A DNA stretch of 62,678 nt from the NCBI GenBank assembly GCA_026391655.1, contig JAPLDR010000100.1, positions 1 through 62,678 of the forward strand, given 5' to 3'. Shown piece after piece: positions 1 through 62,678 of this stretch. Source of the stretch: Bacteroidia bacterium (GTDB taxonomy: Bacteria > Bacteroidota > Bacteroidia > Bacteroidales > Prolixibacteraceae). A model generated the notes under the pieces. It was not told the origin of the DNA and searched no databases. It saw only the letters and a list, made by a program, of their open reading frames with translations. Both the position numbers and the translations under genes were made by a program. How positions within the stretch are numbered: position 1 is the stretch's first letter; every line of letters starts with the position of its first letter.

Positions 1-471
1 CTTCCCGCGCCAACGCCCGATAATCCTGGACGAGTAACAGGCAGGGGGAGAGATAATTATTTTGATCATTATATTTACCGCTCTTTTACCTATTACAACC
101 GGATGATGGGAACACCGCTCTTTGTGCCACGCATTGGAGCAGACGGCATAGCTGACGGATTTGAAAGTACAAGAATGTGGATGCATCACCTCGGAATTAA
201 AGGTGCGTTAGGATCAGGTATTTACTGGAAAACAATGCTCACAATATCACGCAATTTCGGAACTTACAACGATTCATTTCCGTGGTCTAAAATATTTGGC
301 CCGTCAGGTAGTTCTTATCCTACTCCACTCGACGAATTTTCGTTTCTTGGAGAGTTAAATTACAGGGGAAACAAATTACCATTTCAGGTAAATGCTGGAA
401 TTGCAGGCGATTATGGTAACAGATTCCAGAAAAGGATAGGTGGATATGCGGGCATTTGCTATCGGTTTTAA
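1..471 (+). CDS. Capsule assembly Wzi-like outer-membrane protein, C-terminal part (5' end outside window)
   Basis: The reading frame is open from the first base of the window and ends at 471, so this is the last 156 codons of a longer gene. The visible part reads like the C-terminal strands of a Wzi-type outer-membrane beta-barrel: alternating aromatic and polar residues, a WMHHLGIKGALGSGIYW segment, repeated glycines and a terminal GICYRF ending in Phe, as outer-membrane barrels usually do. Wzi-family proteins help attach or organise surface polysaccharide. Known family: capsule assembly Wzi. The assignment rests only on the C-terminus. A different beta-barrel is possible. queA follows after 13 nt and could be cotranscribed. 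Confidence 0.6.
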   Translation, partial: LPAPTPDNPGRVTGRGRDNYFDHYIYRSFTYYNRMMGTPLFVPRIGADGIADGFESTRMWMHHLGIKGALGSGIYWKTMLTISRNFGTYNDSFPWSKIFGPSGSSYPTPLDEFSFLGELNYRGNKLPFQVNAGIAGDYGNRFQKRIGGYAGICYRF

Positions 472-484
472 TTAAAACAATTTA

Positions 485-1708
485 ATGGATCAAATTCAAA
501 ATATTTCTATTCAGGATTATAACTATACACTTCCCGTTGAGCATATTGCCACCTATGCACTTCCCGATCGCGATCATTCGCGGTTACTCATCTGGAATAA
601 CGGTGAAATTACCGATGAACAGTTTTACCACCTTCCCGATTATCTTCCTTTGGAATCGATGCTGGTATTCAACAACACCCGCGTTATCAGGGCGAGATTA
701 TTTTTCAGAAAACTAACAGGAGCAAAAATCGAAATTTTCTGCCTCGAACCGTTAGACCCGGTGGAATATACCCAATCGTTCTCGCAAACAGAAAGTTGCA
801 TTTGGAAGTGTATCATCGGGAATCTGAAAAAATGGAAAGATGAGGTGCTGGTTCAGACCCTTAGGATCGACGGAAAACAGGTAAATTTTCAGGCAGAGAA
901 AATTAAAGAGCTGAGCAATAATGCATACAAAATACAGTTTAGCTGGGATAATCCGCTTTTTACTTTTGCCGATCTTCTTGATATATCGGGCAACATTCCT
1001 ATTCCACCTTACCTCAACCGTGAATCAGAAGATATCGATTTAACAAGCTATCAAACAGTTTATTCTAAAATAAAAGGCTCAGTTGCCGCTCCGACTGCCG
1101 GACTCCATTTTACGGAATCGGTTTTTGAAGAATTTAAAATGAATAACATTAGGTGCGAAGAGGTTACCCTTCATGTAGGAGCCGGAACTTTTCAACCTGT
1201 GAAATCCCGAACAATCGGAGGTCACGAAATGCATACGGAGCATTTTATCGTTTCGAGCGATTTTATTGATCATCTGGCAGCTTTCGAAGGAAAAATAGTC
1301 GCAGTGGGAACTACCTCGGTACGAACCTTGGAAAGTCTCTATTTTATTGGATGTAAATTGATTGTTAATCCTAAAATAAGTCCCTTGCATCTCGGTGTAA
1401 ATCAATGGGAACCTTATGACAAACCCGGGATTAACTATTCACGCCGCGAATCATTAGAAGCTTTATCAGACTGGATGAGAGATCATCACCTTTCCGAATT
1501 GAAAAGTTCGACTCAAATAATCATTCTACCGGGTTATAATTTCAAGGTAATCAGTGGCATGATAACTAACTTTCATCAGCCGCAAAGTACTCTTTTACTG
1601 TTGATTGCAGCTTTTCTGGGCAATGACTGGAAAAGGATTTATGAGCACGCACTCAGGGAAAAATACCGCTTTCTGAGCTATGGAGACTCGAACCTTTATT
1701 TGAAATAG
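485..1708 (+). CDS. queA: S-adenosylmethionine:tRNA ribosyltransferase-isomerase
   Basis: Transfers and isomerises the ribosyl moiety of SAM onto 7-aminomethyl-7-deazaguanine in tRNA, the penultimate step of queuosine synthesis, in the cytoplasm. The 407-residue product shows the family landmarks: YTLPVEHIATYALPDRDHSRLL near the N-terminus, VFNNTRVIRARLFF (about 60-73), SVAAPTAGLHFT (about 199-210), EVTLHVGAGTFQPV (about 226-239) and TNFHQPQSTLLLL near the C-terminus. It is longer than the roughly 345 residues typical of proteobacterial QueA. The ATG at 485 is the obvious start. No other queuosine gene is in the window. Confidence 0.95.
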   Translation: MDQIQNISIQDYNYTLPVEHIATYALPDRDHSRLLIWNNGEITDEQFYHLPDYLPLESMLVFNNTRVIRARLFFRKLTGAKIEIFCLEPLDPVEYTQSFSQTESCIWKCIIGNLKKWKDEVLVQTLRIDGKQVNFQAEKIKELSNNAYKIQFSWDNPLFTFADLLDISGNIPIPPYLNRESEDIDLTSYQTVYSKIKGSVAAPTAGLHFTESVFEEFKMNNIRCEEVTLHVGAGTFQPVKSRTIGGHEMHTEHFIVSSDFIDHLAAFEGKIVAVGTTSVRTLESLYFIGCKLIVNPKISPLHLGVNQWEPYDKPGINYSRRESLEALSDWMRDHHLSELKSSTQIIILPGYNFKVISGMITNFHQPQSTLLLLIAAFLGNDWKRIYEHALREKYRFLSYGDSNLYLK

Positions 1709-1721
1709 TTTAAAATTACGC

Positions 1722-1862
1722 TACTGGCAGTTAGCAACTGGCGACTTGCCAAAAATTGCTATCAGTTTGTAATTAGTTATAAGATTGAGTTTTGTTAGTT
1801 TGATGCTGCAACTTTCATCTTTTGAAGAGCCAGCTACCAGAAGCCAGTTGCGAGCCGCAATT
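1722..1862. repeat. Interspersed GCCAGTTGCC-type repeat, two opposed arms
   Basis: Two arms flank about 90 nt of AT-rich spacer: GGCAGTTAGCAACTGGCGAC near 1727 and AGCCAGCTACCAGAAGCCAG near 1830. Both arms are variants of a GCCAGTTGCC/GGCAACTGGC word that recurs at five other gene boundaries in this window (9328, 13692, 25522, 27943, 30866). Here it separates queA from the decayed duplication. Confidence 0.7.
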
Positions 1863-1876
1863 TCTAATTTTTCTTC

Positions 1877-2326
1877 TCATATCTTCCCCTGCCAGGTATC
1901 CCTCTCCAGAAGCCGCTTTTCAACTTTGGCAACAAACTCGTAGTTTTTTATTCCCCATCGTGGGGCAATGACCATTGAATCAGGTGCAGAACTAACAAAC
2001 CTTTCGACAATTATATTCGGATTCAGATTTTCGTGGTAATCGACTATCAGTCCGACATATTCTTCAATGGCAAACGGGTGATATCGTTCAGGAAATCGGG
2101 CATATTCTTTTGCCATTGCTGTCCCTGTATGTATCTGAAGTTGAAAAAGTTTAATGATTTCGACAGGTAACGATGATATCATCTTCGCCTGATCGATAAA
2201 ATTATCGTAATTCTCCCCGGGTAATCCGAGAATTTGGTGGGCACAATTGTGAATCGGCGACGCGAGGTCTCTTTGATGGCACGCACCGATTTCTCCCAGG
2301 TATGTCCACGGTTGATTCGTTCCAAG
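1877..2326 (-). pseudogene. Radical SAM protein remnant (C-terminal half), partial duplicate of the gene at 3570-4535
   Basis: The reverse strand encodes an obvious second copy of the C-terminal half of the neighbouring TIGR01212-like radical SAM protein. Stretches such as LPVEIIKLFQLQIHTGTAMA and VERFVSSAPDSMVIAPRWG match it almost residue for residue. Upstream of codon 2182 the similarity continues at DNA level to about 2326 (matching RINRGHTWEES through GLPGENYPDFI) but in another frame. Comparing the segment between the GTGGAT/GTGAAT and TCCCAGG words gives 53 nt in the intact gene and 52 nt here, so a one-base deletion broke the frame. The catalytic N-terminal half with the Fe-S cysteines is missing. 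Decayed and presumably non-functional. Confidence 0.85.
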
Positions 2327-2344
2327 GATATTTTGTTTATTGAT

Positions 2345-2632
2345 TTAGCAGCATAGAATACAAAAAGTCATCATTTGATAACTTTTTGTATTAATATAAA
2401 ATCTTGATTTTATGGCAATTAAGTGGTTGATTTTGTTGTGCCAGTAGTTGACAAACCTACCCGGATCTTTGGAATCGGGATTGAACGATGTGATAAAGGA
2501 GGTACCACCTAAAGACAATCCAATCTCGAAGAGACGGGTTTTATATTTACTATGACTGTTGAATTTTTTGGCATTTGCAGCATGACAAAAAATGATAATC
2601 AAACTTAGTAGAGTGGCAAAAGATTTACACAC
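2345..2632 (-). pseudogene. Outer-membrane beta-barrel protein remnant (N-terminal part), duplicate of 2665-3456
   Basis: The 95-codon frame reproduces residues 1 to about 70 of the adjacent barrel protein: signal-peptide-like start, then FEIGLSLGGTSFITSFNPDS and RFVNYWHNKIN against the same segments of the intact copy. It then runs into unrelated codons and stops. Similarity breaks off about 20 nt before the remnant of the radical SAM gene begins, so this is the junction of a deletion that fused the 5' part of one gene to the 3' part of the other. Confidence 0.85.
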
Positions 2633-2664
2633 TTATTTTGATAATTTATGCTACAAAGGTAGCA

Positions 2665-3456
2665 TTACAAAAAGGGGCGGTTTAAAAGCCTATACGAATG
2701 GATTTTGGGTTTCGAGGAAATCTTTCCTCCCAGATTGTAATTGATACTTAGATAGGTGTAATGATAAATCTCGGAGATATGATAACTGTACTTCCATCCT
2801 GGATCTGTTGAGAAGAGGTGCACCCCGTCGAGATTATCGGTAAAAACGATTCTCAATGCTATACCTGCTTTTAACTTTATATTGTCGCTGAGGCGAAACG
2901 AGACTCCCGGATCAAATGTATAGGAGAAGCGTATGGTATTTTTACTTAACTGACCGGTAAAGAACACAATGTTGTCTTTGATCATGGTATAGCCCGGACC
3001 TGTTCTGATATAGATATTCCATTTGTCTCTTGCTTTACCCGGAGCTACTAATTTGTTGATATTAAAATTTAACAATAGATCAAACTGATTGATCATGCTT
3101 TTATAGGAAAGTTGATTATCACCATTTAGGGGAACGGGCATGGTGAGTGACTTATCGTTCCATGTGCCAGTAAAGCTGGTAAAAAGATAATTCAAACCTA
3201 TTCCTAACCAAGGATAAACATTTCGTGTAACTGTAAGGCCAACGCCCGGGTTGATTTTGTTTTGCCAATAGTTGACAAACCTATCCGAACCTTTGGCATC
3301 GGGATTGAAGGAAGTGATAAAAGATGATCCGCCTAAGGATAAGCCGACCTCAAAAGGAGTGGTTGAATCTTTACTTTTAGTGCGTTTTTTTTTTGCGGTT
3401 GCAGCTTGGCAAACGATGAGCATCAGAATTAGTAGAGCAGCAATTGATCTATACAT
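2665..3456 (-). CDS. Outer-membrane beta-barrel protein
   Basis: A 263-residue protein with a clear Sec signal peptide (MYRSIAALLILMLIVCQAATA, cleavage expected near residue 21). A short Lys-rich stretch follows, then a series of amphipathic beta strands separated by Gly and Asn turns (GLSLGGSSFITSF, NYWQNKINPGVGLTVTR, WLGIGLNYLFTSF, IKLKAGIALRIVF), consistent with a small outer-membrane barrel of the PorT or OmpW-like general class. The specific function cannot be read from the sequence. It is encoded just downstream of, and on the same strand as, a radical SAM gene, and both genes have a decayed second copy next door, which suggests the pair was duplicated as a block. Confidence 0.75.
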   Translation of the reverse strand: MYRSIAALLILMLIVCQAATAKKKRTKSKDSTTPFEVGLSLGGSSFITSFNPDAKGSDRFVNYWQNKINPGVGLTVTRNVYPWLGIGLNYLFTSFTGTWNDKSLTMPVPLNGDNQLSYKSMINQFDLLLNFNINKLVAPGKARDKWNIYIRTGPGYTMIKDNIVFFTGQLSKNTIRFSYTFDPGVSFRLSDNIKLKAGIALRIVFTDNLDGVHLFSTDPGWKYSYHISEIYHYTYLSINYNLGGKISSKPKIHSYRLLNRPFL

Positions 3457-3569
3457 AATTTCAAATTATTAATCATGGACTAAACTTTGGATCTTTATTT
3501 TTATTTTCAAGCGTGCTTGATTCATCCTTAATTTAAAGAACTTGGGTAATAACAAAGATATAGTATTTT

Positions 3570-4535
3570 TTATTCTTTCACTCTTAACTCCCTCATTTTC
3601 TTTCCTTGCCACGTATCCCGCTCCAGAAGCCGTTTTTCGACTTTGGCTACAAATTCGTAGTTTTTTATCCCCCACCGTGGTGCAATAACCATAGCATCAG
3701 GAGCAGAACTGACAAAACGTTCGACAATTATGGTGGGATTCAGGTTTTCAAGATAATCAACCACCAGTTCCGCATACTCCTCAACAGTAAAAGGGTGAAA
3801 ACGGTCAGGAAATTTGGCAAATTCATGTGCCATTGCTGTTCCTGTATGGATCTGAAGCTGATGAAGTTTAATGATTTCGACCGGCAGTGTTGAGATAACG
3901 TGTGCCTGTTCGATAAAATCGGGGTAATTTTCCCCTGGTAAGCCGAGAATCAGATGAGCACAATTGTGGATTGACCGGCGGGCAGTCTCTCTGAGCGCCC
4001 TTAGCGATTCTTCCCAGGTATGTCCACGATTGATCCTTTCCAACGTCCGATTTTCGATGGTTTCAATCCCCAGTTCAACCATAAGGTAACACTTTTGAGA
4101 AAGTTCTTCGAGCAGATCGAGCACCTCATCACTTAGGCAGTCGGGGCGGGTGGCGATAACAAGGCCAATCACTCCGGGGTATTGCAGTGCTTCAATATAA
4201 AGTTCCCGAAGGACGGGAATTGGCGCGTAAGTATTTGTGTATGACTGGAAATAGGCCAAATAGCGCATCGTTGTATACTTCCGCGAGAAAAAAGCGATAC
4301 CCTCTTCAAGCTGAATTTTCAGGATATTATTCAAATCGCAGTATGAAGGCTGAAAAGTTTTATTATTGCAATAGGTGCAACCACCAAAGCCCCGGGTGCC
4401 ATCACGGTTAGGACAAGAAAAGCCGGCATTAACCGAAATTTTCTGGACACGACCTTCGAACTTCGACCTGAAGTGTGTCGAAAAATCGTTGTATCGCTTA
4501 TTGTGGCTCCATGGATATTTAAATGTTCCCGACAT
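3570..4535 (-). CDS. Radical SAM protein, TIGR01212/YhcC family
   Basis: Radical SAM enzyme of the YhcC-like family; the substrate of this family is not established. The sequence shows KISVNAGFSCPNRDGTRGFG followed by GCTYCNN, carrying the cysteines expected to bind the 4Fe-4S cluster. It also shows ELGIETIENRTLERINRGH and HLILGLPGENYPDFI, typical of the barrel and SAM-contact region. The frame is open to 4640, but the family N-terminus (SGTFKYPWSHNKRYNDFS) fits the internal ATG at 4535, giving about 321 residues. A truncated duplicate lies at 1877-2326. Confidence 0.88.
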   Translation of the reverse strand: MSGTFKYPWSHNKRYNDFSTHFRSKFEGRVQKISVNAGFSCPNRDGTRGFGGCTYCNNKTFQPSYCDLNNILKIQLEEGIAFFSRKYTTMRYLAYFQSYTNTYAPIPVLRELYIEALQYPGVIGLVIATRPDCLSDEVLDLLEELSQKCYLMVELGIETIENRTLERINRGHTWEESLRALRETARRSIHNCAHLILGLPGENYPDFIEQAHVISTLPVEIIKLHQLQIHTGTAMAHEFAKFPDRFHPFTVEEYAELVVDYLENLNPTIIVERFVSSAPDAMVIAPRWGIKNYEFVAKVEKRLLERDTWQGKKMRELRVKE

Positions 4536-4644
4536 TGAATCAATTTTGATTCGCAAAATTAGTTTTATTCTTCCCGGTTCACGTGGCTGCAGACCGGTTA
4601 TTTTTTTGTTGATAAATGGTTGATTATAAAACTTAAACAAGGTA

Positions 4645-4673
4645 TTGATTTTTTCAACATTTTCATATCTTTA
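4645..4673 (+). promoter_or_regulatory. Bacteroidota-type promoter for the DUF4301 gene
   Basis: TTG at 4645-4647 and TATCTTTA at 4666-4673 have the spacing and form of the Bacteroidota housekeeping promoter (-33 TTG, -7 TAnnTTTG). The ATG of the DUF4301 gene follows 24 nt later. Confidence 0.55.
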
Positions 4674-4697
4674 TCACATTAAGAAACGCAAAAAAAG

Positions 4698-6245
4698 ATG
4701 TTTACAAATAAAGATATTCAACAAATAGAAAATAGGGGTAGTAGCCTTCCGGAGATCGAAAAGCAAATTGCCCATTTTAAGAAGGGATTCCCATATTTAA
4801 AGGTTCTCAGACCTGCCACTATCGGTGACGGAATCATCCGATTGGACGAAGAGAGAGTATCAGCGGCCGTAAAACAGTTTACCCAAAAAGTGCACAGAGG
4901 TTTGAAGCCCGTCAAGTTTGTTCCTGCATCCGGTGCAGCGAGCAGGATGTTCCAATCGCTGTTTGCGTTTGCCGAAGCCGCCGATACTAGTGAAAAGGCC
5001 ATTGAATTGCTGGGTGAATCTAAGTATAAAAGTGTAAAGCAGTTTTTCGACCGAATCACCGATTTCGCGTTTTACAACAAACTCGTTGATGCTCTTGTTG
5101 ATATTAAAACCCCTGGTGGCGATTTAAAATACTGTGAAATTGTCAATTATGTGTTGTCGGATAAGGGCTTGAACTATAGGTTTCTACCAAAAGGACTTTT
5201 AGATTTTCATCTTTATAACAATGATTCCCGGACTCCGGTTGAAGAGCATATGATCGAAGGTGCATTATATGGAGCAGATAGTCAGGGAAATGTAAAGCTA
5301 CATTTTACCGTATCGCCCGAACATCTCAGTTTTTTTGAGAAAAAAACAACTCAGGCAGCTCAGCTTTTTGAGCCTAAATTCGGTGTGAAATACGATATCA
5401 ACTTTTCAGTACAAAAGCCTTCAACAGATACAATTGCTGTTGATCCTGAGAATAATCCTTTCAGACTTGCCGACGACAGGTTGTTTTTCAGACCGGCAGG
5501 TCATGGCGCATTGCTGGATAACCTGAATGAGATTGATGCAGATATCCTTTTCGTTAAAAATATCGATAATGTTGTCCCTGATAGATTAAAAAACGAAACA
5601 GTAAGGTATAAAATGGCGTTGGCACTGCTTTTATCCGAATACCAGGAAAGAATATTCAGCTATTTAAATTTACTCGAAAAAAGTTCCGATCATATCTCTG
5701 ATAAGCAAATTGCTGAGATGGTTGAATTTACCGAAAAAGAACTTTGTACAGAACCCTATGAAGATCAGTATTATGCTGACAAATCGTCGTTGGTTCATTA
5801 TCTTTTCAGAAAACTAAACCGCCCGATCAGGGTTTGCGGAATGGTGAAGAATGAAGGTGAGCCGGGAGGCGGTCCTTTCTGGGCGAAAAACGCCGATGGA
5901 ACAGTCTCTCTACAGGTTGTAGAAAGCAGTCAGATTGACAGTAATGATCCGGAACAAAATGGGATTGCGCATCGTTCAACCCATTTTAATCCCGTGGATC
6001 TTGTTTGTGGTGTACGTAATTTTAAAGGTGAAAAATTTGACCTGCTTAAATACAGAGATCCTGAAACAGGATTTATTTCCTTAAAATCAAAAGATGGAAA
6101 ACCCTTGAAAGCGCAGGAACTACCTGGTTTATGGAATGGGGCAATGGCTGATTGGATTACACTTTTTGTTGAGGTTCCGGTCATTACGTTTAATCCCGTA
6201 AAAATGGTAAACGATCTTTTACGCAGCGAGCATCAACCTTTATAA
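4698..6245 (+). CDS. DUF4301 family protein
   Basis: A 515-residue cytoplasmic protein that I recognise as DUF4301, a family largely restricted to Bacteroidota with no established function. Recognisable landmarks are the N-terminus (DIQQIENRGSSLPEIEKQ then GFPYLKVLRPATIGDGI), a KFVPASGAASRMFQSLFAF stretch at about 73-91, GHGALLDNLNEIDADILFVK at about 273-292 and VCGMVKNEGEPGGGPFW at about 378-394. The ASGAASRM and GHGALLDNL segments resemble phosphate-binding loops of nucleotidyl-sugar enzymes; that is only a resemblance. The start is the ATG at 4698 behind a good promoter. It is followed by an independently promoted TPR gene. Confidence 0.85.
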   Translation: MFTNKDIQQIENRGSSLPEIEKQIAHFKKGFPYLKVLRPATIGDGIIRLDEERVSAAVKQFTQKVHRGLKPVKFVPASGAASRMFQSLFAFAEAADTSEKAIELLGESKYKSVKQFFDRITDFAFYNKLVDALVDIKTPGGDLKYCEIVNYVLSDKGLNYRFLPKGLLDFHLYNNDSRTPVEEHMIEGALYGADSQGNVKLHFTVSPEHLSFFEKKTTQAAQLFEPKFGVKYDINFSVQKPSTDTIAVDPENNPFRLADDRLFFRPAGHGALLDNLNEIDADILFVKNIDNVVPDRLKNETVRYKMALALLLSEYQERIFSYLNLLEKSSDHISDKQIAEMVEFTEKELCTEPYEDQYYADKSSLVHYLFRKLNRPIRVCGMVKNEGEPGGGPFWAKNADGTVSLQVVESSQIDSNDPEQNGIAHRSTHFNPVDLVCGVRNFKGEKFDLLKYRDPETGFISLKSKDGKPLKAQELPGLWNGAMADWITLFVEVPVITFNPVKMVNDLLRSEHQPL

Positions 6246-6255
6246 CTCAAATTGT

Positions 6256-6263
6256 TATCTTTG
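6256..6263 (+). promoter_or_regulatory. -7 promoter element (TATCTTTG)
   Basis: A perfect TAnnTTTG element 22 nt upstream of the ATG at 6286. No strong -33 TTG is seen at the ideal distance; an AT-rich stretch occupies it. Confidence 0.5.
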
Positions 6264-6285
6264 CAAAATAATTAACTACAGTCGT

Positions 6286-7716
6286 ATGGCAATGTGGGAA
6301 GGGGCAAGAGAGAATTCCGAAAGTAAGGAGTTTGCCGGAGTGGTGAAACGTTATAAGAAAATGCTGTCTGAGGAGCAGATGGGATTCTTTGATGTGTCCG
6401 ACTTCGAGTACATTGTCGACCATTATATTGATAAAAATCAATTTACCAACGCATTGCAGGCATGTGAAATTGCCGTTTCGCAACATCCACATTCACTGAT
6501 AGTAAAGATAAAGAAAGCACAGGTGCTGCTCGGGCAACTTAAAGTCGAAAAAGCACTTGAGCTGCTCAAAATGCTTGCTGAAATTGAAAATACAAATCCT
6601 GAAATATTGCTGATGCTGGGAAACTGTTACAGCATTCAGGGCGACGAGAACAAAGCATACGATTATTACCGAAAAGCCGATAAATATTCCTTTGACGATC
6701 GGGATGAATTGCTCTATAATATTGGTGTCGGTTATGTCCAGAATGGCGACTATCCCAGAGCCGTATTCTTCCTTGAGAAAGCCTATGATGAGAATCCGAT
6801 AAACGACAATGTACTATACGATCTGGCCTTTAGCTACGACAAATTGGGCAACGACGAAAAGAGCATTAAGTTCTATAATGAATATCTTGATATTGACCCA
6901 TTTGCCGAATCAGCATGGTACAATCTGGGAATCATTTATACACGGCGCGAAGAATACGACAAAGCCATTGAAGCCTACGATTTTGCATTGGCAATCGACG
7001 AAAATTATACTTCAGCCCTCTTCAATAAAGCCAATACCCTTTCGACTGCCGAAAAGTATAGCGAAGCATTAAGTTGTTATCTTGATTATCTGCGATTTGA
7101 TAAAAATTCCTCAGACGCTTACGTTTATATTGCTGAGTGCTATTTTCAGCTCGAAGAATATTCAAAATCGTACCACTACTATAAACTGGCAATAAAGCTC
7201 GATTCGAAAAATGCCGATGGCTGGTATGGTGCAGGAATTGTGTTGATGGTTGAAGAAAACCTAGCAGAAAGTTTGGTGTTTTTTAAAAAAGCGATTAAAC
7301 TTGACGATAGTTGTGCCGATTTCTGGAACGCATTTGGAAAGGTAAATGCGGCACTCGATCATTACGAAGAAGCGTTAATTGCCTTCAAAAAATCGATTGA
7401 AATAGAAAATACAAACGCCGATTTCTGGATCACTTTTGCTGATTTCTATTATAATTACAACCAGATAGGTCTTGCGATTGAGACAATGTTCGAGGCAGAA
7501 ATATCAGTGGCAGAGAATGCTCCGATGCTCTATAAACTTTCGGGATATCTAACAGAAAACGGAGATACACAACTAGCCAGAATTTATTTGAGAAAGGCAC
7601 TTATGCTAAACTTTTCGATTCACCCCGACTTTTTCCTCGATTTCCCCGGTCTGCAATCAAAACGTTGGATAAAAAAACTTATTGGCCAGTTTGCCAGGAA
7701 TAATAACCTTTGGTAA
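6286..7716 (+). CDS. Tetratricopeptide repeat protein
   Basis: A 476-residue all-helical protein made of about a dozen consecutive TPR units, each with the W/L-G-Y-A-P pattern, for example NIGVGYVQNGDYPRAVFFLE, DLAFSYDKLGNDEKSIKFYN and NLGIIYTRREEYDKAIEAYD. No signal peptide or membrane segment is visible, so it is probably a cytoplasmic scaffold. Such proteins are common in Bacteroidota and the partner cannot be inferred. aroE begins 8 nt after the stop codon, so the two are probably cotranscribed. Confidence 0.85.
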   Translation: MAMWEGARENSESKEFAGVVKRYKKMLSEEQMGFFDVSDFEYIVDHYIDKNQFTNALQACEIAVSQHPHSLIVKIKKAQVLLGQLKVEKALELLKMLAEIENTNPEILLMLGNCYSIQGDENKAYDYYRKADKYSFDDRDELLYNIGVGYVQNGDYPRAVFFLEKAYDENPINDNVLYDLAFSYDKLGNDEKSIKFYNEYLDIDPFAESAWYNLGIIYTRREEYDKAIEAYDFALAIDENYTSALFNKANTLSTAEKYSEALSCYLDYLRFDKNSSDAYVYIAECYFQLEEYSKSYHYYKLAIKLDSKNADGWYGAGIVLMVEENLAESLVFFKKAIKLDDSCADFWNAFGKVNAALDHYEEALIAFKKSIEIENTNADFWITFADFYYNYNQIGLAIETMFEAEISVAENAPMLYKLSGYLTENGDTQLARIYLRKALMLNFSIHPDFFLDFPGLQSKRWIKKLIGQFARNNNLW

Positions 7717-7724
7717 TTATAGAG

Positions 7725-8474
7725 ATGAAACGCAAATTCGGATTGATCGGTCTTCCGCTTTCTCACTCCTTTTCGAGAAAATTTTTCACTGAAAAATTTT
7801 TGGATGAAGGGATTGATGCTGAATACCTTAATTTTGAACTTGAAAATATCTCGCAGTTGCCGCACATAATTGGCTCTCACCCTGATCTTGTGGGGCTCAA
7901 TGTGACTATCCCCTACAAAGAACAGGTAATCAAATTTTTAGATTCCACCGACGAAGTTGCAGCCCAAATTCAGGCGGTAAATACCATCTGCATTCACCGG
8001 TCTGGTCATCATGTTTCACTTCATGGATATAATACTGATATTTATGGATTCCAGGAGTCAATCAAACCATTACTCCAGAAATATCACCATAAAGCTTTGG
8101 TTCTTGGAACAGGAGGAGCTTCCAAAGCGGTGGTCAAGGCGCTGGAAAACCTCAAAATTGACACAATTGTAGTTTCACGCAATCCGGAAGAGAAAGGTGA
8201 GCTATCGTACAACGATCTGGACGAAGATGTGATGGATAATTATAAAATAGTTGTAAATACCACACCTATAGGAACATATCCAAATATTGAGGGATGTCCG
8301 GCCATCCCTTTTGAATTGATCACCCCAAAACATTTGTTGTTTGATTTGGTTTATAATCCCGAGGTCACAGAGTTCTTAAAACAGGGAAAACAACGGAGGG
8401 CTACTATAAAAAATGGATTGGAAATGCTACAACTTCAGGCACTTGCCTCCTGGAAAATCTGGAATCAGGAATAA
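7725..8474 (+). CDS. aroE: Shikimate dehydrogenase
   Basis: Reduces 3-dehydroshikimate to shikimate with NADPH in the chorismate pathway. The 249-residue protein carries the family motifs: GLIGLPLSHSFSRKFF at the N-terminus, GLNVTIPYKEQVI with the catalytic Lys at about residue 64, LGTGGASKAVVKAL (nucleotide-binding loop), NTTPIGTYP and the C-terminal NGLEMLQLQA. A TTG codon at 7710 could extend the frame and would overlap the TPR stop, but the ATG at 7725 followed directly by KRKFGLIG is the normal N-terminus. Slightly shorter than the 270-residue E. coli enzyme, as usual in this phylum. Confidence 0.95.
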   Translation: MKRKFGLIGLPLSHSFSRKFFTEKFLDEGIDAEYLNFELENISQLPHIIGSHPDLVGLNVTIPYKEQVIKFLDSTDEVAAQIQAVNTICIHRSGHHVSLHGYNTDIYGFQESIKPLLQKYHHKALVLGTGGASKAVVKALENLKIDTIVVSRNPEEKGELSYNDLDEDVMDNYKIVVNTTPIGTYPNIEGCPAIPFELITPKHLLFDLVYNPEVTEFLKQGKQRRATIKNGLEMLQLQALASWKIWNQE

Positions 8475-8511
8475 CAAAAATTAATGCTTTAAAAGATTAA
8501 TATCCGAAAAG

Positions 8512-9291
8512 TTAATTCTCTGCTTTTTGGGGTTTTATCAATCCCTTCGAAAGTTCTTCGGGATAACCGATATCCACTAAAAAAAGTCCTTTGGCAGGAA
8601 CACTCGCCCCGGCGGCACACCGATCTTTTGCCTCGATGACTTTGCAGAAATCATCAACTGTAAGTTTTCCAAATCCAACCTCCAGTAAAGTACCGACAAT
8701 CGCCCGAACCATGTTACGTAAAAAACGATCGGCCCTGATGGTGAAAACGAACCTGTTTCCCTCATCAATCCAGTCAGCCAGATCAACCTTACAATTATTC
8801 GTCTTCACATCAGTACCCAGACGACTAAAACTTGTAAAATCCTCATAATTAAATAATTTACAGGCAGCTTTATTCATCTTTCCCAGATCAGGTATTCTCG
8901 CCTCTTTTTCAGCATATTGCCTCGAAAAGGGATCTTTAGATTTAATCAGGTAATACTTATAGGTGCGGCTCAACGCATCGAAACGTGCATGAGCTTCCGA
9001 ATTCACTTTGTAAATACATTGAATTGCAACATCAGCAGGTAGAAGACAATTCAGGTTATAAATGATTTTATCATTGTCAAGATTCAGATTTTCAGTGTCG
9101 AAATGAGCGACATAAAAAGAAGCATGAACCCCCGCATCAGTACGGCCGGCCCCGGTTACAGAAACGGCCTCGCGAGCTACTACCGATAAAACTTTCTCGA
9201 TTGTTTCCTGCACCGAAATACCGTTGGGCTGTATCTGCCATCCATGATAGTTGGTGCCGTCGTACGAGAGTTGAATAAAATATCGTTGCAT
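8512..9291 (-). CDS. truA: tRNA pseudouridine(38-40) synthase
   Basis: Isomerises uridines 38-40 of the tRNA anticodon stem-loop. The 259-residue product starts with [20 protein letters not shown] and contains [19 protein letters not shown] with the catalytic Asp (about residue 52), [11 protein letters not shown], and [18 protein letters not shown] near the C-terminus, all diagnostic of TruA. The gene is convergent with aroE (37 nt between stops) and lies downstream of the citrate lyase cluster on the same strand, separated by a repeat-bearing gap of 109 nt. Confidence 0.96.
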
Positions 9292-9327
9292 TGCCCTATT
9301 ATTAATTAACGCTTTCCAAAGTTACTG

Positions 9328-9402
9328 CTGCCGGCAACTGGTATCTGGCGACTAGCTTTACTTGCTAGTTGCCGGATGCTAGCTGCCAGTAGCCAATTTG
9401 CT
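9328..9402. repeat. Interspersed GCCAGTTGCC-type repeat
   Basis: Opposed variants of the same word, GCCGGCAACTGGTATCTGGC near 9332 and GCTAGTTGCCGGATGCTAGC near 9363, separated by a few bases. They occupy most of the gap between truA and citC. Confidence 0.7.
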
Positions 9403-10486
9403 AATGTCTTCCTTTCCCTTCCTTTATTTTCAACCGGATATCAAGCGATGCATCCGAGAAAAGAAAATCACGTGTTGAGTCGGGCAGAAAATCGAGTACC
9501 TCGGATAATTTATCCGATTTTATAGCCTCCCTGACCTTCGAAGCGCTGATATAATCCGGCGAATTATCTGCTCCCAAGCCATTGGCTTTTCTCGTAACTT
9601 CTATAACTTCAACTCCAAATGAAGGCAGAATCCTTTTCATGGCCAGGTTATAAGCCTCAGTAGTTTTGCAAAAAATCTCTGTTCCGACATATCGCTTTTT
9701 AATCCCGAGAATCGGAACGACATAGTTTGCAAAAATTTGGACATCAAGTTCGGCCTGTTTTTGCATCACATCACTAACTGTTTCATTCTTCAGAAAATAA
9801 GCAGGGAAAATCGTTCCTGACACAATGTACATCCCCCCTCGAACCATCACTACATTTTTCAGATGTCCGATCCCTTTACGGATCAGTTCCCATCGTGTTG
9901 AAAACGGGAATGCAGAAAGATCCTCCTCTACAACACACAGATATACCACTTCATTCTCAGCAGCTGCCTTTTCGATCAGAAATTTATGTCCGTTCGTAAA
10001 TGGATTACAATTCACCACAATAGCCGCAACATCAGAGGTCTTTACGGGAACAACCAACGTTTTGAGGTAATCCTGATAGTTAATTATAGATTCAAAGCCA
10101 AACTCAAGCACGGCAAAAAGAGGCTCGGCTGTAGCAATTAACGTATATCCAAGGCCGCAGAAACGGACTGAATTCTCGGGTCGCGTAAAAACAAAAGTAT
10201 GCTTGTAGATCTTTAAAAGCTTTTCTGTCATATAGGTGACAATCAAAGCAAAAGCAGTGGTATCGCGGAATTTTGGGGCGACGACCACATACTTTAAAAT
10301 TCTCCCCAGGTGCGAACCTGTTCCAACTATCTCCCCTTTCAAATTATACACAATCATCGAGCATTCGACCTCTGACGGATCAAATATGAACCCAAGTCCA
10401 AGAAGAAAATCCTTCACCAACTTAACGTCGAAAGGGTTATCGAGATCGAGGGTCTCTTGCCGAAAATCGGTATCTTCAAAGGTCAT
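9401..10486 (-). CDS. citC: [Citrate (pro-3S)-lyase] ligase
   Basis: Acetylates the thiol of the citrate lyase prosthetic group with acetate and ATP, making the active acetyl-enzyme. The 361-residue protein has an N-terminal GNAT-like part (about 1-130, with APKFRDTTAFALIVTYM). A nucleotidyltransferase fold of the cytidylyltransferase type follows, shown by VVNCNPFTNGHKFLIEKA (HxGH-like site, about 158-175) and the closing ISASKVREAI motif. It is the last gene of the citD-citE-citF-citXG-citC cluster on the minus strand. The ATG at 10486 gives the expected length. Confidence 0.93.
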   Translation of the reverse strand: MTFEDTDFRQETLDLDNPFDVKLVKDFLLGLGFIFDPSEVECSMIVYNLKGEIVGTGSHLGRILKYVVVAPKFRDTTAFALIVTYMTEKLLKIYKHTFVFTRPENSVRFCGLGYTLIATAEPLFAVLEFGFESIINYQDYLKTLVVPVKTSDVAAIVVNCNPFTNGHKFLIEKAAAENEVVYLCVVEEDLSAFPFSTRWELIRKGIGHLKNVVMVRGGMYIVSGTIFPAYFLKNETVSDVMQKQAELDVQIFANYVVPILGIKKRYVGTEIFCKTTEAYNLAMKRILPSFGVEVIEVTRKANGLGADNSPDYISASKVREAIKSDKLSEVLDFLPDSTRDFLFSDASLDIRLKIKEGKGRH

Positions 10487-10529
10487 TTATTTCTTATTAA
10501 TTTGTTAATCAATAATAAAGAAGAATTAG

Positions 10530-10680
10530 TCAATTCGACAATATGACAATTCGGCGATTAAATTCAATGAAAATAATCTGATGATCCAAAAAAAATTCCA
10601 ACAATCTAATGTGAAAGAGACAACCAATGAAACTCAAAACCTATAATTGTCAAATTGTCGAATCGTCAAATTGTCGCATC
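10530..10680. repeat. Palindromic intergenic repeat (TTGTCAAATTGTCGAAT type)
   Basis: CAATTCGACAATATGACAAT near 10533 and TTGTCAAATTGTCGAATCGT near 10647 are inverted relatives. The right arm runs into the end of citXG, so the last residues of that protein (VMRQFDDSTI) are encoded by repeat sequence. Confidence 0.55.
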
Positions 10681-11960
10681 ACCAACCACACAAAAATAGT
10701 CACTGCCAGCAAATCAGCAGAGCCACCAGGCGAAATATTTTCATTTTTACAAAAATCGATCACCGCTGAATAATTTTGATCGTTGAAATCCCCGAGTGCT
10801 TTTTTGCATAGCTTCTTTAAAGCGTTCAATACATCCGGATTACTCCGGTAAAGGATATTCGTATCGTTGTTATGGGCTGCAATTGCTAAAAAACTTTTGA
10901 TGATCACTTCATCATTGAGTTCAGCAAATCCGGTAAGCTGTGGCAAACCAAACTCAAAAACAGTTCTGAATCCGCTTTCGGCCTCGCCACGTGCACCACT
11001 AAATCCATATTTCAGGAAGATTTTCTCACCATGACTTTTCGCTGATTCTGAACCTGCAACAAGTTCTTTCTTAATAAGATCCTTGCAAATATCCCGAATG
11101 ATGGTCCGGAATACTTCAGTTTTGAAATGATCGCTTTGACTAAACAGGTTTCCACAGGCAAACAGTGAAAGTCCCATTAAGAAGATGATTCCTTTTTGGG
11201 TATTAATATTTTGTGTTGCCTCGTACATTGCTGATTCCATGCGTAATCCGATGTTGCGGATAATTGGCAAAGCTTTTGTCATGTCGCTGTCGCGAAAGGT
11301 GAAACCCTCGCGCACCAACCCGACAAACCATGGAGAAATTGCTGCAGTGGAATTAATAAAAGTCTGATAATTCATATCAGCGTGACTTCCGTTGCTGAAT
11401 TTATCGACAAGACCGGGTTTCGGTGTGAGCGAAATTTCGTGAAGAAGTGCCTTAAGTGCGAGGGAAGAGAGTTTTGCAATAACAGATTCATCATGCTGTC
11501 GACGACAATAGTCAGCCATTTTCGGAAACATAAAGGATCTTAACTCTTCGGGTTCGTGGGCATTTTCGCGACGACATTCAATTGCGGGTCTTTCAAGACA
11601 GAAAAAGCACAACTTTGATTTTCCGGAAGAGACGGTATTGCCCTGTTGATCATTCAGATCGACATCAATAAATCGTCCAAGCGGATGGTTTTGCTCGAAG
11701 TCTTCACATACCTGTTTAATTTCCAGCAAGGTTAAAATCGCTGTTGAACACGGGACGAGGTAAAAATCTCCGGCCTCGTCACATACCTCAATCGACTCAT
11801 TGTCATCAATATCGACAAGATGAGCTTTTAGATTGTACTTCAACTCCTGCAAACAACACCTGAAAAAAACATTTACCGTGTGATTACTTTTGGGAAAGCC
11901 AGGAACATTCAGACTTAAACTCAGACTGGCCAATCCTTTCTGCGCAATCTGCTTTTTCAA
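10650..11960 (-). CDS. citXG: CitX-CitG fusion: apo-citrate lyase phosphoribosyl-dephospho-CoA transferase / triphosphoribosyl-dephospho-CoA synthase
   Basis: One polypeptide combines the two enzymes that make and attach the prosthetic group of citrate lyase. The N-terminal CitX part (to about residue 145) has SLSLSLNVPGFPK and NHPLGRFIDVDL. The C-terminal CitG part has SLTPKPGLVDKFSNGSHADM followed by helical segments and ends KNENISPGGSADLLAVTIF. The annotated start is a TTG at 11960. The conserved CitX N-terminus (LQSILDARDQRTF) continues upstream in the same frame to about 12000, but no ATG, GTG or TTG is found before a stop near 12030. Initiation from an unusual codon (ATA or ATT near 12015-12025) or a start damaged by an indel next to an A-run is likely, so the true 5' end is uncertain. 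Confidence 0.88.
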   Translation of the reverse strand: MKKQIAQKGLASLSLSLNVPGFPKSNHTVNVFFRCCLQELKYNLKAHLVDIDDNESIEVCDEAGDFYLVPCSTAILTLLEIKQVCEDFEQNHPLGRFIDVDLNDQQGNTVSSGKSKLCFFCLERPAIECRRENAHEPEELRSFMFPKMADYCRRQHDESVIAKLSSLALKALLHEISLTPKPGLVDKFSNGSHADMNYQTFINSTAAISPWFVGLVREGFTFRDSDMTKALPIIRNIGLRMESAMYEATQNINTQKGIIFLMGLSLFACGNLFSQSDHFKTEVFRTIIRDICKDLIKKELVAGSESAKSHGEKIFLKYGFSGARGEAESGFRTVFEFGLPQLTGFAELNDEVIIKSFLAIAAHNNDTNILYRSNPDVLNALKKLCKKALGDFNDQNYSAVIDFCKNENISPGGSADLLAVTIFVWLVMRQFDDSTI

Positions 11961-12048
11961 AAAGGTCCGCTGATCACGGGCATCTAATATGGATTGGAGA
12001 GGTTCGATTTTTTTTCTTATTAAATAAATTATAGCCTTTTATCTGTCT

Positions 12049-12076
12049 GTAGAGATGCGATTAATCGCGTCTCTAC
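12049..12076. repeat. GTAGAGACGCGATT palindrome
   Basis: A 28-nt near-perfect palindrome: GTAGAGATGCGATT followed by AATCGCGTCTCTAC. Related copies are seen at 29696-29722 and, as a half site, near 16953-16975. It sits between citF and citXG, where it could fold as a stem in the operon transcript. Confidence 0.65.
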
Positions 12077-12089
12077 TGTCTGCCTTTAT

Positions 12090-13646
12090 TTACTTCTCTT
12101 TAATCTGATGAATCACATCGATGATGGTGCCGTCGCGGTATTCGACAATTCCAACGATTTTATCGGTATATTCAAGTGGCTCGGGGATTCCTGTTATCGT
12201 ATCCACCTCTATTTCGAGATCGCGAATATCTTTAACATTGAGTCCGGCTCTCCTTAGATTCTCTTCCAACTCTTTAAAAGCCGGGTTAACACAAATTCCA
12301 CGTTCCGTAACAAGTACATGAACTGTTTCCCCAGGCGTGACAATCGTATGCACCCGTTTTTTTATAATCGGAATCCGGCCACGGAATGAAGGACAAACCA
12401 CAACCGTCAGTTTTGCACCTGAAGCGGTATCTGAATGTCCTCCCGATGCACCACGAATATAACCTTCGGAACCTGTGATCACATTCACATTAAAATCGAC
12501 ATCAATCTCGAGAGCTCCAAGCACAACGACATCGAGCTTATTTGTTATACAACCACAATTGAATGGATTGGCATACAATGCAGCCGGAATCTCAATGTGC
12601 CTTCTGTTATTCAGTAATGAATTACTCACTACTGCATCAAAAGATTGCACATCAAAAATAGTTTCGAATAGTCCGTCATTGAGCATATCGACACAATAGG
12701 AGGTAATGCCACCCAGCATAAAACTTCCTTTTATCCCCTGGACTTTCATCTTTTCGCGGATGAATTTAGCGACCGCTAATGAAGCGCCTCCTGCTCCAAC
12801 CTGGAAGGCAAAACCCGGCACAAAAAAACCGGAGTGTTCTATCACATCGGCTGCGAGTTTGGCAATCCGGAGATCCATGGGCGATTTAGTGATACGCGTT
12901 GTTCCTGTGGCAATTTTTGAGGCATCTCCAATCGAATCGACAAGTACAACATGATCAATGAAATTTTGAGAGATTGAGAGTGGGATGCAGGGATAATTAA
13001 CCAGATTGTCCGTTACAACTATCACCTGTTTGGCATATCGCGCATCAATAACCGCGTATCCGATCGAACCGAAAGCCGATTTCCCAGTGGAACCTGTTGC
13101 ATTTCCTTCGCAATCGGCAGCTGAAGCAGGAATTACTGCAAGATCGATCTGAATCTTCCCGGTATGGATGCTGCGAACCCTTCCTCCGTGTGAGTGAATC
13201 ACAACGGGAGTGTCGAGAACTCCCAAAGCAATGGCACGTCCCAATTGGTTCCGGATTCCTGATGAAAAGATTTTAGTAATCGTTCCGTCTTTCAAATAGG
13301 GGAGGATTGGATCATGACATTCATTCAATGACGATGAGGCAAGCGTAATTTCATGGATGCCCATATTGTGCAGGATCGTAAGCGTTTGAACCAGAAGAAT
13401 ATCCCCATTTCTAAGATGGTGATGAAACGAAACGGTCATCCCGTTGTGCGGATTACTTCGTATAATGGCTTCTTCGAGCGTTTTACAAAGTTTACTCTGG
13501 TGAGGCAAATACGCCTTATTTGGAGCAGGAATGGTTGGCTCATCCATCCAACCTTTGCGCAACTTTGTGAGCGCCCCCTGAAAAGGTTCCAATTTCCCGA
13601 TTCCCTCAATAAATTCAGGAATCTCCCTGCCTAAACTGTTTAGCAT
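12090..13646 (-). CDS. citF: Citrate lyase alpha subunit (citrate CoA-transferase)
   Basis: Exchanges acetyl for citryl on the acyl-carrier subunit. The 518-residue protein has the length of CitF and its typical N-terminal region (LNSLGREIPEFIEGIGKLEP). It also shows GMTVSFHHHLRNGDILL, SHGGRVRSIHTG, a Gly-rich FQVGAGGASLAVAKFI segment and GSEGYIRGASGGHSDTASGA (about 404-423). The AT-content and codon choice look like the neighbours. It lies 155 nt downstream of citE with a GCCAGTTGCC repeat in the gap, and 60 nt or more upstream of citXG. The lyase acts in the cytoplasm and splits citrate to acetate and oxaloacetate. No citrate transporter or oxaloacetate decarboxylase is in view. Confidence 0.96.
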   Translation of the reverse strand: MLNSLGREIPEFIEGIGKLEPFQGALTKLRKGWMDEPTIPAPNKAYLPHQSKLCKTLEEAIIRSNPHNGMTVSFHHHLRNGDILLVQTLTILHNMGIHEITLASSSLNECHDPILPYLKDGTITKIFSSGIRNQLGRAIALGVLDTPVVIHSHGGRVRSIHTGKIQIDLAVIPASAADCEGNATGSTGKSAFGSIGYAVIDARYAKQVIVVTDNLVNYPCIPLSISQNFIDHVVLVDSIGDASKIATGTTRITKSPMDLRIAKLAADVIEHSGFFVPGFAFQVGAGGASLAVAKFIREKMKVQGIKGSFMLGGITSYCVDMLNDGLFETIFDVQSFDAVVSNSLLNNRRHIEIPAALYANPFNCGCITNKLDVVVLGALEIDVDFNVNVITGSEGYIRGASGGHSDTASGAKLTVVVCPSFRGRIPIIKKRVHTIVTPGETVHVLVTERGICVNPAFKELEENLRRAGLNVKDIRDLEIEVDTITGIPEPLEYTDKIVGIVEYRDGTIIDVIHQIKEK

Positions 13647-13691
13647 TGCTAAGATATTTTTATATTTTTCTTATTCGAATTGTAGTGCTAT

Positions 13692-13799
13692 AAATTTACG
13701 CTACTGGCAGTTGGCAACTTGCAGCTAGCGGTATGGTGGTAAAATATAATCATCTGCTTCATCAATCTGCCAGTTGCCAGCCGCTAATTGCCAGAAGCC
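13692..13799. repeat. Interspersed GCCAGTTGCC-type repeat, two opposed arms
   Basis: TACTGGCAGTTGGCAACTTG near 13693 and CTGCCAGTTGCCAGCCGCTA near 13769 are opposed arms around an AT-rich spacer. The same layout occurs after queA and upstream of ilvC. Here the element sits inside the citrate lyase operon, between citF and citE. Confidence 0.75.
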
Positions 13800-13801
13800 T
13801 T

Positions 13802-14683
13802 TCATCCTACCGTTACATTAGCCAATCTTAGAATATATTCCGCTCTCGCAACAACCGGAGCATCAACCATCTTTCCGTCAATGGCAAAGACGCCGATACC
13901 TGCCGCACTATTGGTTCTGAACTCTTTAACAATGTGATACGCTTTTCTTATTTCCTCCTCAGTTGGAGTAAACACCTTGTGGATAATATCAATCTGCCTC
14001 GGATTAATGACCGCTTTCCCGGTAAATCCGATCTTTTTGGCATATTCGGTCTCTTTGCGTAAGCCTTCTTCGTCGTTCACATCGGGGAAAACAGTATCAA
14101 TCACATCGATATGACTTGCCTTGGCAGCCATTACGATCCGTTTACGCGCAAAATCAATTCCTGCACCATCAGGGGTATAAATAATATTCATATCAGCAGT
14201 CAGATCCTGTCCTCCAATGGTTATGGCATCTACACGACTGAATTTACTGGCAATACTAAACACATTCTGAACCCCCATTGCCGTTTCGATCATTGCATGA
14301 AGCGTCATTTTATTGTGTGGAAGTCCATGACGGTCTTCAATCCTCTCAATAATCTTTAATAATTCAGCTACCTCTTCTGCTGATTCTGTTTTAGGATACC
14401 GGATCGCAGAAGGTTGGAGCGGAACAATCTCTTCAAGATCGGCCAGGCCGAATGGGGTGCTCAGGTGATTAATCCTCACACAAACTTCGGAATCGTAAAA
14501 GTTGACCACTTTGATCATATTTCTGACCAAAGCCCGGGCAGCATCCTTTTGGTTCAGAGCGACGGCATCTTCAAGATCGAGCAGGATACTGTCGGCTCCG
14601 TAAATTCCACCCTGCTGTATCATTGCCGGATTATTCCCCGGAATATAGAGCATTGTTCTCCTTTTTTTGAAATTTTTTATCAT
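13802..14683 (-). CDS. citE: Citrate lyase beta subunit (citryl-ACP lyase)
   Basis: Cleaves citryl-ACP to acetyl-ACP and oxaloacetate. The 293-residue TIM-barrel protein of the CitE/HpcH-HpaI family shows RRTMLYIPGNNPAMIQQGG, SILLDLEDAVALNQKDAAR (metal and substrate contact region), CVRINHLSTPFG, AMIETAMGVQNVFSIA and ITIGGQDLTADM. The gene starts 11 nt after the citD stop, indicating translational coupling. A later ATG at 14653 is possible. Confidence 0.96.
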   Translation of the reverse strand: MIKNFKKRRTMLYIPGNNPAMIQQGGIYGADSILLDLEDAVALNQKDAARALVRNMIKVVNFYDSEVCVRINHLSTPFGLADLEEIVPLQPSAIRYPKTESAEEVAELLKIIERIEDRHGLPHNKMTLHAMIETAMGVQNVFSIASKFSRVDAITIGGQDLTADMNIIYTPDGAGIDFARKRIVMAAKASHIDVIDTVFPDVNDEEGLRKETEYAKKIGFTGKAVINPRQIDIIHKVFTPTEEEIRKAYHIVKEFRTNSAAGIGVFAIDGKMVDAPVVARAEYILRLANVTVG

Positions 14684-14694
14684 AACGATTCAGG

Positions 14695-14985
14695 TTATTT
14701 GAGTGTGCCCTCCTGTTGGTCGAGTGAGCGTTTGATTGCCGTTTCGAGACGGGCTTTAATTGTTGGTTCGAGAGCGCCCTTGTCTTTTGCAATCAAATGA
14801 ATATCAGTCATGTCGTATTGATCGAGCATATCCTCGACAATTCGATTGAAACTGACACCAAACTGCTGCATGACGGTGGAAGAGATCTCAAGCTTCCTGC
14901 CGGAATTGTCAGGAAGCGGTTCAATCAGAAAAATAACATCACTCGATTCGAAAGTGCCTGACTGTGCGGCTATTTTTGGCTTCAT
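14695..14985 (-). CDS. citD: Citrate lyase acyl carrier protein (gamma subunit)
   Basis: A 96-residue carrier protein that bears the phosphoribosyl-dephospho-CoA group. The N-terminal AAQSGTFESSDVIFLIEP contains the conserved Ser pair (about residues 14-15), one of which is the modification site in the family. The rest matches CitD in length and pattern (VEDMLDQYDMTDIHLIAKDK). It is the first gene of the cluster, and the promoter must lie within 14990-15060, which is AT-rich without a clear TAnnTTTG element. Confidence 0.93.
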   Translation of the reverse strand: MKPKIAAQSGTFESSDVIFLIEPLPDNSGRKLEISSTVMQQFGVSFNRIVEDMLDQYDMTDIHLIAKDKGALEPTIKARLETAIKRSLDQQEGTLK

Positions 14986-15067
14986 ATGTTAAAATTTAAA
15001 TGCTTTAAACGTCTCCATTGATCCTCAATTTCAATGAAATGAATATCAAAAAAATGCTTCAACTTCA

Positions 15068-15240
15068 TTGATTATGCAAAAGTAGGACTTTAATCTAATG
15101 GGAAGATGATTTTTGCAGATTATTTGGGAAGAATGGATTGTGAAACAACAACCAAATCCCGAAGGGATGAAATGATTATAGAAAGATCGCATCAGAGCAA
15201 CCATAACCCGGAAAGGGTGGAATAATTTACCCACAACACC
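15068..15240. repeat. Bacteroidota palindromic repeat (CCCGAAGGGATGAAATGAT type)
   Basis: Contains TCCCGAAGGGATGAAATGAT and ACCCGGAAAGGGTGGAATAA, units of a GC-rich repeat that is common in genomes of this phylum and produces spurious frames of the FHPFRV/IPSGFG kind. It lies between citD and the orphan gene at 15320. Together with 14986-15319 it forms a 334-nt stretch with no gene. Confidence 0.6.
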
Positions 15241-15280
15241 AAATAATCAACCATCCCGAAAAATAAATTATGATTTTTAT

Positions 15281-15309
15281 TTGCAAATGGATTATTATCA
15301 ATAAATTTG
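15281..15309 (+). promoter_or_regulatory. Promoter of the orphan gene at 15320
   Basis: TTG at 15281-15283 and a perfect TAAATTTG at 15302-15309 are spaced as in Bacteroidota promoters. The ATG at 15320 is only 11 nt from the -7 element, so the transcript would be almost leaderless. Confidence 0.5.
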
Positions 15310-15319
15310 ATTTAAAAAA

Positions 15320-16273
15320 ATGAATCTATCTGAAAGGACAAAGAATGATTTGATTATAATCTTATCAAAATTTGAAAAGGATACTTATAATGAGGATGAT
15401 ATTGAAAAACTATTGTTAATTCTACGTGCATTTTTTAAGGGACAAGGTATTGTATGGGAATTAGCATCATTCATAGCGCATCCAGAAGCGAGGAGTACAG
15501 GCATTTTTCAAGAAGAAATAGATACAAATTATGCAATACTGAAATATCAATTAGTTAATAGTGAGAAATTTGAATATAATCCATCAATAGAGGATGAAAA
15601 TCTTAAAATAAATCTTTTAAAAATTAAATCCCATATTTTTAAAGCTTTAATATTGGGAGGAATAAAAAATTATCCAGAAAAAAATCTTCTGTCAAGTTTA
15701 AATCTAAAAAGAAAAGATTGTTTAAAAATTTTAAACGAAACATATATTGGAGTAAATGGATACCATCAATTGAAAGAATTCAAAAACATACCTATTATAA
15801 CTCAAATTTTCAATTTAGTGTTTTCATTTATTCAGTCAAAAATGATATTGTCAGAAGATAAGATTATCTCTCAATTTGAGTATTGTTTTAAGCAAATAAA
15901 CATATCCTTGAATTTAAAATTCAACTACCATAAGTTTTTAAAAGACAATGCATCACAGCTTTTATTATGCATAATATGTATTCTTCATTCAAGACAGTTT
16001 ATGTTATTCGATGGAAATATTGGTAAATGTGAAATAGGATTAGTAAAAGATGATACTCAAACATCATGGGCTTTAAATTTAAATGCGAATGTTGAGGTAG
16101 AATTACAAAAACATATATCTATATGCTGGTTAATAATGAGTTTACGAAAAAATATTACTCAATTTATTCCGGGATTAGAAAATGTTTCAGAGTCAGAAAA
16201 AAGATTAGCATTAAAATATTTTAACGTAATTCGCAACAAAGAGGGAAAATTAGTAGTAGGAAAAAAAATATAA
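15320..16273 (+). CDS. Hypothetical protein (AT-rich orphan)
   Basis: A 317-residue protein I do not recognise. It is rich in Lys, Ile, Asn and Leu, predicted mainly helical, with no signal peptide or clear membrane segment. One hydrophobic stretch, SQLLLCIICILHSRQFMLF (about 214-232), could be buried or membrane-associated. A region near 240-290 has alternating strands (KCEIGLVKDDTQTSWALNLN). The gene is visibly more AT-rich than the citrate lyase and Bat genes on either side and is bracketed by unrelated intergenic repeats, which suggests acquisition by transfer. Confidence 0.6.
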   Translation: MNLSERTKNDLIIILSKFEKDTYNEDDIEKLLLILRAFFKGQGIVWELASFIAHPEARSTGIFQEEIDTNYAILKYQLVNSEKFEYNPSIEDENLKINLLKIKSHIFKALILGGIKNYPEKNLLSSLNLKRKDCLKILNETYIGVNGYHQLKEFKNIPIITQIFNLVFSFIQSKMILSEDKIISQFEYCFKQINISLNLKFNYHKFLKDNASQLLLCIICILHSRQFMLFDGNIGKCEIGLVKDDTQTSWALNLNANVEVELQKHISICWLIMSLRKNITQFIPGLENVSESEKRLALKYFNVIRNKEGKLVVGKKI

Positions 16274-16309
16274 CCCTACTAATTCTGAATTGTCCGTCCT
16301 TTGTGACTA

Positions 16310-16590
16310 TAAAACAACATTCGATCTTCCGGCGCATAGAAGGTTTTTATTTCAATTTCCCTTTGTGGTTGCGCCGGTTTTATCTGGCATTGATTTACCC
16401 GGGGTTGCATTCCCTGCGGTCATTTACCCCGGGCTACAAATATTCTGCCCCGCTGGGGCAGGGATCGCAAAAGAAATTACATTTTGTATTAAAATGAGAA
16501 CTTGTGTTCACACAAATACATCAATCGGAAATCATCAACCATTTTTTACCGCAATCAAAAGCTCCGGAGGAGCGAAATATTTGTAGAAAA
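16310..16590. repeat. GC-rich palindromic repeat block
   Basis: Contains TACCCGGGGTTGCATTCCCT, ATTTACCCCGGGCTACAAAT, GCCCCGCTGGGGCAGGGAT and AGCTCCGGAGGAGCGAAATA, short palindromes of the type dispersed in Bacteroidota genomes. The frames running through it are artefacts. It is part of an 811-nt stretch (16274-17084) without a gene. Confidence 0.6.
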
Positions 16591-16720
16591 ATAATACCTA
16601 AATAACAGGAGGCGCAACCAGAATGTAAAACGGAGATCGCAGGTTATTTGCGCCGCAAAGCCAAGGTAAATACAGAAAGAATTTGTGCAATTTCAATTAG
16701 CTGAAATGCTTCCAGGCACT

Positions 16721-16929
16721 GCCGATAGCCAAAAAGGTTGTGCATCTATCCTGTAAAGCTGTGACGATAGTCGGTAAAGCCGGGATTTATGCTGTAAAGC
16801 AGTGTCGATAACCAAAAAGGTTGTGCATTTGTGCTGCTTGAGAGTGTCGATATCCAAAAAGGTTGTGCATTTATGCTGCTGGATAGTGACGACAACCAAA
16901 ATGATTGTGCATTTATGCTGTGAATCATT
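16721..16929. repeat. Tandem repeat, five 41-42 bp units with a 21-bp sub-period
   Basis: Units begin at 16721, 16763, 16804, 16846 and 16888. The shared core is GTCGATAACCAAAAAGGTTG followed by TGCATTTATGCTGC and a GATAGT end. Unit 2 is divergent and shows the half-unit period of 21 bp through repeated TAAAGC. No coding role is apparent. A divergent sixth unit may precede 16721. Confidence 0.85.
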
Positions 16930-17084
16930 ATCCTAATTCCAGAATTTCGGACACGATATATCGCGTCTCTACATTCTTTAATGAATGCTTAACATTTTTT
17001 AATTAAATCATGACTAATGAAACAATTCAAAACACTATTTTCGTAACCGTTTTTAAAGCACAATAATTAATTATCTATTGGATT

Positions 17085-18080
17085 ATGAATCAAACATTGG
17101 ACATTAGAGAACTTAACGAACGAATTCAACGCGAAAGCTCATTTGTGGATCTTATATCCATGGAAATGAACAAGGTAATTGTCGGGCAGAAACATCTTGT
17201 CGAAAGCTTGTTGATCGGATTGTTATCCGATGGACACATACTGCTTGAAGGTGTGCCCGGATTGGCAAAAACATTGGCGATCAATACACTTGCAAAAACC
17301 ATTGATGCCAAATTTGCCCGGATTCAGTTTACCCCCGACCTTCTGCCTGCCGACTTAATCGGGACAATGATCTATAGTCAGAAGAATGAGGAGTTTGTGG
17401 TTCGCAAAGGACCCATTTTCACCAACTTTGTATTGGCCGACGAGATAAACCGTGCACCGGCAAAGGTACAATCGGCTTTGCTTGAGGCGATGCAGGAACG
17501 GCAGGTAACCATCGGAGCTCATACATATCCGCTCGAAAATCCATTTCTTGTGATGGCTACTCAGAACCCGATCGAACAAGAGGGAACCTACCGTTTGCCC
17601 GAAGCGCAGGTCGACCGTTTTATGTTGAAGGTAGTTTTAAACTATCCTAAAAAGGAAGAAGAGAAATTAATCATTCAGATGAATCTTCTTAAAGAGTTCC
17701 CAAAAGCAAAAACTGTGTTAAAACCTGGAGATATTGTCAGGGCAAGGGATATTGTGAAAGAAGTTTATATGGATGAGAAGATTCAGAAATATATTATAGA
17801 TATCGTATTTGCTACTCGTGAACCGAAAGCGCATGGGTTAGCCAAATTCGAGGAAATGATCACATATGGCGCCTCACCGCGTGCATCCATCAGTCTTGCC
17901 CAGGCCGCTAAAGCATTCGCCTTCATCAAACGACGCGGTTATGTGATCCCTGAAGATATCAGGGCCGTATGCCATGACGTATTGCGCCACCGTATCGGTT
18001 TAAGTTACGAAGCTGAAGCCAACAATCTTTCCACTGAAGAGATTATCAGCGAAATATTGAATACAATTGAAGTTCCTTAG
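17085..18080 (+). CDS. MoxR family AAA+ ATPase of the Bat operon
   Basis: AAA_3 family chaperone-like ATPase, 331 residues. The Walker A loop EGVPGLAKT is at about 55-63 and the Walker B region FVLADEINRAP at about 115-125. Sensor region ATQNPIEQEGTYRLPEAQVD and arginine-bearing ASPRASISLAQAAKAFA follow. MoxR proteins are thought to act with VWA-domain proteins in maturation of envelope or metal-dependent complexes. It heads an eight-gene plus-strand run with DUF58 and BatA-E, the conserved arrangement for Bacteroidota aerotolerance operons. The promoter probably lies in 16980-17080. Confidence 0.93.
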   Translation: MNQTLDIRELNERIQRESSFVDLISMEMNKVIVGQKHLVESLLIGLLSDGHILLEGVPGLAKTLAINTLAKTIDAKFARIQFTPDLLPADLIGTMIYSQKNEEFVVRKGPIFTNFVLADEINRAPAKVQSALLEAMQERQVTIGAHTYPLENPFLVMATQNPIEQEGTYRLPEAQVDRFMLKVVLNYPKKEEEKLIIQMNLLKEFPKAKTVLKPGDIVRARDIVKEVYMDEKIQKYIIDIVFATREPKAHGLAKFEEMITYGASPRASISLAQAAKAFAFIKRRGYVIPEDIRAVCHDVLRHRIGLSYEAEANNLSTEEIISEILNTIEVP

Positions 18081-18155
18081 TGGAAGGCTAGTACCGGTCA
18101 TTTAAAGATCAACTGTCAGAATTGTTATTAATCAATAATTCAATAAAACAGAAAA

Positions 18156-19037
18156 GTGGAAGCATCGGAACTATTAAAAAAAGTTCGAAAAATTGAGATA
18201 AAAACGAAAGGACTTTCCCGGAATATCTTTGCAGGAGAATACCACAGCGCGTTTAAAGGGCGAGGTATGGCCTTCAGTGAAGTGCGTGAATACCAGTTCG
18301 GTGACGATATCCGAAACATCGACTGGAACGTAACTGCCCGGTATGGTCACCCGTTTATCAAGATATTTGAAGAAGAAAGAGAGCTGACGGTCATGTTGCT
18401 TGTCGACGTGAGCGGCTCACGCGATTTTGGTACTGTCGAACGGATGAAAAAGAATGTGATCGTCGAGATTGCAGCAATACTTTCATTTTCGGCTATCTCA
18501 AACAACGATAAAATTGGCGTTATCTTCTTTTCCGACCAAATCGAAAAATTTATTCCACCTAAAAAGGGACGCACTCATACTTTGCGAATTATAAGGGAAC
18601 TGATTGAATTTGAACCGGTTTCAAGGAAGACAGATATCGCTGTTGCCTTACGCTATCTCACAAATGCGATGAAACGAAGGGTCACAGCTTTTGTGATCTC
18701 CGACTTTATGGACAAATTTCCACCAATGGAGCAGGCCTTATCAATCGCCATTAACAAACATGATATTGTAGGGCTTCGTATTTATGACGAACGTGAGTCA
18801 TGGCTTCCGTCCGTTGGTATGATTAAACTCAAAGATGCCGAAACTGGCGAATATCTTTGGGTTGATTCGTCAAACGTTCGTGTAAGGGAAACCTACAACC
18901 GTTATTGGAGCGAAAAAAATAAACAATTGGATAGCTTGCTGAAAAAGACCGGTTTAGACTATGTCAATATCAGCACACGCGAAGATTACGTGAAATCGCT
19001 CGTTGCGCTTTTTAAGAAAAGGGAGCACAAATTATGA
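18156..19037 (+). CDS. DUF58 domain protein of the Bat operon
   Basis: A 293-residue cytoplasmic DUF58/VWA-like protein. The family signature REYQFGDDIRNIDWNVTARY is at about 44-63, followed by the VWA metal site LLVDVSGSRDF (about 81-91) and IGVIFFSDQIEKFIPP. The start is a GTG at 18156; no nearer ATG fits. The gene lies 75 nt after the MoxR gene and its stop overlaps the next start (ATGA). DUF58 proteins normally partner MoxR ATPases. Their exact client in Bat systems is not settled. Confidence 0.93.
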   Translation: MEASELLKKVRKIEIKTKGLSRNIFAGEYHSAFKGRGMAFSEVREYQFGDDIRNIDWNVTARYGHPFIKIFEEERELTVMLLVDVSGSRDFGTVERMKKNVIVEIAAILSFSAISNNDKIGVIFFSDQIEKFIPPKKGRTHTLRIIRELIEFEPVSRKTDIAVALRYLTNAMKRRVTAFVISDFMDKFPPMEQALSIAINKHDIVGLRIYDERESWLPSVGMIKLKDAETGEYLWVDSSNVRVRETYNRYWSEKNKQLDSLLKKTGLDYVNISTREDYVKSLVALFKKREHKL

Positions 19038-20059
19038 ATAGATCGCATCAATTAAAATATATATTCTCGTTTTCTGTTTTTTTTCTGTCCCTCTTATTTG
19101 TGAACGGACAGGGCATAAAGCTGAGAACTGCCCTTGAACACGACTCTATCTGGCTGGGTGATCAGATTAAGCTGTTGATTGTTGTCGAGCAACCAGCCGC
19201 AACAAAAATTGAATTTCCTCAGTTACCTGATTCGATTCAAAAAATCGAAATTCTGCAAAAATCAAAGATCGATACCTCAAAGCTGGATGGAACCCGAATT
19301 CAATTGAAGCAAACTTATCTTGTAACTTGTTTCGACAGCGGAGCTCATTATATTCCGCCATTCAAATTTAATGTAAAAAGGGCTTTAAGTGTAGATTCGC
19401 TAAGGAGTAACGACTTAACACTCTTTGTGAAATTTCCTCCCGTCGATCTGAAAAAGGGACCAGCCGATATTAAAAAACCATTTTCAGCACCTGTTACGCT
19501 TAAAGAGATCGCCCCATGGTTGCTTGGTATTATATTGATTGGCGCAATTGTATTTTTGGTGATTTACGCTATTAGCCGTATTAAAAGGAACAAACCTTTA
19601 TTCGTGCGACCGCCGAAACCCAAGTTACCACCACATGTACTTGCTTTACAGGAGTTGGATAAACTGAAAAAAGAAGAGTTATGGCAACACGAGAAGGTGA
19701 AGGATTATTATACCCGCCTTACTGATATCGTCAGGGTTTATATCGAAGATCGGTTTACGATTGCAGCTATGGAACAGACCACATTTGAAATTCTGACCAG
19801 TTTCAAACAAAATGAATCGCTGATCGACAAAAAAACATTTGCCGAATTGAAAGAAATTTTGGAGTTGGCTGATTTTGTGAAATTTGCAAAGTTAACTCCT
19901 CTTCCCGACGAGAATCACCATGTACTTTCAAACGCTTATCTTTTTGTAAAAGAAACAACCGTTGAAACGGTTACTGAATTACCCAAGCCTGCTGAAACAA
20001 AAGGGAAGGAAGATGTAGTTGTTGGTTTGAGTGATAATAAGGAGGAAAGTCAGCTATGA
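19034..20059 (+). CDS. Bat operon membrane protein (DUF4381-like)
   Basis: A 341-residue envelope protein: signal peptide (about 1-26, ending VNGQ), a periplasmic beta-rich domain (27-150), one membrane helix (about 158-182, WLLGIILIGAIVFLVIYAIS) and a cytoplasmic helical domain with VKDYYTRLTDIVRVYIEDRF (about 224-243). The last part resembles the cytoplasmic DUF4381/BatD C-terminal region. It is overlapped at both ends by DUF58 and batA (ATGA junctions), so it is translationally coupled. Its fixed position between DUF58 and BatA is usual for Bacteroidota, but its function is unknown. Confidence 0.8.
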   Translation: MNRSHQLKYIFSFSVFFLSLLFVNGQGIKLRTALEHDSIWLGDQIKLLIVVEQPAATKIEFPQLPDSIQKIEILQKSKIDTSKLDGTRIQLKQTYLVTCFDSGAHYIPPFKFNVKRALSVDSLRSNDLTLFVKFPPVDLKKGPADIKKPFSAPVTLKEIAPWLLGIILIGAIVFLVIYAISRIKRNKPLFVRPPKPKLPPHVLALQELDKLKKEELWQHEKVKDYYTRLTDIVRVYIEDRFTIAAMEQTTFEILTSFKQNESLIDKKTFAELKEILELADFVKFAKLTPLPDENHHVLSNAYLFVKETTVETVTELPKPAETKGKEDVVVGLSDNKEESQL

Positions 20060-21048
20060 GTACAATCACATTTGCCAAACCCGAACTGTTTTATCTTTTG
20101 CTGGGATTGATCCCAATGATTGTTTGGTATTTTCTTCGCCAGAAAAAGTCGAAGGCAAGTATTCAGATCAGCACGCTTGAATCGTTAAAAACTGTGCCAC
20201 TAACGTGGAAACACGCTTTACGACATGCTGCTTTTATTTTACAGCTTGCCGTACTTTCACTTATTATTGCTTGCCTTGCCCGGCCACAATCTTCGGACAG
20301 CTGGCAAAACCAAACGATTGAAGGGATTGATATTATGATTGCGCTCGATATGTCGAGTTCGATGCTTGCGCGGGATTTCCAACCAGATAGACTCGGAGCT
20401 GCAAAATCAGTTGCAACAGAATTTATTTCAGGTCGTATGTATGACCGGATTGGATTGGTAGTTTTCTCTGCCGAAAGTTTTACACAATGTCCCCTAACAA
20501 CTGATCGGGCTGTTTTGATCAATCTTTTTCAGAATTTGCAGCCTGGGTTGCTCGAAGACGGAACAGCAATCGGGCTGGGATTGGCCAATGCAGTTTCGCG
20601 GTTAAAAGATAGTGAAGCGAAAAGCAAAGTTGTTATTCTACTGACTGATGGCGAGAATAACCGCGGGGAAATTGCCCCTATCACAGCCGCTGAAATTGCA
20701 AAGACTTTTGGAGTAAGAGTTTATACAATTGGTATTGGAACGGTAGGGACTGCTCCATATCCTGTGCAAACTCCATTTGGAATCCAGCTTCGCGATATAG
20801 AAGTGAAGATTGACGAAAAAACGTTGCAGGAGATTGCCAATATCACCGATGGTAAATATTTCCGTGCCACCAACAACAGAACTTTGATCGAAATTTATAA
20901 AGAGATTGATCGGTTGGAAAGATCAAAAATTGAAAACAAGGAGTTCAGCAAAAAGAATGAAGAGTTTCGCCGCTATGCTATTTGGGCTCTTGTTCTTGCG
21001 CTATTTGCTATGATTCTGCAATTTGTGGTATTCAGGCATATTCCGTAA
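20056..21048 (+). CDS. batA: Bat aerotolerance VWA protein BatA
   Basis: Membrane-anchored von Willebrand A protein, 330 residues. Two N-terminal membrane helices (about 10-27 and 58-76) are followed by a VWA domain with a complete MIDAS metal site: DIMIALDMSSSML (Asp at about 98, then SSS) and LLTDGENNRGEIAP. There is one C-terminal membrane helix (about 310-328). The Bat genes were linked to oxygen tolerance in Bacteroides. BatA and BatB are thought to assemble in the inner membrane with the domain facing the periplasm. Start overlaps the previous stop. Confidence 0.93.
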   Translation: MSTITFAKPELFYLLLGLIPMIVWYFLRQKKSKASIQISTLESLKTVPLTWKHALRHAAFILQLAVLSLIIACLARPQSSDSWQNQTIEGIDIMIALDMSSSMLARDFQPDRLGAAKSVATEFISGRMYDRIGLVVFSAESFTQCPLTTDRAVLINLFQNLQPGLLEDGTAIGLGLANAVSRLKDSEAKSKVVILLTDGENNRGEIAPITAAEIAKTFGVRVYTIGIGTVGTAPYPVQTPFGIQLRDIEVKIDEKTLQEIANITDGKYFRATNNRTLIEIYKEIDRLERSKIENKEFSKKNEEFRRYAIWALVLALFAMILQFVVFRHIP

Positions 21049-21072
21049 AAGAAATCAGAAAAAAATTGAGTT

Positions 21073-22113
21073 ATGGAATCGTTTAGATTTGCACATCCCG
21101 AATATTTCTATTTTCTGCTGGTCATCCCGGTATTCACGGTATTTTTTATCCTGGCGAGAATAAACAGGCATCGGTCGTTGCGGCTGTTTGGTGACCATGC
21201 ATTGATTTCACAATTAATGCCCAGCGTATCGACCGCAAGACCCATCATCAAATTCATCTTATGGATGTTTGCCCTGGGTTTTATCATTACTGCGCTTGCA
21301 CAGCCACAGTTCGGTTCGAAGCTTTTAATTTCGAAACGCAAAGGTGTTGAGTTGATTATTGCGCTCGATGTTTCGAACAGTATGATGGCCGAAGATATTA
21401 AACCAAACCGGCTCGAACGGGCAAAAAGGGCAATTGCCAAATTGACCGAACGTCTTCGCGACGATAAGCTTGGTCTGATCGTTTTTGCCGGTCAGGCTTT
21501 TGTCCAGCTTCCGATCACCACTGATTATGTCTCGGCTAAATTGTTTCTCGATGCCATTAATACGAGTATTGTTCCCGTACAAGGGACAGCAATTGGTGCT
21601 GCGATTGATATGGCAACGAAATCCTTCTCTCCTAATTTTATTGGAAGTAAGGCAGTTATCGTTATTACTGATGGAGAAAATCACGAAGATGACGCTGTCG
21701 GGGCTGCCAAATCAGCACTCGGGAAAAAAATTGTTGTTCATACGATCGGGATGGGACTACCACAAGGAGCTCCTATCCCTATGGGAACTGAAGGCAGCCG
21801 TGATTTTCTGAAAGATAAGAGCGGCAATATTGTTGTGACAAAACTGGATGAAAGTATGTTAACCCAAATTGCCGCAGCAGGAGGAGGAACTTATATCAGG
21901 GCCAATAATGCCGAAGTCGGGTTGAATAACCTTTTCAACGAAATCGAAAAAATGGAGAAGACAGAGTTGGATTCGCGCGAATATTCCGAATACAACGACC
22001 AGTTTCCACTATTTCTTACCCTAGCTCTGGCAATGATTCTGATCGATTTTATGATCCTCGAACGGAAAAACAAATGGCTTCGTAACTTCAGGTTATTTGG
22101 CAATCAAAAATGA
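21073..22113 (+). CDS. batB: Bat aerotolerance VWA protein BatB
   Basis: Paralogue of BatA, 346 residues, with the same plan: two N-terminal helices (about 10-28 and 58-76), a VWA domain with MIDAS residues in ELIIALDVSNSMMAEDI (Asp at about 99) and VITDGENHEDDA, and a C-terminal membrane helix (FPLFLTLALAMILIDFMIL). It keeps the IKPNRLERAKRAI stretch that parallels FQPDRLGAAKSVA in BatA. Its stop overlaps the start of batC by 4 nt. Confidence 0.93.
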   Translation: MESFRFAHPEYFYFLLVIPVFTVFFILARINRHRSLRLFGDHALISQLMPSVSTARPIIKFILWMFALGFIITALAQPQFGSKLLISKRKGVELIIALDVSNSMMAEDIKPNRLERAKRAIAKLTERLRDDKLGLIVFAGQAFVQLPITTDYVSAKLFLDAINTSIVPVQGTAIGAAIDMATKSFSPNFIGSKAVIVITDGENHEDDAVGAAKSALGKKIVVHTIGMGLPQGAPIPMGTEGSRDFLKDKSGNIVVTKLDESMLTQIAAAGGGTYIRANNAEVGLNNLFNEIEKMEKTELDSREYSEYNDQFPLFLTLALAMILIDFMILERKNKWLRNFRLFGNQK

Positions 22114-22815
22114 GTATTGTTATGAAGAAATTATTACTGATACTATTGGCATTTATCATCGCACCCACGGCTTTTGCGCAAAAAGAACGGAAGTTTGTCC
22201 GCGAAGGAAACGGCTATTATAGTGACGGACTTAAAGATACAACTAAACTGGACACCATAAGTTTTGGAAAGGCCGAAGTTGCCTATCGTCGTGCTTTACA
22301 GATAAAGCCCGATGATTTTCATTGGCAGGTCAATCTGGCTGACGCTATTTATAAGCAAAACAAACCAGATCAGGCCGCCTCTGAATTCGAAAAACTGATT
22401 GATAAAGCAACCGGTCCGACAGAGAAATCGATGGTCTATCACAACCTTGGTAACTCATTACTTGCTCAGAAAAAGTTTGATCCAAGTATTGATGCTTATA
22501 AAAAAGCGTTGCGAATCACTCCTAATGATCCCGCAACAAAATACAACCTTGCCTACGCGATGAAGATGAAAAAGAAAGACCAGGAACAAAAGAAGAACAA
22601 AAGATCAGAAAAAGGATAAAGACAAGCAGGATCAAAATAAGGATCAGCAAAATAAGGATCAGCAGCAACAGCCGCCGCCGCAGAATAAAATATCGAAGCA
22701 AAGTGCAGAACAGATGTTGCAAGCTCTTGAGAATGACGAAAAGCAGACACAGGAAAAAGTAAAGAAAGCGCAGGCGGTGAGAACTGAAAGAACGAAAGTG
22801 GAGAAAAACTGGTAA
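22110..22815 (+). pseudogene. batC: Bat operon TPR protein BatC, interrupted by a +1 frameshift
   Basis: The first frame gives a signal peptide (MKKLLLILLAFIIAPTAFAQ, if started at 22122) and two to three TPR units, then stops at 22619 in a Lys-rich tail. The expected C-terminus follows immediately in the +1 frame to 22815: a DKQDQNKDQQ-type Gln/Lys linker, PPPQNKISKQSAEQMLQALE and a terminal VEKNW. Removing one A from the run at 22599-22602 joins the two parts as NKDQKKDK. The rest of the operon is intact, so this may be a sequencing or assembly error in an A-rich tract, a real mutation, or slippage. If restored, the protein is about 235 residues, normal for BatC. Confidence 0.85.
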
Positions 22816-22868
22816 GAATGACTATTTTTGAATGATTTTGATTAATAAATGAAATATTGAAAGAGACT

Positions 22869-24668
22869 ATGAGGATAAAGCTACTCTATCTTTTAGTTTG
22901 TGTTTTGCTATTAAGTTTGACCGGGTTTGCCCAACAGGTTAGCTTTACGATGGAAGCACCTAAAATAGTGGAACTTGGCGAACAGTTTAGACTTGCTTTC
23001 ACATTGAATGCCAGAGGTCAAAGCTTAAAACTACCTGAGCTCACCGATTTTGATGTCCTGATGGGACCATCAACGTCGCAGAATAGTTCCTATCAGATCA
23101 TCAATGGAGTAAGTTCCCAATCAGTATCTTTTTCTTATCTGTATGTGTTGAGGGCAAAGAAAGAGGGGCGTTTCCCGATCAGTGCTGCATCGATCAATGT
23201 GAACGGTACAATCTACACATCGAATACAATTACGATCGAAGTGGTTAAAGGATCGGCAAAACCTTCAGGTGGAGGTGTTGATGCGCCGACTTTGACCCCC
23301 GGATCGGTTCCAAAATCTGACCTTTTCGTTAAGCTGATTGTCGATCGCCATAGTCTTTACAAAGGTGATCATGCAATGGCGACCATAAAAATCTATTCAA
23401 AAGTTAATCTTAACGGATTTGAGGATATAGCGCTCCCCAATTTCGAAGGGTTCTGGTCGCAGGATGTCGAGCTACCACAGCAGATCTCGCTTCAGCGTGA
23501 AACTTATAATGGAGAGATTTATAATGTTGGTACTTTAAAGAAAACATTGCTGTTTCCTCAGCAAACCGGAGTTATTACTATCGGGAAAGTAAAAATTGAT
23601 TGCGTTGTCCAACAACGAGTGAAACAGCCAAAAAGCTTTTTCGATGACTTTTTCGACAATTTTGCCAATGTTCGCGCTACTGTTACGAGCGATCCGGTAA
23701 TAGTTACTGTCAATCCGCTTCCGGCAGGACCTGCAGACTTCTCGGGAGCCGTAGGACGATTTGATCTTAGGTCGTCAATTACTTCAACGAGTGTCAAAGA
23801 GAACGATGCCATTACGCTGCGCATTGATGTAACCGGGAACGGGAATATTAAACTGATCAACGCCCCAAAATTGAAGTTGCCTGCCGATTTTGAGATCTAT
23901 GATCCGAAAACACAGAGTAACTATACTGCTACTTCCGAAGGTCTTAACGGAAATATTTCGTTTGAATATCTGTTTCTTCCACGATTCGCAGGGGATTACA
24001 CAATTCCACCGGTTAATTTCGTCTATTTCGATGCGGGTGTTGGGAAATACGTGACTAAATCGTCGCAGGAGTTCAAAATTCATGTCGCAAAAGGTGACGG
24101 GACACAATCGGCAAACGTGAGAAGCGCTGTTTCACAAGAAGATGTAAAATTTCTTGGGAAGGATATCCGGTTCATAAAAAACAAAATCGAATTATACCCA
24201 AAAGGAGATGTTTTCTTTGGAAGCTTCAGTTTTTACCTGATCTACCTGATAGGAATTTCCGGTTTGCTGGCGCTGTACCTTTTCTATCAGAAACGCATCC
24301 GTGAAAATGCAAACGTTGCCAGGATGAAAAACAAAAAGGCGAGCAAGGTTGCCCTTCGGCGATTGAAAGAGGCAAACGGACATTTAACCAGCGGAGCTAC
24401 AGAGAAGTTCTACGAAGCAGTTACACGTGCTTTCTGGGGTTATCTGAGCGACAAAATGACTATTCCTGTTGCTGAGCTGAATAAAGATCGTGCTGCCGCA
24501 GAATTGGTGAATCATAAAGCATCGGAAGGTGTGGTCACGCGTTTTATACAGATTTTGGATACCTGCGAATTTGAAAGGTTTGCTCCCGGTGGAGGCAACA
24601 GGAAAATGCATGAGATCTACAATGAAGCCTGTGATGTAATGAGTCAAATGGAAAAGGAGATCAATTGA
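22869..24668 (+). CDS. batD: Bat aerotolerance protein BatD
   Basis: A 599-residue envelope protein of the BatD (oxygen tolerance) family. Signal peptide MRIKLLYLLVCVLLLSLTGFAQ, a long periplasmic region of repeated Ig-like beta domains (for example FTMEAPKIVELGEQFRLAF, and NDAITLRIDVTGNGNIKLI at about 320), one membrane helix near 450-472 (SFYLIYLIGISGLLALYLFY) and a cytoplasmic helical tail. The ATG at 22869 is preferred over an in-frame TTG at 22857 because it places the signal peptide at the N-terminus. Expected to work with BatA, BatB and BatC. BatE follows at once. Confidence 0.92.
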   Translation: MRIKLLYLLVCVLLLSLTGFAQQVSFTMEAPKIVELGEQFRLAFTLNARGQSLKLPELTDFDVLMGPSTSQNSSYQIINGVSSQSVSFSYLYVLRAKKEGRFPISAASINVNGTIYTSNTITIEVVKGSAKPSGGGVDAPTLTPGSVPKSDLFVKLIVDRHSLYKGDHAMATIKIYSKVNLNGFEDIALPNFEGFWSQDVELPQQISLQRETYNGEIYNVGTLKKTLLFPQQTGVITIGKVKIDCVVQQRVKQPKSFFDDFFDNFANVRATVTSDPVIVTVNPLPAGPADFSGAVGRFDLRSSITSTSVKENDAITLRIDVTGNGNIKLINAPKLKLPADFEIYDPKTQSNYTATSEGLNGNISFEYLFLPRFAGDYTIPPVNFVYFDAGVGKYVTKSSQEFKIHVAKGDGTQSANVRSAVSQEDVKFLGKDIRFIKNKIELYPKGDVFFGSFSFYLIYLIGISGLLALYLFYQKRIRENANVARMKNKKASKVALRRLKEANGHLTSGATEKFYEAVTRAFWGYLSDKMTIPVAELNKDRAAAELVNHKASEGVVTRFIQILDTCEFERFAPGGGNRKMHEIYNEACDVMSQMEKEIN

Positions 24669-24691
24669 GAATCGAAGATCGGCGAAAGCCA

Positions 24692-24722
24692 ATTATGAAT
24701 TATGAATTACGAATTATGAAAA
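24692..24722. repeat. Short AATTATGAATTACGAATT repeat
   Basis: AATTATGAATTATGAATTAC and its continuation overlap the batD-batE junction. The same word appears near 33054 and 33225-33270 in the leuC-leuD gap, so it is a dispersed palindromic repeat rather than part of the Bat genes. Confidence 0.5.
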
Positions 24723-25489
24723 ACTCAATTAAAAAATATAGTTTACTGTTACTGATTGTTACCACTTGTTTGATATCCAAGGGACAATCAAATGCGGTTA
24801 AAGATTCGCTATATGCTGCAAATCAACTTTACAATACGGCAAAATATCAGGATGCCATCCGGAAATACCAATATGTAATCGGACAGGGATTCGAATCATC
24901 GGAATTGTATTACAATCTTGGGAATGCCTTTTATAAATCGGGGAAAGCCACTTATGCTATTTTGAATTACGAGCGGGCCAAAAAACTGGCGCCCAACGAC
25001 GATGATATCCGTTATAATCTTGATCTTGCACGTACACAGATCATTGACAACATTGTTCCTTTACCTGAACCGGGATTCCTTCGTTGGGTGAAACAATTTA
25101 TAAGCTCCCAGTCAATTGGTTTCTGGGGAACCTTCAGTATCATCACTTTTTTCGCGTTTCTCTTTTTGTTTGGACTATTCCTTTTATCCAGATCTTTCCA
25201 TATAAAACGGTTTGCCTTCTGGTTTTCAATTGCTGCAATTTCTTTATCAGCAGTTACCTTTACATTTGGATCACATTTGAAATCGAAGTTAATCAACCAC
25301 AATTCTGCCGTGATTACCGACCGAAGTGTTCGGGTAAAAGCTTCCCCCAGTGAAACAGGTACTGAATTATTCATTGTCCACGAAGGAGTTACTGTACAAT
25401 TAATTGACGAACTTGGTGAGTGGGTTAATGTCAGTCTGCCCGACGGGAATAAAGGGTGGGTTAAGGAATCGGCGATGGTGAGGATTTAA
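24716..25489 (+). CDS. batE: Bat operon TPR-SH3 protein BatE
   Basis: A 257-residue exported protein: signal peptide (MKNSIKKYSLLLLIVTTCLI then SKGQ) and two TPR units with ESSELYYNLGNAFYKSGKAT. Two membrane helices follow (IGFWGTFSIITFFAFLFLFG and FAFWFSIAAISLSAVTFTFG), and then a C-terminal bacterial SH3 domain (SVRVKASPSETGTELFIVHE to GWVKESAMVRI). The frame is open from a TTG at 24665 overlapping the batD stop, and an ATG also occurs at 24695. The ATG at 24716 sits directly before the signal peptide and outside a dispersed repeat. Last gene of the Bat operon. Confidence 0.9.
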   Translation: MKNSIKKYSLLLLIVTTCLISKGQSNAVKDSLYAANQLYNTAKYQDAIRKYQYVIGQGFESSELYYNLGNAFYKSGKATYAILNYERAKKLAPNDDDIRYNLDLARTQIIDNIVPLPEPGFLRWVKQFISSQSIGFWGTFSIITFFAFLFLFGLFLLSRSFHIKRFAFWFSIAAISLSAVTFTFGSHLKSKLINHNSAVITDRSVRVKASPSETGTELFIVHEGVTVQLIDELGEWVNVSLPDGNKGWVKESAMVRI

Positions 25490-25521
25490 TCTTTGTCGCT
25501 TAACCAGTTTTAATTTCCCCG

Positions 25522-25640
25522 CCGCTGGCTACTTGCAGTTGGCAACTGGCTGTGTTTTGCAAGGAATTTATTTTTAGAACTATTATCTGCTTCCGTTTGA
25601 TGACAAGCCAGAAGCCAATTTCCTGTCGCCAGTTGCTTTT
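25522..25640. repeat. Interspersed GCCAGTTGCC-type repeat, two opposed arms
   Basis: CTACTTGCAGTTGGCAACTG near 25527 and AAGCCAGAAGCCAATTTCCT then GTCGCCAGTTGC near 25602-25637 are opposed arms. They fill the gap between batE and the cyclase gene, a likely transcript end. Confidence 0.7.
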
Positions 25641-25667
25641 TTTATATACCTTTAATCTTCATCCGTA

Positions 25668-26288
25668 ATGAAACTCATCGACCTCACCCATACCATCCAA
25701 CCCAATATCCCGGTTTTTCCAGGTGATGATCCTGTTCAGCTTGAACAGATCAGAACCCTTGAGCGCGACGGATTTAATAATTTCAGACTTTCAACAGGCA
25801 TGCATGTAGGGACACATATCGACGGACCAATGCATATGACATCGGATACCAAAATGATGGCTGAGTTGCCGCTTGAAATGTTTGCAGGGAAAGGAGTATT
25901 GATTGATGTCAGAGGAGAGCAAAAGATTGAGTTTAGGGAGTCGTTCCGGACGATGATTCAATCTGGTGATATCGTCTTATTTTATTCCGGATCAGATACC
26001 ATTTTTGGCACGCCACAATATTTCACCGATTATCCCGATATTACCGAAGAATTAGCACTTTTTTTAGCAGATCAGCGCGTGAAAATAATCGGACTTGACT
26101 GGGTTTCGCCCGATCATGAACCTTATCCAATCCATGATATCCTCTTCAAAAACAATATTCTGATTCTCGAAAACCTCACCAATCTTGGTCAGTTATTACA
26201 CGCAACTTACTTCGAAGTCTTTGCATTCCCGCTAAAAATTAAGGCTGATAGTTCGATAGTAAGAGTTGTGGCGAGGGTGAAAGAATAG
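25668..26288 (+). CDS. Cyclase family protein (kynurenine formamidase-like metal hydrolase)
   Basis: A 206-residue cytoplasmic enzyme of the cyclase/KynB superfamily. The N-terminus IDLTHTIQPNIPVFPGDDP and the metal-binding motif GMHVGTHIDGPMHM (HxGTHxDxPxH type, about 45-58) are clear. IIGLDWVSPDHEPYPIHDIL (about 146-165) carries the second family His. Members hydrolyse formylkynurenine or related amides. No tryptophan catabolic genes are nearby, so the substrate is open. A hairpin terminator follows at 26362. Confidence 0.85.
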   Translation: MKLIDLTHTIQPNIPVFPGDDPVQLEQIRTLERDGFNNFRLSTGMHVGTHIDGPMHMTSDTKMMAELPLEMFAGKGVLIDVRGEQKIEFRESFRTMIQSGDIVLFYSGSDTIFGTPQYFTDYPDITEELALFLADQRVKIIGLDWVSPDHEPYPIHDILFKNNILILENLTNLGQLLHATYFEVFAFPLKIKADSSIVRVVARVKE

Positions 26289-26361
26289 AAATGAGCGGGT
26301 GACTTGTTCAAATTCTGAACAGTTCTCGCTCGTTTAATAATTTAAAAGAAAAACTAAAAAA

Positions 26362-26400
26362 AGCCCCATCCATCGGTTGACGGACAGGGCTATTTTATTT
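26362..26400. terminator. Rho-independent terminator between the cyclase gene and ilvC
   Basis: AGCCC (26362-26366) pairs with GGGCT (26387-26391), with an inner TCC/GGA extension. On the plus strand it is followed by ATTTTATTTT and on the minus strand by a U-rich tract, so it can serve the convergent genes on both sides. Confidence 0.75.
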
Positions 26401-26417
26401 TATCAATAGTTTATTGC

Positions 26418-27893
26418 TTAGATAATCGCTTTCATGGCGTCCATTGCATCGCGCAATTCTTCACCAACGATCTCAACTTCGTGGTAACGGATTGCTTCAT
26501 TAACCCGAATCAGTTCCTTGTTATCGACATGATTATCAATTCCGGCATTGAAGTTTTTGCCGATCACGTTTGTATCGATTTTTGACATAAAACCGGCTAA
26601 TAACGGTTTACAGGCATGATCGAACAAATAGCAGCCATATTCGGCAGTGTCGGAAATTACACGGTTCATTTCGAACAATTTTTTGCGGGCGATCGTATTG
26701 GCAATCAGCGGGGTTTCGTGTAACGATTCGTAGTAAGCCGACTCCGCTTTGATGCCATCTTCGGTCATTACTTCGAATGCCAGCTCTACACCTGCTTTTA
26801 TAAATGCAATCATTAAGGTACCATTGTCAAAATATTCCTGCTCAGTAATTTTCATGGAACCTGCGGGAGTTTTTTCGAAAGCAGTTTCGCCTGTTTCAGC
26901 CCTCCAGGCAAGCAGGTTTTTATCACCGGCTTTCCAGTCTTCCATCATCGTTGCCGAGAAGGTACCAGACATGATGTTATCCATATGATGTTCGTACAGC
27001 GGACGCATGATGGTTTTAAGTTCTTCAGCCAATTTAAAGGCTGCAATTTTTGCAGGATTTGACAGACGATCCATCATATGCGTAATTCCACCCAATTTCA
27101 AAGCTTCGGTAGTCACTTCCCAACCGTACTGAATAAATTTTGAGGCATATCCGGGATCAATCCCTTTTTCAACCATTTTATTGAACATCAGGATAGAAGC
27201 AGACTGCAATACGCCACAAAGAATGGTTTGCTCGCCCATAAGATCCGATTTTACTTCGGCAACAAACGACGATTTCAGAACTCCTGCCTTGTGACCACCG
27301 GTACCGGCACAGTAGGCTTTTGCTATTTCAAAACCATCACCGTTTGGATCGTTTTCGCGGTGCACAGCAATCAGGGTGGGTACACCAAATCCGCGTAAAA
27401 ACTCAGCACGGACTTCCGATGCCGGCGATTTTGGTGCCACCATAATCACAGTAATATCCTTGCGAATTTGTATTCCTTCCTCAACAATATTAAATCCATG
27501 TGAATACGAAAGACAAGCGCCTTTTTTCATTAACGGAACCGCCTGATTCACAACCGGAGTATGGTATTTATCGGGAGTCAGGTTCAAAACAAGGTCGGCT
27601 TTAGGAACCATTTCCTCGAAAGTGCCAAATTTAAACTTGTTTTCCATGAGGTTCTGATACGAAATATGCTTCTCGTCGATTTCAATTTTACGTAAGGCAT
27701 ACGAAACATCCAAACCACTGTCGCGCAGGTTAAGTCCCTGTGCAAGACCTTGTGCACCACATCCAAGAACGACAATTTTTTTGCCTTTTAGTTTTTTTAC
27801 ACCATCAGCGAATTCTGACTGATCCATGAAATCACATTTTCCAAGCTCTTCAATTTTGAGTCTTAAAGGAAGTGAACTGAAATAATTTGCCAT
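26418..27893 (-). CDS. ilvC: Ketol-acid reductoisomerase (class II)
   Basis: Converts 2-acetolactate or 2-aceto-2-hydroxybutyrate to the dihydroxy acids of valine and isoleucine synthesis, with NADPH and Mg. At 491 residues it is the long class II form. The nucleotide loop [15 protein letters not shown] is at about 41-55. [16 protein letters not shown] and the duplicated knotted C-terminal domains ([34 protein letters not shown]) follow. The frame is open to 27938 but [20 protein letters not shown] at 27893 is the family N-terminus. It is apart from the main ilv-leu operon, downstream of an AraC gene and a repeat. Confidence 0.96.
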
Positions 27894-27942
27894 TTTAATG
27901 ATTTTATAGTGATTAATAATTATTGTTGAACGTTTCAATATT

Positions 27943-28014
27943 AAGCTTCTGGCAGCTTGCTACTGGTTTCTGGCTGTCGTTTGCCAGCCGCAAGTTGCCA
28001 GCTGCCAGTTGCAG
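27943..28014. repeat. Interspersed GCCAGTTGCC-type repeat
   Basis: TTCTGGCAGCTTGCTACTGG then TTTCTGGCTGTC and TTGCCAGCCGCAAGTTGCCA form closely spaced opposed arms just upstream of ilvC, in the 274-nt gap to the AraC gene. It is the most compact copy in the window. Confidence 0.75.
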
Positions 28015-28167
28015 ATGATTCCGAAACTTTACGGTTAATTCGACAATACAAAGCAAATGAATATTCAGCAAAGAAAACTGTAGAAAACCAATTATTTTAG
28101 GTGATTTTCATGGTTTATTGTTTTCACGAAACTTTAAAAACAAAAATATATATTAAACAACAGCGAG

Positions 28168-29013
28168 TTACGACTTAAGCTCTATTGGTAATTTTGCAGG
28201 CGACATCAGTGCCTCGTTGCGATACTGAAGCGGCGTTAAGCCGGTTTCGCGTTTAAAGAATTTCGAAAAATACGATTGATCTTCAAAATTTAGCTGATTG
28301 GCAATTTCGGAAACATTCAAACTGGTATGAACAAGTAACCGTTTTATTTCGAGCAATTGTTTGGATTTGATGATTTGGAGGGATGTTTTGCCCGTCAGTA
28401 CTTTAACCGTTTGAGTCAGATGATTGGCGGTAACACCTATTAAACCGGCATAGTCGCTCAGTGATAAGTTATTCTGATTGTTTTCTTCAATCAGGTGGAA
28501 GAACTTCTTTACAAGGATTTGTCCTTTACCTTTATTCAGTAAGTTATCATTCACGGGATAGCGCGCGGCACAGGTGGTCAGGATCAGGTCGAGAATAGAA
28601 CGGAGCATTTCAAGGGTATGATCACCGGTTTGATCAATTTCAGTGATACCCTGTCTGAACAAAGTTCCAAGGAAGCGAATGTCACCCTCGTTATGAAGCA
28701 ACAACGGCGGATTATCCTGGTGAATCGTATAAAAGAACGGGAATTCAATCAGACTATTTTGATTGCTTCGGTTGAGCAGGTAAAAATCAGCTGTGAAAAT
28801 AAAGATATAACCTTCAATGTCTTGCGAAAGTTCGAGTTTGTGTGCCTGCCCGGGAGACATGAAGAATACACACGGTGGTTTAATCTCATATTTGTTGCCA
28901 TCAATCACATGATAGCCTGAACCTTTCTGCAGATACAACACTTCGAAAAAATCGTGCCGGTGCGGGTACTTCTGCAGACTATAAACTGGGATTTGTTCGG
29001 CAGGTGGCTTCAT
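28168..29013 (-). CDS. AraC family transcriptional regulator
   Basis: A 281-residue regulator. The N-terminal cupin-like sensor domain (about 15-140) shows HRHDFFEVLYLQKGSGYHVI and PGQAHKLELSQDIEGYIF. The C-terminal two-helix-turn-helix domain (about 175-270) shows YAGLIGVTANHLTQTVKVLT and the family signature IANQLNFEDQSYFSKFFKRE then TGLTPLQYR. The sensor is of the type that binds a small effector. Its target is unknown: it is upstream of ilvC on the same strand and divergent from a toxin-antitoxin pair. Confidence 0.93.
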   Translation of the reverse strand: MKPPAEQIPVYSLQKYPHRHDFFEVLYLQKGSGYHVIDGNKYEIKPPCVFFMSPGQAHKLELSQDIEGYIFIFTADFYLLNRSNQNSLIEFPFFYTIHQDNPPLLLHNEGDIRFLGTLFRQGITEIDQTGDHTLEMLRSILDLILTTCAARYPVNDNLLNKGKGQILVKKFFHLIEENNQNNLSLSDYAGLIGVTANHLTQTVKVLTGKTSLQIIKSKQLLEIKRLLVHTSLNVSEIANQLNFEDQSYFSKFFKRETGLTPLQYRNEALMSPAKLPIELKS

Positions 29014-29142
29014 AAAGAAGAATGAATTTCGGATTGCGTACGAAAGTACAAACTAAAATGGCTTTCGAAATACTCATTTTATGCTTATTTTTGTTTGAAA
29101 CTTATATTTTGCAATTAATTTTAGCTTTTTAAATCAATTACT

Positions 29143-29376
29143 ATGAATATACAAGCAGAGAAAGCAATTATCATCGAGCAATTTAAGAAGGTAAACGATG
29201 TAAATCTGATAAGCGCCATTAAAAGCCTGCTTGAATATGCTTCAATAAAAGAAAAGGAAATCTATGATATACCCCAAGATCATCAGAGATTAGTTATGGA
29301 GCGCTTTGAAGAAATAAAAAATAATCCCGAAAGACTTTTGGATTGGGACGAAGCTAAGAAAAGCTTAAGAACATAA
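29143..29376 (+). CDS. Antitoxin of a RelBE/ParDE-type module
   Basis: A 77-residue acidic-basic protein typical of Bacteroidota addiction-module antitoxins: a helical N-terminal dimerisation part (AEKAIIIEQFKKVNDVNLIS) and a C-terminal toxin-binding tail (ERFEEIKNNPERLLDWDEAK). Its stop overlaps the toxin start by one base (TAATG), the usual arrangement. An AT-rich promoter region with TATATTTTG lies about 40 nt upstream. It appears intact although its partner is not. Confidence 0.8.
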   Translation: MNIQAEKAIIIEQFKKVNDVNLISAIKSLLEYASIKEKEIYDIPQDHQRLVMERFEEIKNNPERLLDWDEAKKSLRT

Positions 29377-29690
29377 TGAAAAAATTTAGGATTAAAATTG
29401 ATCCTAAGGCCCTTGCGGATATTCAGGACATTACTGATTGATATAACCAAAAACAGGAAATGCTCGGGAAAAGATTTCAGGATACCACCATTAAACAAAT
29501 CAATAAAATTGCTTGGGACCCACATTCTTTTGCTATTCGCTACAATGAAATCCGCTGTATGTTAGTAAAGAAATTCCCATACATGGTGCATTTCTATATT
29601 AACGAAAAAAAGGGATTTGTAGAAGTATTAGCTGTCATTTGTACTCACAGGAATCCAAAAATTAGGGAAGAGAAAACTGAGAGACATTGA
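29376..29690 (+). pseudogene. RelE-like toxin with an in-frame stop
   Basis: The frame starts with MKKFRIKIDPKALADIQDIT, a typical RelE/ParE opening, then meets TGA at 29439-29441 and continues in the same frame with YNQKQEMLGKRFQDTTIKQI to a natural end at 29690 (IRCMLVKKFPYMVHFYINEK near the C-terminus). In the family the position is a Trp (DWYN), so a single TGG-to-TGA change explains the interruption. The product is expected to be a 21-residue fragment unless the stop is read through. Confidence 0.88.
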
Positions 29691-29695
29691 TTTTA

Positions 29696-29722
29696 TAGAG
29701 ACAAGGCAATGCCATGTCTCTA
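29696..29722. repeat. TAGAGACA palindrome
   Basis: TAGAGACAAGGCA and TGCCATGTCTCTA form an inverted pair related to the palindrome at 12049-12076. It lies between the toxin remnant and the end of leuB and could act as a transcript end for either strand. Confidence 0.6.
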
Positions 29723-29741
29723 CACTTGTATTGAATATCAA

Positions 29742-30812
29742 TTATTTGCTGAGATAATCAACAATCCAGTCCCCAACTTCAGAAGTGCTAAATGCTTTTG
29801 ATTTATCTTCGCAAAGTTCTTCTGTAACAGCACCTGCAACAATTGAAGCCTCAACCGCTTTGCGGATTAATGCTCCCTCTTCCATCAAAGAAAATGCATA
29901 TTCGAACATCATAGCAGCTGAAAGAATTGTAGCGCATGGATTGGCGATATTTTTACCAGCGGCCTGCGGATATGATCCGTGTATTGGTTCAAAAACCGAA
30001 GTGTGGATGCCGATTGATGCAGAAGGCAGAAGTCCCATTGATCCTGTGATCACACTGGCTTCATCGGTCAGGATATCGCCGAACATATTTTCCGTGACCA
30101 TCACATCAAACTTTTTGGGCCACTGAATAATCTGCATGGCGGCATTGTCAACAAACATATATTCAACTTCAACTTCGGGAAATTGTGGCTCCGTTTCTTT
30201 GGCAATCTGACGCCATAATCTTGAGGTTGCCAGCACGTTAGCTTTATCAACTATGGTCAGTTTTTTACGGCGTTTCATGGCAAACCGGAAAGCCAGTTCG
30301 AGGATACGCTCAACTTCCATTCGCGTATAAACCGATGAGTCAAAAGCTGTATTTCCATCTTCGGAACGACCTTGTGGTTGTCCGAAATAGATACCGCCAG
30401 TCAGTTCACGGATTGCTACAAAATCAACACCTTCAACACGATCTCTTTTTAACGGTGATTTGTCAAGCAACGATTCAAAGATAGTTACAGGGCGAATATT
30501 GGCGTATAAACCGAGTTTTTTGCGCATGGCCAGCAGACCTTGTTCCGGACGAACTTTGGCAGATGGGTCGTTATCGAAACGAGGGTGACCGATTGCACCA
30601 AACAGGACAGCATCGGAATTCATACAAAGGTTGTGCGTTTCGTCGGGATAAGGATTACCAACCTGATCAATGGCGGCTGCACCAACCAATGCCGTACGCG
30701 TAAACAGCTTGTGACCGAATTTCTGACACACTACTTTGGTGACGCGGAGCGCCTGTTCAATTATTTCAGGTCCGATTCCGTCGCCGGGCAATACTGCAAT
30801 GTTAAGATTCAT
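29742..30812 (-). CDS. leuB: 3-isopropylmalate dehydrogenase
   Basis: Oxidatively decarboxylates 3-isopropylmalate with NAD in leucine synthesis. The 356-residue enzyme starts [16 protein letters not shown], and carries [34 protein letters not shown], the catalytic Lys region [17 protein letters not shown] and the metal and substrate site [20 protein letters not shown]. The frame is open to 30914 through a repeat, but the ATG at 30812 is the family start. Last gene of the ilv-leu operon, 73 nt after leuA2. Confidence 0.96.
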
Positions 30813-30865
30813 TATTTTTGAGATATTTGAATTGACTACTAATCGTTCGTTTTGTGTGCAATTTG

Positions 30866-30893
30866 TAAAGGCTAATTGCCAGCTGCTAGAACA
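30866..30893. repeat. Half-copy of the GCCAGTTGCC-type repeat
   Basis: GGCTAATTGCCAGCTGCTAG lies between leuB and the end of the leuA2 gene. Only one arm is present. Confidence 0.5.
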
Positions 30894-32406
30894 TCTGATT
30901 ATCGTTTTCAACAATATTCAGCATTTTCATTGTTGCTTTGATGGCGGCAGCAGTCTGGTCCGGATCGAGTCCTCGGGTTTTAAATTCGCGCCCCATCTTC
31001 CAGGTAATCAAGGTTTCTACCAATGCGTCGGTTTTTCCTCCGGGTGGAATTGTGACAATATAATCGACCAGTGAAGGAAATTGCTTGTTCTGTTTTTGAT
31101 AGATCTTTCGTAAAGCATTCATAAAAGCATCATACTGCCCATCGCCCGAAGAGGCTTCCTCGAAAAGTTCGCCATCTACTTCAATAGCCACAGTCGCCAT
31201 TGGCCGGAGTCCCAGTGCATGAGAAATTGCATAATTGCGCAATCTGATTTTCTCGTTCACTGCTTCACTTTTCAAAACATCTGAAAGAATATAAGGAAGA
31301 TCGTCAGATGTTACCGATTCTTTCTGATCAGCCAGTTCGATTACTTTATCAGTTACCCTTTTCAAATCTTCCGGATCAAGGCGTATTCCCATATCCTCGA
31401 GGTTTTTGGCGATATTCGCCTTCCCTGAAGTTTTGCCAAGCGCATATTTTCGTATTCTGCCAAACCGTTCGGGAAGTAAATCGTTAAAATAGAGCTGGTC
31501 TTTATTGTCACCGTCGGCATGAATTCCGCTACATTGTGTAAAGACGTTCTCCCCGATGATTGGTTTATTGCCGGAAACACGAATCCCCGAAAAGTTTTCG
31601 ACAATCCGGCTGGCGAGACTTAGCTTACGCTCATTAACTGAGTTCGGAAGTTTAAGCTGGTCATTCAGCAAAGCGATTACACTTGAAAGAGGAGCATTTC
31701 CTGCCCGCTCACCCAGACCATTTACTGTTGTATGAACGGTAGTGATTCCGGCACGAATAGCGGCATCAACATTGGCAATTGCAAGGTCGTAATCGTTGTG
31801 GGCATGGAAATCGAATCGCAGATCGGGAAATTTGCGGATCATCGACGAACAGAACTCAAATGTTTCTGTTGGATTTAATATTCCCAGTGTATCGGGCAAC
31901 ATCATGCGTCCTAACTTTTCAGATCTGAGACCTTCGAGCATAAAATCGACATACTCAGGTGAATTTCTCATGCCATTCGACCAATCTTCGAGGTAAATAT
32001 TCACCCTGATTCCCATCTTCCCGGCCAGATGAAGTGAACTTTTAATTCCGGCGAGATGCTCCTCGGGCGATTTCTTCAATTGTTGAGTGACATGCCGGAG
32101 CGATCCTTTCGCTAAAAGATTCATCACCTTTCCACCGACTCGGGAGATCCATTCCAGAGAGGTTTTTCCATCAACGAAACCGAGAATCTCAACCTGTTCG
32201 AGATAACCGGCCTGACTGGCCCAATCGAGCACTTTTCTGGCTCCCCTGAACTCTCCGTCTGAAACACGCGCAGAGGCCACTTCAATAAAATCAATCCGAA
32301 GTTCCTCCAATAGAATCTTGGCGATGTTCAGCTTTTCCAGTTCGGAAAAGGAAACTCCTGAGGTCTGTTCACCATCTCTCAGGGTAGTATCCATGATATA
32401 AACCAT
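30886..32406 (-). CDS. 2-isopropylmalate/citramalate synthase family protein
   Basis: A second enzyme of the DRE-TIM homocitrate synthase superfamily in the operon, 506 residues. The catalytic barrel shows [56 protein letters not shown] and [22 protein letters not shown]-terminal regulatory (LeuA dimer) domain follows from about 380. It differs from leuA in the [13 protein letters not shown] segment. It may make citramalate from pyruvate and acetyl-CoA (an isoleucine route) or be an isopropylmalate synthase isoform; sequence alone does not decide. A TTG at 32463 would extend it into leuD, and the ATG at 32406 is preferred. Confidence 0.85.
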
Positions 32407-32443
32407 ATGCTCTTTATTAGTGTTCACAATCGAACCTGTGTAA

Positions 32444-33031
32444 TTAAACCTGTTCAAATGCAATGATCTCCTTTTTCAGACTTATCAGAAAGTCAATATC
32501 GTCGTAGCCATTCAACAGGCACTCCTTTTTGTAAGGATTAATGTCGAAATTCACACTTATCCCTGCCTTTAGAATTGTGATAGTTTGACTCTCAAGATCA
32601 ACTTCAAATTGGGCAGTCGGATCGGTTTCAACAATCTGGAAAATCTCCGAAAGGAAAGCATCAGGCACCTGAACCGGTAACAGCCCGTTGTTCAATACAT
32701 TGCTTTTGAATATATCGGCAAAGAAACTTGAAACAACAACCCTGAATCCGGCATCATAAACAGCCCAGGCAGCATGTTCGCGACTCGAGCCACTGCCAAA
32801 ATTCTTTCCGGCCACCAAAATCCTGCCTGAATACCGGGGATTATTCAACACAAAATCAGGATTTGGCGTACCATCCTTTTTGTATCGCCAATCTCTGAAA
32901 AGATTATCTCCAAATCCTTTTCTTTCCACAGCTTTGAGGAATCGCGCAGGGATAATCTGGTCGGTGTCAACGTTCTCGATAGGAAGCGGAACAACTGTAC
33001 TGACCAGTCTCCGAAATTTTTCTATAGACAT
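32444..33031 (-). CDS. leuD: 3-isopropylmalate dehydratase small subunit
   Basis: Swivelling subunit of the isopropylmalate isomerase, 195 residues, partner of LeuC. Recognisable by [20 protein letters not shown], the phosphate-loop-like [20 protein letters not shown] and NNGLLPVQV. Start at the ATG at 33031. It is 241 nt away from leuC, an unusually wide gap inside this operon that is filled with dispersed repeats. Confidence 0.95.
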
Positions 33032-33049
33032 TTCTAATATTTTTGAAAA

Positions 33050-33270
33050 TCGTTTTTAATTAAATTACGAATAACGAATTATGAACCAATGTGGTTTATT
33101 TAGCAAATTTCTTAGAGTACCTTTGTGACTTAGAGACTTTGTGTCAAGAAAAATAGCCACTAAGACACAAAAGCACAACGTTTCACAAAGCATAAAAACA
33201 AAAAAACCTAAACTAAAGAACATTGTATTATGAATTACGATTTACGGTTCGTCATTTATAATTCGTAATT
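33050..33270. repeat. Repeat-filled gap between leuC and leuD
   Basis: Contains TTACGAATAACGAATTATGA at one end and its relatives TATGAATTACGATTTACGG and TTATAATTCGTAATTGATTA at the other. In the middle are GTGACTTAGAGACTTTGTGT and AAATAGCCACTAAGACACAA, which are relatives of the 165-bp palindromic element at 44516 and 58422. No gene is visible. A transcript through it could fold into a long stem. Confidence 0.6.
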
Positions 33271-33272
33271 GA

Positions 33273-34676
33273 TTATATTTCTCTCGGATCGGAAACAACG
33301 CCTGTAATTGCAGCAGCAGCAGCCATTAACGGACTGGCAAGCATCGTACGTGCACCAGGTCCCTGACGACCTTCGAAGTTGCGGTTCGATGTTGAAACTG
33401 AATATTTCCCTTCGGGGATTTTGTCATCATTCATGGCCAGACACGCGGAACAACCGGGCTGACGCAATGCAAAACCTGCAGCCTCGAAAATTTCGGCCAA
33501 TCCCTCTTCCCTGATTTGTTGCTCCACCTTTTTTGAACCGGGAACTATCCATGCAATCACAGAATCGGCTTTCTTTTTTCCTTTCACAAAGTTGGCGAAG
33601 AGTCTGAAATCTTCGATACGTCCATTAGTACAACTTCCGATGAATACGTAATCGACTTTTTTTCCTTTGATTTTCTCTCCGGGTTTGAAACCCATATATT
33701 CCAATGACTTATCAAAAGTAATACGGTCGGAGCCTGTCAGATTTTCGCCTGTCGGGATATTTCCGCTGACGCCAACTCCCATTCCTGGATTTGTGCCATA
33801 GGTGATCATTGGTTCGATATCCGATGCGTCAAACTGATATTCTGCATCAAAAACGGCATTATCGTCAGATTTTAATTGTTTCCAAAGCGCCAGTTTTTTA
33901 TTCCATTCTTCACCTTTCGGGGCAAATTCGCGTCCTTTGATGTATTCAAAAGTCGCTTCATCAGGAGCTATCATGCCGCCACGCGCACCACATTCAATAC
34001 TCATATTACACAGTGTCATACGACCTTCCATCGTCAGGCTGCGGATAGCTGAACCGGCAAATTCGATAAAATGTCCGGTACCACCCGAAGTGGATATTTT
34101 GGAAATAACGTAAAGTGCAATATCTTTTGCCGTGACATCCTTATGAAGTTTTCCTTCGACGTTAATCCTCATTTTTTTAGGTTTTGGCTGAAGGATACAC
34201 TGACTCGCAAAAACCATCTCAACTTCGCTGGTTCCGATTCCGAAAGCGATGCTGCCAAAAGCGCCATGTGTCGAAGTATGGCTGTCACCGCACACAATGG
34301 TCATTCCCGGCTGGGTAATTCCCAACTCCGGACCGATGATATGGACAATTCCATGATATTTATGATCGAGGCTATACAACTCAATACCATTTTTTGCGCA
34401 GTTCTGTTTTAGTGTCTCCACCTGAACACGCGAAAGTTCCTCTTTGATAGGAAGATGCTGATCAATAGTGGGGACATTATGGTCGGGTGTAGCAATTGTA
34501 TTTTGTGGTCGGAATACTTTCATTCCCCGTTTCTCCAAACCTAAAAAAGCTACAGGACTCGTGACTTCATGAATAAAATGCCTGTCGATATACAATACAT
34601 CGGGGCCGTCTTTTACCTGTTTAACCACATGGGCGTCCCATATTTTATCAAAAAGTGTTTTTGGTTCCAAAATCAT
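33273..34676 (-). CDS. leuC: 3-isopropylmalate dehydratase large subunit
   Basis: Aconitase-family subunit binding the 4Fe-4S cluster, 467 residues. Shows [12 protein letters not shown], the signature [34 protein letters not shown] (first cluster Cys) and [13 protein letters not shown] (remaining two Cys). Ends with a typical [20 protein letters not shown] segment. Lies 47 nt downstream of leuA. Confidence 0.96.
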
Positions 34677-34723
34677 GATTATTAAAAATTACTCAATTAA
34701 TACAATTCAAAATTGGCGATTGT

Positions 34724-36241
34724 TCATTTTGCAGCGGCAATCTCTGCGTTTCCGATCTTATTAATTGCATCAATAAATGCTTCTACGGATGCAGTAATGA
34801 TGTCTGTGTTGGCGCCAAAACCATTGTAAATGTTCTCATCGTATTCAACCTGCATATGAACCTTTCCAATGTCGTCACTCCCTTTATTGATGGCCTGAAT
34901 CAAAAACTCCTGAAGCGTTACTTTACGGTGAATAATGCTTTTCACCGCTTTGATGGCCGCATCAACCGGGCCATTCCCCGACTCGGTAGCCGAGAATTTC
35001 TCACCGGCAATATCAAGCCTGATAGTTGCCATTGGAACAAGGTTCTTTCCTGTTACCACCTGCAAAAAGTCGAGTTTAATGCGACGCTCGCTCATAACAC
35101 GCTCACCTACAAGCATCAACAGATCATCCTCCTTAATATCTTTTTTCTTATCGGCCAATAGTAAGAACTCCTCGTAAACTTCGTCGAGTTTTTCTTTTTC
35201 GAGTTTAATGCCAAGCAGTTCAAGCCTGTGTTTCAGTGCTGCACGTCCGCTTCGGGCTGTCAAAACAATCGATGATTCGCTGATTCCAACCTCGACGGGA
35301 TCGATGATTTCGTAGTTTTCACGATTTTTCAAAACGCCATCCTGATGAATCCCGCTCGAATGTGAGAAGGCATTCCGGCCAACGATTGCCTTGTTAGGCT
35401 GAACCGGCATGTTCATCAGACTTGAAACGAGCCGGCTGGTCTTGTAGATATTTTTCGAATTAATATTCGTGTAAAGATTGAGCTCTTTATGCGAACGAAG
35501 GATCATCACAACCTCTTCAAGTGCCGTGTTTCCGGCCCTCTCGCCAATTCCGTTAATTGTTACCTCAACCTGACGCGCCCCATTCAGCACGCCGGCGATT
35601 GAGTTGGCAGTTGCCATTCCCAAATCGTTGTGACAATGTGTCGAAATAATTGCCTTGTCGATGTTCGAAACATTCTCCATCAGGAATTTGATTTTCTCGC
35701 CAAATTCACCTGGCAGACAGTAACCTGTTGTATCCGGAATATTTACAACGGTTGCCCCTGCCTTGATAACAGCTTCGATTACCCTGGCGAGGTAAACATT
35801 ATCTGATCGACCGGCATCTTCGGCATAAAACTCAACATCCTCAACGTATTTTTTGGCATACTTCACAGCGGCTACTGCTCTGGCAAGAATTTCCTCGGGA
35901 TTGGAATTCAGTTTATACTGAATATGATAGGGAGAGGTTCCTATTCCTGTATGAATACGGCCACGTTTCGCGTATTTCAGCGATTCGGCAGCAACATCTA
36001 TATCCTTTTCAACTGCACGGGTAAGCGCGCAGATGATCGGCCAGGTTAACGCTTTTGAGATTTCAACAACTGACTTGAAGTCGCCGGGACTGGAGATGGG
36101 AAATCCTGCTTCGATTACATCAACACCCAGTTGTTCAAGAATTTTTGCAACTTCGATCTTTTCGATTGTGTTCAACTGGCAACCTGGAACCTGCTCGCCA
36201 TCACGCAGCGTTGTATCGAAAATATATACGCGATTATCCAT
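34724..36241 (-). CDS. leuA: 2-isopropylmalate synthase
   Basis: Condenses acetyl-CoA and 2-oxoisovalerate, the committed leucine step. The 505-residue enzyme has [19 protein letters not shown] at the N-terminus, [47 protein letters not shown] and [29 protein letters not shown] and a C-terminal allosteric domain (about 395-505) follow. In the family that domain binds leucine for feedback inhibition. Thirty nt separate it from ilvN. Confidence 0.96.
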
Positions 36242-36271
36242 AAGTATAGTCTTATTTAAAATTTTTTACGA

Positions 36272-36829
36272 TTATTTTTTTTTCTTCTCTTCCAATTTTT
36301 CTAAAAGAGCATCGCGCTCATTCAGAAATTCAGATAGCCTTTCGATTGGTGAGCGCGTAATGGCTACTCTTCCCGACCGTATAAACTGTAAAACACCGAA
36401 TGAGTTCAAACCTTCGAAAAGTTCCTGAGTCTCCTCTTTGTGTCCCGTCTTTTCGATGACAATATATTCGCGTGTAATTTCCAGAATCCGCGCGTTATGC
36501 TTCCTGATCAGTTTTTCAATCTGATCGCTCTCCATCAAGGCAGTTGTGGGAACTTTGTAAAGTGCGATCTCCTGAAAAATCATCTCCTCATTGGTATAAT
36601 AAAATGCCTTCAGCACCTCAATCTGCTTGTCGATCTGCTTAACAATATTCACCACTTTTTCTTTTTCTTCATTGACAACAATGGTAAACTTACTGATCCC
36701 CATCAAGGCAGATTCGGAAACCGTCAGACTTTCGATATTTACTTTGCGCCGTGTGAATATGATCGTGATCCGATTCAGCAAACCTATATGGTTTTCGCTG
36801 TATGCTGTAATGATGTATTCCTGTTTCAT
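36272..36829 (-). CDS. ilvN: Acetolactate synthase small (regulatory) subunit
   Basis: A 185-residue regulatory subunit with an N-terminal ACT domain (YIITAYSENHIGLLNRITII, RKVNIESLTVSESALMGISK) and a C-terminal domain (residues 80-165) with GHKEETQELFEGLNSFGV. It ends with a Lys-rich tail. It activates IlvB and mediates valine feedback in the family. It is encoded 34 nt after ilvB. IlvH would be an equally valid symbol. Confidence 0.94.
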   Translation of the reverse strand: MKQEYIITAYSENHIGLLNRITIIFTRRKVNIESLTVSESALMGISKFTIVVNEEKEKVVNIVKQIDKQIEVLKAFYYTNEEMIFQEIALYKVPTTALMESDQIEKLIRKHNARILEITREYIVIEKTGHKEETQELFEGLNSFGVLQFIRSGRVAITRSPIERLSEFLNERDALLEKLEEKKKK

Positions 36830-36863
36830 CTTGTTGATTTTAATTTTCTTGTGATTTGAAAAT

Positions 36864-38606
36864 TTAATTCATTTCGTCTGCACTAAGAATGATTTGCGAA
36901 ACCGATTTTCCTGCCGGAACCATCGGAAAGATATTATCTTCTTTCTCGATCATCACTTCAAGCAGATAAGGGCCTTGGTGGTCAATCATCTTCCTCATGG
37001 CATTTTGAAGCTCGCTACGGTTATGCACTGCACAACCCGGAATACCGTAGGCATCGGCAACTTTCACAAAATCGGGACTCAGAATTTCAGTAAATGAGTA
37101 ACGTTTTTCGAAGAAAAGCTCCTGCCACTGCCTTACCATACCCAGGAAATGGTTATTCAGAATCACAATTTTAACGGCCAGTTTTTCCTGGGCAATTGTG
37201 CCCAATTCCTGAATCGTCATTTGCATTCCGCCATCACCCGTAAAGACCACTACTTCGCGGTCGGGAACTCCGAATTTTGCCCCGACAGCTGCGGGTAAAC
37301 CAAACCCCATTGTACCTAACCCACCGGAAGTAACCCAGCTGCGTGAACCGACGAATTTTGAATAGCGGGCTGCTGCCATCTGGTTTTGTCCTACATCAGT
37401 TATTATAACAGCTTTATTATCTGTGATATTTGAAACCATTCGAATTACTTCAGCCATTGTCAGACCTGGTTTCTGAGGGGAAAGGTCATTATTTATAACC
37501 TTCGTTTTCTCAATATCTTCAGCAGCCCTAAACTCTGCTACCCATTCCGGGTGCTTCTTTTCGATTGCTAATCGAGAAAGCAGTCTCAGCGTATGCTTTG
37601 CGTCACCAATCAGCGCCACGTCAGTTTTGACATTTTTATCAACTTCTGCCGGATCGATCTCTATATGGATAATCCTGGCTTGTTTCGCATAAGTATTGAT
37701 GCTGCCAGTCACCCGATCATCGAAACGCATACCAACTGCGATTAAGACATCACACTCGTTGGTTTTGATATTCGGACCATAGTTCCCATGCATTCCCAGC
37801 ATTCCCATGTTCAAAGGATGGTCGGTCGGGATTGCCGATAAACCAAGCAATGTCCCGGCAGCCGGAATTCCTGTTTTTTCAATAAAGTGGATAAGTTCGT
37901 TTTCCCCGCCCGATAACATAACTCCCTGACCATAAAGTAAAAAAGGTTTATTCGCATTGTTAATCAAATCAGAAGCTTTCTTGATCAATAATTTATCAGC
38001 AGGATATTCGGGGACATACGAACGAATCTTGATGCATTTGGAATAAGAGTATTTCAATTTTGCAAACTGGGCATCTTTGGTAATGTCTAAAACTACTGGT
38101 CCCGGACGGCCACTTAATGCAATATAGAAAGCCCTTGAAATTGCTTCAGGAATCTCTTCTGCGCAGGTAATCTGGTAATTCCATTTGGTTACAGGCATCG
38201 TAATGCCAATTACATCAGATTCCTGGAATGCATCGGTACCCAATAACCCTGAAACAACCTGTCCGGTAATGCATACGAGCGGTGTTGAATCAATAAGGGC
38301 GTCGGCAATTCCCGTGATCAGATTTGTTGCACCAGGGCCGGAGGTTGCGATGCAAACTCCCACTTTACCAGATACCCTGGCATATCCCTGAGCGGCGTGA
38401 ACGGCTCCCTGCTCATGGCGCGTAAGCACATGTTTGAGAATATGGCGGTAATCGTACAATGCGTCGTAAACCGGCATAATTGCACCGCCGGGATACCCAA
38501 AAATCGTATCAACACCTTCGGCTATCAAAGATCGGATAACCGCTTCGGAGCCCGTTATTTCGACCGGCTCCTGGTCAAGTGGATTGTCGTTTGAGATAGA
38601 TGTCAT
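36864..38606 (-). CDS. ilvB: Acetolactate synthase large (catalytic) subunit
   Basis: Thiamine-diphosphate enzyme, 580 residues, making acetolactate or acetohydroxybutyrate from pyruvate. Shows [20 protein letters not shown] with [20 protein letters not shown] (catalytic Glu), [20 protein letters not shown], and the ThDP-binding region [20 protein letters not shown] then [18 protein letters not shown]. Lies 17 nt downstream of ilvD. Confidence 0.96.
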
Positions 38607-38623
38607 AACTAATTGATTTTTAA

Positions 38624-40456
38624 TTATTCAATAATTCTTACCGCTCCTTTGTCTGCCGAGGCAACAAGGCTTGCATATGCTTTTAATGCTTTACTGATTA
38701 TCCGGTTTCTTTTCTCGGGTTGCCAGGCCATCTTCCCGCGAGCCTCCTGAGCTTTTCTTCTGATTACCAATTCCTCATCAGAAACCATCAGTTCAATTCT
38801 GCGTTGAGGGATATCGATTTCAATACGATCGCCATTTTTAACCAATGCTATTTCTCCACCGGAAGCTGCTTCGGGCGATACATGGCCAATTGAGAGACCT
38901 GAAGTTCCTCCCGAAAATCGTCCGTCAGTAAGCAAGGCACATACTTTATCGAGTTTCGAGGCTTTAAGATAGGAAGTTGGATAAAGCATCTCCTGCATTC
39001 CGGGGCCACCTTTGGGTCCTTCGTAGCGAATAATCACCACATCACCGGCTGCGATCTCACGTTTCAAAATACCATCGCAGGCATTGTCCTGTGATTCAAA
39101 AACATGGGCAACTCCATTGAAACAGAAAACCGAAGGATCTACACCCGCCGTTTTAACAATACATCCATCACGGGCAATATTTCCATAAAGAATAGCCAGG
39201 CCACCTTCTTTGGTATAGGCATGTCCGATGTCGCGGATACAACCTTTCTGCCGGTCGGTATCCAATTCTGCATAATATTTATCCTGAGAACCCAATGTCA
39301 GGTTACGGCCAATATTGCCGGGAGCTGAAATATATAATTTCTTTGCCTCATCGTCAGATGTCGACCTTTGAATATCCCATTTATTGATAGCACCTGCTAA
39401 TGTTCCTTCGCTTACGCGGGATACTGAAGTTTTTAATAAACCGCCCTTTTCAAGTTCACCCAGAATTGCCATGATTCCACCGGCACGGTTAACATCCTGA
39501 ATATGATAATGCGAACTGGGAGATACTTTACAAATACAGGGAACTTTTCGCGAAAGAGCATCAATATCCTGCATTGTAAAATCGACTTCTGCCTCGTGGG
39601 CAACAGCCAATAAATGTAATACGGTATTTGTTGATCCACCCATCGCAATATCCAGCGTCATCGAATTCATAAAAGCATCGCGTGATGCAATACTTCGTGG
39701 CAAAACCTGCTCATTTCCATTCTGATAGTAATCCAAGGTAATCTCAACCAGCCGTTTAGCTGCTTTTTCGAACAGTTTCTTGCGGTTTAAATGGGTTGCA
39801 ACTACTGTGCCGTTACCGGGAAGTGAAAGACCTAAAGCTTCTGTCAGACAATTCATTGAATTTGCCGTAAACATTCCTGAACAGGAACCACATGTGGGAC
39901 AGGCTTTTTGCTCAACTTCTGAAAGTAAGTTTTCGTCAACAGAAGGATCGGCGCCCATCACCATCGCATCCACCAGATCATATTTTTTGTCGGCTACTAT
40001 GCCGGCTTCCATCGGACCACCCGAAACAAAGATGCAGGGGATATTTAATCGCATGGCAGCTATCAACATTCCCGGAGTAATCTTATCGCAATTCGAGATA
40101 CAGATCATTGCATCTGCTTTATGCGCATTGATCATGTATTCAACGCTGTCGGCAATTAAGTCTCTCGAAGGGAGTGAATACAGCATTCCGTCGTGCCCCA
40201 TGGCAATTCCGTCATCAATGGCAATAGTATTGAATTCGGCAGCAAAACAACCCTCATTTTCAATCAGTTTCTTTACCATTTGTCCGATTTCGTGGAGGTG
40301 AGCATGCCCCGGAACAAATTGGGTAAAAGAGTTAACCACTGCAATTAGAGGTTTGCCAAACTGCTCTTCCTTCATTCCATTGGCCCTCCAAAGGCTACGT
40401 GCACCTGCCATACGGCGGCCTATTGTTGTTGTATTGCTTCTCAGTTCGTTTTTCAT
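38624..40456 (-). CDS. ilvD: Dihydroxy-acid dehydratase
   Basis: Fe-S dehydratase giving the 2-oxo acids of valine and isoleucine synthesis, 610 residues. Key segments are [59 protein letters not shown] (cluster cysteines), [20 protein letters not shown] and [20 protein letters not shown]. The frame runs open to 40558 through the attenuator, but the ATG at 40456 is the family start. It is the first structural gene of the ilv-leu operon, following a leader peptide and terminator hairpin at 40488-40620. Confidence 0.96.
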
Positions 40457-40487
40457 CAGTAATAATTTGTTTTTTAAAGTCTGATTT

Positions 40488-40520
40488 AAAAAAAAGCCTT
40501 TCTCTGTTTTGAGAAAGGCT
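40488..40520 (-). terminator. Attenuator (terminator hairpin in the ilvD leader)
   Basis: On the minus-strand transcript AGCCUUUCUC (plus 40520-40511) pairs perfectly with GAGAAAGGCU (plus 40504-40495) around a 6-nt loop, followed by an 8-U run (plus 40495-40488). It lies 31 nt upstream of the ilvD start and 34 nt after the leader peptide stop, so it is placed to terminate transcription before the operon. The segment GAGGAAGG (plus 40556-40549), at the leader stop codon, can pair with CCUUUCUC of the 5' stem over 8 bp with one G-U, giving an antiterminator. Confidence 0.85.
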
Positions 40521-40554
40521 CTTATATGTTTTATCATACAATACACAACCTTCC

Positions 40555-40620
40555 TCACCCGGCAAAGACGAGAATTAGAATGACTACGAGTAGGAGGCTA
40601 TGTGAAATTAAATTCTTCAT
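40555..40620 (-). CDS. Branched-chain amino-acid operon leader peptide
   Basis: A 21-codon frame, ATG at 40620 and TGA at 40557-40555, immediately upstream of the attenuator. Twelve of its 21 residues are Leu (6), Val (3) or Ile (3), and residues 9 to 18 read [10 protein letters not shown] without interruption. By analogy with enterobacterial ilv and leu leaders, ribosome stalling here when charged Leu, Val or Ile tRNAs are scarce would leave the segment overlapping the stop codon free to form the antiterminator. Normal translation would cover it and allow termination. A hydrophobic peptide this short could be mistaken for a signal anchor, but its position argues for a leader. Seen in the sequence; regulation inferred. 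Confidence 0.82.
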
Positions 40621-40633
40621 AATTACTAAAATG

Positions 40634-40641
40634 CAAATCTA
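40634..40641 (-). promoter_or_regulatory. -7 element of the ilv-leu operon promoter
   Basis: On the minus strand TAGATTTG is a perfect TAnnTTTG element 13 nt upstream of the leader peptide ATG. The -33 region is AT-rich without a clean TTG. The rest of 40642-41002 is an AT-rich divergent intergenic region with no gene. Confidence 0.5.
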
Positions 40642-40972
40642 ATAAATAACATCTAAACTTTAAATTTTGTTCTGCCGGAATCGTTCAGGCAAATTCAAAG
40701 TTTTAATCTTCGGGGTAAAACTACAAATAAAATTTTTATATCAAAATAAAAATGTAAGCAATTAACAATTATTTAATGCAATTCGATATTTTATTCGCCT
40801 TTTTGCTATTGCTTGAGAGTTTTGAATGAAATTGAACAAAAGTTTAAGCATAAGGAACAAGGCTGGATTGGAAGAAAGAGGGCGGCTGGCTCAATCAAAC
40901 GTAACTATTAGAATTTAAGTTGTAAGTGCTGAGAAATATGGCTATTTTTTTAAAAATGATCAGGAAAAATCG

Positions 40973-40980
40973 TATCTTTA
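40973..40980 (+). promoter_or_regulatory. -7 promoter element (TATCTTTA) of the BRO-N gene
   Basis: TATCTTTA lies 22 nt before the ATG at 41003, the same distance as at other genes here (6256 before 6286). Confidence 0.45.
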
Positions 40981-41002
40981 GTATTCAAAAAAAATCTAAA
41001 AT

Positions 41003-41842
41003 ATGGGCAATATAAAACTCTTTGAAAGCAAGCAAATACGGTCAGTTTGGAACGAATTTGATCAAAAGTGGTATTTTGTAATAACTGATGTCGTTCAAGT
41101 TTTGACTGACACAACTAATCCGTCTGATTACATAAAAAAGGTGCGAAAGCGAGACGATCAGCTTTCTCAAGGGTGGGGACAAATTGTCACCCCCCTTTAT
41201 GTGGAAACGACAGGAGGTAAACAAAAAATGAATTGTGCGAATGCTCAAGGGTTATTGCGATTAATTCAATCAATACCATCTCCAAAAGCAGAACCTTTTA
41301 AACAATGGCTGGCTCAGGTTGGTTCCGACAGGATTGATGAAATAGAAAACCCGGAATTAGCAACGCAGAGGACACGTGAACTATACAAGCTTAAAGGTTA
41401 TCCTGATGATTGGATTGAAAAACGGATGCGTAGTATTTCAATTCGTGAGGAATTAACTGAGGAATGGAAAAACAGAGGAGTAAAAGAACATATTGAGTAT
41501 TCCATTTTGACTGCAGAAATCTCAAAAGCCACCTTTGGTTTGACACCTTCTGAGTATAAGAAAGTAAAGGGTTTGAAAAGCCAGAATCTGCGTGATCATA
41601 TGACTGACCTCGAGTTGATTTTTTCGATGTTGGGTGAAGCTTCCACAACTGCTATTGTAAAAACTAAAAACCCCAAAGGATTTATCCAAAATAAAGTTGT
41701 CGCTAAACAAGGCGGGAAAATAGCCGGTGACGCACGAAAAGCCTTAGAATTAAAAACTGGTGAAAAAGTTGTTTCAGAAGGGAACTATTTACCGGAAGCA
41801 CAGCAAATTAAGGAGTTAAAAAAGGAGAAAAGAAATAACTAA
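41003..41842 (+). CDS. BRO-N / DinD-like protein, copy 1
   Basis: A 279-residue protein with an N-terminal BRO domain (about 1-110: IKLFESKQIRSVWNEFDQKW, YFVITDVVQVLTDTTNPSDY, LLRLIQSIPSPKAEPFKQWL), found in phage antirepressors and DNA-binding proteins. The C-terminal part (NLRDHMTDLELIFSMLGEAS, KQGGKIAGDARKALE) resembles DinD, the DNA-damage-inducible protein D of enterobacteria. A paralogue of nearly equal length lies at 56388. Likely nucleic-acid binding and mobile-element or damage associated; the role in Bacteroidota is not known to me. It has its own promoter and no operon partner. Confidence 0.85.
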   Translation: MGNIKLFESKQIRSVWNEFDQKWYFVITDVVQVLTDTTNPSDYIKKVRKRDDQLSQGWGQIVTPLYVETTGGKQKMNCANAQGLLRLIQSIPSPKAEPFKQWLAQVGSDRIDEIENPELATQRTRELYKLKGYPDDWIEKRMRSISIREELTEEWKNRGVKEHIEYSILTAEISKATFGLTPSEYKKVKGLKSQNLRDHMTDLELIFSMLGEASTTAIVKTKNPKGFIQNKVVAKQGGKIAGDARKALELKTGEKVVSEGNYLPEAQQIKELKKEKRNN

Positions 41843-42384
41843 ACCAAAGTGACCTCCCAAAATATCTTGACGGGTTTGAAATCAATCTGTTTGGATGATT
41901 GATTTTTTTTACTTTTACTTTTATTTAATACAATTCTTATAGTCATTAATGCATGTCCGATGTAAATGGAATGTAACTTACCGGGCGAAGCTGAGTAAAA
42001 AGAAAATAAAGAACTACAAGCGGAATCTTTTTTAAATGCAAAGACCCCAACAAGGTGAAAGAGTGGTATAAGACACATCTTGGTTTGGACACTGATTGAT
42101 TAAGGAAAATTTATTCATATCATGGATGTTGAAGACAATAAAATAGAATTATGGGAACCCAACGACATTGTGTATAACAAGATTGTTGGTGGAATAACTA
42201 AATAATCCCGGTAGTTGATGGCAAAAAATAGCCTGGTTATACATTCGAACGTCGAAAAATATTAATAATGTGAATTAACGATTCGTTCTGTAGAACTTAG
42301 TGTACCTTAGTGACTTTGTGGCTTAGTGGCCTCGTTTATTATCCTTAATTCTAATCAATTACTAAAATTTAACCACATAATAAT
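41843..42384. other. 542-nt intergenic region
   Basis: AT-rich, no convincing gene. A 27-codon frame from 42124 to 42207 (opening MDVEDNKIELWEPNDIVYNK) looks like the decayed start of a longer protein, possibly of the RhuM type whose members open with a similar NKIE motif; this is weak. Near 42295-42335 ACTTAGTGTACCTTAGTGAC and GTGGCTTAGTGGC are a partial relative of the 165-bp palindromic element. Confidence 0.4.
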
Positions 42385-43353
42385 ATGGTTTATATCGGAC
42401 TTGACCTTGGCGGTACAAAAATTTCAGGGGCACTTTTTTCAGAATCCTGTACGATCCTTTTACAGGAAACCCTTCTGCTGGAAGGAAGAGAAGGTAAAGC
42501 TGTTGCCGGGCTGATTTTTACACTATGTGATAAATTGATTGAACTGGGCTCCATTAAAGCAGATGATGAAAAAAGCATCGGTATTTGTGTCCCCGGTATT
42601 GCCTATTCAAAAACGGGAAATGTTTGGGCGCCAAATATCCCCGGATGGGAAAATTTTCCGTTGAGGGAAGAGTTAAAGAAGCGATTCCCACATTCTCTGG
42701 TTAGTATTGAGAGTGACAGAACATGTAGTATACTCGGTGAAACAAACCAGGGAGTATCCAGGGGTTACAAAAATGTTGTATTTGTTGCAGTTGGAACAGG
42801 TATTGGTGCAGGTATCCTGATTGACGGAAGGATTCTGCATGGCGCTTCCGACATCTTTGGAGCAATCGGCTGGATGGCGCTTCAACCACCATACTCAAAC
42901 GACTATGACCAATGTGGTTGTTTTGAGACCTATGCTTCGGGAACAGGTATTGCCCTTCAGGCAAAAAATCTTTTGAAAACGTTTCCTCAATATAAGGGGC
43001 AGCTTTCCCAATTTCCCTTTGATCAGCTAACTGCTCATGATGTATTTGATGCGCTTAAAAGTAAAGATCCTGTTGCAACCCAGGTTATCAATAAGGCTAT
43101 AGAGATGTGGGGAATGGCTTCGGCAAACCTTGTAAGCCTGTTCAATCCTGAGATGGTAGTCTTTGGCGGCGGAATTTTTGGACCGGCAGCAGTGTTAGTG
43201 GACAGAATATACATGGAGGCACAGAAATGGGCACAACCAATTGCTATAAAACAGTGTAAGTTTGCAGCATCTGAGCTTCCAAATCTGGCAGGACTATACG
43301 GTGCCGGTGCCATATCCATACTGAATAGCCAAAACAATTTAACCGATCATTAA
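42385..43353 (+). CDS. ROK family sugar kinase or regulator-like protein
   Basis: A 322-residue ROK protein with the ATP-phosphate motif YIGLDLGGTKISGALF at the N-terminus and IGICVPGIAYSKTGNVWAPN. VFVAVGTGIGAGILIDG follows, then a CGCFETYASG segment corresponding to the zinc site (reduced compared with the full CxCGxxGCxE). No helix-turn-helix precedes it, so it is more likely a glucokinase, N-acetylhexosamine or mannose-type kinase than a repressor. It is followed after 2 nt by an MFS transporter and then a SIS isomerase, a self-contained sugar uptake and phosphorylation set. Confidence 0.88.
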   Translation: MVYIGLDLGGTKISGALFSESCTILLQETLLLEGREGKAVAGLIFTLCDKLIELGSIKADDEKSIGICVPGIAYSKTGNVWAPNIPGWENFPLREELKKRFPHSLVSIESDRTCSILGETNQGVSRGYKNVVFVAVGTGIGAGILIDGRILHGASDIFGAIGWMALQPPYSNDYDQCGCFETYASGTGIALQAKNLLKTFPQYKGQLSQFPFDQLTAHDVFDALKSKDPVATQVINKAIEMWGMASANLVSLFNPEMVVFGGGIFGPAAVLVDRIYMEAQKWAQPIAIKQCKFAASELPNLAGLYGAGAISILNSQNNLTDH

Positions 43354-43355
43354 AC

Positions 43356-44516
43356 ATGGAAAACAGAACAAACAGACAAGTTTTGGCAGCAGGATTTATT
43401 GGAATGGTTTTTTTCGGTGTCGCCTTTGTTGTAATGGGAGCCGTGCTTCCCTCTCTTATTGCCCGGTTTTCACTTAATACTGCTGTGGCTTCCACGCTTG
43501 CAGGACTTCTTCCCTTTGGAATCCTGCTGGGCTCTGTGTTGTTTGGTCCCATAATAGACCGGTATGGTTATAAGATTCTGATGATAGCAGCAAGTATCAT
43601 TGCAGTTATCGGACTTGAAATGCTTGCTTTTTGCACAAAAATCAATGAGGTTCGTCTTTCAATTTTCATTATAGGTCTCGGAGGCGGCCTGCTGAATGGT
43701 CTCACAAATGCGCTTGTCTCTGATGCATCATCGGATCATTCGAGGGCCTCAAATCTTAGTATTCTTGGTGTTTTTTATGCTTTGGGTGCAATAACTATTC
43801 CCCTTTTGTTTGCATCGCTCTCGAAAACATTCTCCTATCCTCCTATTGTTGCAGGAGCCGGAGTATTGATGTCACTTTCAGTTATTTATTACTTTTTTAC
43901 AGACTTTCCAAAGGCAAAATTCAGACAGGGGTTTCCTGTAAAAAAAATAGTTAAGATGGCAAAAGAACCCGCTATTCTTATCCTGAGTTTTGTTCTCTTT
44001 TTCCAAAGTGGTCTTGAGGGTATAAGCAATACCTGGATAGCAAGTTACATGGAATTGTACAGGGGCTTTTCATCAGAAATTTCACTCTATGCGCTCAGTT
44101 TTGTAGTAGTCGGACTCGGTGCGGGAAGATTGCTCCTGAGTTTTCTTTTGAGGAGTATTTCAAAGATATCGATTTTAACAATCAGCATGCTGCTTTCTGC
44201 TATTGGAATACTTCTCATCAGCCTCTTCGACACCAGCTCAACAGCCATTGCAGGAACACTCCTTATGGGATTTGGTTTTGCGTCGACCTTCCCGATTATT
44301 TTGGGAGAGATTGGCGAGCGTTACAAGGAGATTTCAGGAACGGCCTTCAGTTTTGCCCTGGTAATTGCCTTGACCGGAAACACATTGATAAATTTGCTGG
44401 TTGGAGTGATTGACCTCAAAGCTTTCCCTGTTTTAGTGATCACATGCCTGTTAATGATTACATTGTTATACGCTGCTAATCACTTTAAAACCACCGGGGA
44501 AAGAAAAAAAAATTGA
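43356..44516 (+). CDS. MFS transporter, probably sugar uptake
   Basis: A 386-residue inner-membrane protein with about 12 hydrophobic helices in two halves. The loop between helices 2 and 3 has GSVLFGPIIDRYGYKILMIA, the G-x-x-x-D-R-x-G type motif of the major facilitator superfamily. Gly-rich helices such as IIGLGGGLLNGLTNALVSDA resemble fucose/glucose permease-like members. Context with ROK kinase and SIS isomerase suggests an amino-sugar or hexose. The direction of transport and the substrate are inferred only. Confidence 0.85.
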   Translation: MENRTNRQVLAAGFIGMVFFGVAFVVMGAVLPSLIARFSLNTAVASTLAGLLPFGILLGSVLFGPIIDRYGYKILMIAASIIAVIGLEMLAFCTKINEVRLSIFIIGLGGGLLNGLTNALVSDASSDHSRASNLSILGVFYALGAITIPLLFASLSKTFSYPPIVAGAGVLMSLSVIYYFFTDFPKAKFRQGFPVKKIVKMAKEPAILILSFVLFFQSGLEGISNTWIASYMELYRGFSSEISLYALSFVVVGLGAGRLLLSFLLRSISKISILTISMLLSAIGILLISLFDTSSTAIAGTLLMGFGFASTFPIILGEIGERYKEISGTAFSFALVIALTGNTLINLLVGVIDLKAFPVLVITCLLMITLLYAANHFKTTGERKKN

Positions 44517-44679
44517 AACTTGAGCCTACTCTGAAAAGTCTTTTTTTGCCACAAAGACTCAAAGGCTCAAAGTTTCACTAAGTTTATATTGCAGATATTC
44601 ATCACTTTGTGCAACTTGGTGTCTTAGTGCCTTAGTGGCATTTTTGTTATTTTTGACTTTTCGGAGTAGACTCAAACTT
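44516..44679. repeat. 164-bp palindromic (MITE-like) element, copy 1
   Basis: Ends are inverted: AAACTTGAGCCTACTCTGAA at 44516 and, reverse complemented from the right end, AAGTTTGAGTCTACTCCGAA. Inside, GCCACAAAGACTCAAAGGCT and GTCTTAGTGCCTTAGTGGCA are also opposed. A second copy in the opposite orientation is at 58422-58586. No protein is encoded. It separates the MFS gene from the SIS gene. Confidence 0.85.
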
Positions 44680-44723
44680 AAATAGTTCCAATACAAATCA
44701 AATCCAATTTTAAAATTAAGACT

Positions 44724-45485
44724 ATGTTAGCACTTGAATGGTTGAAAAATGCAAGAGATGTGATGTCAAAAATTGAGGATAGCCAGATGGAAAACATCAA
44801 AAAAGCTGCCGCTATTATGGCGGATAGTATTGAGGCTGGCCGCTGGGTACACACGTTCGGATGTGGTCACGCAACAATCCCGGTCGAGGAGATGTATCCG
44901 CGAATCGGTGGATTTGTCGGTTTCCATCCGATGGTTGAACTTCCCTTGACATTCTTCACGAGAATAACCGGAGAGATGGGGGTTCATCAGTTCCTTTTTC
45001 TTGAGCGGGCAGAGGGGTATGGTGATGCCATCATGAAATCGTATAATTTTGACAAAAGAGATACCATGTGGATCTTTTCGCATACAGGTATAAATAATGT
45101 TAATATCGACATTGCCCTGAAAGCTAAGGAAATCGGCATGAAAGTCATCGTATTTGGTTCTGCAGCCGGGTCAGTTGACAAGAAGAGTCGTCACTCTTGC
45201 GGGAAAAACCTTTTCGAACTTGCCGATCTTGTGGTTGACTCGTGCGCTCCGCTTGTTGATGCAAGTGTCGATTTGAAAAACCATATCGACAAAATTGGTC
45301 CTGTGTCTACGATGGCGTTTATTACCTTAGTCTGGATGACCGTAACCACGGCAGCCGAGATTCTGGCAGAGCGGGGAGTAAAGCTTTTTATACACCCTTC
45401 TCACAATGTCCCCGGTGATACTACAGCACACGACAGGCTCGATGGATGCCTTGCAGCCTACAAAGAGAGGGTGGCTGGTATCTGA
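44724..45485 (+). CDS. SIS domain phosphosugar isomerase/binding protein
   Basis: A 253-residue cytoplasmic protein with a sugar isomerase (SIS) fold: helical start, then GRWVHTFGCGHATIPVEEMY, IFSHTGINNVNIDIALKAKE (phosphosugar loop) and ADLVVDSCAPLVDASVDLKN. It ends with ILAERGVKLFIHPSHNVPGD. It resembles the family often paired with ROK kinases in amino-sugar or N-acetylmuramate-type catabolism. Together with the ROK kinase and MFS transporter it forms a probable sugar module, though a 207-nt gap with a palindromic element intervenes. Confidence 0.82.
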   Translation: MLALEWLKNARDVMSKIEDSQMENIKKAAAIMADSIEAGRWVHTFGCGHATIPVEEMYPRIGGFVGFHPMVELPLTFFTRITGEMGVHQFLFLERAEGYGDAIMKSYNFDKRDTMWIFSHTGINNVNIDIALKAKEIGMKVIVFGSAAGSVDKKSRHSCGKNLFELADLVVDSCAPLVDASVDLKNHIDKIGPVSTMAFITLVWMTVTTAAEILAERGVKLFIHPSHNVPGDTTAHDRLDGCLAAYKERVAGI

Positions 45486-45497
45486 AGTTTAAAACTA

Positions 45498-45800
45498 ACC
45501 GAGTTAAAGGTTTACCCGTCCGGGTAGGGTTTCTGATCATCCGAGTTAAAGATATAGTCACACGAGTTAAGGTTTTGGTCGTCCGGGTTGAACAGGACGG
45601 TCATATTCTTGATCTGCATGGCAAAATCTATAACAGGGCGGCTTTCCCAACCTACAGGGCGACGATTTCTACTAACAGGGTGAGGAAAAACTTAACAGGG
45701 CGGCTTTCCCAACCAACAGGAAGACTATTTTTGCTAACAGGGCGGGAAAAAACATAACAGGACGGCTCTTCCCTTCTGTAGGGCGACGTCCCGCTCAGCA
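45498..45800. repeat. 21-bp minisatellite, two unit families
   Basis: Family A: five exact 21-bp units from 45498 to 45602 built on TCCGAGTTAAAG then GGTTTTGGTC. Family B: about eight 20-21 bp units from 45633 to about 45800 built on ACAGGGCGGCTTTCCCAACC, starting at 45633, 45654, 45675, 45695, 45716, 45737, 45757 and 45778. The period equals seven codons, so the plus strand is open with a heptad-like RVKxLVV and LTGRLSQ pattern. No start or family supports a gene. The rest of 45486-45982 holds nothing recognisable. Confidence 0.88.
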
Positions 45801-45982
45801 GTACGACGAAAATATGCGATAGTAGCATTAAATCTGATTGTAGTGATCTTTTAAATATAGTTTTTAATGATAATGAATCAATATTTTTGAAGGGGTCAGC
45901 ATCACCGAAATTTCAAGAAGAGTCCTTGGAAGAGAAAGATTTATAGTACGATGACCCAATATTACAACTGAATAGACACTTT

Positions 45983-47620
45983 TTATCGTAAATGATCAAT
46001 TTTCAAATAGATCTTTTCCAAAAGTTCTCTATGGTTGCTACTAAATGTTTCTAAATAGTATCCTATAAATAACTCTTGATCATTTTCCACTTCAATCTTT
46101 AAACTACTGAACATTGTACAATTATACTCGAGAGTAAATTGACTAAAAGCAAGACTTCCAATAATTTTCGAATTTCGTTCTAAAAAATTAATTGTTTGAT
46201 GAAAATCCTCTTCAGTTTCTTCAGGTATTTCGTACATCACACAAACTCTATTATGAATTCCAGCAGCAAAGGCATCTTTTAAAACATCATTCATAATTGT
46301 AATGGTTGTGCCTTTTCTTATTTTTTTCAAAATCTTATCTGATCCGGACTCCATCCCCCAAATCAGAACATCACAACCATTCATAGAAGCATCTAACAAA
46401 ATATCGAAGTTCAAATTTTTGTCAAATCTTGCAAAGCCTCTCCAAAATATTTTCTTTTTCAAATTTGATACAATATTTGAAATTGAAGTAAGTCTTTCTT
46501 TATTTAATTCAGAATCAACTAAACAAATATATTCAGTATTATACTTATCAATTAACTTTTCAAAATCATTAAATATGACTTCTTTTTTCTTTATTCTATA
46601 CTTGGGGTCTAAAATTGGATAACTACAAAAAGTACATTTGCCCCATGAACATCCCCTGGAGCTTTGATAAGGTAATGTATTTTTGACATCATAGCTGTTT
46701 AAATCATAGTCTACGAATGTAGGTGCAGGGAGATCGTTTAAATCAATATAATCTGGCTTAATATTCCCAGAAACCTTATTATCTGTCAATGTCAAAGTAT
46801 TATTAACTTCTGAGTTATCCTTGGTAATAATATTATAAAGAGTTTTCTCACCTTCACCAACTACAAAATAATCAATATACTTAAACAGTGAAGAATTCTT
46901 TCTAATTTTCGTTGATAACTGCGTTACCCATGCTCCTCCAATAATTACTTTTACATCCTTGAAATTTTCTTTGATAATTTTAGCTAAAGTAAAAGAAGGT
47001 ATCACTTGATTTATTCCAGTAACTGAAATTCCATAATATTTATATTCATCTTGGAATATTTCACTGAAATAAGATTTGTAGAACTTATAATAGGGATTAT
47101 TAAAGTTATCTTCTAAAAGGGATAAAATGCCATCACTTCTTAATGCATATCTACTTAAAGAGGCATTGAAATAATATTGATCATGATAAAAATAAAGTGG
47201 AATTTCGTCTTTTTTAAAATTGTGAGAAGTTTTAAATATTTCGCTATTGAAATTAATCCAAAATAATAAAATTAACTCACGAATATTTTTGTTGACAATT
47301 AAGCCTTCGTTTAATACTTTATAGTTAAAATCTTCTAAAGACAGAGATAGGTAACTTTTAATTTTGATATAATTGTTAATATCGATGCATGAATCTTTAT
47401 TGAATTCTGATTCAGTAATAATAAGTTTTAACCAATGATAAAATCCTTCGAGGTTTTTCTTTTGGGAAATCTTTTTCCAGAAAAAAAGGTTTAAATCAAA
47501 GCTTTTATTTTCAATGTTATATTGGGTGAGATAAGCAGATAATTGCGGAAGACTCAAATATGGCAAATCAATATCCCATAGTGGAGGGAAAATTAATTTT
47601 ATTTTTTCTTGCTTTGTCAT
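45983..47620 (-). CDS. B12-binding-type radical SAM enzyme (RiPP maturase-like)
   Basis: A 545-residue enzyme. The N-terminal half has the layout of B12-binding radical SAM proteins (KLIFPPLWDIDLPYLSLPQL at the start, VKVIIGGAWVTQLSTKIR and IDYFVVGEGEKTLYNII at about 225-266), although no DxHxxG cobalamin motif is seen. The radical SAM core begins with LPAPTFVDYD and QSSRGCSWGKCTFCSYP, with cluster cysteines at 324, 329 and 332. VLIWGMESGSDKILKKIRKG and VCVMYEIPEETEEDFHQTIN follow. The DLPxP...RGCxWGxCTFC arrangement is shared with RiPP maturation radical SAM proteins. It starts with an ATGA overlap. Probable peptide-modifying enzyme, reaction unknown. Confidence 0.85.
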   Translation of the reverse strand: MTKQEKIKLIFPPLWDIDLPYLSLPQLSAYLTQYNIENKSFDLNLFFWKKISQKKNLEGFYHWLKLIITESEFNKDSCIDINNYIKIKSYLSLSLEDFNYKVLNEGLIVNKNIRELILLFWINFNSEIFKTSHNFKKDEIPLYFYHDQYYFNASLSRYALRSDGILSLLEDNFNNPYYKFYKSYFSEIFQDEYKYYGISVTGINQVIPSFTLAKIIKENFKDVKVIIGGAWVTQLSTKIRKNSSLFKYIDYFVVGEGEKTLYNIITKDNSEVNNTLTLTDNKVSGNIKPDYIDLNDLPAPTFVDYDLNSYDVKNTLPYQSSRGCSWGKCTFCSYPILDPKYRIKKKEVIFNDFEKLIDKYNTEYICLVDSELNKERLTSISNIVSNLKKKIFWRGFARFDKNLNFDILLDASMNGCDVLIWGMESGSDKILKKIRKGTTITIMNDVLKDAFAAGIHNRVCVMYEIPEETEEDFHQTINFLERNSKIIGSLAFSQFTLEYNCTMFSSLKIEVENDQELFIGYYLETFSSNHRELLEKIYLKIDHLR

Positions 47621-47952
47621 AAATCAAAAGTTAGAATGCATTCATCATATATACTCAATTTTTGACAACATGAAATATTAATTTCATTAGACTTGATACA
47701 ACCAAGCAAAACTCCAATATGTGAATTACATTCAGTTCCATTCGAAGTCAAATTTTTACAATTTTTAAAGGCAATAGTAATTTTATCTTCTAATAAAACA
47801 ATTTTAACATTTTGATAATTTCTACCCGAAATTTGTTCGCCTTCAATAATTGCCCTTAATGATTTCGGAATGTATAAAGAAACTTCATTTTTATGATATG
47901 AAGATTCAATATAATCAGACCAAAAAACTATTTCTTTTTCCTTTAAATTCAT
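47617..47952 (-). CDS. Small Cys-rich protein of the RiPP island
   Basis: A 111-residue protein with no family I recognise. The N-terminal half has VFWSDYIESSYHKNEVSLYI and ends in beta-like segments. The C-terminal half holds six cysteines (FKNCKNLTSNGTEC, LLGCIKS, NISCCQKLSIYDEC), enough to bind a metal or Fe-S cluster or to form a thiol site. It starts at the ATG overlapping the previous stop (ATGA at 47952-47949); an ATG four codons upstream is also possible. Its stop overlaps the radical SAM start. The coupling suggests a partner or chaperone of that enzyme. Confidence 0.7.
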   Translation of the reverse strand: MNLKEKEIVFWSDYIESSYHKNEVSLYIPKSLRAIIEGEQISGRNYQNVKIVLLEDKITIAFKNCKNLTSNGTECNSHIGVLLGCIKSNEINISCCQKLSIYDECILTFDL

Positions 47953-48800
47953 AACTTTTTGCATTGTAATAACAACTGGGTAGTTTCTTTATCTGAATCT
48001 TCATCAAAATCGAAGTATTCCAACTTAATGATTTTTGCTTTACAACTTAAATAATCAATGATTTTCGAAATCGGAAACCCAAAACCGTTATCAATTTTTG
48101 TAAAAACCTGAAGATGAAATATCGGAATAAAAAAATCCTTCAACCTATTGAATGGTTTACTATAAACAGGAATAGTGATCCACAATTCCCCATTTTTATT
48201 TGTCTTTTTTAATGCTTCATCTATCACACTATATGGATTTGGCACATGTTCTAACAAATAAAACATCCAAATAAAATTAAAATACTCATCTTCAAAATTT
48301 AAACTATTTGCATTTGATATTTTAAATGCTGAGGAGTAGTTGCTATAATCAACAATATCAGCAAAATAAAATTCAAATGGTAATTCGAAGATATTTTCTT
48401 CAAAACAATTACCACAAGCGAGATTTAAAATCTTTGAGTTTTTATCTATAAGATCAACTTCGCTTTTCAATAAATTGTGAGAATAAAAGTTGGATTGATG
48501 TAATTTACTATTGCGATTAAAGACCTTATCTAAATAGTAATTAAGGCAAAGAGAAAATTTCTCCGAAAAACCATTATTAAAAGTCTCGGGAATTAATGGA
48601 TCGAAATAAATTGCAGTTCTTTTGTTGTCTCTTGATTGTACAATATATGTTTTTGTATTTTCTGTAACTTTTTGAATTATTAAGAACTCAGATAATGCAA
48701 GATAATCGATAAATTGACCTGTATAATTGATAAATAATAAATCACAATCATTATTTGGCAGATAAAGTTTTAAACAAAATTCATTGATCATATCAATCAT
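47949..48800 (-). CDS. SAM-dependent methyltransferase-like protein
   Basis: A 283-residue protein. The first 110 residues are a distinct domain of unknown type (LYLPNNDCDLLFINYTGQFI). From about 115 it carries a class I methyltransferase fold: KILNLACGNCFEENIFELPF (SAM-binding loop at about 123-142), YFADIVDYSNY, SLNFEDEYFNFIWMFYLLEH then VPNPYSVIDEALKK, of the Methyltransf_11 type. It overlaps the PqqD stop by 8 nt. Likely to methylate the peptide or a precursor, or to supply methyl groups; target inferred from context. Confidence 0.8.
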   Translation of the reverse strand: MIDMINEFCLKLYLPNNDCDLLFINYTGQFIDYLALSEFLIIQKVTENTKTYIVQSRDNKRTAIYFDPLIPETFNNGFSEKFSLCLNYYLDKVFNRNSKLHQSNFYSHNLLKSEVDLIDKNSKILNLACGNCFEENIFELPFEFYFADIVDYSNYSSAFKISNANSLNFEDEYFNFIWMFYLLEHVPNPYSVIDEALKKTNKNGELWITIPVYSKPFNRLKDFFIPIFHLQVFTKIDNGFGFPISKIIDYLSCKAKIIKLEYFDFDEDSDKETTQLLLQCKKL

Positions 48801-49101
48801 TTATTTCTTTTATAAATTGCAATTCAATAAGCTCGGTTAACAACTCTTTTATATCATTTGTGATTACATTAACATCCACGTCATATTCTTCAATTATGAT
48901 CTCCGCTATATCAATTGGAGAGATCCCATTTAGTATTTGATTTACAATCCAGAATCCAGTTTCAGGCAATTCATATATTAAACCAGTTTTTCGGTTTGAA
49001 AATAAAAAACGCCGTTCTTCATGAAACATTGTTTCAATACTTTCAATTTCTTGTCTAAGCAAATATTTTGCAGCCACTAAATCTCCATCAGAATAATTCA
49101 T
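48793..49101 (-). CDS. PqqD-like peptide recognition protein (RRE)
   Basis: A 102-residue protein matching the PqqD pattern: RRFLFSNRKTGLIYELPETG (about 30-49), then FWIVNQILNGISPIDIAEII, a DVDVNVITNDIKELLTELIE helix pair and a final LQFIKEI. Stand-alone PqqD proteins bind the leader of precursor peptides and present them to radical SAM or other modifying enzymes. It begins 8 nt after the stop of the 36-residue peptide gene and overlaps the methyltransferase-like gene. Of all genes in the island this is the strongest argument for a RiPP system. Confidence 0.85.
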   Translation of the reverse strand: MNYSDGDLVAAKYLLRQEIESIETMFHEERRFLFSNRKTGLIYELPETGFWIVNQILNGISPIDIAEIIIEEYDVDVNVITNDIKELLTELIELQFIKEIND

Positions 49102-49109
49102 AAGAGAAT

Positions 49110-49220
49110 TTACTTTTTATTTCTTATCGCGCCAGCGGTAAACGTTTTTGTTGCATCCGATCCACTTGGTAGGGCAATAATTTTCCCTTTTATTCCTTTA
49201 TATTCTTTAAGTTCTTTCAT
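49110..49220 (-). CDS. Candidate RiPP precursor peptide, 36 residues
   Basis: ATG at 49220, TAA at 49112-49110. The product opens MKELKEYKGIKGKIIALPSG and ends FTAGAIRNKK. It has a Lys/Glu-rich N-terminal half that could be a leader and a C-terminal half rich in Ser, Thr, Ala and Gly (GSDATKTFTAGA), with no Cys. It begins 15 nt after the nucleotidyltransferase stop and ends 8 nt before the PqqD start, in the same tight operon. It is too short for routine gene calling. No GG leader or known precursor family is recognised, so the precursor role rests on size and position. Confidence 0.7.
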   Translation of the reverse strand: MKELKEYKGIKGKIIALPSGSDATKTFTAGAIRNKK

Positions 49221-49235
49221 ATAATTGAATTTATT

Positions 49236-49946
49236 TTATTCTACAAAATTATACCATTCATTTTTATTTGTGAAGATTTTTTGAATTTTCCAATAAATAT
49301 TTTTCTTACTATCTAACAACTTGTTTTTAAGCAGTATTACATGATTGCCTATTTCCGTCTCGCCTTGTAATTCTTTTTCCAAAAATTCCATGTTCATTAG
49401 AAATGTTTTATAAAAACCGTAATCATTAAGTAACACCTTCGATACTCTCTCATAATACTCACCTTCTATGAATTTATACTCAAAAAGTAATGCACGGACA
49501 TCAAGAAAGTCAAAATACGAATTCGGTAGATTAACATTCTGCATTTTGGACAGAAAAAGATCTGGTATAGTTATCGTAGGATAGTTATTTATAAGTCTAT
49601 TTTTTAAAGCAATTCTATGACAATAATTTAACTCATCAAATACAAATTCAAACAACACACCTTCTTTAATAAAATACTGTTTTTTATATTTAAGAAAAGG
49701 AGTTTCGATATTTTCAACATAATCATTGTGTAATAAAATATTTCTAATTGCTTTTAATTCAGAATATTTGCAAATAATATCAACATCTTTTATTCTTCTG
49801 TTTTTTTCAATCAAATATTTATGCGAAGATGGACAATTAATCCATATTGCAACACCTCCATATAATCTTGCCAATATCTGATTATTTTCAAAAAGCTCAA
49901 TAATGCCTAATGCTTGATCAATTATATTTACATTGCTCGTTTCCAA
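49236..49946 (-). CDS. Nucleotidyltransferase family protein of the RiPP island
   Basis: A 236-residue protein with the minimal nucleotidyltransferase signature: ARLYGGVAIWINCPS with the Gly-Gly at about 30-31 and RRIKDVDIICKYSEL with the metal-binding Asp pair at about 54 and 56. A third acidic strand may be LFEFVFDELNY. The rest is helical. Similar uncharacterised nucleotidyltransferases sit beside PqqD-like genes in some modified-peptide clusters. It could adenylylate a peptide, protein or small molecule; alternatively it is an AbiEii-like antitoxin-system enzyme. It starts 2 nt after the phosphoesterase stop. Confidence 0.75.
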   Translation of the reverse strand: METSNVNIIDQALGIIELFENNQILARLYGGVAIWINCPSSHKYLIEKNRRIKDVDIICKYSELKAIRNILLHNDYVENIETPFLKYKKQYFIKEGVLFEFVFDELNYCHRIALKNRLINNYPTITIPDLFLSKMQNVNLPNSYFDFLDVRALLFEYKFIEGEYYERVSKVLLNDYGFYKTFLMNMEFLEKELQGETEIGNHVILLKNKLLDSKKNIYWKIQKIFTNKNEWYNFVE

Positions 49947-49948
49947 TT

Positions 49949-50893
49949 TTATCTTTCTAACCTATGAAACTTATTGATACAATTTTCGCTTAAATCAAAA
50001 TAATACCCTCTCAAAATACCCTGCGCATATTCAGAACCAGGATTAACACATAGAGTTTTTTGGATGAAAGTCTCAGCACAAGACTCATGAGTATGTCCGT
50101 GCAATGAAAGTAAAGGTTGGGAATCTTTTATTAATTTAAGAATGGCTTTACTTCCAACATGTACTTTTTTTATTTCACCTCCCTTGAATACAATTTTATA
50201 CTGTTTGTCAATTAATGGGGCATTATCCAATAAAGTATTGTACGGCGGACAATGAAAGTTAAAAATACAGTTCCCCATACGTTCGATGTTACCACCAATT
50301 ATCCTTTTAATTTCAATTTCAATTTCTTCTTCTGTTTTTTCTCTTGGTGTTGCCCATGGAGTAAATGGAACAGATGAATAATTAAGTATTTGAAATTCTT
50401 TAAAATTCACTATATTATTTATGCCGATTAAAATATTCTTACTTCTAAACCCATTTAGTGCACTATCCAATTCAATCAAATCATCATTTCCGGGACACAA
50501 TAAAAGTTTGTAATCTCGATCTTCATCATTATATTCTTTAACCCAATTCTTTAACCGTTCAATTACAGCTCCTAAAATTAAACCATCTGCCTTGAGCTGA
50601 TCATTTAAACACTCAACATATTGCTTAAAAGTTAATTCTAAAATATATTTTCCATAGTCTTCTGAATCTCTTAGAAATTCTGGATAATTCTTAATTTTCT
50701 CCTTTTGAATACAATTTGAACCCCCACTAACAATATACTTTTCCCCATTATCTTCAATTACAGGGATTACTTCTTTACCAGATAAATCTCCTGAGATAAT
50801 CAGTAAATCTATATTCAAATCTTTAGCCACTATTAGTGCTTTAAGGTACAACAGACTTGAACCATGAATATCTGTGACAAAAAAAATCTTCAT
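49949..50893 (-). CDS. Metallophosphoesterase
   Basis: A 314-residue calcineurin-like phosphoesterase with all metal-ligand motifs in order: VTDIH (Asp8, His10), SGDLSG (Asp36), CPGNDD (Asn136), FNFHCPP (His214) and LHGHTHE (His267, His269). No signal peptide, so cytoplasmic. It is coupled to the nucleotidyltransferase gene (2 nt gap), suggesting the pair adds and removes or processes a phosphate or nucleotide group. It could instead hydrolyse a signalling nucleotide. Substrate not deducible. Confidence 0.88.
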   Translation of the reverse strand: MKIFFVTDIHGSSLLYLKALIVAKDLNIDLLIISGDLSGKEVIPVIEDNGEKYIVSGGSNCIQKEKIKNYPEFLRDSEDYGKYILELTFKQYVECLNDQLKADGLILGAVIERLKNWVKEYNDEDRDYKLLLCPGNDDLIELDSALNGFRSKNILIGINNIVNFKEFQILNYSSVPFTPWATPREKTEEEIEIEIKRIIGGNIERMGNCIFNFHCPPYNTLLDNAPLIDKQYKIVFKGGEIKKVHVGSKAILKLIKDSQPLLSLHGHTHESCAETFIQKTLCVNPGSEYAQGILRGYYFDLSENCINKFHRLER

Positions 50894-50899
50894 TTTAAC

Positions 50900-52486
50900 T
50901 TATTCTGGTGGTAGTTGCGAATAAATATTATCAGTAGAAATACCATTTTTGAAATTCACTTTTTGCTGATACCAATATAAAATTACTAATATCGTTAATA
51001 TACCAGAAAGAATAGCCATAATTACATAACTGTGAACAACCTCTTTCAAAGTAATAAAGATAAAAAACCAACCAAAGAAAAAAGTAAAAAATCCACACAA
51101 TGTAATCAGGGGAATTCCAAAGACGGATCCTTTTACTGGCAATTGTCTATAAATTTCCGGCTTTTTATATGGCAGAAGAATTCCAGTCAACCCGTAAAGC
51201 CAGAAAATAAAAAAGGTACAAAACATTGTAGCACCGATAACCAAACTTATGTTATATGTCTGAAAAATCACACCAAAAATAGCTATTAAAGCAACTATAT
51301 GAGTTGCCCAAGTTGGTGCACCATTTGACTCATTATATTTCGAAAAAGAATGAGGTAATGCACGATCCATTGATAAGGCAAAAATGATTCGCGAAGTAGA
51401 TAAGAAAATTGGTGGAATGCTATTTACAAACCAAAGGACAATCATAAGGGCTAAACATAAACCCAAAAGAGGAATTCTTGAAATAGAAATAATGTAAAAT
51501 GGGATGGATGGTTTTACGTTGATGAGGTTATCTGGTAATAAAACCTTGGCTTGATCCTGAGAAGTAACAAAATCAAAAGCACTAATAAAATCTCCAAAAG
51601 GTATAAAAACAGCAAATGCCAGTAAAATATAAATTAAACTAACCCCCAACCACCCCAATAAAAATCCTTTTAATAAATTTTTATTGGGATTCTGAATTTC
51701 ACTTCCTGCATAACAAGACATTTCAATACCATTATATGCCCATATCACAATCAAAAAAAGCCCTACAGTTGAACCAAAGGAAAATGAAGTATGCTTCCAT
51801 CCAAAACCACTTGCGAGAGTTATAATATTTTGGAAGGAGCCAGTACCCCAAGTGCTATTAAATATTTCAATTGCATTCTGCTTTGATGCAAAAAAGAAAT
51901 AAAGAATAACAATTAAACTTGTAAAAAGAGGAATATAAAAGAAAATTCTCATCACTTTTTTAAAAGTTTTCATCCCTTTAAGTGTAACAAACCAGAATAA
52001 TAATACCCAAATAATTCCACCAACTATATTGCCAGCTTTTGAAGAGAATAGTTCGCCAACATAAATTAGATCATAAAACTCATAAGCTTTACCGGCTATG
52101 ATAAGAATACTGCCCAGAATATTCATAATGATATTTCCCAATATTCCAGCGACTAAGGCTTGACCGAAAACATATAACATTGCACCAATATATCCCATCG
52201 TTGGACTTACAACACGACTAACCGCTACATATAAGCTCCCTGCTCGTGGCATACCTGAAGCAAGTAAAGAAATGAGAAAAACTATAGGTAAAAAAACTAT
52301 CATACCAATTATAAATGCCACTCCGACACTGCCTCCCGGATATTTAGTTTGCATATTGACAGAATAGTATAATATACCTGATGCAGCAGGTGCCGCAATT
52401 GACATTATCATTATATCAAACCAGGATAATTCTTTAACTAACCCTGATTTTTCTCTTATAAAAGGATTATTCGACATAGAAATCAT
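50900..52486 (-). CDS. APC superfamily permease
   Basis: A 528-residue inner-membrane protein with about 12 membrane helices. The N-terminal WFDIMIMSIAAPAASGILYY, GMPRAGSLYVAVSRVVSPTM and IVIWAYNGIEMSCYAGSEIQ are typical of the amino acid-polyamine-organocation family. Such carriers usually import amino acids; export is also known. In this operon it could supply an amino-acid substrate or move the product. No ABC exporter or protease is seen in the cluster. The start at 52486 overlaps the preceding gene by 20 nt; a second in-frame ATG lies three codons in. Confidence 0.85.
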   Translation of the reverse strand: MISMSNNPFIREKSGLVKELSWFDIMIMSIAAPAASGILYYSVNMQTKYPGGSVGVAFIIGMIVFLPIVFLISLLASGMPRAGSLYVAVSRVVSPTMGYIGAMLYVFGQALVAGILGNIIMNILGSILIIAGKAYEFYDLIYVGELFSSKAGNIVGGIIWVLLFWFVTLKGMKTFKKVMRIFFYIPLFTSLIVILYFFFASKQNAIEIFNSTWGTGSFQNIITLASGFGWKHTSFSFGSTVGLFLIVIWAYNGIEMSCYAGSEIQNPNKNLLKGFLLGWLGVSLIYILLAFAVFIPFGDFISAFDFVTSQDQAKVLLPDNLINVKPSIPFYIISISRIPLLGLCLALMIVLWFVNSIPPIFLSTSRIIFALSMDRALPHSFSKYNESNGAPTWATHIVALIAIFGVIFQTYNISLVIGATMFCTFFIFWLYGLTGILLPYKKPEIYRQLPVKGSVFGIPLITLCGFFTFFFGWFFIFITLKEVVHSYVIMAILSGILTILVILYWYQQKVNFKNGISTDNIYSQLPPE

Positions 52487-53921
52487 TTAAAAAATTAGAG
52501 ATTTGTTGAACTTTATCATTGTTTATATCTAATAATTCTTGCGAAAAAGTTTTGGGGAACAATCTAGGGTTTGACCAATTTCCTAGAGTTTCATCTATAA
52601 TTATTTGACAATCATTTGTTTTTAATTCTTTAAAAACAGGAAAATTATTTAATGGTTCTTTTAAAAGGATTCTTTCATTTAATATATTTTCAATGTAAGA
52701 TATGTATCCCTTATGTAAAGCTCCAGAATCTCTTTCTAAAATTCTAATGAATGGAAATTTAGTGTCAATTATACCTAGAATTTCACTTTCACCAATTCGC
52801 ATTTTATTATTTATCTCAATAATCCGACTTTTCAAAAAGAAATTCAGGTCACAGTCTTTGATTTCTTTTAGCAAGCTCGACTTATCAAATACATATATAT
52901 CAATTTTTAGAATAGAATTTAATATGTAAAACGGAATGATTCTTTTTGAAATGTATTCTAATGAATACCTATTAAAATCAACAACAAGAATTCTTGATAC
53001 TCTCAGACTTGAATTATTTAAAAGACCTCTTTTCGTATGAGCCAATATTCTTATGAATTCTTTATCGTTAAACCAAGTATATTCATCTGATTTTAAAAAT
53101 GTTGAATCAGTGGTAATTATTGATGCAACCTCATCCATAGAAAGATGGTCAATAATTTTGCAAAGTATATCAATATATATTTTTATATTTTGATTAGATG
53201 CAATTTCATATTTCCGAATGGATGAAGGTATATGCTTATATGTTGAAAAAAATAAATCGTGAATTGCTTCATACGCTTTTTTATTATCTTCTTTTAACTT
53301 AGTTGAAATCAAAGGGAGAGATGGTTTAGTTATCCGGAAACCCTCAATAAATATTTTACAGTTTTCAGCTGGCAAATACGGTACAATAGGTTTGAAAATA
53401 CTAATATCTAAATCTCGTATACATTTTTCACATGATATGCCTTTAAAATTCTGACAAATCAAACATTCTACATCAAATCCAGATAGGTCTCCTATTTCAA
53501 TTAATGTTGTTTTTGCTAAATAGTTTTCTGCAAAAATTGCAAGATAAGCAAAAAGAATAGGAAATAATTGTTTTAGAGGATATTGAACTATCTCATTATC
53601 AAAATCTTTTTTAAGAACTTCACCTTTTTCTGATTTATTCGAAAATGCAATAAATATTTTCTCCGACCAAAAAATTTTATTTGAATCTGAAAGATTTAAA
53701 TCATCAATAGTTGCTACGACAATATTGAGCTCTTTAAAATTATCTTCCTTTAAATCTTTGATTTCAAAATCATATATGCTTATGTTACTAAGCTTGTCTT
53801 TTATATAGTTTATTAATTTCCTATAATCATTTCGAAGTTTAGTATCACTCCAGAAAAAAACAATACTATTAATTGTTTTTTTCTCATCACTCACTTTCTG
53901 GATTTTATCCTTTAGTTTCAT
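52467..53921 (-). CDS. Orphan protein with a CxxC-CxxC motif
   Basis: A 484-residue protein I cannot assign. It opens with a Rossmann-like run (INSIVFFWSDTKLRNDYRKL, FKELNIVVATIDDLNL, KIFIAFSNKS), resembling a receiver or TIR-like fold in the first 100 residues. A cysteine cluster CLICQNFKGISCEKC at about 153-167 could bind zinc or an Fe-S cluster. The second half has ILVVDFNRYSLEYISKRIIP and IDIYVFDKSSLLKEI. No membrane helix. It is translated in overlap with the permease gene, so it belongs to the operon, perhaps as a regulator or a modifying enzyme. Confidence 0.65.
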   Translation of the reverse strand: MKLKDKIQKVSDEKKTINSIVFFWSDTKLRNDYRKLINYIKDKLSNISIYDFEIKDLKEDNFKELNIVVATIDDLNLSDSNKIFWSEKIFIAFSNKSEKGEVLKKDFDNEIVQYPLKQLFPILFAYLAIFAENYLAKTTLIEIGDLSGFDVECLICQNFKGISCEKCIRDLDISIFKPIVPYLPAENCKIFIEGFRITKPSLPLISTKLKEDNKKAYEAIHDLFFSTYKHIPSSIRKYEIASNQNIKIYIDILCKIIDHLSMDEVASIITTDSTFLKSDEYTWFNDKEFIRILAHTKRGLLNNSSLRVSRILVVDFNRYSLEYISKRIIPFYILNSILKIDIYVFDKSSLLKEIKDCDLNFFLKSRIIEINNKMRIGESEILGIIDTKFPFIRILERDSGALHKGYISYIENILNERILLKEPLNNFPVFKELKTNDCQIIIDETLGNWSNPRLFPKTFSQELLDINNDKVQQISNFLNDFYVE

Positions 53922-53933
53922 AGCAGTCTATTA

Positions 53934-54545
53934 CTATTTCAATAAATAACCTCTCAGTGTCCGAATCAATATTGCACGAGATGTGTAAAATTCGCTAATA
54001 TGTCTCAGATTACTACTTGTATCACTTTGAAATGCCATTCTTAAAGTTGTTAACTTATCTTTCAAATCATCACATTTCTCTTTTATGATCTTCTCTTCAT
54101 TTTCATGAATTAGATCTTCAATTTCAAAAGTGAAATTGTCTAGATATAATTCTAAAGATTGTAATATAAATGTAATTTCATTATGATTTCTAGTATGGGC
54201 TAACTCATAATTGAGTTGATCAACTCCGTTTCTTAAAATTTCAATAAAAGAATTGAAGGTTGAAGATTTTATTTGTGTAACTAAGTTTATTTCGTTAAAA
54301 AATTCTCCCACTTTAGAGAACTTATATAACACAAATACATTGACAAAAGTCAAAAAAGTACCAAAGATGCCTGAAACATAGCCCGCGAATTCATACCATT
54401 TAGATATTTCATTTGGGAAAGGATGCTTTACAAATTCTCCTACAAAAAGCGAAAGTAAAAAAATAGTTATTATGACACCCACAAATAATAATATTTTCAA
54501 AATGGTATAAATAAAATCGCTTTTTTTATTATTATTGGATCTCAT
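53934..54545 (-). CDS. Two-helix membrane protein, first gene of the RiPP island
   Basis: A 203-residue protein with two membrane helices (FIYTILKILLFVGVIITIFL at about 11-30 and FAGYVSGIFGTFLTFVNVFV at about 48-67) and a cytoplasmic helical tail with coiled-coil character. The overall plan recalls putative phage abortive-infection membrane proteins (PF16872 type) but I see no diagnostic motif. It starts at the ATG at 54545 and is followed after 12 nt by the orphan CxxC gene. The operon promoter is expected in 54546-54640, where AT-rich sequence with near-matches to TAnnTTTG occurs. Confidence 0.6.
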   Translation of the reverse strand: MRSNNNKKSDFIYTILKILLFVGVIITIFLLSLFVGEFVKHPFPNEISKWYEFAGYVSGIFGTFLTFVNVFVLYKFSKVGEFFNEINLVTQIKSSTFNSFIEILRNGVDQLNYELAHTRNHNEITFILQSLELYLDNFTFEIEDLIHENEEKIIKEKCDDLKDKLTTLRMAFQSDTSSNLRHISEFYTSRAILIRTLRGYLLK

Positions 54546-54638
54546 AGAAAAAGTATTGATGCGTAAAAGTAATAATAAATTATAATAATTATGAGAGAAA
54601 CTACAAAATATTCTTTCCGAAAGTCATAATTCGTATAT

Positions 54639-55260
54639 TCAAGTTAAAAATGCGACAAATTCATTCAAAGATGAATAAAAATTTGGGATGATATATTGAT
54701 TTTGTTTTTTGCTTGGTCTTAGATTTGCTTTGTTCTGTATCATTTTAATATACTCTCTATCGTACAAATCGAAATTGCTTCCTTTTATTATGTATTGCTT
54801 GATTAGTTTGTTCTTATGTTTAAGAATCCCCCTCTCCAATAAAGAATATGGGTATGCAATATAGAAGTCAGCCCTCAGTTTTTTGGCGTTTAATTCATGC
54901 TGGGTAAACTCTGAATCGTCATAGAATGCAAGCGTGTTAACTTCATCCCTAAAGGCAAATAGTAATCTTACCGTTGCTTTAGCTACATCCTCGGCTTGTT
55001 TGCCAGAGTCCATCTTTTCCATCAGCAAGAAGCCCATTTTGCGCTCGGCAATTGTGATGATCCTTTGCCATTTCACCAATAACTGTGACAATTTTCCTGT
55101 CCCCACACCGTTCTTGGGTATCCACAATGGCAAGTCACAACTCTATTGACACTTAATTTTTGATGTTCACCTGCTTGCAACTCCTCGGTCGCTTCCGGTG
55201 TTTTTAACCGATGGCGAGTATGGTTCCGGATGCGAAGAATAGAAGCAGGTAGAACTAATC
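54639..55260 (-). pseudogene. IS30 family transposase remnant
   Basis: The 164-codon frame ending at 54639 reads as the catalytic C-terminus of an IS30 transposase: ITIAERKMGFLLMEKMDSGK, AFYDDSEFTQHELNAKKLRA then DFYIAYPYSLLERGILKHKN (with the second Asp and the Glu of the DDE triad), and RPSKKQNQYIIPNFYSSLNE. Upstream, pieces such as NHTRHRLKT appear in another frame to about 55260 and the N-terminal DNA-binding half is gone. Frameshifted and 5'-truncated, hence inactive. It marks the upstream border of the RiPP island. Confidence 0.8.
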
Positions 55261-55466
55261 CAACCATTTACATTCTTTACAAAATAACCCAGCTTGTGAG
55301 GGATTTATCGCTTAATCCCGCCCTGCATATAGTTTAACATGTTGAGTGAAATACCGGAGGACACTGCAATATATGAGATTATTTCTTGATTTTTTTGTAT
55401 ATTTAATGGTTATTGATCCAATAGCAGCAAAGGGATTGGTTGATAAATATTTTAAACCTTAAAATC

Positions 55467-55625
55467 ATGGGCTTAATAAAAGAACCGGAAGGAGTTGATT
55501 TTGTAATTCAAAGTAAACCTCTGACTGAAAAACAAGAAAGAGAACTAAGTGCATTTATTGCAAAGAGGAAAATTGAGATTAAAAAACTGGCGAAAAAAGA
55601 CACATACACTCGTCAACGGGTATAA
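55467..55625 (+). CDS. Small hypothetical protein, 52 residues
   Basis: The frame opens at 55440, but the ATG at 55467 gives MGLIKEPEGVDFVIQSKPLT then EKQERELSAFIAKRKIEIKK, a pattern seen in short Bacteroidota proteins of the EPxGVDFxxxSxPLTxxE type that often sit next to toxin-like genes. Function unknown. Possibly an antitoxin-like partner, but no recognisable toxin follows. Between 55261 and 55466 nothing else is seen. Confidence 0.5.
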   Translation: MGLIKEPEGVDFVIQSKPLTEKQERELSAFIAKRKIEIKKLAKKDTYTRQRV

Positions 55626-55882
55626 TTTGATCCCTATTACCACTCGTTTGCATCTGCCTGCCCCGTTTCCCTGGATAACCCTCATTATAATTGGTAGTCT
55701 GGCAATGGGAATAACACTTAAAAGCGATCCTGAAATCATTAGTAGACAGATTAGTGTAAAGTCTATTCCACAGATGTATACAACATATAGCAGCTTAAAG
55801 TACTTGCTAAATGCTACAGATGCAAAATACTTTAAGCCGGTACGTCTTTCACCTGTTGGAAGCAAGAAAAAACCTACTTATC

Positions 55883-56131
55883 ATGGGTTTTTCTTTTATA
55901 ATTGGAGGAACACTATATTTTTTCAGGGAAGGGTTTAATCCTTCGGGCAATCGTTTTATTGCTTTTGTAAAAGATGCCCGGGTAACCGGCCCTGGAGTAA
56001 CGAAAGCCCGCACCGAGGGTTTTTCGATGACGCTGGATGGAAAAGATATCAGGTATTTTTACCGGGAACCAAGCCATCATTTCTGGTTAAAAGATGAAGA
56101 AATTATTGATAATCCTCCCGAAAAGCAATAA
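55883..56131 (+). CDS. Hypothetical protein, 82 residues, possibly a gene fragment
   Basis: Coding-looking frame MGFSFIIGGTLYFFREGFNP ... FVKDARVTGPGVTKARTEGF ... FYREPSHHFWLKDEEIID. The upstream 250 nt contain another open frame (with SRQISVKSIPQMYTTYSSLK) overlapping in a different phase, so this may be the 3' part of a frameshifted gene. I do not recognise either part. Confidence 0.35.
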   Translation: MGFSFIIGGTLYFFREGFNPSGNRFIAFVKDARVTGPGVTKARTEGFSMTLDGKDIRYFYREPSHHFWLKDEEIIDNPPEKQ

Positions 56132-56155
56132 ATGATTTAACTGATTCATTAGGAA

Positions 56156-56325
56156 CTAACAGCAAGCTACCCGCCGGGTTTCCCCGAAGGATCGGGACAG
56201 GCAAGCTTTGTTGACAGGATCCCGCACGTGCTGGATGAAAAGCAGCTCTTTGCAGGAAGTTTATCGGGAAATTCCCGCCCGTGTAGTTGCGGAACGGTTG
56301 GCATTCATTGTAAAAACCTCCACTG
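56156..56325. repeat. GC-rich repeat upstream of the second BRO-N gene
   Basis: Begins AACAGCAAGCTACCCGCCGG and contains GGGACAGGCAAGCTTTGTTG and GAACGGTTGGCATTCATTGT. The same series of words recurs in the same order at 57240-57455 after the BRO-N gene, so the gene is bracketed by diverged direct repeats. Confidence 0.65.
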
Positions 56326-56359
56326 TCGTATTGATTTTTGTTGAATAAATCGATTTTAT

Positions 56360-56367
56360 TACCTTTG
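56360..56367 (+). promoter_or_regulatory. -7 promoter element (TACCTTTG)
   Basis: A perfect TAnnTTTG element 20 nt before the ATG at 56388, with TTG at 56341-56343 as a possible -33 element. Confidence 0.5.
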
Positions 56368-56387
56368 AGTAATATACTGATTATTAT

Positions 56388-57224
56388 ATGAAAAAAGAAA
56401 ATACAATAAGACTATTTGAGTCAAAAAAAATAAGGGTTTTGTGGGATGACAGTACTGAAAAGTGGTATTTTTCTGTAATAGATGTAATTGAGATATTAAC
56501 CGAAAGCAAGAATCCACGTCGTTATTGGAGTGATTTAAAGATAAAGCTAAATAAAGAAGGAAGTCAACTGTACGAAAAAATCGTACAGTTGAAAATGGTA
56601 GCCTTTGATGGAAAAATGCGGGAAACAGATGCTGCTGACACGGAGCATATTTTACGATTAATACAATCTATTCCGTCACCTAAAGCTGAACCATTCAAGA
56701 TGTGGTTAGCAAAGGTTGGTTATGAACGAATTGAGGAAACTGAAGATCCCGAAATTGCCTTTGATCGAGCAATGGAGACATATCTAAAAAAAGGATATTC
56801 GACTAATTGGATTAATCAAAGACTCAAAAGTATTGAGGTACGTAAAGAGCTTACTGATGAATGGGAGTCACATGGGATTAAAAAAGGACAAGAATATGCG
56901 ATATTAACCGATGAAATTACAAAAGCATGGGCAGGTTTAACGACAAAAGAGTATAAAAGTATCAAGGATTTAAAGAAGGAAAACCTTCGAGATAACATGA
57001 CAAATTTGGAGTTAGTTCTAAATATGCTTGCAGAAACATCGACCACAGAATTATCGAAAAAGAAAAAGCCCAAAACATTTACAGCGAGTAAAAAAATTGC
57101 TCAAAAGGGTGGGGAAGTTGCTGGTAATGCAAGAAGAGATTTAGAGAAAAAACTTGGAAATAGTGTGATTAGTCCTTTAAATGCAAAAGGACTAGGACGA
57201 AAAGACGATGAACAGATTGAATAG
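56388..57224 (+). CDS. BRO-N / DinD-like protein, copy 2
   Basis: A 278-residue paralogue of the protein at 41003 with the same two-part plan: BRO domain (IRLFESKKIRVLWDDSTEKW, YFSVIDVIEILTESKNPRRY, ILRLIQSIPSPKAEPFKMWL) and DinD-like C-terminus (KENLRDNMTNLELVLNMLAE, QKGGEVAGNARRDLEKKLG). The two copies are clearly homologous along their whole length but well diverged, so the duplication or separate acquisition is not recent. It has its own promoter and is flanked by direct GC-rich repeats. Confidence 0.85.
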   Translation: MKKENTIRLFESKKIRVLWDDSTEKWYFSVIDVIEILTESKNPRRYWSDLKIKLNKEGSQLYEKIVQLKMVAFDGKMRETDAADTEHILRLIQSIPSPKAEPFKMWLAKVGYERIEETEDPEIAFDRAMETYLKKGYSTNWINQRLKSIEVRKELTDEWESHGIKKGQEYAILTDEITKAWAGLTTKEYKSIKDLKKENLRDNMTNLELVLNMLAETSTTELSKKKKPKTFTASKKIAQKGGEVAGNARRDLEKKLGNSVISPLNAKGLGRKDDEQIE

Positions 57225-57239
57225 AATAAACAACGAATG

Positions 57240-57455
57240 CAACAGCAAGCTACCCGCAAGCAGGGGCTTTCCCGGTTCTTCCCGAAAAGTCCCCGAAAAA
57301 TCGGGGCAAGCTGGGGCAGGCCGGGACAGGCTATGCTTCGTTGACTGGATACCGATAGTTATCGGGATGAAATGAAGCGTCTGCCAGCTGGTGGATTCAT
57401 CGGTAGAATCCTTGCCTTCGAGTAGGCAAAACATTGGCGTTAATTGCAAAAGAGG
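57240..57455. repeat. GC-rich repeat downstream of the second BRO-N gene
   Basis: Begins AACAGCAAGCTACCCGCAAG, with GGGACAGGCTATGCTTCGTT and AAAACATTGGCGTTAATTGC, paralleling the repeat at 56156-56325. It also contains short palindromes such as CCCCGAAAAATCGGGG. Most of 57225-57521 is this repeat. Confidence 0.65.
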
Positions 57456-57521
57456 CATCCTACTAAAAGTCACTGATTGAAATTAAATAATGATGTGCAT
57501 TTTTAACTTAATCTGACAAAG

Positions 57522-58364
57522 ATGAACAGAAAGTTGATTCTCGTTATAGTATGTGCGATGATGCTCCTCTCCGGAAGACTTCTGTCGCAAAGCCAATCTG
57601 AATCAAAAAACAGTTGGGAACTGGTCTGGAGCGACGAATTCACTGGTAACCAGCTCGATACAAGCAAGTGGAATGTACTGGTGCGCGAACAAAGTAAGCA
57701 CAATGAACTTCAGTATTATGTCCCTGGCGAAGTATACGTTGAAAACGGTGTGCTCCGAATACGGAGCCGAGTCCGTAAATTCGGATCCCAGGAATACACC
57801 AGCGGAAGGCTTGATACAAAAGGAAAATTTGCTCCGGTGTATGGCCGTTTCGAAATCCGGGCAAAGCTGCCGGCAGGGAAAGGTCTCTGGCCTGCACATT
57901 GGCTTTATCCTCAGAATCGTGACTGGCAGATGGAGACCATCATGGCGGATGCGGTCGCCAACGGTAAAGAAGGATTTATACCCGAAGAACGTCCATGGTA
58001 TAGCGAGATCGATATCATGGAATTTCTTGGTCATGAACCGAATATTCTCTACGGAACGCTCCATTACTATACATTTAATGGTCAGAAGAGGTCCAGTTCT
58101 GGAAAATGGAGCGGTGCAGTTGACTATACGAAAGACTTTCATATCTATGCATTGGAATGGGAACCTGATTCTATGCGCTGGTATATCGACGGTCAGCTTT
58201 TACATGTTTCCACTGATGGAATTCCGCATACACCGCATTATCTTATCCTAAACACAGCGATCGGAGGGAGTTGGCCGGGAAATCCTGATTCAACAACAAC
58301 CTTTCCCCGGTTCCATGACATAGACTACGTTAGAATATTTCACAAAAAAGCATATTTTAAATAG
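57522..58364 (+). CDS. Glycoside hydrolase family 16 beta-glucanase (laminarinase-like)
   Basis: A 280-residue secreted enzyme: signal peptide (about 1-23, ending RLLSQ), then a single GH16 jelly-roll domain. The catalytic motif SEIDIMEFLG has nucleophile Glu162, Asp164 and acid/base Glu167. SWELVWSDEFTGNQLDTSKW, GRFEIRAKLPAGKGLWPAHW and FHIYALEWEPDSMRWYIDGQ are family landmarks. Expected to cleave beta-1,3 or mixed-link glucans. It is not embedded in a Sus-like locus and no carbohydrate-binding or sorting domain follows. Confidence 0.94.
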   Translation: MNRKLILVIVCAMMLLSGRLLSQSQSESKNSWELVWSDEFTGNQLDTSKWNVLVREQSKHNELQYYVPGEVYVENGVLRIRSRVRKFGSQEYTSGRLDTKGKFAPVYGRFEIRAKLPAGKGLWPAHWLYPQNRDWQMETIMADAVANGKEGFIPEERPWYSEIDIMEFLGHEPNILYGTLHYYTFNGQKRSSSGKWSGAVDYTKDFHIYALEWEPDSMRWYIDGQLLHVSTDGIPHTPHYLILNTAIGGSWPGNPDSTTTFPRFHDIDYVRIFHKKAYFK

Positions 58365-58421
58365 AATAAGTGTCAACAATGACTTTATTCGTCGCAACTC
58401 CTTATAACGGCTTGGGTAATA

Positions 58422-58586
58422 AAAGTTTGAGTCCATTCCGAAAAGTCAAAAAAAGCAAGAATGCCACTAAAGCACAAAGATACTAAGTTGCACAAAGCAA
58501 TGAATATCTGTAATTTAAACTTAGTGAAACTTTGAGTCTTAGGGCCTTTGTGGCAAAAAAAACTTTTCGGAGCAGACTCAAACTTT
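58422..58586. repeat. 165-bp palindromic (MITE-like) element, copy 2
   Basis: Opposite orientation to copy 1 at 44516. Left end AAAGTTTGAGTCCATTCCGA and right end CTTTTCGGAGCAGACTCAAA. Reverse complemented, its interior reads GCCACAAAGGCCCTAAGACT, CAGATATTCATTGCTTTGTG and TTTAGTGGCATTC, matching copy 1 along the whole length. It lies between the GH16 and DUF2809 genes and encodes nothing. Confidence 0.85.
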
Positions 58587-58609
58587 AAAATATAAAATTG
58601 GTTTATTCA

Positions 58610-59017
58610 ATGAATCGCAATCGTAACAGACTACTATATCTGCTAATGGTAACCATCGTTATCTGTTTAGGTCTTTTATCAAGAAGAATATCCGACCACC
58701 TGCCAGACCTGATAAATTTGGTTTTGGGTGATATACTTTGGGCATTGATGGTTTACCTTTTGATCAGAACAGTATTCAGAAGCTGGTCAATACGAAAGGT
58801 TGCCCTGACGGGTCTCACATTTAGCTTCTTAATAGAATTGAGCCAGATCTACCATGCTCCCTGGATCGATGCGATCAGAAATACAACATTAGGTGGCTTA
58901 ATCCTGGGATTTGGTTTTTTGTGGAGTGATCTGGTGGCCTACTCAATTGGTATTGGATTTGGAATTGTAATTGATTACTATGTTGAAGCATATTTGATGC
59001 GCAAAAACGGAGCCTGA
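58610..59017 (+). CDS. DUF2809 family membrane protein
   Basis: A 135-residue inner-membrane protein with four helices (LLYLLMVTIVICLGLLSR, LINLVLGDILWALMVYLL, VALTGLTFSFLIELSQIY and TTLGGLILGFGFLWSDLVAY). The paired GLLSR, LGDILWA and SFLIELSQ signatures are those of DUF2809, distantly VanZ-like. Function unknown. The ATG at 58610 is preferred over an in-frame TTG at 58598, which borders the palindromic element. Confidence 0.82.
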   Translation: MNRNRNRLLYLLMVTIVICLGLLSRRISDHLPDLINLVLGDILWALMVYLLIRTVFRSWSIRKVALTGLTFSFLIELSQIYHAPWIDAIRNTTLGGLILGFGFLWSDLVAYSIGIGFGIVIDYYVEAYLMRKNGA

Positions 59018-59136
59018 TTTTTTCTCCCCAACTTCTCCTACATAATCAGTATATCAATCTATTAAGCCAATATCCCTCCATAAGATGGCGGACGTTGGCC
59101 ACACAAAGATAAAACACACTTTTTAAGAATGATTTT

Positions 59137-60000
59137 ATGGAAAAGAAATGTTTGTATTTTTTATTGTTACTTTTTATTTCGAACCTAAGTAGCCTTCGTG
59201 GGCAGAATTCTGTAAATGACAGTACCAGTATTGGCCCGGCAAACGGAATTCTGGTTATTGTGGGAGGAGGTGGCGGGAATGATTCAATCATAAAAAGCTT
59301 TATAAAACTGGCAGGCGGTAATGATGCTCCGATTGTCGTTATTCCAACAGCCGAGGGGAGTGAAAAATATGATGAAAATTCTGGTAGTGCCGGCACTATG
59401 AGAAAACTTGGAGCAAGAAATGTTACAGTACTCCATACTTCAGACAGGAATATTGCTAACTCCGATTCATTTGTGAAGCCATTAATTAATGCTAAAGCAG
59501 TCTGGTTTGGTGGTGGTCGTCAGTGGCGGCTTGTTGATGCCTATAAAAATACATTAACTGAAAAGATGTTCTGGAAGGTCCTGGAAAAAGGTGGTGTTAT
59601 TGGCGGGTCATCTGCCGGTGCAACCATCCAGGGCAGCTATCTCACACGTGGAGATTCAAAAAATAATCAAATCATGATGGGCGATCATGAGGAAGGTTTT
59701 GGTTTTCTGAAAAATGTAGCTATCGACCAGCATGTTTTGGCACGCAACCGACAATTTGATTTGTTTGATATTCTGAAGAAACACCCTCATTTATTGGGAA
59801 TTGGTATAGACGAAAATACTGCGATTGTTGTCCGGGGAAATCAATTTGAAGTAATAGGCAAAAGCTATGTAATTGTTTATGATGGTACGTTTTGGTCACG
59901 CGAAGGGAGCGATTTAAAAAACCTGCCTGAAAAGACTAAACTTTTTTATTTCCTTCGCGATGGAGATAAATACGATCTTTTAAACAGAAAAGTGAAATGA
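59137..60000 (+). CDS. Cyanophycinase-like S51 peptidase, exported
   Basis: A 287-residue protein with a signal peptide (MEKKCLYFLLLLFISNLSSL then RGQ) followed by an S51-type fold. Motifs are NGILVIVGGGGGNDS, VVIPTAEGS, AKAVWFGGGRQWRLVDAY, the nucleophile elbow GVIGGSSAGATIQG (Ser at about 159), AIDQHVLARNRQFDLF and LGIGIDENTAIVV. Known members are cyanophycinase and dipeptidase E. Exported homologues in Bacteroidota are common and their substrates are mostly undefined. Confidence 0.88.
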   Translation: MEKKCLYFLLLLFISNLSSLRGQNSVNDSTSIGPANGILVIVGGGGGNDSIIKSFIKLAGGNDAPIVVIPTAEGSEKYDENSGSAGTMRKLGARNVTVLHTSDRNIANSDSFVKPLINAKAVWFGGGRQWRLVDAYKNTLTEKMFWKVLEKGGVIGGSSAGATIQGSYLTRGDSKNNQIMMGDHEEGFGFLKNVAIDQHVLARNRQFDLFDILKKHPHLLGIGIDENTAIVVRGNQFEVIGKSYVIVYDGTFWSREGSDLKNLPEKTKLFYFLRDGDKYDLLNRKVK

Positions 60001-60038
60001 GTTGAATTAGATAAAGGAGTAAGATATAAAGGATTGAT

Positions 60039-60737
60039 ATGAAAAACCTGACAATAAAAGCAATCGTGATTGCTGCTCTATGCCTGACTTTTTCATGTGG
60101 CAGGCAGACCAAGGATTCCGGCAAATCGGGAAAGAATGATAAAGCGGGTATAAGTGAGCAACTTATATTGAAAACATCGGATGATGTAATCAAGGAATTA
60201 AAGAATGGAAACAAACGATTTGTTGAAAACAGGTTAATAAACACTGACTACAAAAAACAGATCGAACTGACGAAGACGGGTCAAAAGCCTCATGCTGTAA
60301 TTCTGTCATGTATGGATTCGAGGGTGCCACCTGAAATAATTTTTGACCAGGGAATTGGAAATATTTTTGTTATTCGTGTGGCGGGTAATATTGAAGACGT
60401 GAATGTACTTGGCAGCATGGAATATGCTGTTGAACATGCAGGCTCAAAACTTATTGTCGTTATGGGGCATAATCATTGCGGTGCGGTAACAGGAGCTGTT
60501 GAAGATATTAAACTTGGTAATTTAACGCAGTTAGTCGGCCAAATAAAGCCTGCAATTAAGTCTGACATTAAGGATCCTGATATAATTGATCAAACAGCAA
60601 AAAGTAACGTATTAATGACAATCGGTGATATCTTAAATAGAAGCGAAATTATTCATGAGTTAGTTCACGATAAAAAAGTAGCTATTATTGGTGCGTTTTA
60701 TGATATTGAAACAGGTATCGTAACTTTTATGGAATAA
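60039..60737 (+). CDS. Beta-class carbonic anhydrase, predicted lipoprotein
   Basis: A 232-residue zinc enzyme interconverting CO2 and bicarbonate. Zinc ligands and partner residues are all present: ILSCMDSRVPPEIIFDQG (Cys91, Asp93, Arg95) and VVMGHNHCGAV (His144, Cys147). Unusually for a beta enzyme, it has an N-terminal lipoprotein signal (MKNLTIKAIVIAALCLTFSC, lipobox Cys at residue 20), so it should work at the periplasmic side of a membrane. It is 38 nt after the S51 peptidase gene and 20 nt before the propeller gene, possibly one operon. Confidence 0.92.
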   Translation: MKNLTIKAIVIAALCLTFSCGRQTKDSGKSGKNDKAGISEQLILKTSDDVIKELKNGNKRFVENRLINTDYKKQIELTKTGQKPHAVILSCMDSRVPPEIIFDQGIGNIFVIRVAGNIEDVNVLGSMEYAVEHAGSKLIVVMGHNHCGAVTGAVEDIKLGNLTQLVGQIKPAIKSDIKDPDIIDQTAKSNVLMTIGDILNRSEIIHELVHDKKVAIIGAFYDIETGIVTFME

Positions 60738-60757
60738 TCCCATTTGGAAATATTGAT

Positions 60758-62110
60758 ATGATAAAAATATTCACAAATCTGAGCTTTCTTATCACTCTGT
60801 TCTTTTTGTCCCATCAAAACCTTCAGGCTCAAGTTGATTACAATCACCAGTGGCCGGGATTTCGCGGTCCATGGGGTTGTGGATTTATCGAGAGTGTTTC
60901 AGCACCAACCACCTGGAGTGTAGATAGCACAACAAACATCAAATGGAAAACTCCGATTCCGGGATTAGGTCATTCGTGCCCGGTTATTTGGGATGATTAC
61001 CTGTTTGTCACTACTGCCTCAAACAGTAAGGGCAGTGAATCGCTCAAAGTAGGACTTTATGGCGATATTGATCAAGCCAATGATAGTGTGGAACATGAAT
61101 TCAAGATTTACTGTCTGGATAAGCGTACCGGAAAGATAATTTGGGAAAGAATTGCCCATAAAGGGATACCTAGATCGAGACGACACACCAAATCCTCACA
61201 GGCCAATTGCACACCTGCTACCAATGGTAAATATCTGGTCGTACACTTTGGTTCCGAAGGTCTCTATTGCTACGATTTTAAGGGGAAACTGATATGGAAG
61301 AAAGATATGGGTTTGCTTACTCCCGGTCCATACACTGACCCAGGAGTTGAGTGGGGTTATGCCAGTTCGCCTGTGATATTCAAGGATAAAATTATCATTC
61401 AATGCGATATCCCTAAAACTCCTTATATTACTGCATTAGACTTGGCAACCGGCAATGAAATCTGGAAAACTTCACGTGGCGATGAGGTTTCGACATGGTG
61501 CACTCCGGCGATTTATTCGAAAGATGGAAAGACTCAGGTTATTGCAAATGGCTACACGCATATCTGCGGATATGCGTTTGAAACGGGGAAGGAAATCTGG
61601 AAACTAAGTAATGGAGGTGATGCTCCGGCTCCTACGCCTGTAATTGCCAATGATCTTATCTATCTGAATAGTGCACATGGGAAATGCTCACCGATTTTTG
61701 CAGTCAGGCCAAATGCAACAGGAGATATCACGCTTGCCCCTGATAGTACCAAAAACAAATACATCGCCTGGAGTATTAAAAGGGGAGGAGCATATATGCA
61801 AACCCCGCTTATTTACCGCGGATATCTTTACAATCTTCAGGTTAATGGTCAGCTTACCTGTTTTGATGCCTTGACCGGTGAAGTGAAGTATAAAGCGAGT
61901 TTAAGTGAAGCATTTAGTGCATCAGGTATTGCATCTGACGGAAAACTCTATTTTAGTTCGGAAGAAGGCAATGTTTATGTCGTTAATGCTGGTCCTGAGT
62001 ATAAACTGCTCGCAAAAAATGTCCTGAAAGATATTTGTATGGCTACTCCGGCTATTTCCGGAAATATCCTTTTCTTCCGTACACAACACTATTTGATTGC
62101 GGTTGAGTAG
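60758..62110 (+). CDS. PQQ-type beta-propeller repeat protein
   Basis: A 450-residue exported protein: signal peptide (about 1-24, ending NLQAQ), then WPGFRGPWGCGF and a series of propeller blades with the tryptophan-docking pattern (YCLDKRTGKIIWERIAHKG, CYDFKGKLIWKKDMG, ALDLATGNEIWKTSRGD, AFETGKEIWKLSNGG, CFDALTGEVKYKASL). Such proteins resemble PQQ dehydrogenases and BamB but generally lack catalytic residues. No heme motif is seen. Likely a periplasmic or surface binding scaffold; role unknown. Confidence 0.88.
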   Translation: MIKIFTNLSFLITLFFLSHQNLQAQVDYNHQWPGFRGPWGCGFIESVSAPTTWSVDSTTNIKWKTPIPGLGHSCPVIWDDYLFVTTASNSKGSESLKVGLYGDIDQANDSVEHEFKIYCLDKRTGKIIWERIAHKGIPRSRRHTKSSQANCTPATNGKYLVVHFGSEGLYCYDFKGKLIWKKDMGLLTPGPYTDPGVEWGYASSPVIFKDKIIIQCDIPKTPYITALDLATGNEIWKTSRGDEVSTWCTPAIYSKDGKTQVIANGYTHICGYAFETGKEIWKLSNGGDAPAPTPVIANDLIYLNSAHGKCSPIFAVRPNATGDITLAPDSTKNKYIAWSIKRGGAYMQTPLIYRGYLYNLQVNGQLTCFDALTGEVKYKASLSEAFSASGIASDGKLYFSSEEGNVYVVNAGPEYKLLAKNVLKDICMATPAISGNILFFRTQHYLIAVE

Positions 62111-62166
62111 CTGTTTTTGAAATCTTGAGTTTTACAGTTACATTTGTTACTTAAAACAGTTGAAGA

Positions 62167-62349
62167 ATGTTGACAAAAAACAATGTTATTAAGACAATAT
62201 CGACGTTTCCTGATAATTTTACTTTGGATGAATTGATAGACAAACTGATTTTCATGGACAAAGTGGAAAGAGGGCTTGAGCAATCGCTTGCTAATAATGT
62301 ATATTCAGAAGAAGAAGCCAAAAAAAGGCTTTCAAAATGGCTAAAGTAG
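62167..62349 (+). CDS. Antitoxin-like protein of a RelBE/ParDE module
   Basis: A 60-residue protein with the form of Bacteroidota addiction antitoxins: TISTFPDNFTLDELIDKLIF in the N-terminal half and ANNVYSEEEAKKRLSKWLK at the C-terminus. The short toxin frame begins inside its last codons at 62337, the usual overlap. It is intact while the toxin is not. Confidence 0.75.
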   Translation: MLTKNNVIKTISTFPDNFTLDELIDKLIFMDKVERGLEQSLANNVYSEEEAKKRLSKWLK

Positions 62350-62390
62350 TCTGGACTGAACCTAACCTTATTTTTGTTTTTTTACCTTAG
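62337..62390 (+). pseudogene. RelE/ParE toxin, truncated after about 10 codons
   Basis: The frame opens MAKVVWTEPNLIF, the standard start of this toxin family (MAKVVWTEPAL...), then runs into unrelated sequence and stops at 62390. The break coincides with the left side of a palindromic element (TAACCTTATT words), so an insertion or deletion mediated by that element probably removed the rest. Confidence 0.75.
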
Positions 62391-62512
62391 TAGCACATTA
62401 ACCTGCCCTCACCCATAACCTTATTGACCTTATTTTAATACGTTCTATTGTATTTTCGTGTAAATAAGGTTAATAAGGTTAAGATGCACGATGGTACACT
62501 CAAAGCTACTAA
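62384..62512. repeat. Inverted-repeat element interrupting the toxin gene
   Basis: TAACCTTATTGACCTTATTT at 62416 is mirrored by TAAATAAGGTTAATAAGGTT at 62461. An outer CTTAGTAGC near 62386 is mirrored by GCTACTAAG near 62504. Size and structure suggest a small non-autonomous element. No frame inside it. Confidence 0.65.
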
Positions 62513-62568
62513 GATACTGTGATTACTTCCAAATTTGTCCCAAATTAATTTCCTAAATTTTCTTTTTT

Positions 62569-62576
62569 TATCTTTG
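62569..62576 (+). promoter_or_regulatory. -7 promoter element (TATCTTTG)
   Basis: A perfect TAnnTTTG element upstream of two hairpins at the right edge. No good -33 TTG is seen at the ideal distance. Confidence 0.45.
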
Positions 62577-62587
62577 CCAAGCAGAAA

Positions 62588-62656
62588 GAAGGCTTCAGTC
62601 GATTCGTTGAACCGAAGTCTATCTAGTGGCGGAGAATTTATTCTCCGCTTTTTTCT
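62588..62656 (+). ncRNA. Candidate small RNA or leader: hairpin plus terminator
   Basis: Following the promoter element, GGCTTCAGT (62591-62599) can pair with ACCGAAGTC (62611-62619) through one mismatch and a G-U. A strong stem GCGGAGAA-TTTA-TTCTCCGC (62629-62648) with a T-rich tail follows. A transcript would be about 70 nt, ending as a free small RNA or as an attenuated leader for a gene beyond the window. No RNA family was recognised. Confidence 0.45.
62629..62656 (+). terminator. Rho-independent terminator
   Basis: Perfect 8-bp stem GCGGAGAA/TTCTCCGC with a 4-nt loop TTTA followed by TTTTTTTCTTTT. Confidence 0.7.
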
Positions 62657-62678
62657 TTTGCTTCACAAAAGAGCAGAA

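Follow-up and report, generated by a model that had tools for sequence, protein, structure and literature searches.

The ten-gene operon at positions 45983 to 54545 of the window, i.e., the whole 62,678-nucleotide stretch of a Bacteroidia bacterium contig that we analyzed, is best read as a composite of two modules. Module A, for transport, consists of an APC permease, a metallophosphoesterase (MPE), and a nucleotidyltransferase (NTase), hereafter the triad. Module B, for peptide modification, consists of a 36-codon peptide, a PqqD protein, a methyltransferase, a 115-aa orphan, and a radical SAM enzyme. Our preferred explanation, to which we give a probability of about 0.58, is that this composite was probably acquired and that it joins triad transport to a RiPP or carrier-peptide cassette, the two being linked at this locus. 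What we infer in it is the acquisition, the substrates, the direction of transport, the enzymatic activities, and a functional link joining the two modules.

The original prediction described ten tightly packed minus-strand genes that are AT-rich relative to both flanks, and both points were confirmed. The open reading frames (ORFs) form one run, with stop-to-start distances between -20 and 15 nt (12, -20, 6, 2, 15, 8, -8, -16, and -4 nt along the run). The GC content is 28.3% in the operon (24.7-34.2% in single genes), against 42.6% in the preceding 2 kb, 36.8% in the following 2 kb, and 39.0% in the whole window, the left edge of the AT-rich block being sharper than the right one. The operon looks foreign and was probably acquired horizontally. 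Rfam and terminator scans at the locus revealed nothing informative. The genes and motifs are the following.

53934..54545, minus strand: gene 1, 203-aa protein with hydrophobic N-terminal stretches, judged by eye only; no family above cutoff
52467..53921, minus strand: gene 2, 484-aa orphan; no Pfam or NCBIfam family above cutoff
50900..52486, minus strand: gene 3, APC permease of the triad; Pfam AA_permease_2 above cutoff
50903..50944, minus strand: conserved C-terminal tail of the permease; Gly515 in 31/32 and Pro526 in 32/32 aligned permeases
49949..50893, minus strand: gene 4, calcineurin-like MPE of the triad; Pfam Metallophos_2 above cutoff
49236..49946, minus strand: gene 5, small NTase of the triad; TTG start, DxD motif, predicted fold
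49779..49787, minus strand: DxD motif of the NTase (Asp54, Asp56), invariant in 25/25 aligned proteins
49110..49220, minus strand: gene 6, 36-codon ORF, candidate precursor or carrier peptide
48793..49101, minus strand: gene 7, stand-alone PqqD, candidate RiPP recognition element; Pfam PF05402 above cutoff
47949..48800, minus strand: gene 8, class I methyltransferase (Pfam above cutoff), its N-terminal part without family assignment
47617..47964, minus strand: gene 9, 115-aa orphan; no Pfam or NCBIfam family above cutoff
45983..47620, minus strand: gene 10, radical SAM enzyme, possibly of the cobalamin type; Pfam match, best NCBIfam match (TIGR03975) below cutoff
46625..46651, minus strand: CX4CX2C cysteines of the radical SAM enzyme, motif RGCSWGKCTFC

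The PqqD-like, methyltransferase-like, phosphoesterase, and permease proteins named in the original prediction all have Pfam matches above cutoff. The prediction went further and placed the NTase, the phosphoesterase, and the permease among the partners of a RiPP pathway, a claim that our results do not support. Among 38 MPE-family loci of archaea and bacteria, which take in two plasmid seeds (L060 and L061), a permease lies within 3.5 kb in 34, an NTase in 29, and both in 27, numbers in which a lineage may be represented more than once by nearly identical loci (L085/L088; L069/L070/L072). The genes are arranged in nine combinations of order and strand. No NTase match was found in 9 of the 38 loci and no permease match in 4, some of these loci, not all, being at contig ends. 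The window's other seven proteins had no match in the 38 loci (phmmer, E<0.05), in a scan that detects close relatives only and that left unflagged PylB, itself a radical SAM protein. Since the trio recurs in these 27 of 38 loci without close relatives of the other seven proteins, independently of the genes of module B, we do not treat its members as RiPP partners. When the permease was searched in 12 triad genomes or records, an MPE was found at 15 of 16 permease loci and an NTase at 11 of 16; of the paralogous permeases that had not been used to find these genomes or records, three out of four had an MPE. In 101 genomes around a Chloroflexota genome, permease loci had an MPE (21/29), an NTase (15/29), or at least one partner (24/29), and 5/29 had neither within ~1.5 kb; these 29 loci come from 31 permease places, omitting one without a locus and one already counted, with both partners (L106). 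The triad is a widespread transport unit of its own, separate from the peptide module. Our literature search found no description of it.

The triad of the window has the features of the others: an A1-family MPE beside an APC permease and a DxD NTase, and a permease with the triad-type C terminus, in which a glycine (Gly515) lies about 11 residues ahead of a near-terminal proline (Pro526). In the trees, the window adjoins loci of Thermoproteota, Hadarchaeota, and Caldisericota with identical gene order, a placement that carries a long-branch caveat; gene order and tree neighbourhood are common to the window and six loci (L062-L065, L067, and L068). The aligned proteins were stop-to-stop ORFs with untrimmed start codons, NTase ORFs longer than 320 aa being reduced to their last 300 residues; the MPE tree is without L095 and L096, and the permease alignment and tree are without the short L068, L069, and L078. 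The NTase itself, whose assignment in the original prediction proved sound, groups with the triad NTases. It has the invariant DxD and a high-confidence structure model resembling nucleotidyltransferases, though it matches PF14907 (NTP_transf_5) with 18.3 bits, below the 31.2 cutoff. MenT1, ANT(2'')-Ia, and LnuA are among the best PDB matches of the model, with a common predicted fold at 9-14% identity (Foldseek). Unlike these proteins, the window NTase is encoded together with a permease and a phosphoesterase. The DxD motif is common to small nucleotidyltransferases, and the substrates of the best PDB matches include small molecules and tRNA.

Could the operon nevertheless be a single, integrated new class of RiPP? 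The NTase and the MPE would then decorate the 36-mer, by nucleotidylation and its removal, and the permease would export or import the finished peptide. The compactness of the operon, in which no gap exceeds 15 nt, is in line with this idea, as is the occurrence of nucleotidyltransferases and PqqD in lasso peptide clusters in the available text of PMC7533575. Distantly related archaea and bacteria nonetheless have the triad at loci where no close relative of the peptide-modification genes was found, in six cases with the same gene order, and the NTase falls below the PF14907 cutoff, which makes this explanation quite unlikely. The window has a PqqD and an NTase, like the lasso clusters with a PqqD-like B1 protein and a nucleotidyltransferase in that text, but its operon has no family match to the B2 protease or to the asparagine-synthetase-like cyclase, and we rejected membership in the lasso peptides.

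Alternatively, the NTase and MPE could work as a switch, reversibly nucleotidylating not a small molecule but a protein, be it the permease or a partner. The permease tail would be the docking site, and the RiPP cassette would be cargo that uses the regulated permease. The conservation of this C terminus, the linkage of the triad despite shuffling, and the variety of its metabolic neighbours are compatible with such a switch. Against it, the tail lacks an invariant Tyr, Ser, or Thr, and the best PDB matches of the NTase include transferases acting on small molecules and tRNA. Its aromatic position varies (Y, H, F, or other), which led us to reject a tail tyrosine as the nucleotidylation site. 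The conserved tail is also present on permeases without a nearby MPE, another point against the switch, and so is not a mark of MPE-linked permeases only. Overall, we consider the switch unlikely.

The genes beside the triad could inform on its substrate. Some triads have ALDH, Fe-ADH, DAO/GCV_T, and glutamine-synthetase-III-like enzymes, or choline kinase, CDP-alcohol transferase, and PylBCD; pyrrolysine genes adjoin the triad in Asgard archaea. The ALDH of L060 and the ALDH, Fe-ADH, and DAO/GCV_T proteins of L066 are all under their NCBIfam cutoffs, the L066 ALDH fitting best a glutamate-semialdehyde dehydrogenase. Other triads neighbour asparagine, formamidase, CoA-transferase, AllG-type, or sugar-type genes. 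The nearest tree relatives of the window are flanked by NAD kinase, AcnX, thiamine and citrate-type genes, and a class III aminotransferase, with no choline-set gene among those scanned. These neighbourhoods give a thin hint that the triad substrate may be of the choline or methylated-amine kind.

Of the RiPP reading in the original prediction, the part that found support is the co-occurrence of a PqqD, a radical SAM enzyme nearest to TIGR03975, a methyltransferase, and a peptide-sized ORF; the triad genes as partners did not. Gene 10 carries the predicted CSWGKCTFC motif and a radical SAM Pfam domain (44.3 bits, cutoff 29.5). Its B12-binding match (PF02310, residues 192-264, second half of the profile) has 23.5 bits against a cutoff of 32.1, and its best NCBIfam match, to the RiPP maturation C-methyltransferases of TIGR03975 (residues 175-481), has 129.7 bits, below the 281.85 cutoff. 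The PqqD of gene 7 matches PF05402 (37.1 bits, cutoff 23.4); the top four PDB matches of its low-confidence model (pLDDT 61.6) are lasso B1 chains, all weak (best E 0.25). The 36-codon ORF occupies the 134-nt gap between the NTase and the PqqD, and its length is unlikely by chance: with a first-order Markov null (20,000 trials), ORFs of at least 36 codons arise in 0.6-0.8% of such gaps with ATG starts and in 1.1-1.9% with ATG, GTG, or TTG. For the 36-mer and the 484-aa, 203-aa, and 115-aa proteins, the Pfam and NCBIfam searches gave nothing above cutoff. The original prediction noted the absence of an ABC exporter or protease, and no leader protease or dedicated exporter family was identified among the ten proteins by Pfam or NCBIfam. 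Judging from these sequence matches, module B is plausibly a RiPP or carrier-peptide cassette.

An architectural precedent is the tmo pearlin cluster, which makes 3-thiahomoleucine with a short carrier peptide, a separate RRE protein, a methyltransferase, a B12 radical SAM enzyme, and a transporter, in the available text of PMC9303977. Unlike tmo, the ten window proteins have no PEARL, DUF692, or metalloprotease family match, and the window transporter is part of the triad. Pearlin membership was rejected because PEARL, the peptide aminoacyl-tRNA ligase that defines pearlins, is unmatched in the operon (Pfam and NCBIfam).

Module B itself was found only here among the genomes sampled. The radical SAM protein had no close relative in 394 other sampled genomes of the phylum, 294 of the order, and 139 of the family, samples that may overlap and in which many genomes were scored on a few first-look candidates only; its single-protein scan against genome contigs gave nothing useful. 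The neighbourhoods of radical SAM relatives (20 genome regions, the G591 region, and 4 plasmid records) had no other cassette gene. In a separate comparison, the cysteine-spacing pattern matched in 6/29 loci only and is of little weight outside the window. The 484-aa, methyltransferase, PqqD, 115-aa, and 203-aa proteins gave nothing useful when searched against plasmids; the 484-aa protein was unmatched in the relatives sample (100 other genomes), the plasmid collection, and one viral-contig pattern scan. Four such scans (radical SAM, MPE profile, PqqD, and 484-aa protein) found no relative and give no support to a virus-borne origin. PADLOC matched the radical SAM protein to PDC-M51A (51.2 bits) and the MPE to PDC-S10 (27.6 bits) and GajA (16.7 bits), with no match for the other eight proteins; these matches do not suggest a defence system. 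A PqqD-family match is present in 6/16 triad genomes: on another contig than the triad in G498 and G503, ~394 kb off in G501, at a coordinate exceeding the length of the triad contig in G1081 and G1082, and in G1079 at a locus (L151) with no 40-mer, one taken per 100 bases, in common with the triad contig (L062). Neither a second copy of module B nor a locus homologous to that of the 36-codon ORF was found in the genomes sampled.

The two modules could lie together by accident, after separate acquisitions, being functionally unlinked, and the 36-mer may be no precursor. Module A does stand alone elsewhere, and no second locus joining both halves was found in the genomes and loci searched. Yet the tight packing, the common AT-rich composition ending near the operon ends, and the improbable length of the peptide ORF all argue against this, and we regard mere juxtaposition as improbable.

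In the two-module composite that we prefer, the permease would carry an amine or a compound resembling an amino acid, possibly one of the choline or methylated-amine kind. The NTase would add a nucleotide to a partner with a hydroxyl group; the simplest candidate would be the transported compound, or a downstream form of it, by analogy with ANT and Lnu enzymes, which nucleotidylate drugs. The NTase could instead target a protein or tRNA. The MPE would hydrolyse the NTase product or a related phosphoester, and the pair may trap, activate, or gate the transported compound. In module B, the PqqD would hold the leader of the 36-mer, while the radical SAM enzyme and the methyltransferase would add methyl groups to the peptide itself or to a residue that it carries. 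At this locus, the cargo of the permease may be the small, amino-acid-like product or a building block for it, and this would account for the missing dedicated peptide exporter. In its boldest form, which we find rather doubtful, the triad would be an inter-domain, undescribed trap or gate for an amine, working by addition and removal of a nucleotide, and here wired to a new type of carrier-peptide methylation pathway that makes and moves an amino-acid-like product without PEARL or a peptide exporter.

If our explanation is right, it provides a testable function for three gene families kept together in very distant archaea and bacteria. It also calls for caution in RiPP genome mining, where a separate module for transport can be mistaken for part of a "new class." Should the peptide half be confirmed, it would be a methylation cassette without its own exporter or protease in the operon. 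Amine uptake by a transporter that has its own nucleotide writer and eraser would, if true, follow a new logic.

The original prediction was right about the operon as an observation. ORF coordinates place ten genes at window 45983-54545, all on the minus strand and with intergenic distances of -20 to +15 nt, and the operon is AT-rich (28.3% GC) against both the 2 kb before it (42.6%) and the 2 kb after it (36.8%). The interpretation stood only in half: a RiPP or carrier-peptide cassette is plausible, though unproven, whereas the most fitting interpretation of the "unrecognised combination" is a separate transport module joined to such a cassette.

Features of the operon (45983-54545, minus strand, genes 5' to 3') and of the window around it
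Gene 1: 203-aa protein
Gene 2: 484-aa orphan
Gene 3: APC permease
Gene 4: metallophosphoesterase (MPE)
Gene 5: nucleotidyltransferase (NTase)
Gene 6: 36-codon ORF
Gene 7: PqqD
Gene 8: methyltransferase
Gene 9: 115-aa orphan
Gene 10: radical SAM enzyme
45623-45773: tandem repeat (62-nt unit, about 2.4 copies, 84% matches), just past the operon 3' end
54639-55133: 164-aa ORF without Pfam match, near the operon 5' end
56388-57224: Bro-N gene, near the operon 5' end
15001-16000: second AT-rich patch (27% GC), coinciding with a 317-aa ORF (15320-16273) that has no Pfam match

The Bro-N gene and the 164-aa ORF could be traces of a mobile element. Family scans back the gene identities originally proposed, with two exceptions: the radical SAM protein matches the B12-binding family only in part and under the cutoff, and the NTase does not reach the PF14907 cutoff.

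The evidence for a separate module comes from the permease, MPE and NTase (the triad). When plasmids were searched with the MPE and NTase, the haloarchaeon Halobellus limi had both as immediate neighbours, adjoined by an APC permease, and Thermomicrobium roseum had a permease with an MPE, without NTase match. A profile built from these two MPEs and that of the window identified 36 loci in genome_contigs, giving 38 with the two plasmid seeds. A permease lies within 3.5 kb of the MPE in 34/38, an NTase in 29/38 and both in 27/38. Some of the loci missing a partner are at contig ends (L069, L078, L081, L095); the absence is less easily explained in L061, L074, L077, L080, L092, L096 and L097. In L080 the MPE adjoins an NTase on an 11.5-kb contig without permease match. 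The nine combinations of gene order and strand among the 38 loci imply that the linkage was kept through repeated rearrangement. Searched with phmmer, these loci gave no match (E<0.05) to any of the other seven window proteins, a result limited to close relatives and to contigs of which several are short. Hence, the triad recurs without close relatives of these proteins, which argues against the original view of its members as RiPP partners.

The hosts, a few of them doubtfully labelled, include archaea (Thermoproteota, Hadarchaeota, Asgard, halophilic, Thermoplasmata, Nitrososphaeria) and bacteria (Caldisericota, Actinomycetota, Chloroflexota, Spirochaetota, Planctomycetota, Ignavibacteriae). 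The triad proteins of L085 and L088 are nearly identical under labels of different phyla (Roseiflexaceae, Singulisphaera), and those of L069, L070 and L072 are near-identical, a "Bifidobacterium breve" label grouping with other Actinomycetota MAGs; these contigs are probably mislabelled or misbinned.

The association is also found when the permease replaces the MPE as query and partners are sought within about 1.5 kb. Among 16 permease loci from 12 triad genomes or records, 15 have an MPE and 11 an NTase; for paralogous permeases outside those used to find the genomes, the MPE is present in 3/4. In 101 genomes sampled from the phylum of the L087 genome (labelled Chloroflexota), 21 have the permease (E<=1e-30). 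We examined 29 of the 31 permease places; the MPE lies near 21 of them, the NTase near 15, one or both partners near 24 and neither near five. The triad is rare in the window's own phylum, where searching 394 other genomes with an NTase profile yielded two matches, both marginal (E of 6e-4 and 9e-4). In a 148-genome sample of the phylum to which the Ignavibacteriae genome belongs, the only hits were that genome and one marginal match, which shares its coordinates with one of these two, so the samples probably overlap.

The permease tree places the window, with full support (100/100), together with L062, L063, L064, L065 and L067. In the MPE tree L068 joins this group, which then has seven rows (97/93), but the window's branch of 2.7 makes its place there unsure. 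All six loci share with the window the gene order permease-MPE-NTase, in a single direction. No close relative of the radical SAM protein was found in 139 other genomes of the family, and the 484-aa protein had no match in 100 other genomes of the relatives sample. Together, tree placement, shared gene order, AT-rich composition and these absences point to horizontal acquisition.

The peptide half is a singleton in the data searched. Its 36-codon ORF occupies the operon's sole sizeable gap, has a chance probability of 0.6-1.9% under two Markov nulls and a third-position GC (24%) inside the range of neighbouring genes; the window's own genome has no second copy. The single-sequence model of PqqD is poor (confidence 61.6), with an N-terminal helix followed by strand-strand-helix-helix-helix-strand. 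Lasso B1 chains with leader peptides make up the four top-ranked PDB matches of this model (E 0.25-1.6). The best relatives of the radical SAM protein have 31% identity among 394 other phylum genomes and 27% among 294 other order genomes; neither these nor the other 19 regions examined have further cassette genes beside them. The same genome carries a second related radical SAM gene (G000:C55:115017-115955) and two further PqqD-family genes (G000:C80:162093-162284, G000:C83:14635-14799). On a Desulfocapsa sulfexigens plasmid (L003, 6015-9695), gshB, a C45 peptidase and a window-like radical SAM gene stand in a row, possibly an unrelated pathway.

The closest architecture we encountered is the tmo pearlin cluster, which, in excerpts of its description, has a carrier peptide, RRE protein, methyltransferase, B12 radical SAM enzyme and transporter and, unlike the window operon, a PEARL, a DUF692 protein and a metalloprotease (PMC9303977). 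Lasso clusters can contain NTases and PqqD, according to excerpts of PMC7533575. Main-text excerpts of a Bacteroidales RiPP survey lack the terms "nucleotidyl" and "phosphoesterase" (PMC10352776), and those of an Asgard pyrrolysine paper do not mention the triad (PMC9723677). We found no description of the cluster or the triad in the open-access literature searched, and the transport module is apparently undescribed.

What could this module do? In the NTase alignment, Gly30, Arg50, Asp54, Asp56, His110, Lys134, Gln136 and six further columns are invariant (25/25). Its confident model (pLDDT 93.1) matches first MenT1, then ANT(2'')-Ia, tRNA nucleotidyltransferases and LnuA in the PDB (E 2e-4 to 7e-3, with one value <0.001 among all matches), enzymes of nucleotide addition to tRNA or drugs. 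The MPE retains conserved Asp, His and Asn residues of the calcineurin-type motif, and the permease C-terminus is strongly conserved.

Neighbours of the 38 loci, grouped by BLAST cluster with families assigned from representatives, include aldehyde dehydrogenase (8/38), Fe-ADH (4/38), glutamine-synthetase-III-like (4/38), DAO/GCV_T-type (3/38) and CDP-alcohol transferase (3/38) genes; in L091 a choline kinase follows the NTase. Four of the neighbours in L060 and L066 are below their family cutoffs: the L060 aldehyde dehydrogenase best matches BADH (471.6 of 668.6 bits), that of L066 glutamate-semialdehyde dehydrogenase, and the L066 Fe-ADH lactaldehyde reductase, then choline dehydrogenase GbsB, as is the L066 DAO/GCV_T protein. 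Other triads adjoin asparagine, formamidase, CoA-transferase and sugar-type genes, and the neighbours scanned in the loci most closely related to the window's triad show no choline theme. In L071 (labelled Ignavibacteriae) a single run holds, besides triad genes, another gene of the MPE family, a Metallophos and FGE-sulfatase protein whose N-part is similar (below cutoff) to the anti-phage protein DS8, a protein like asparagine synthetase A, and an asparaginase.

In L075 and L081, labelled as Asgard archaea, PylB/PylC/PylD lie directly upstream of permease and MPE, in L075 with the NTase too; the three exceed their cutoffs in L081, and L075 has the same clusters. This could link the triad to methylamine use. 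The functions of both modules, and the link between them, are what we infer; as the substrate of the triad, choline or methylated amines would agree with several of its neighbours but not with others.
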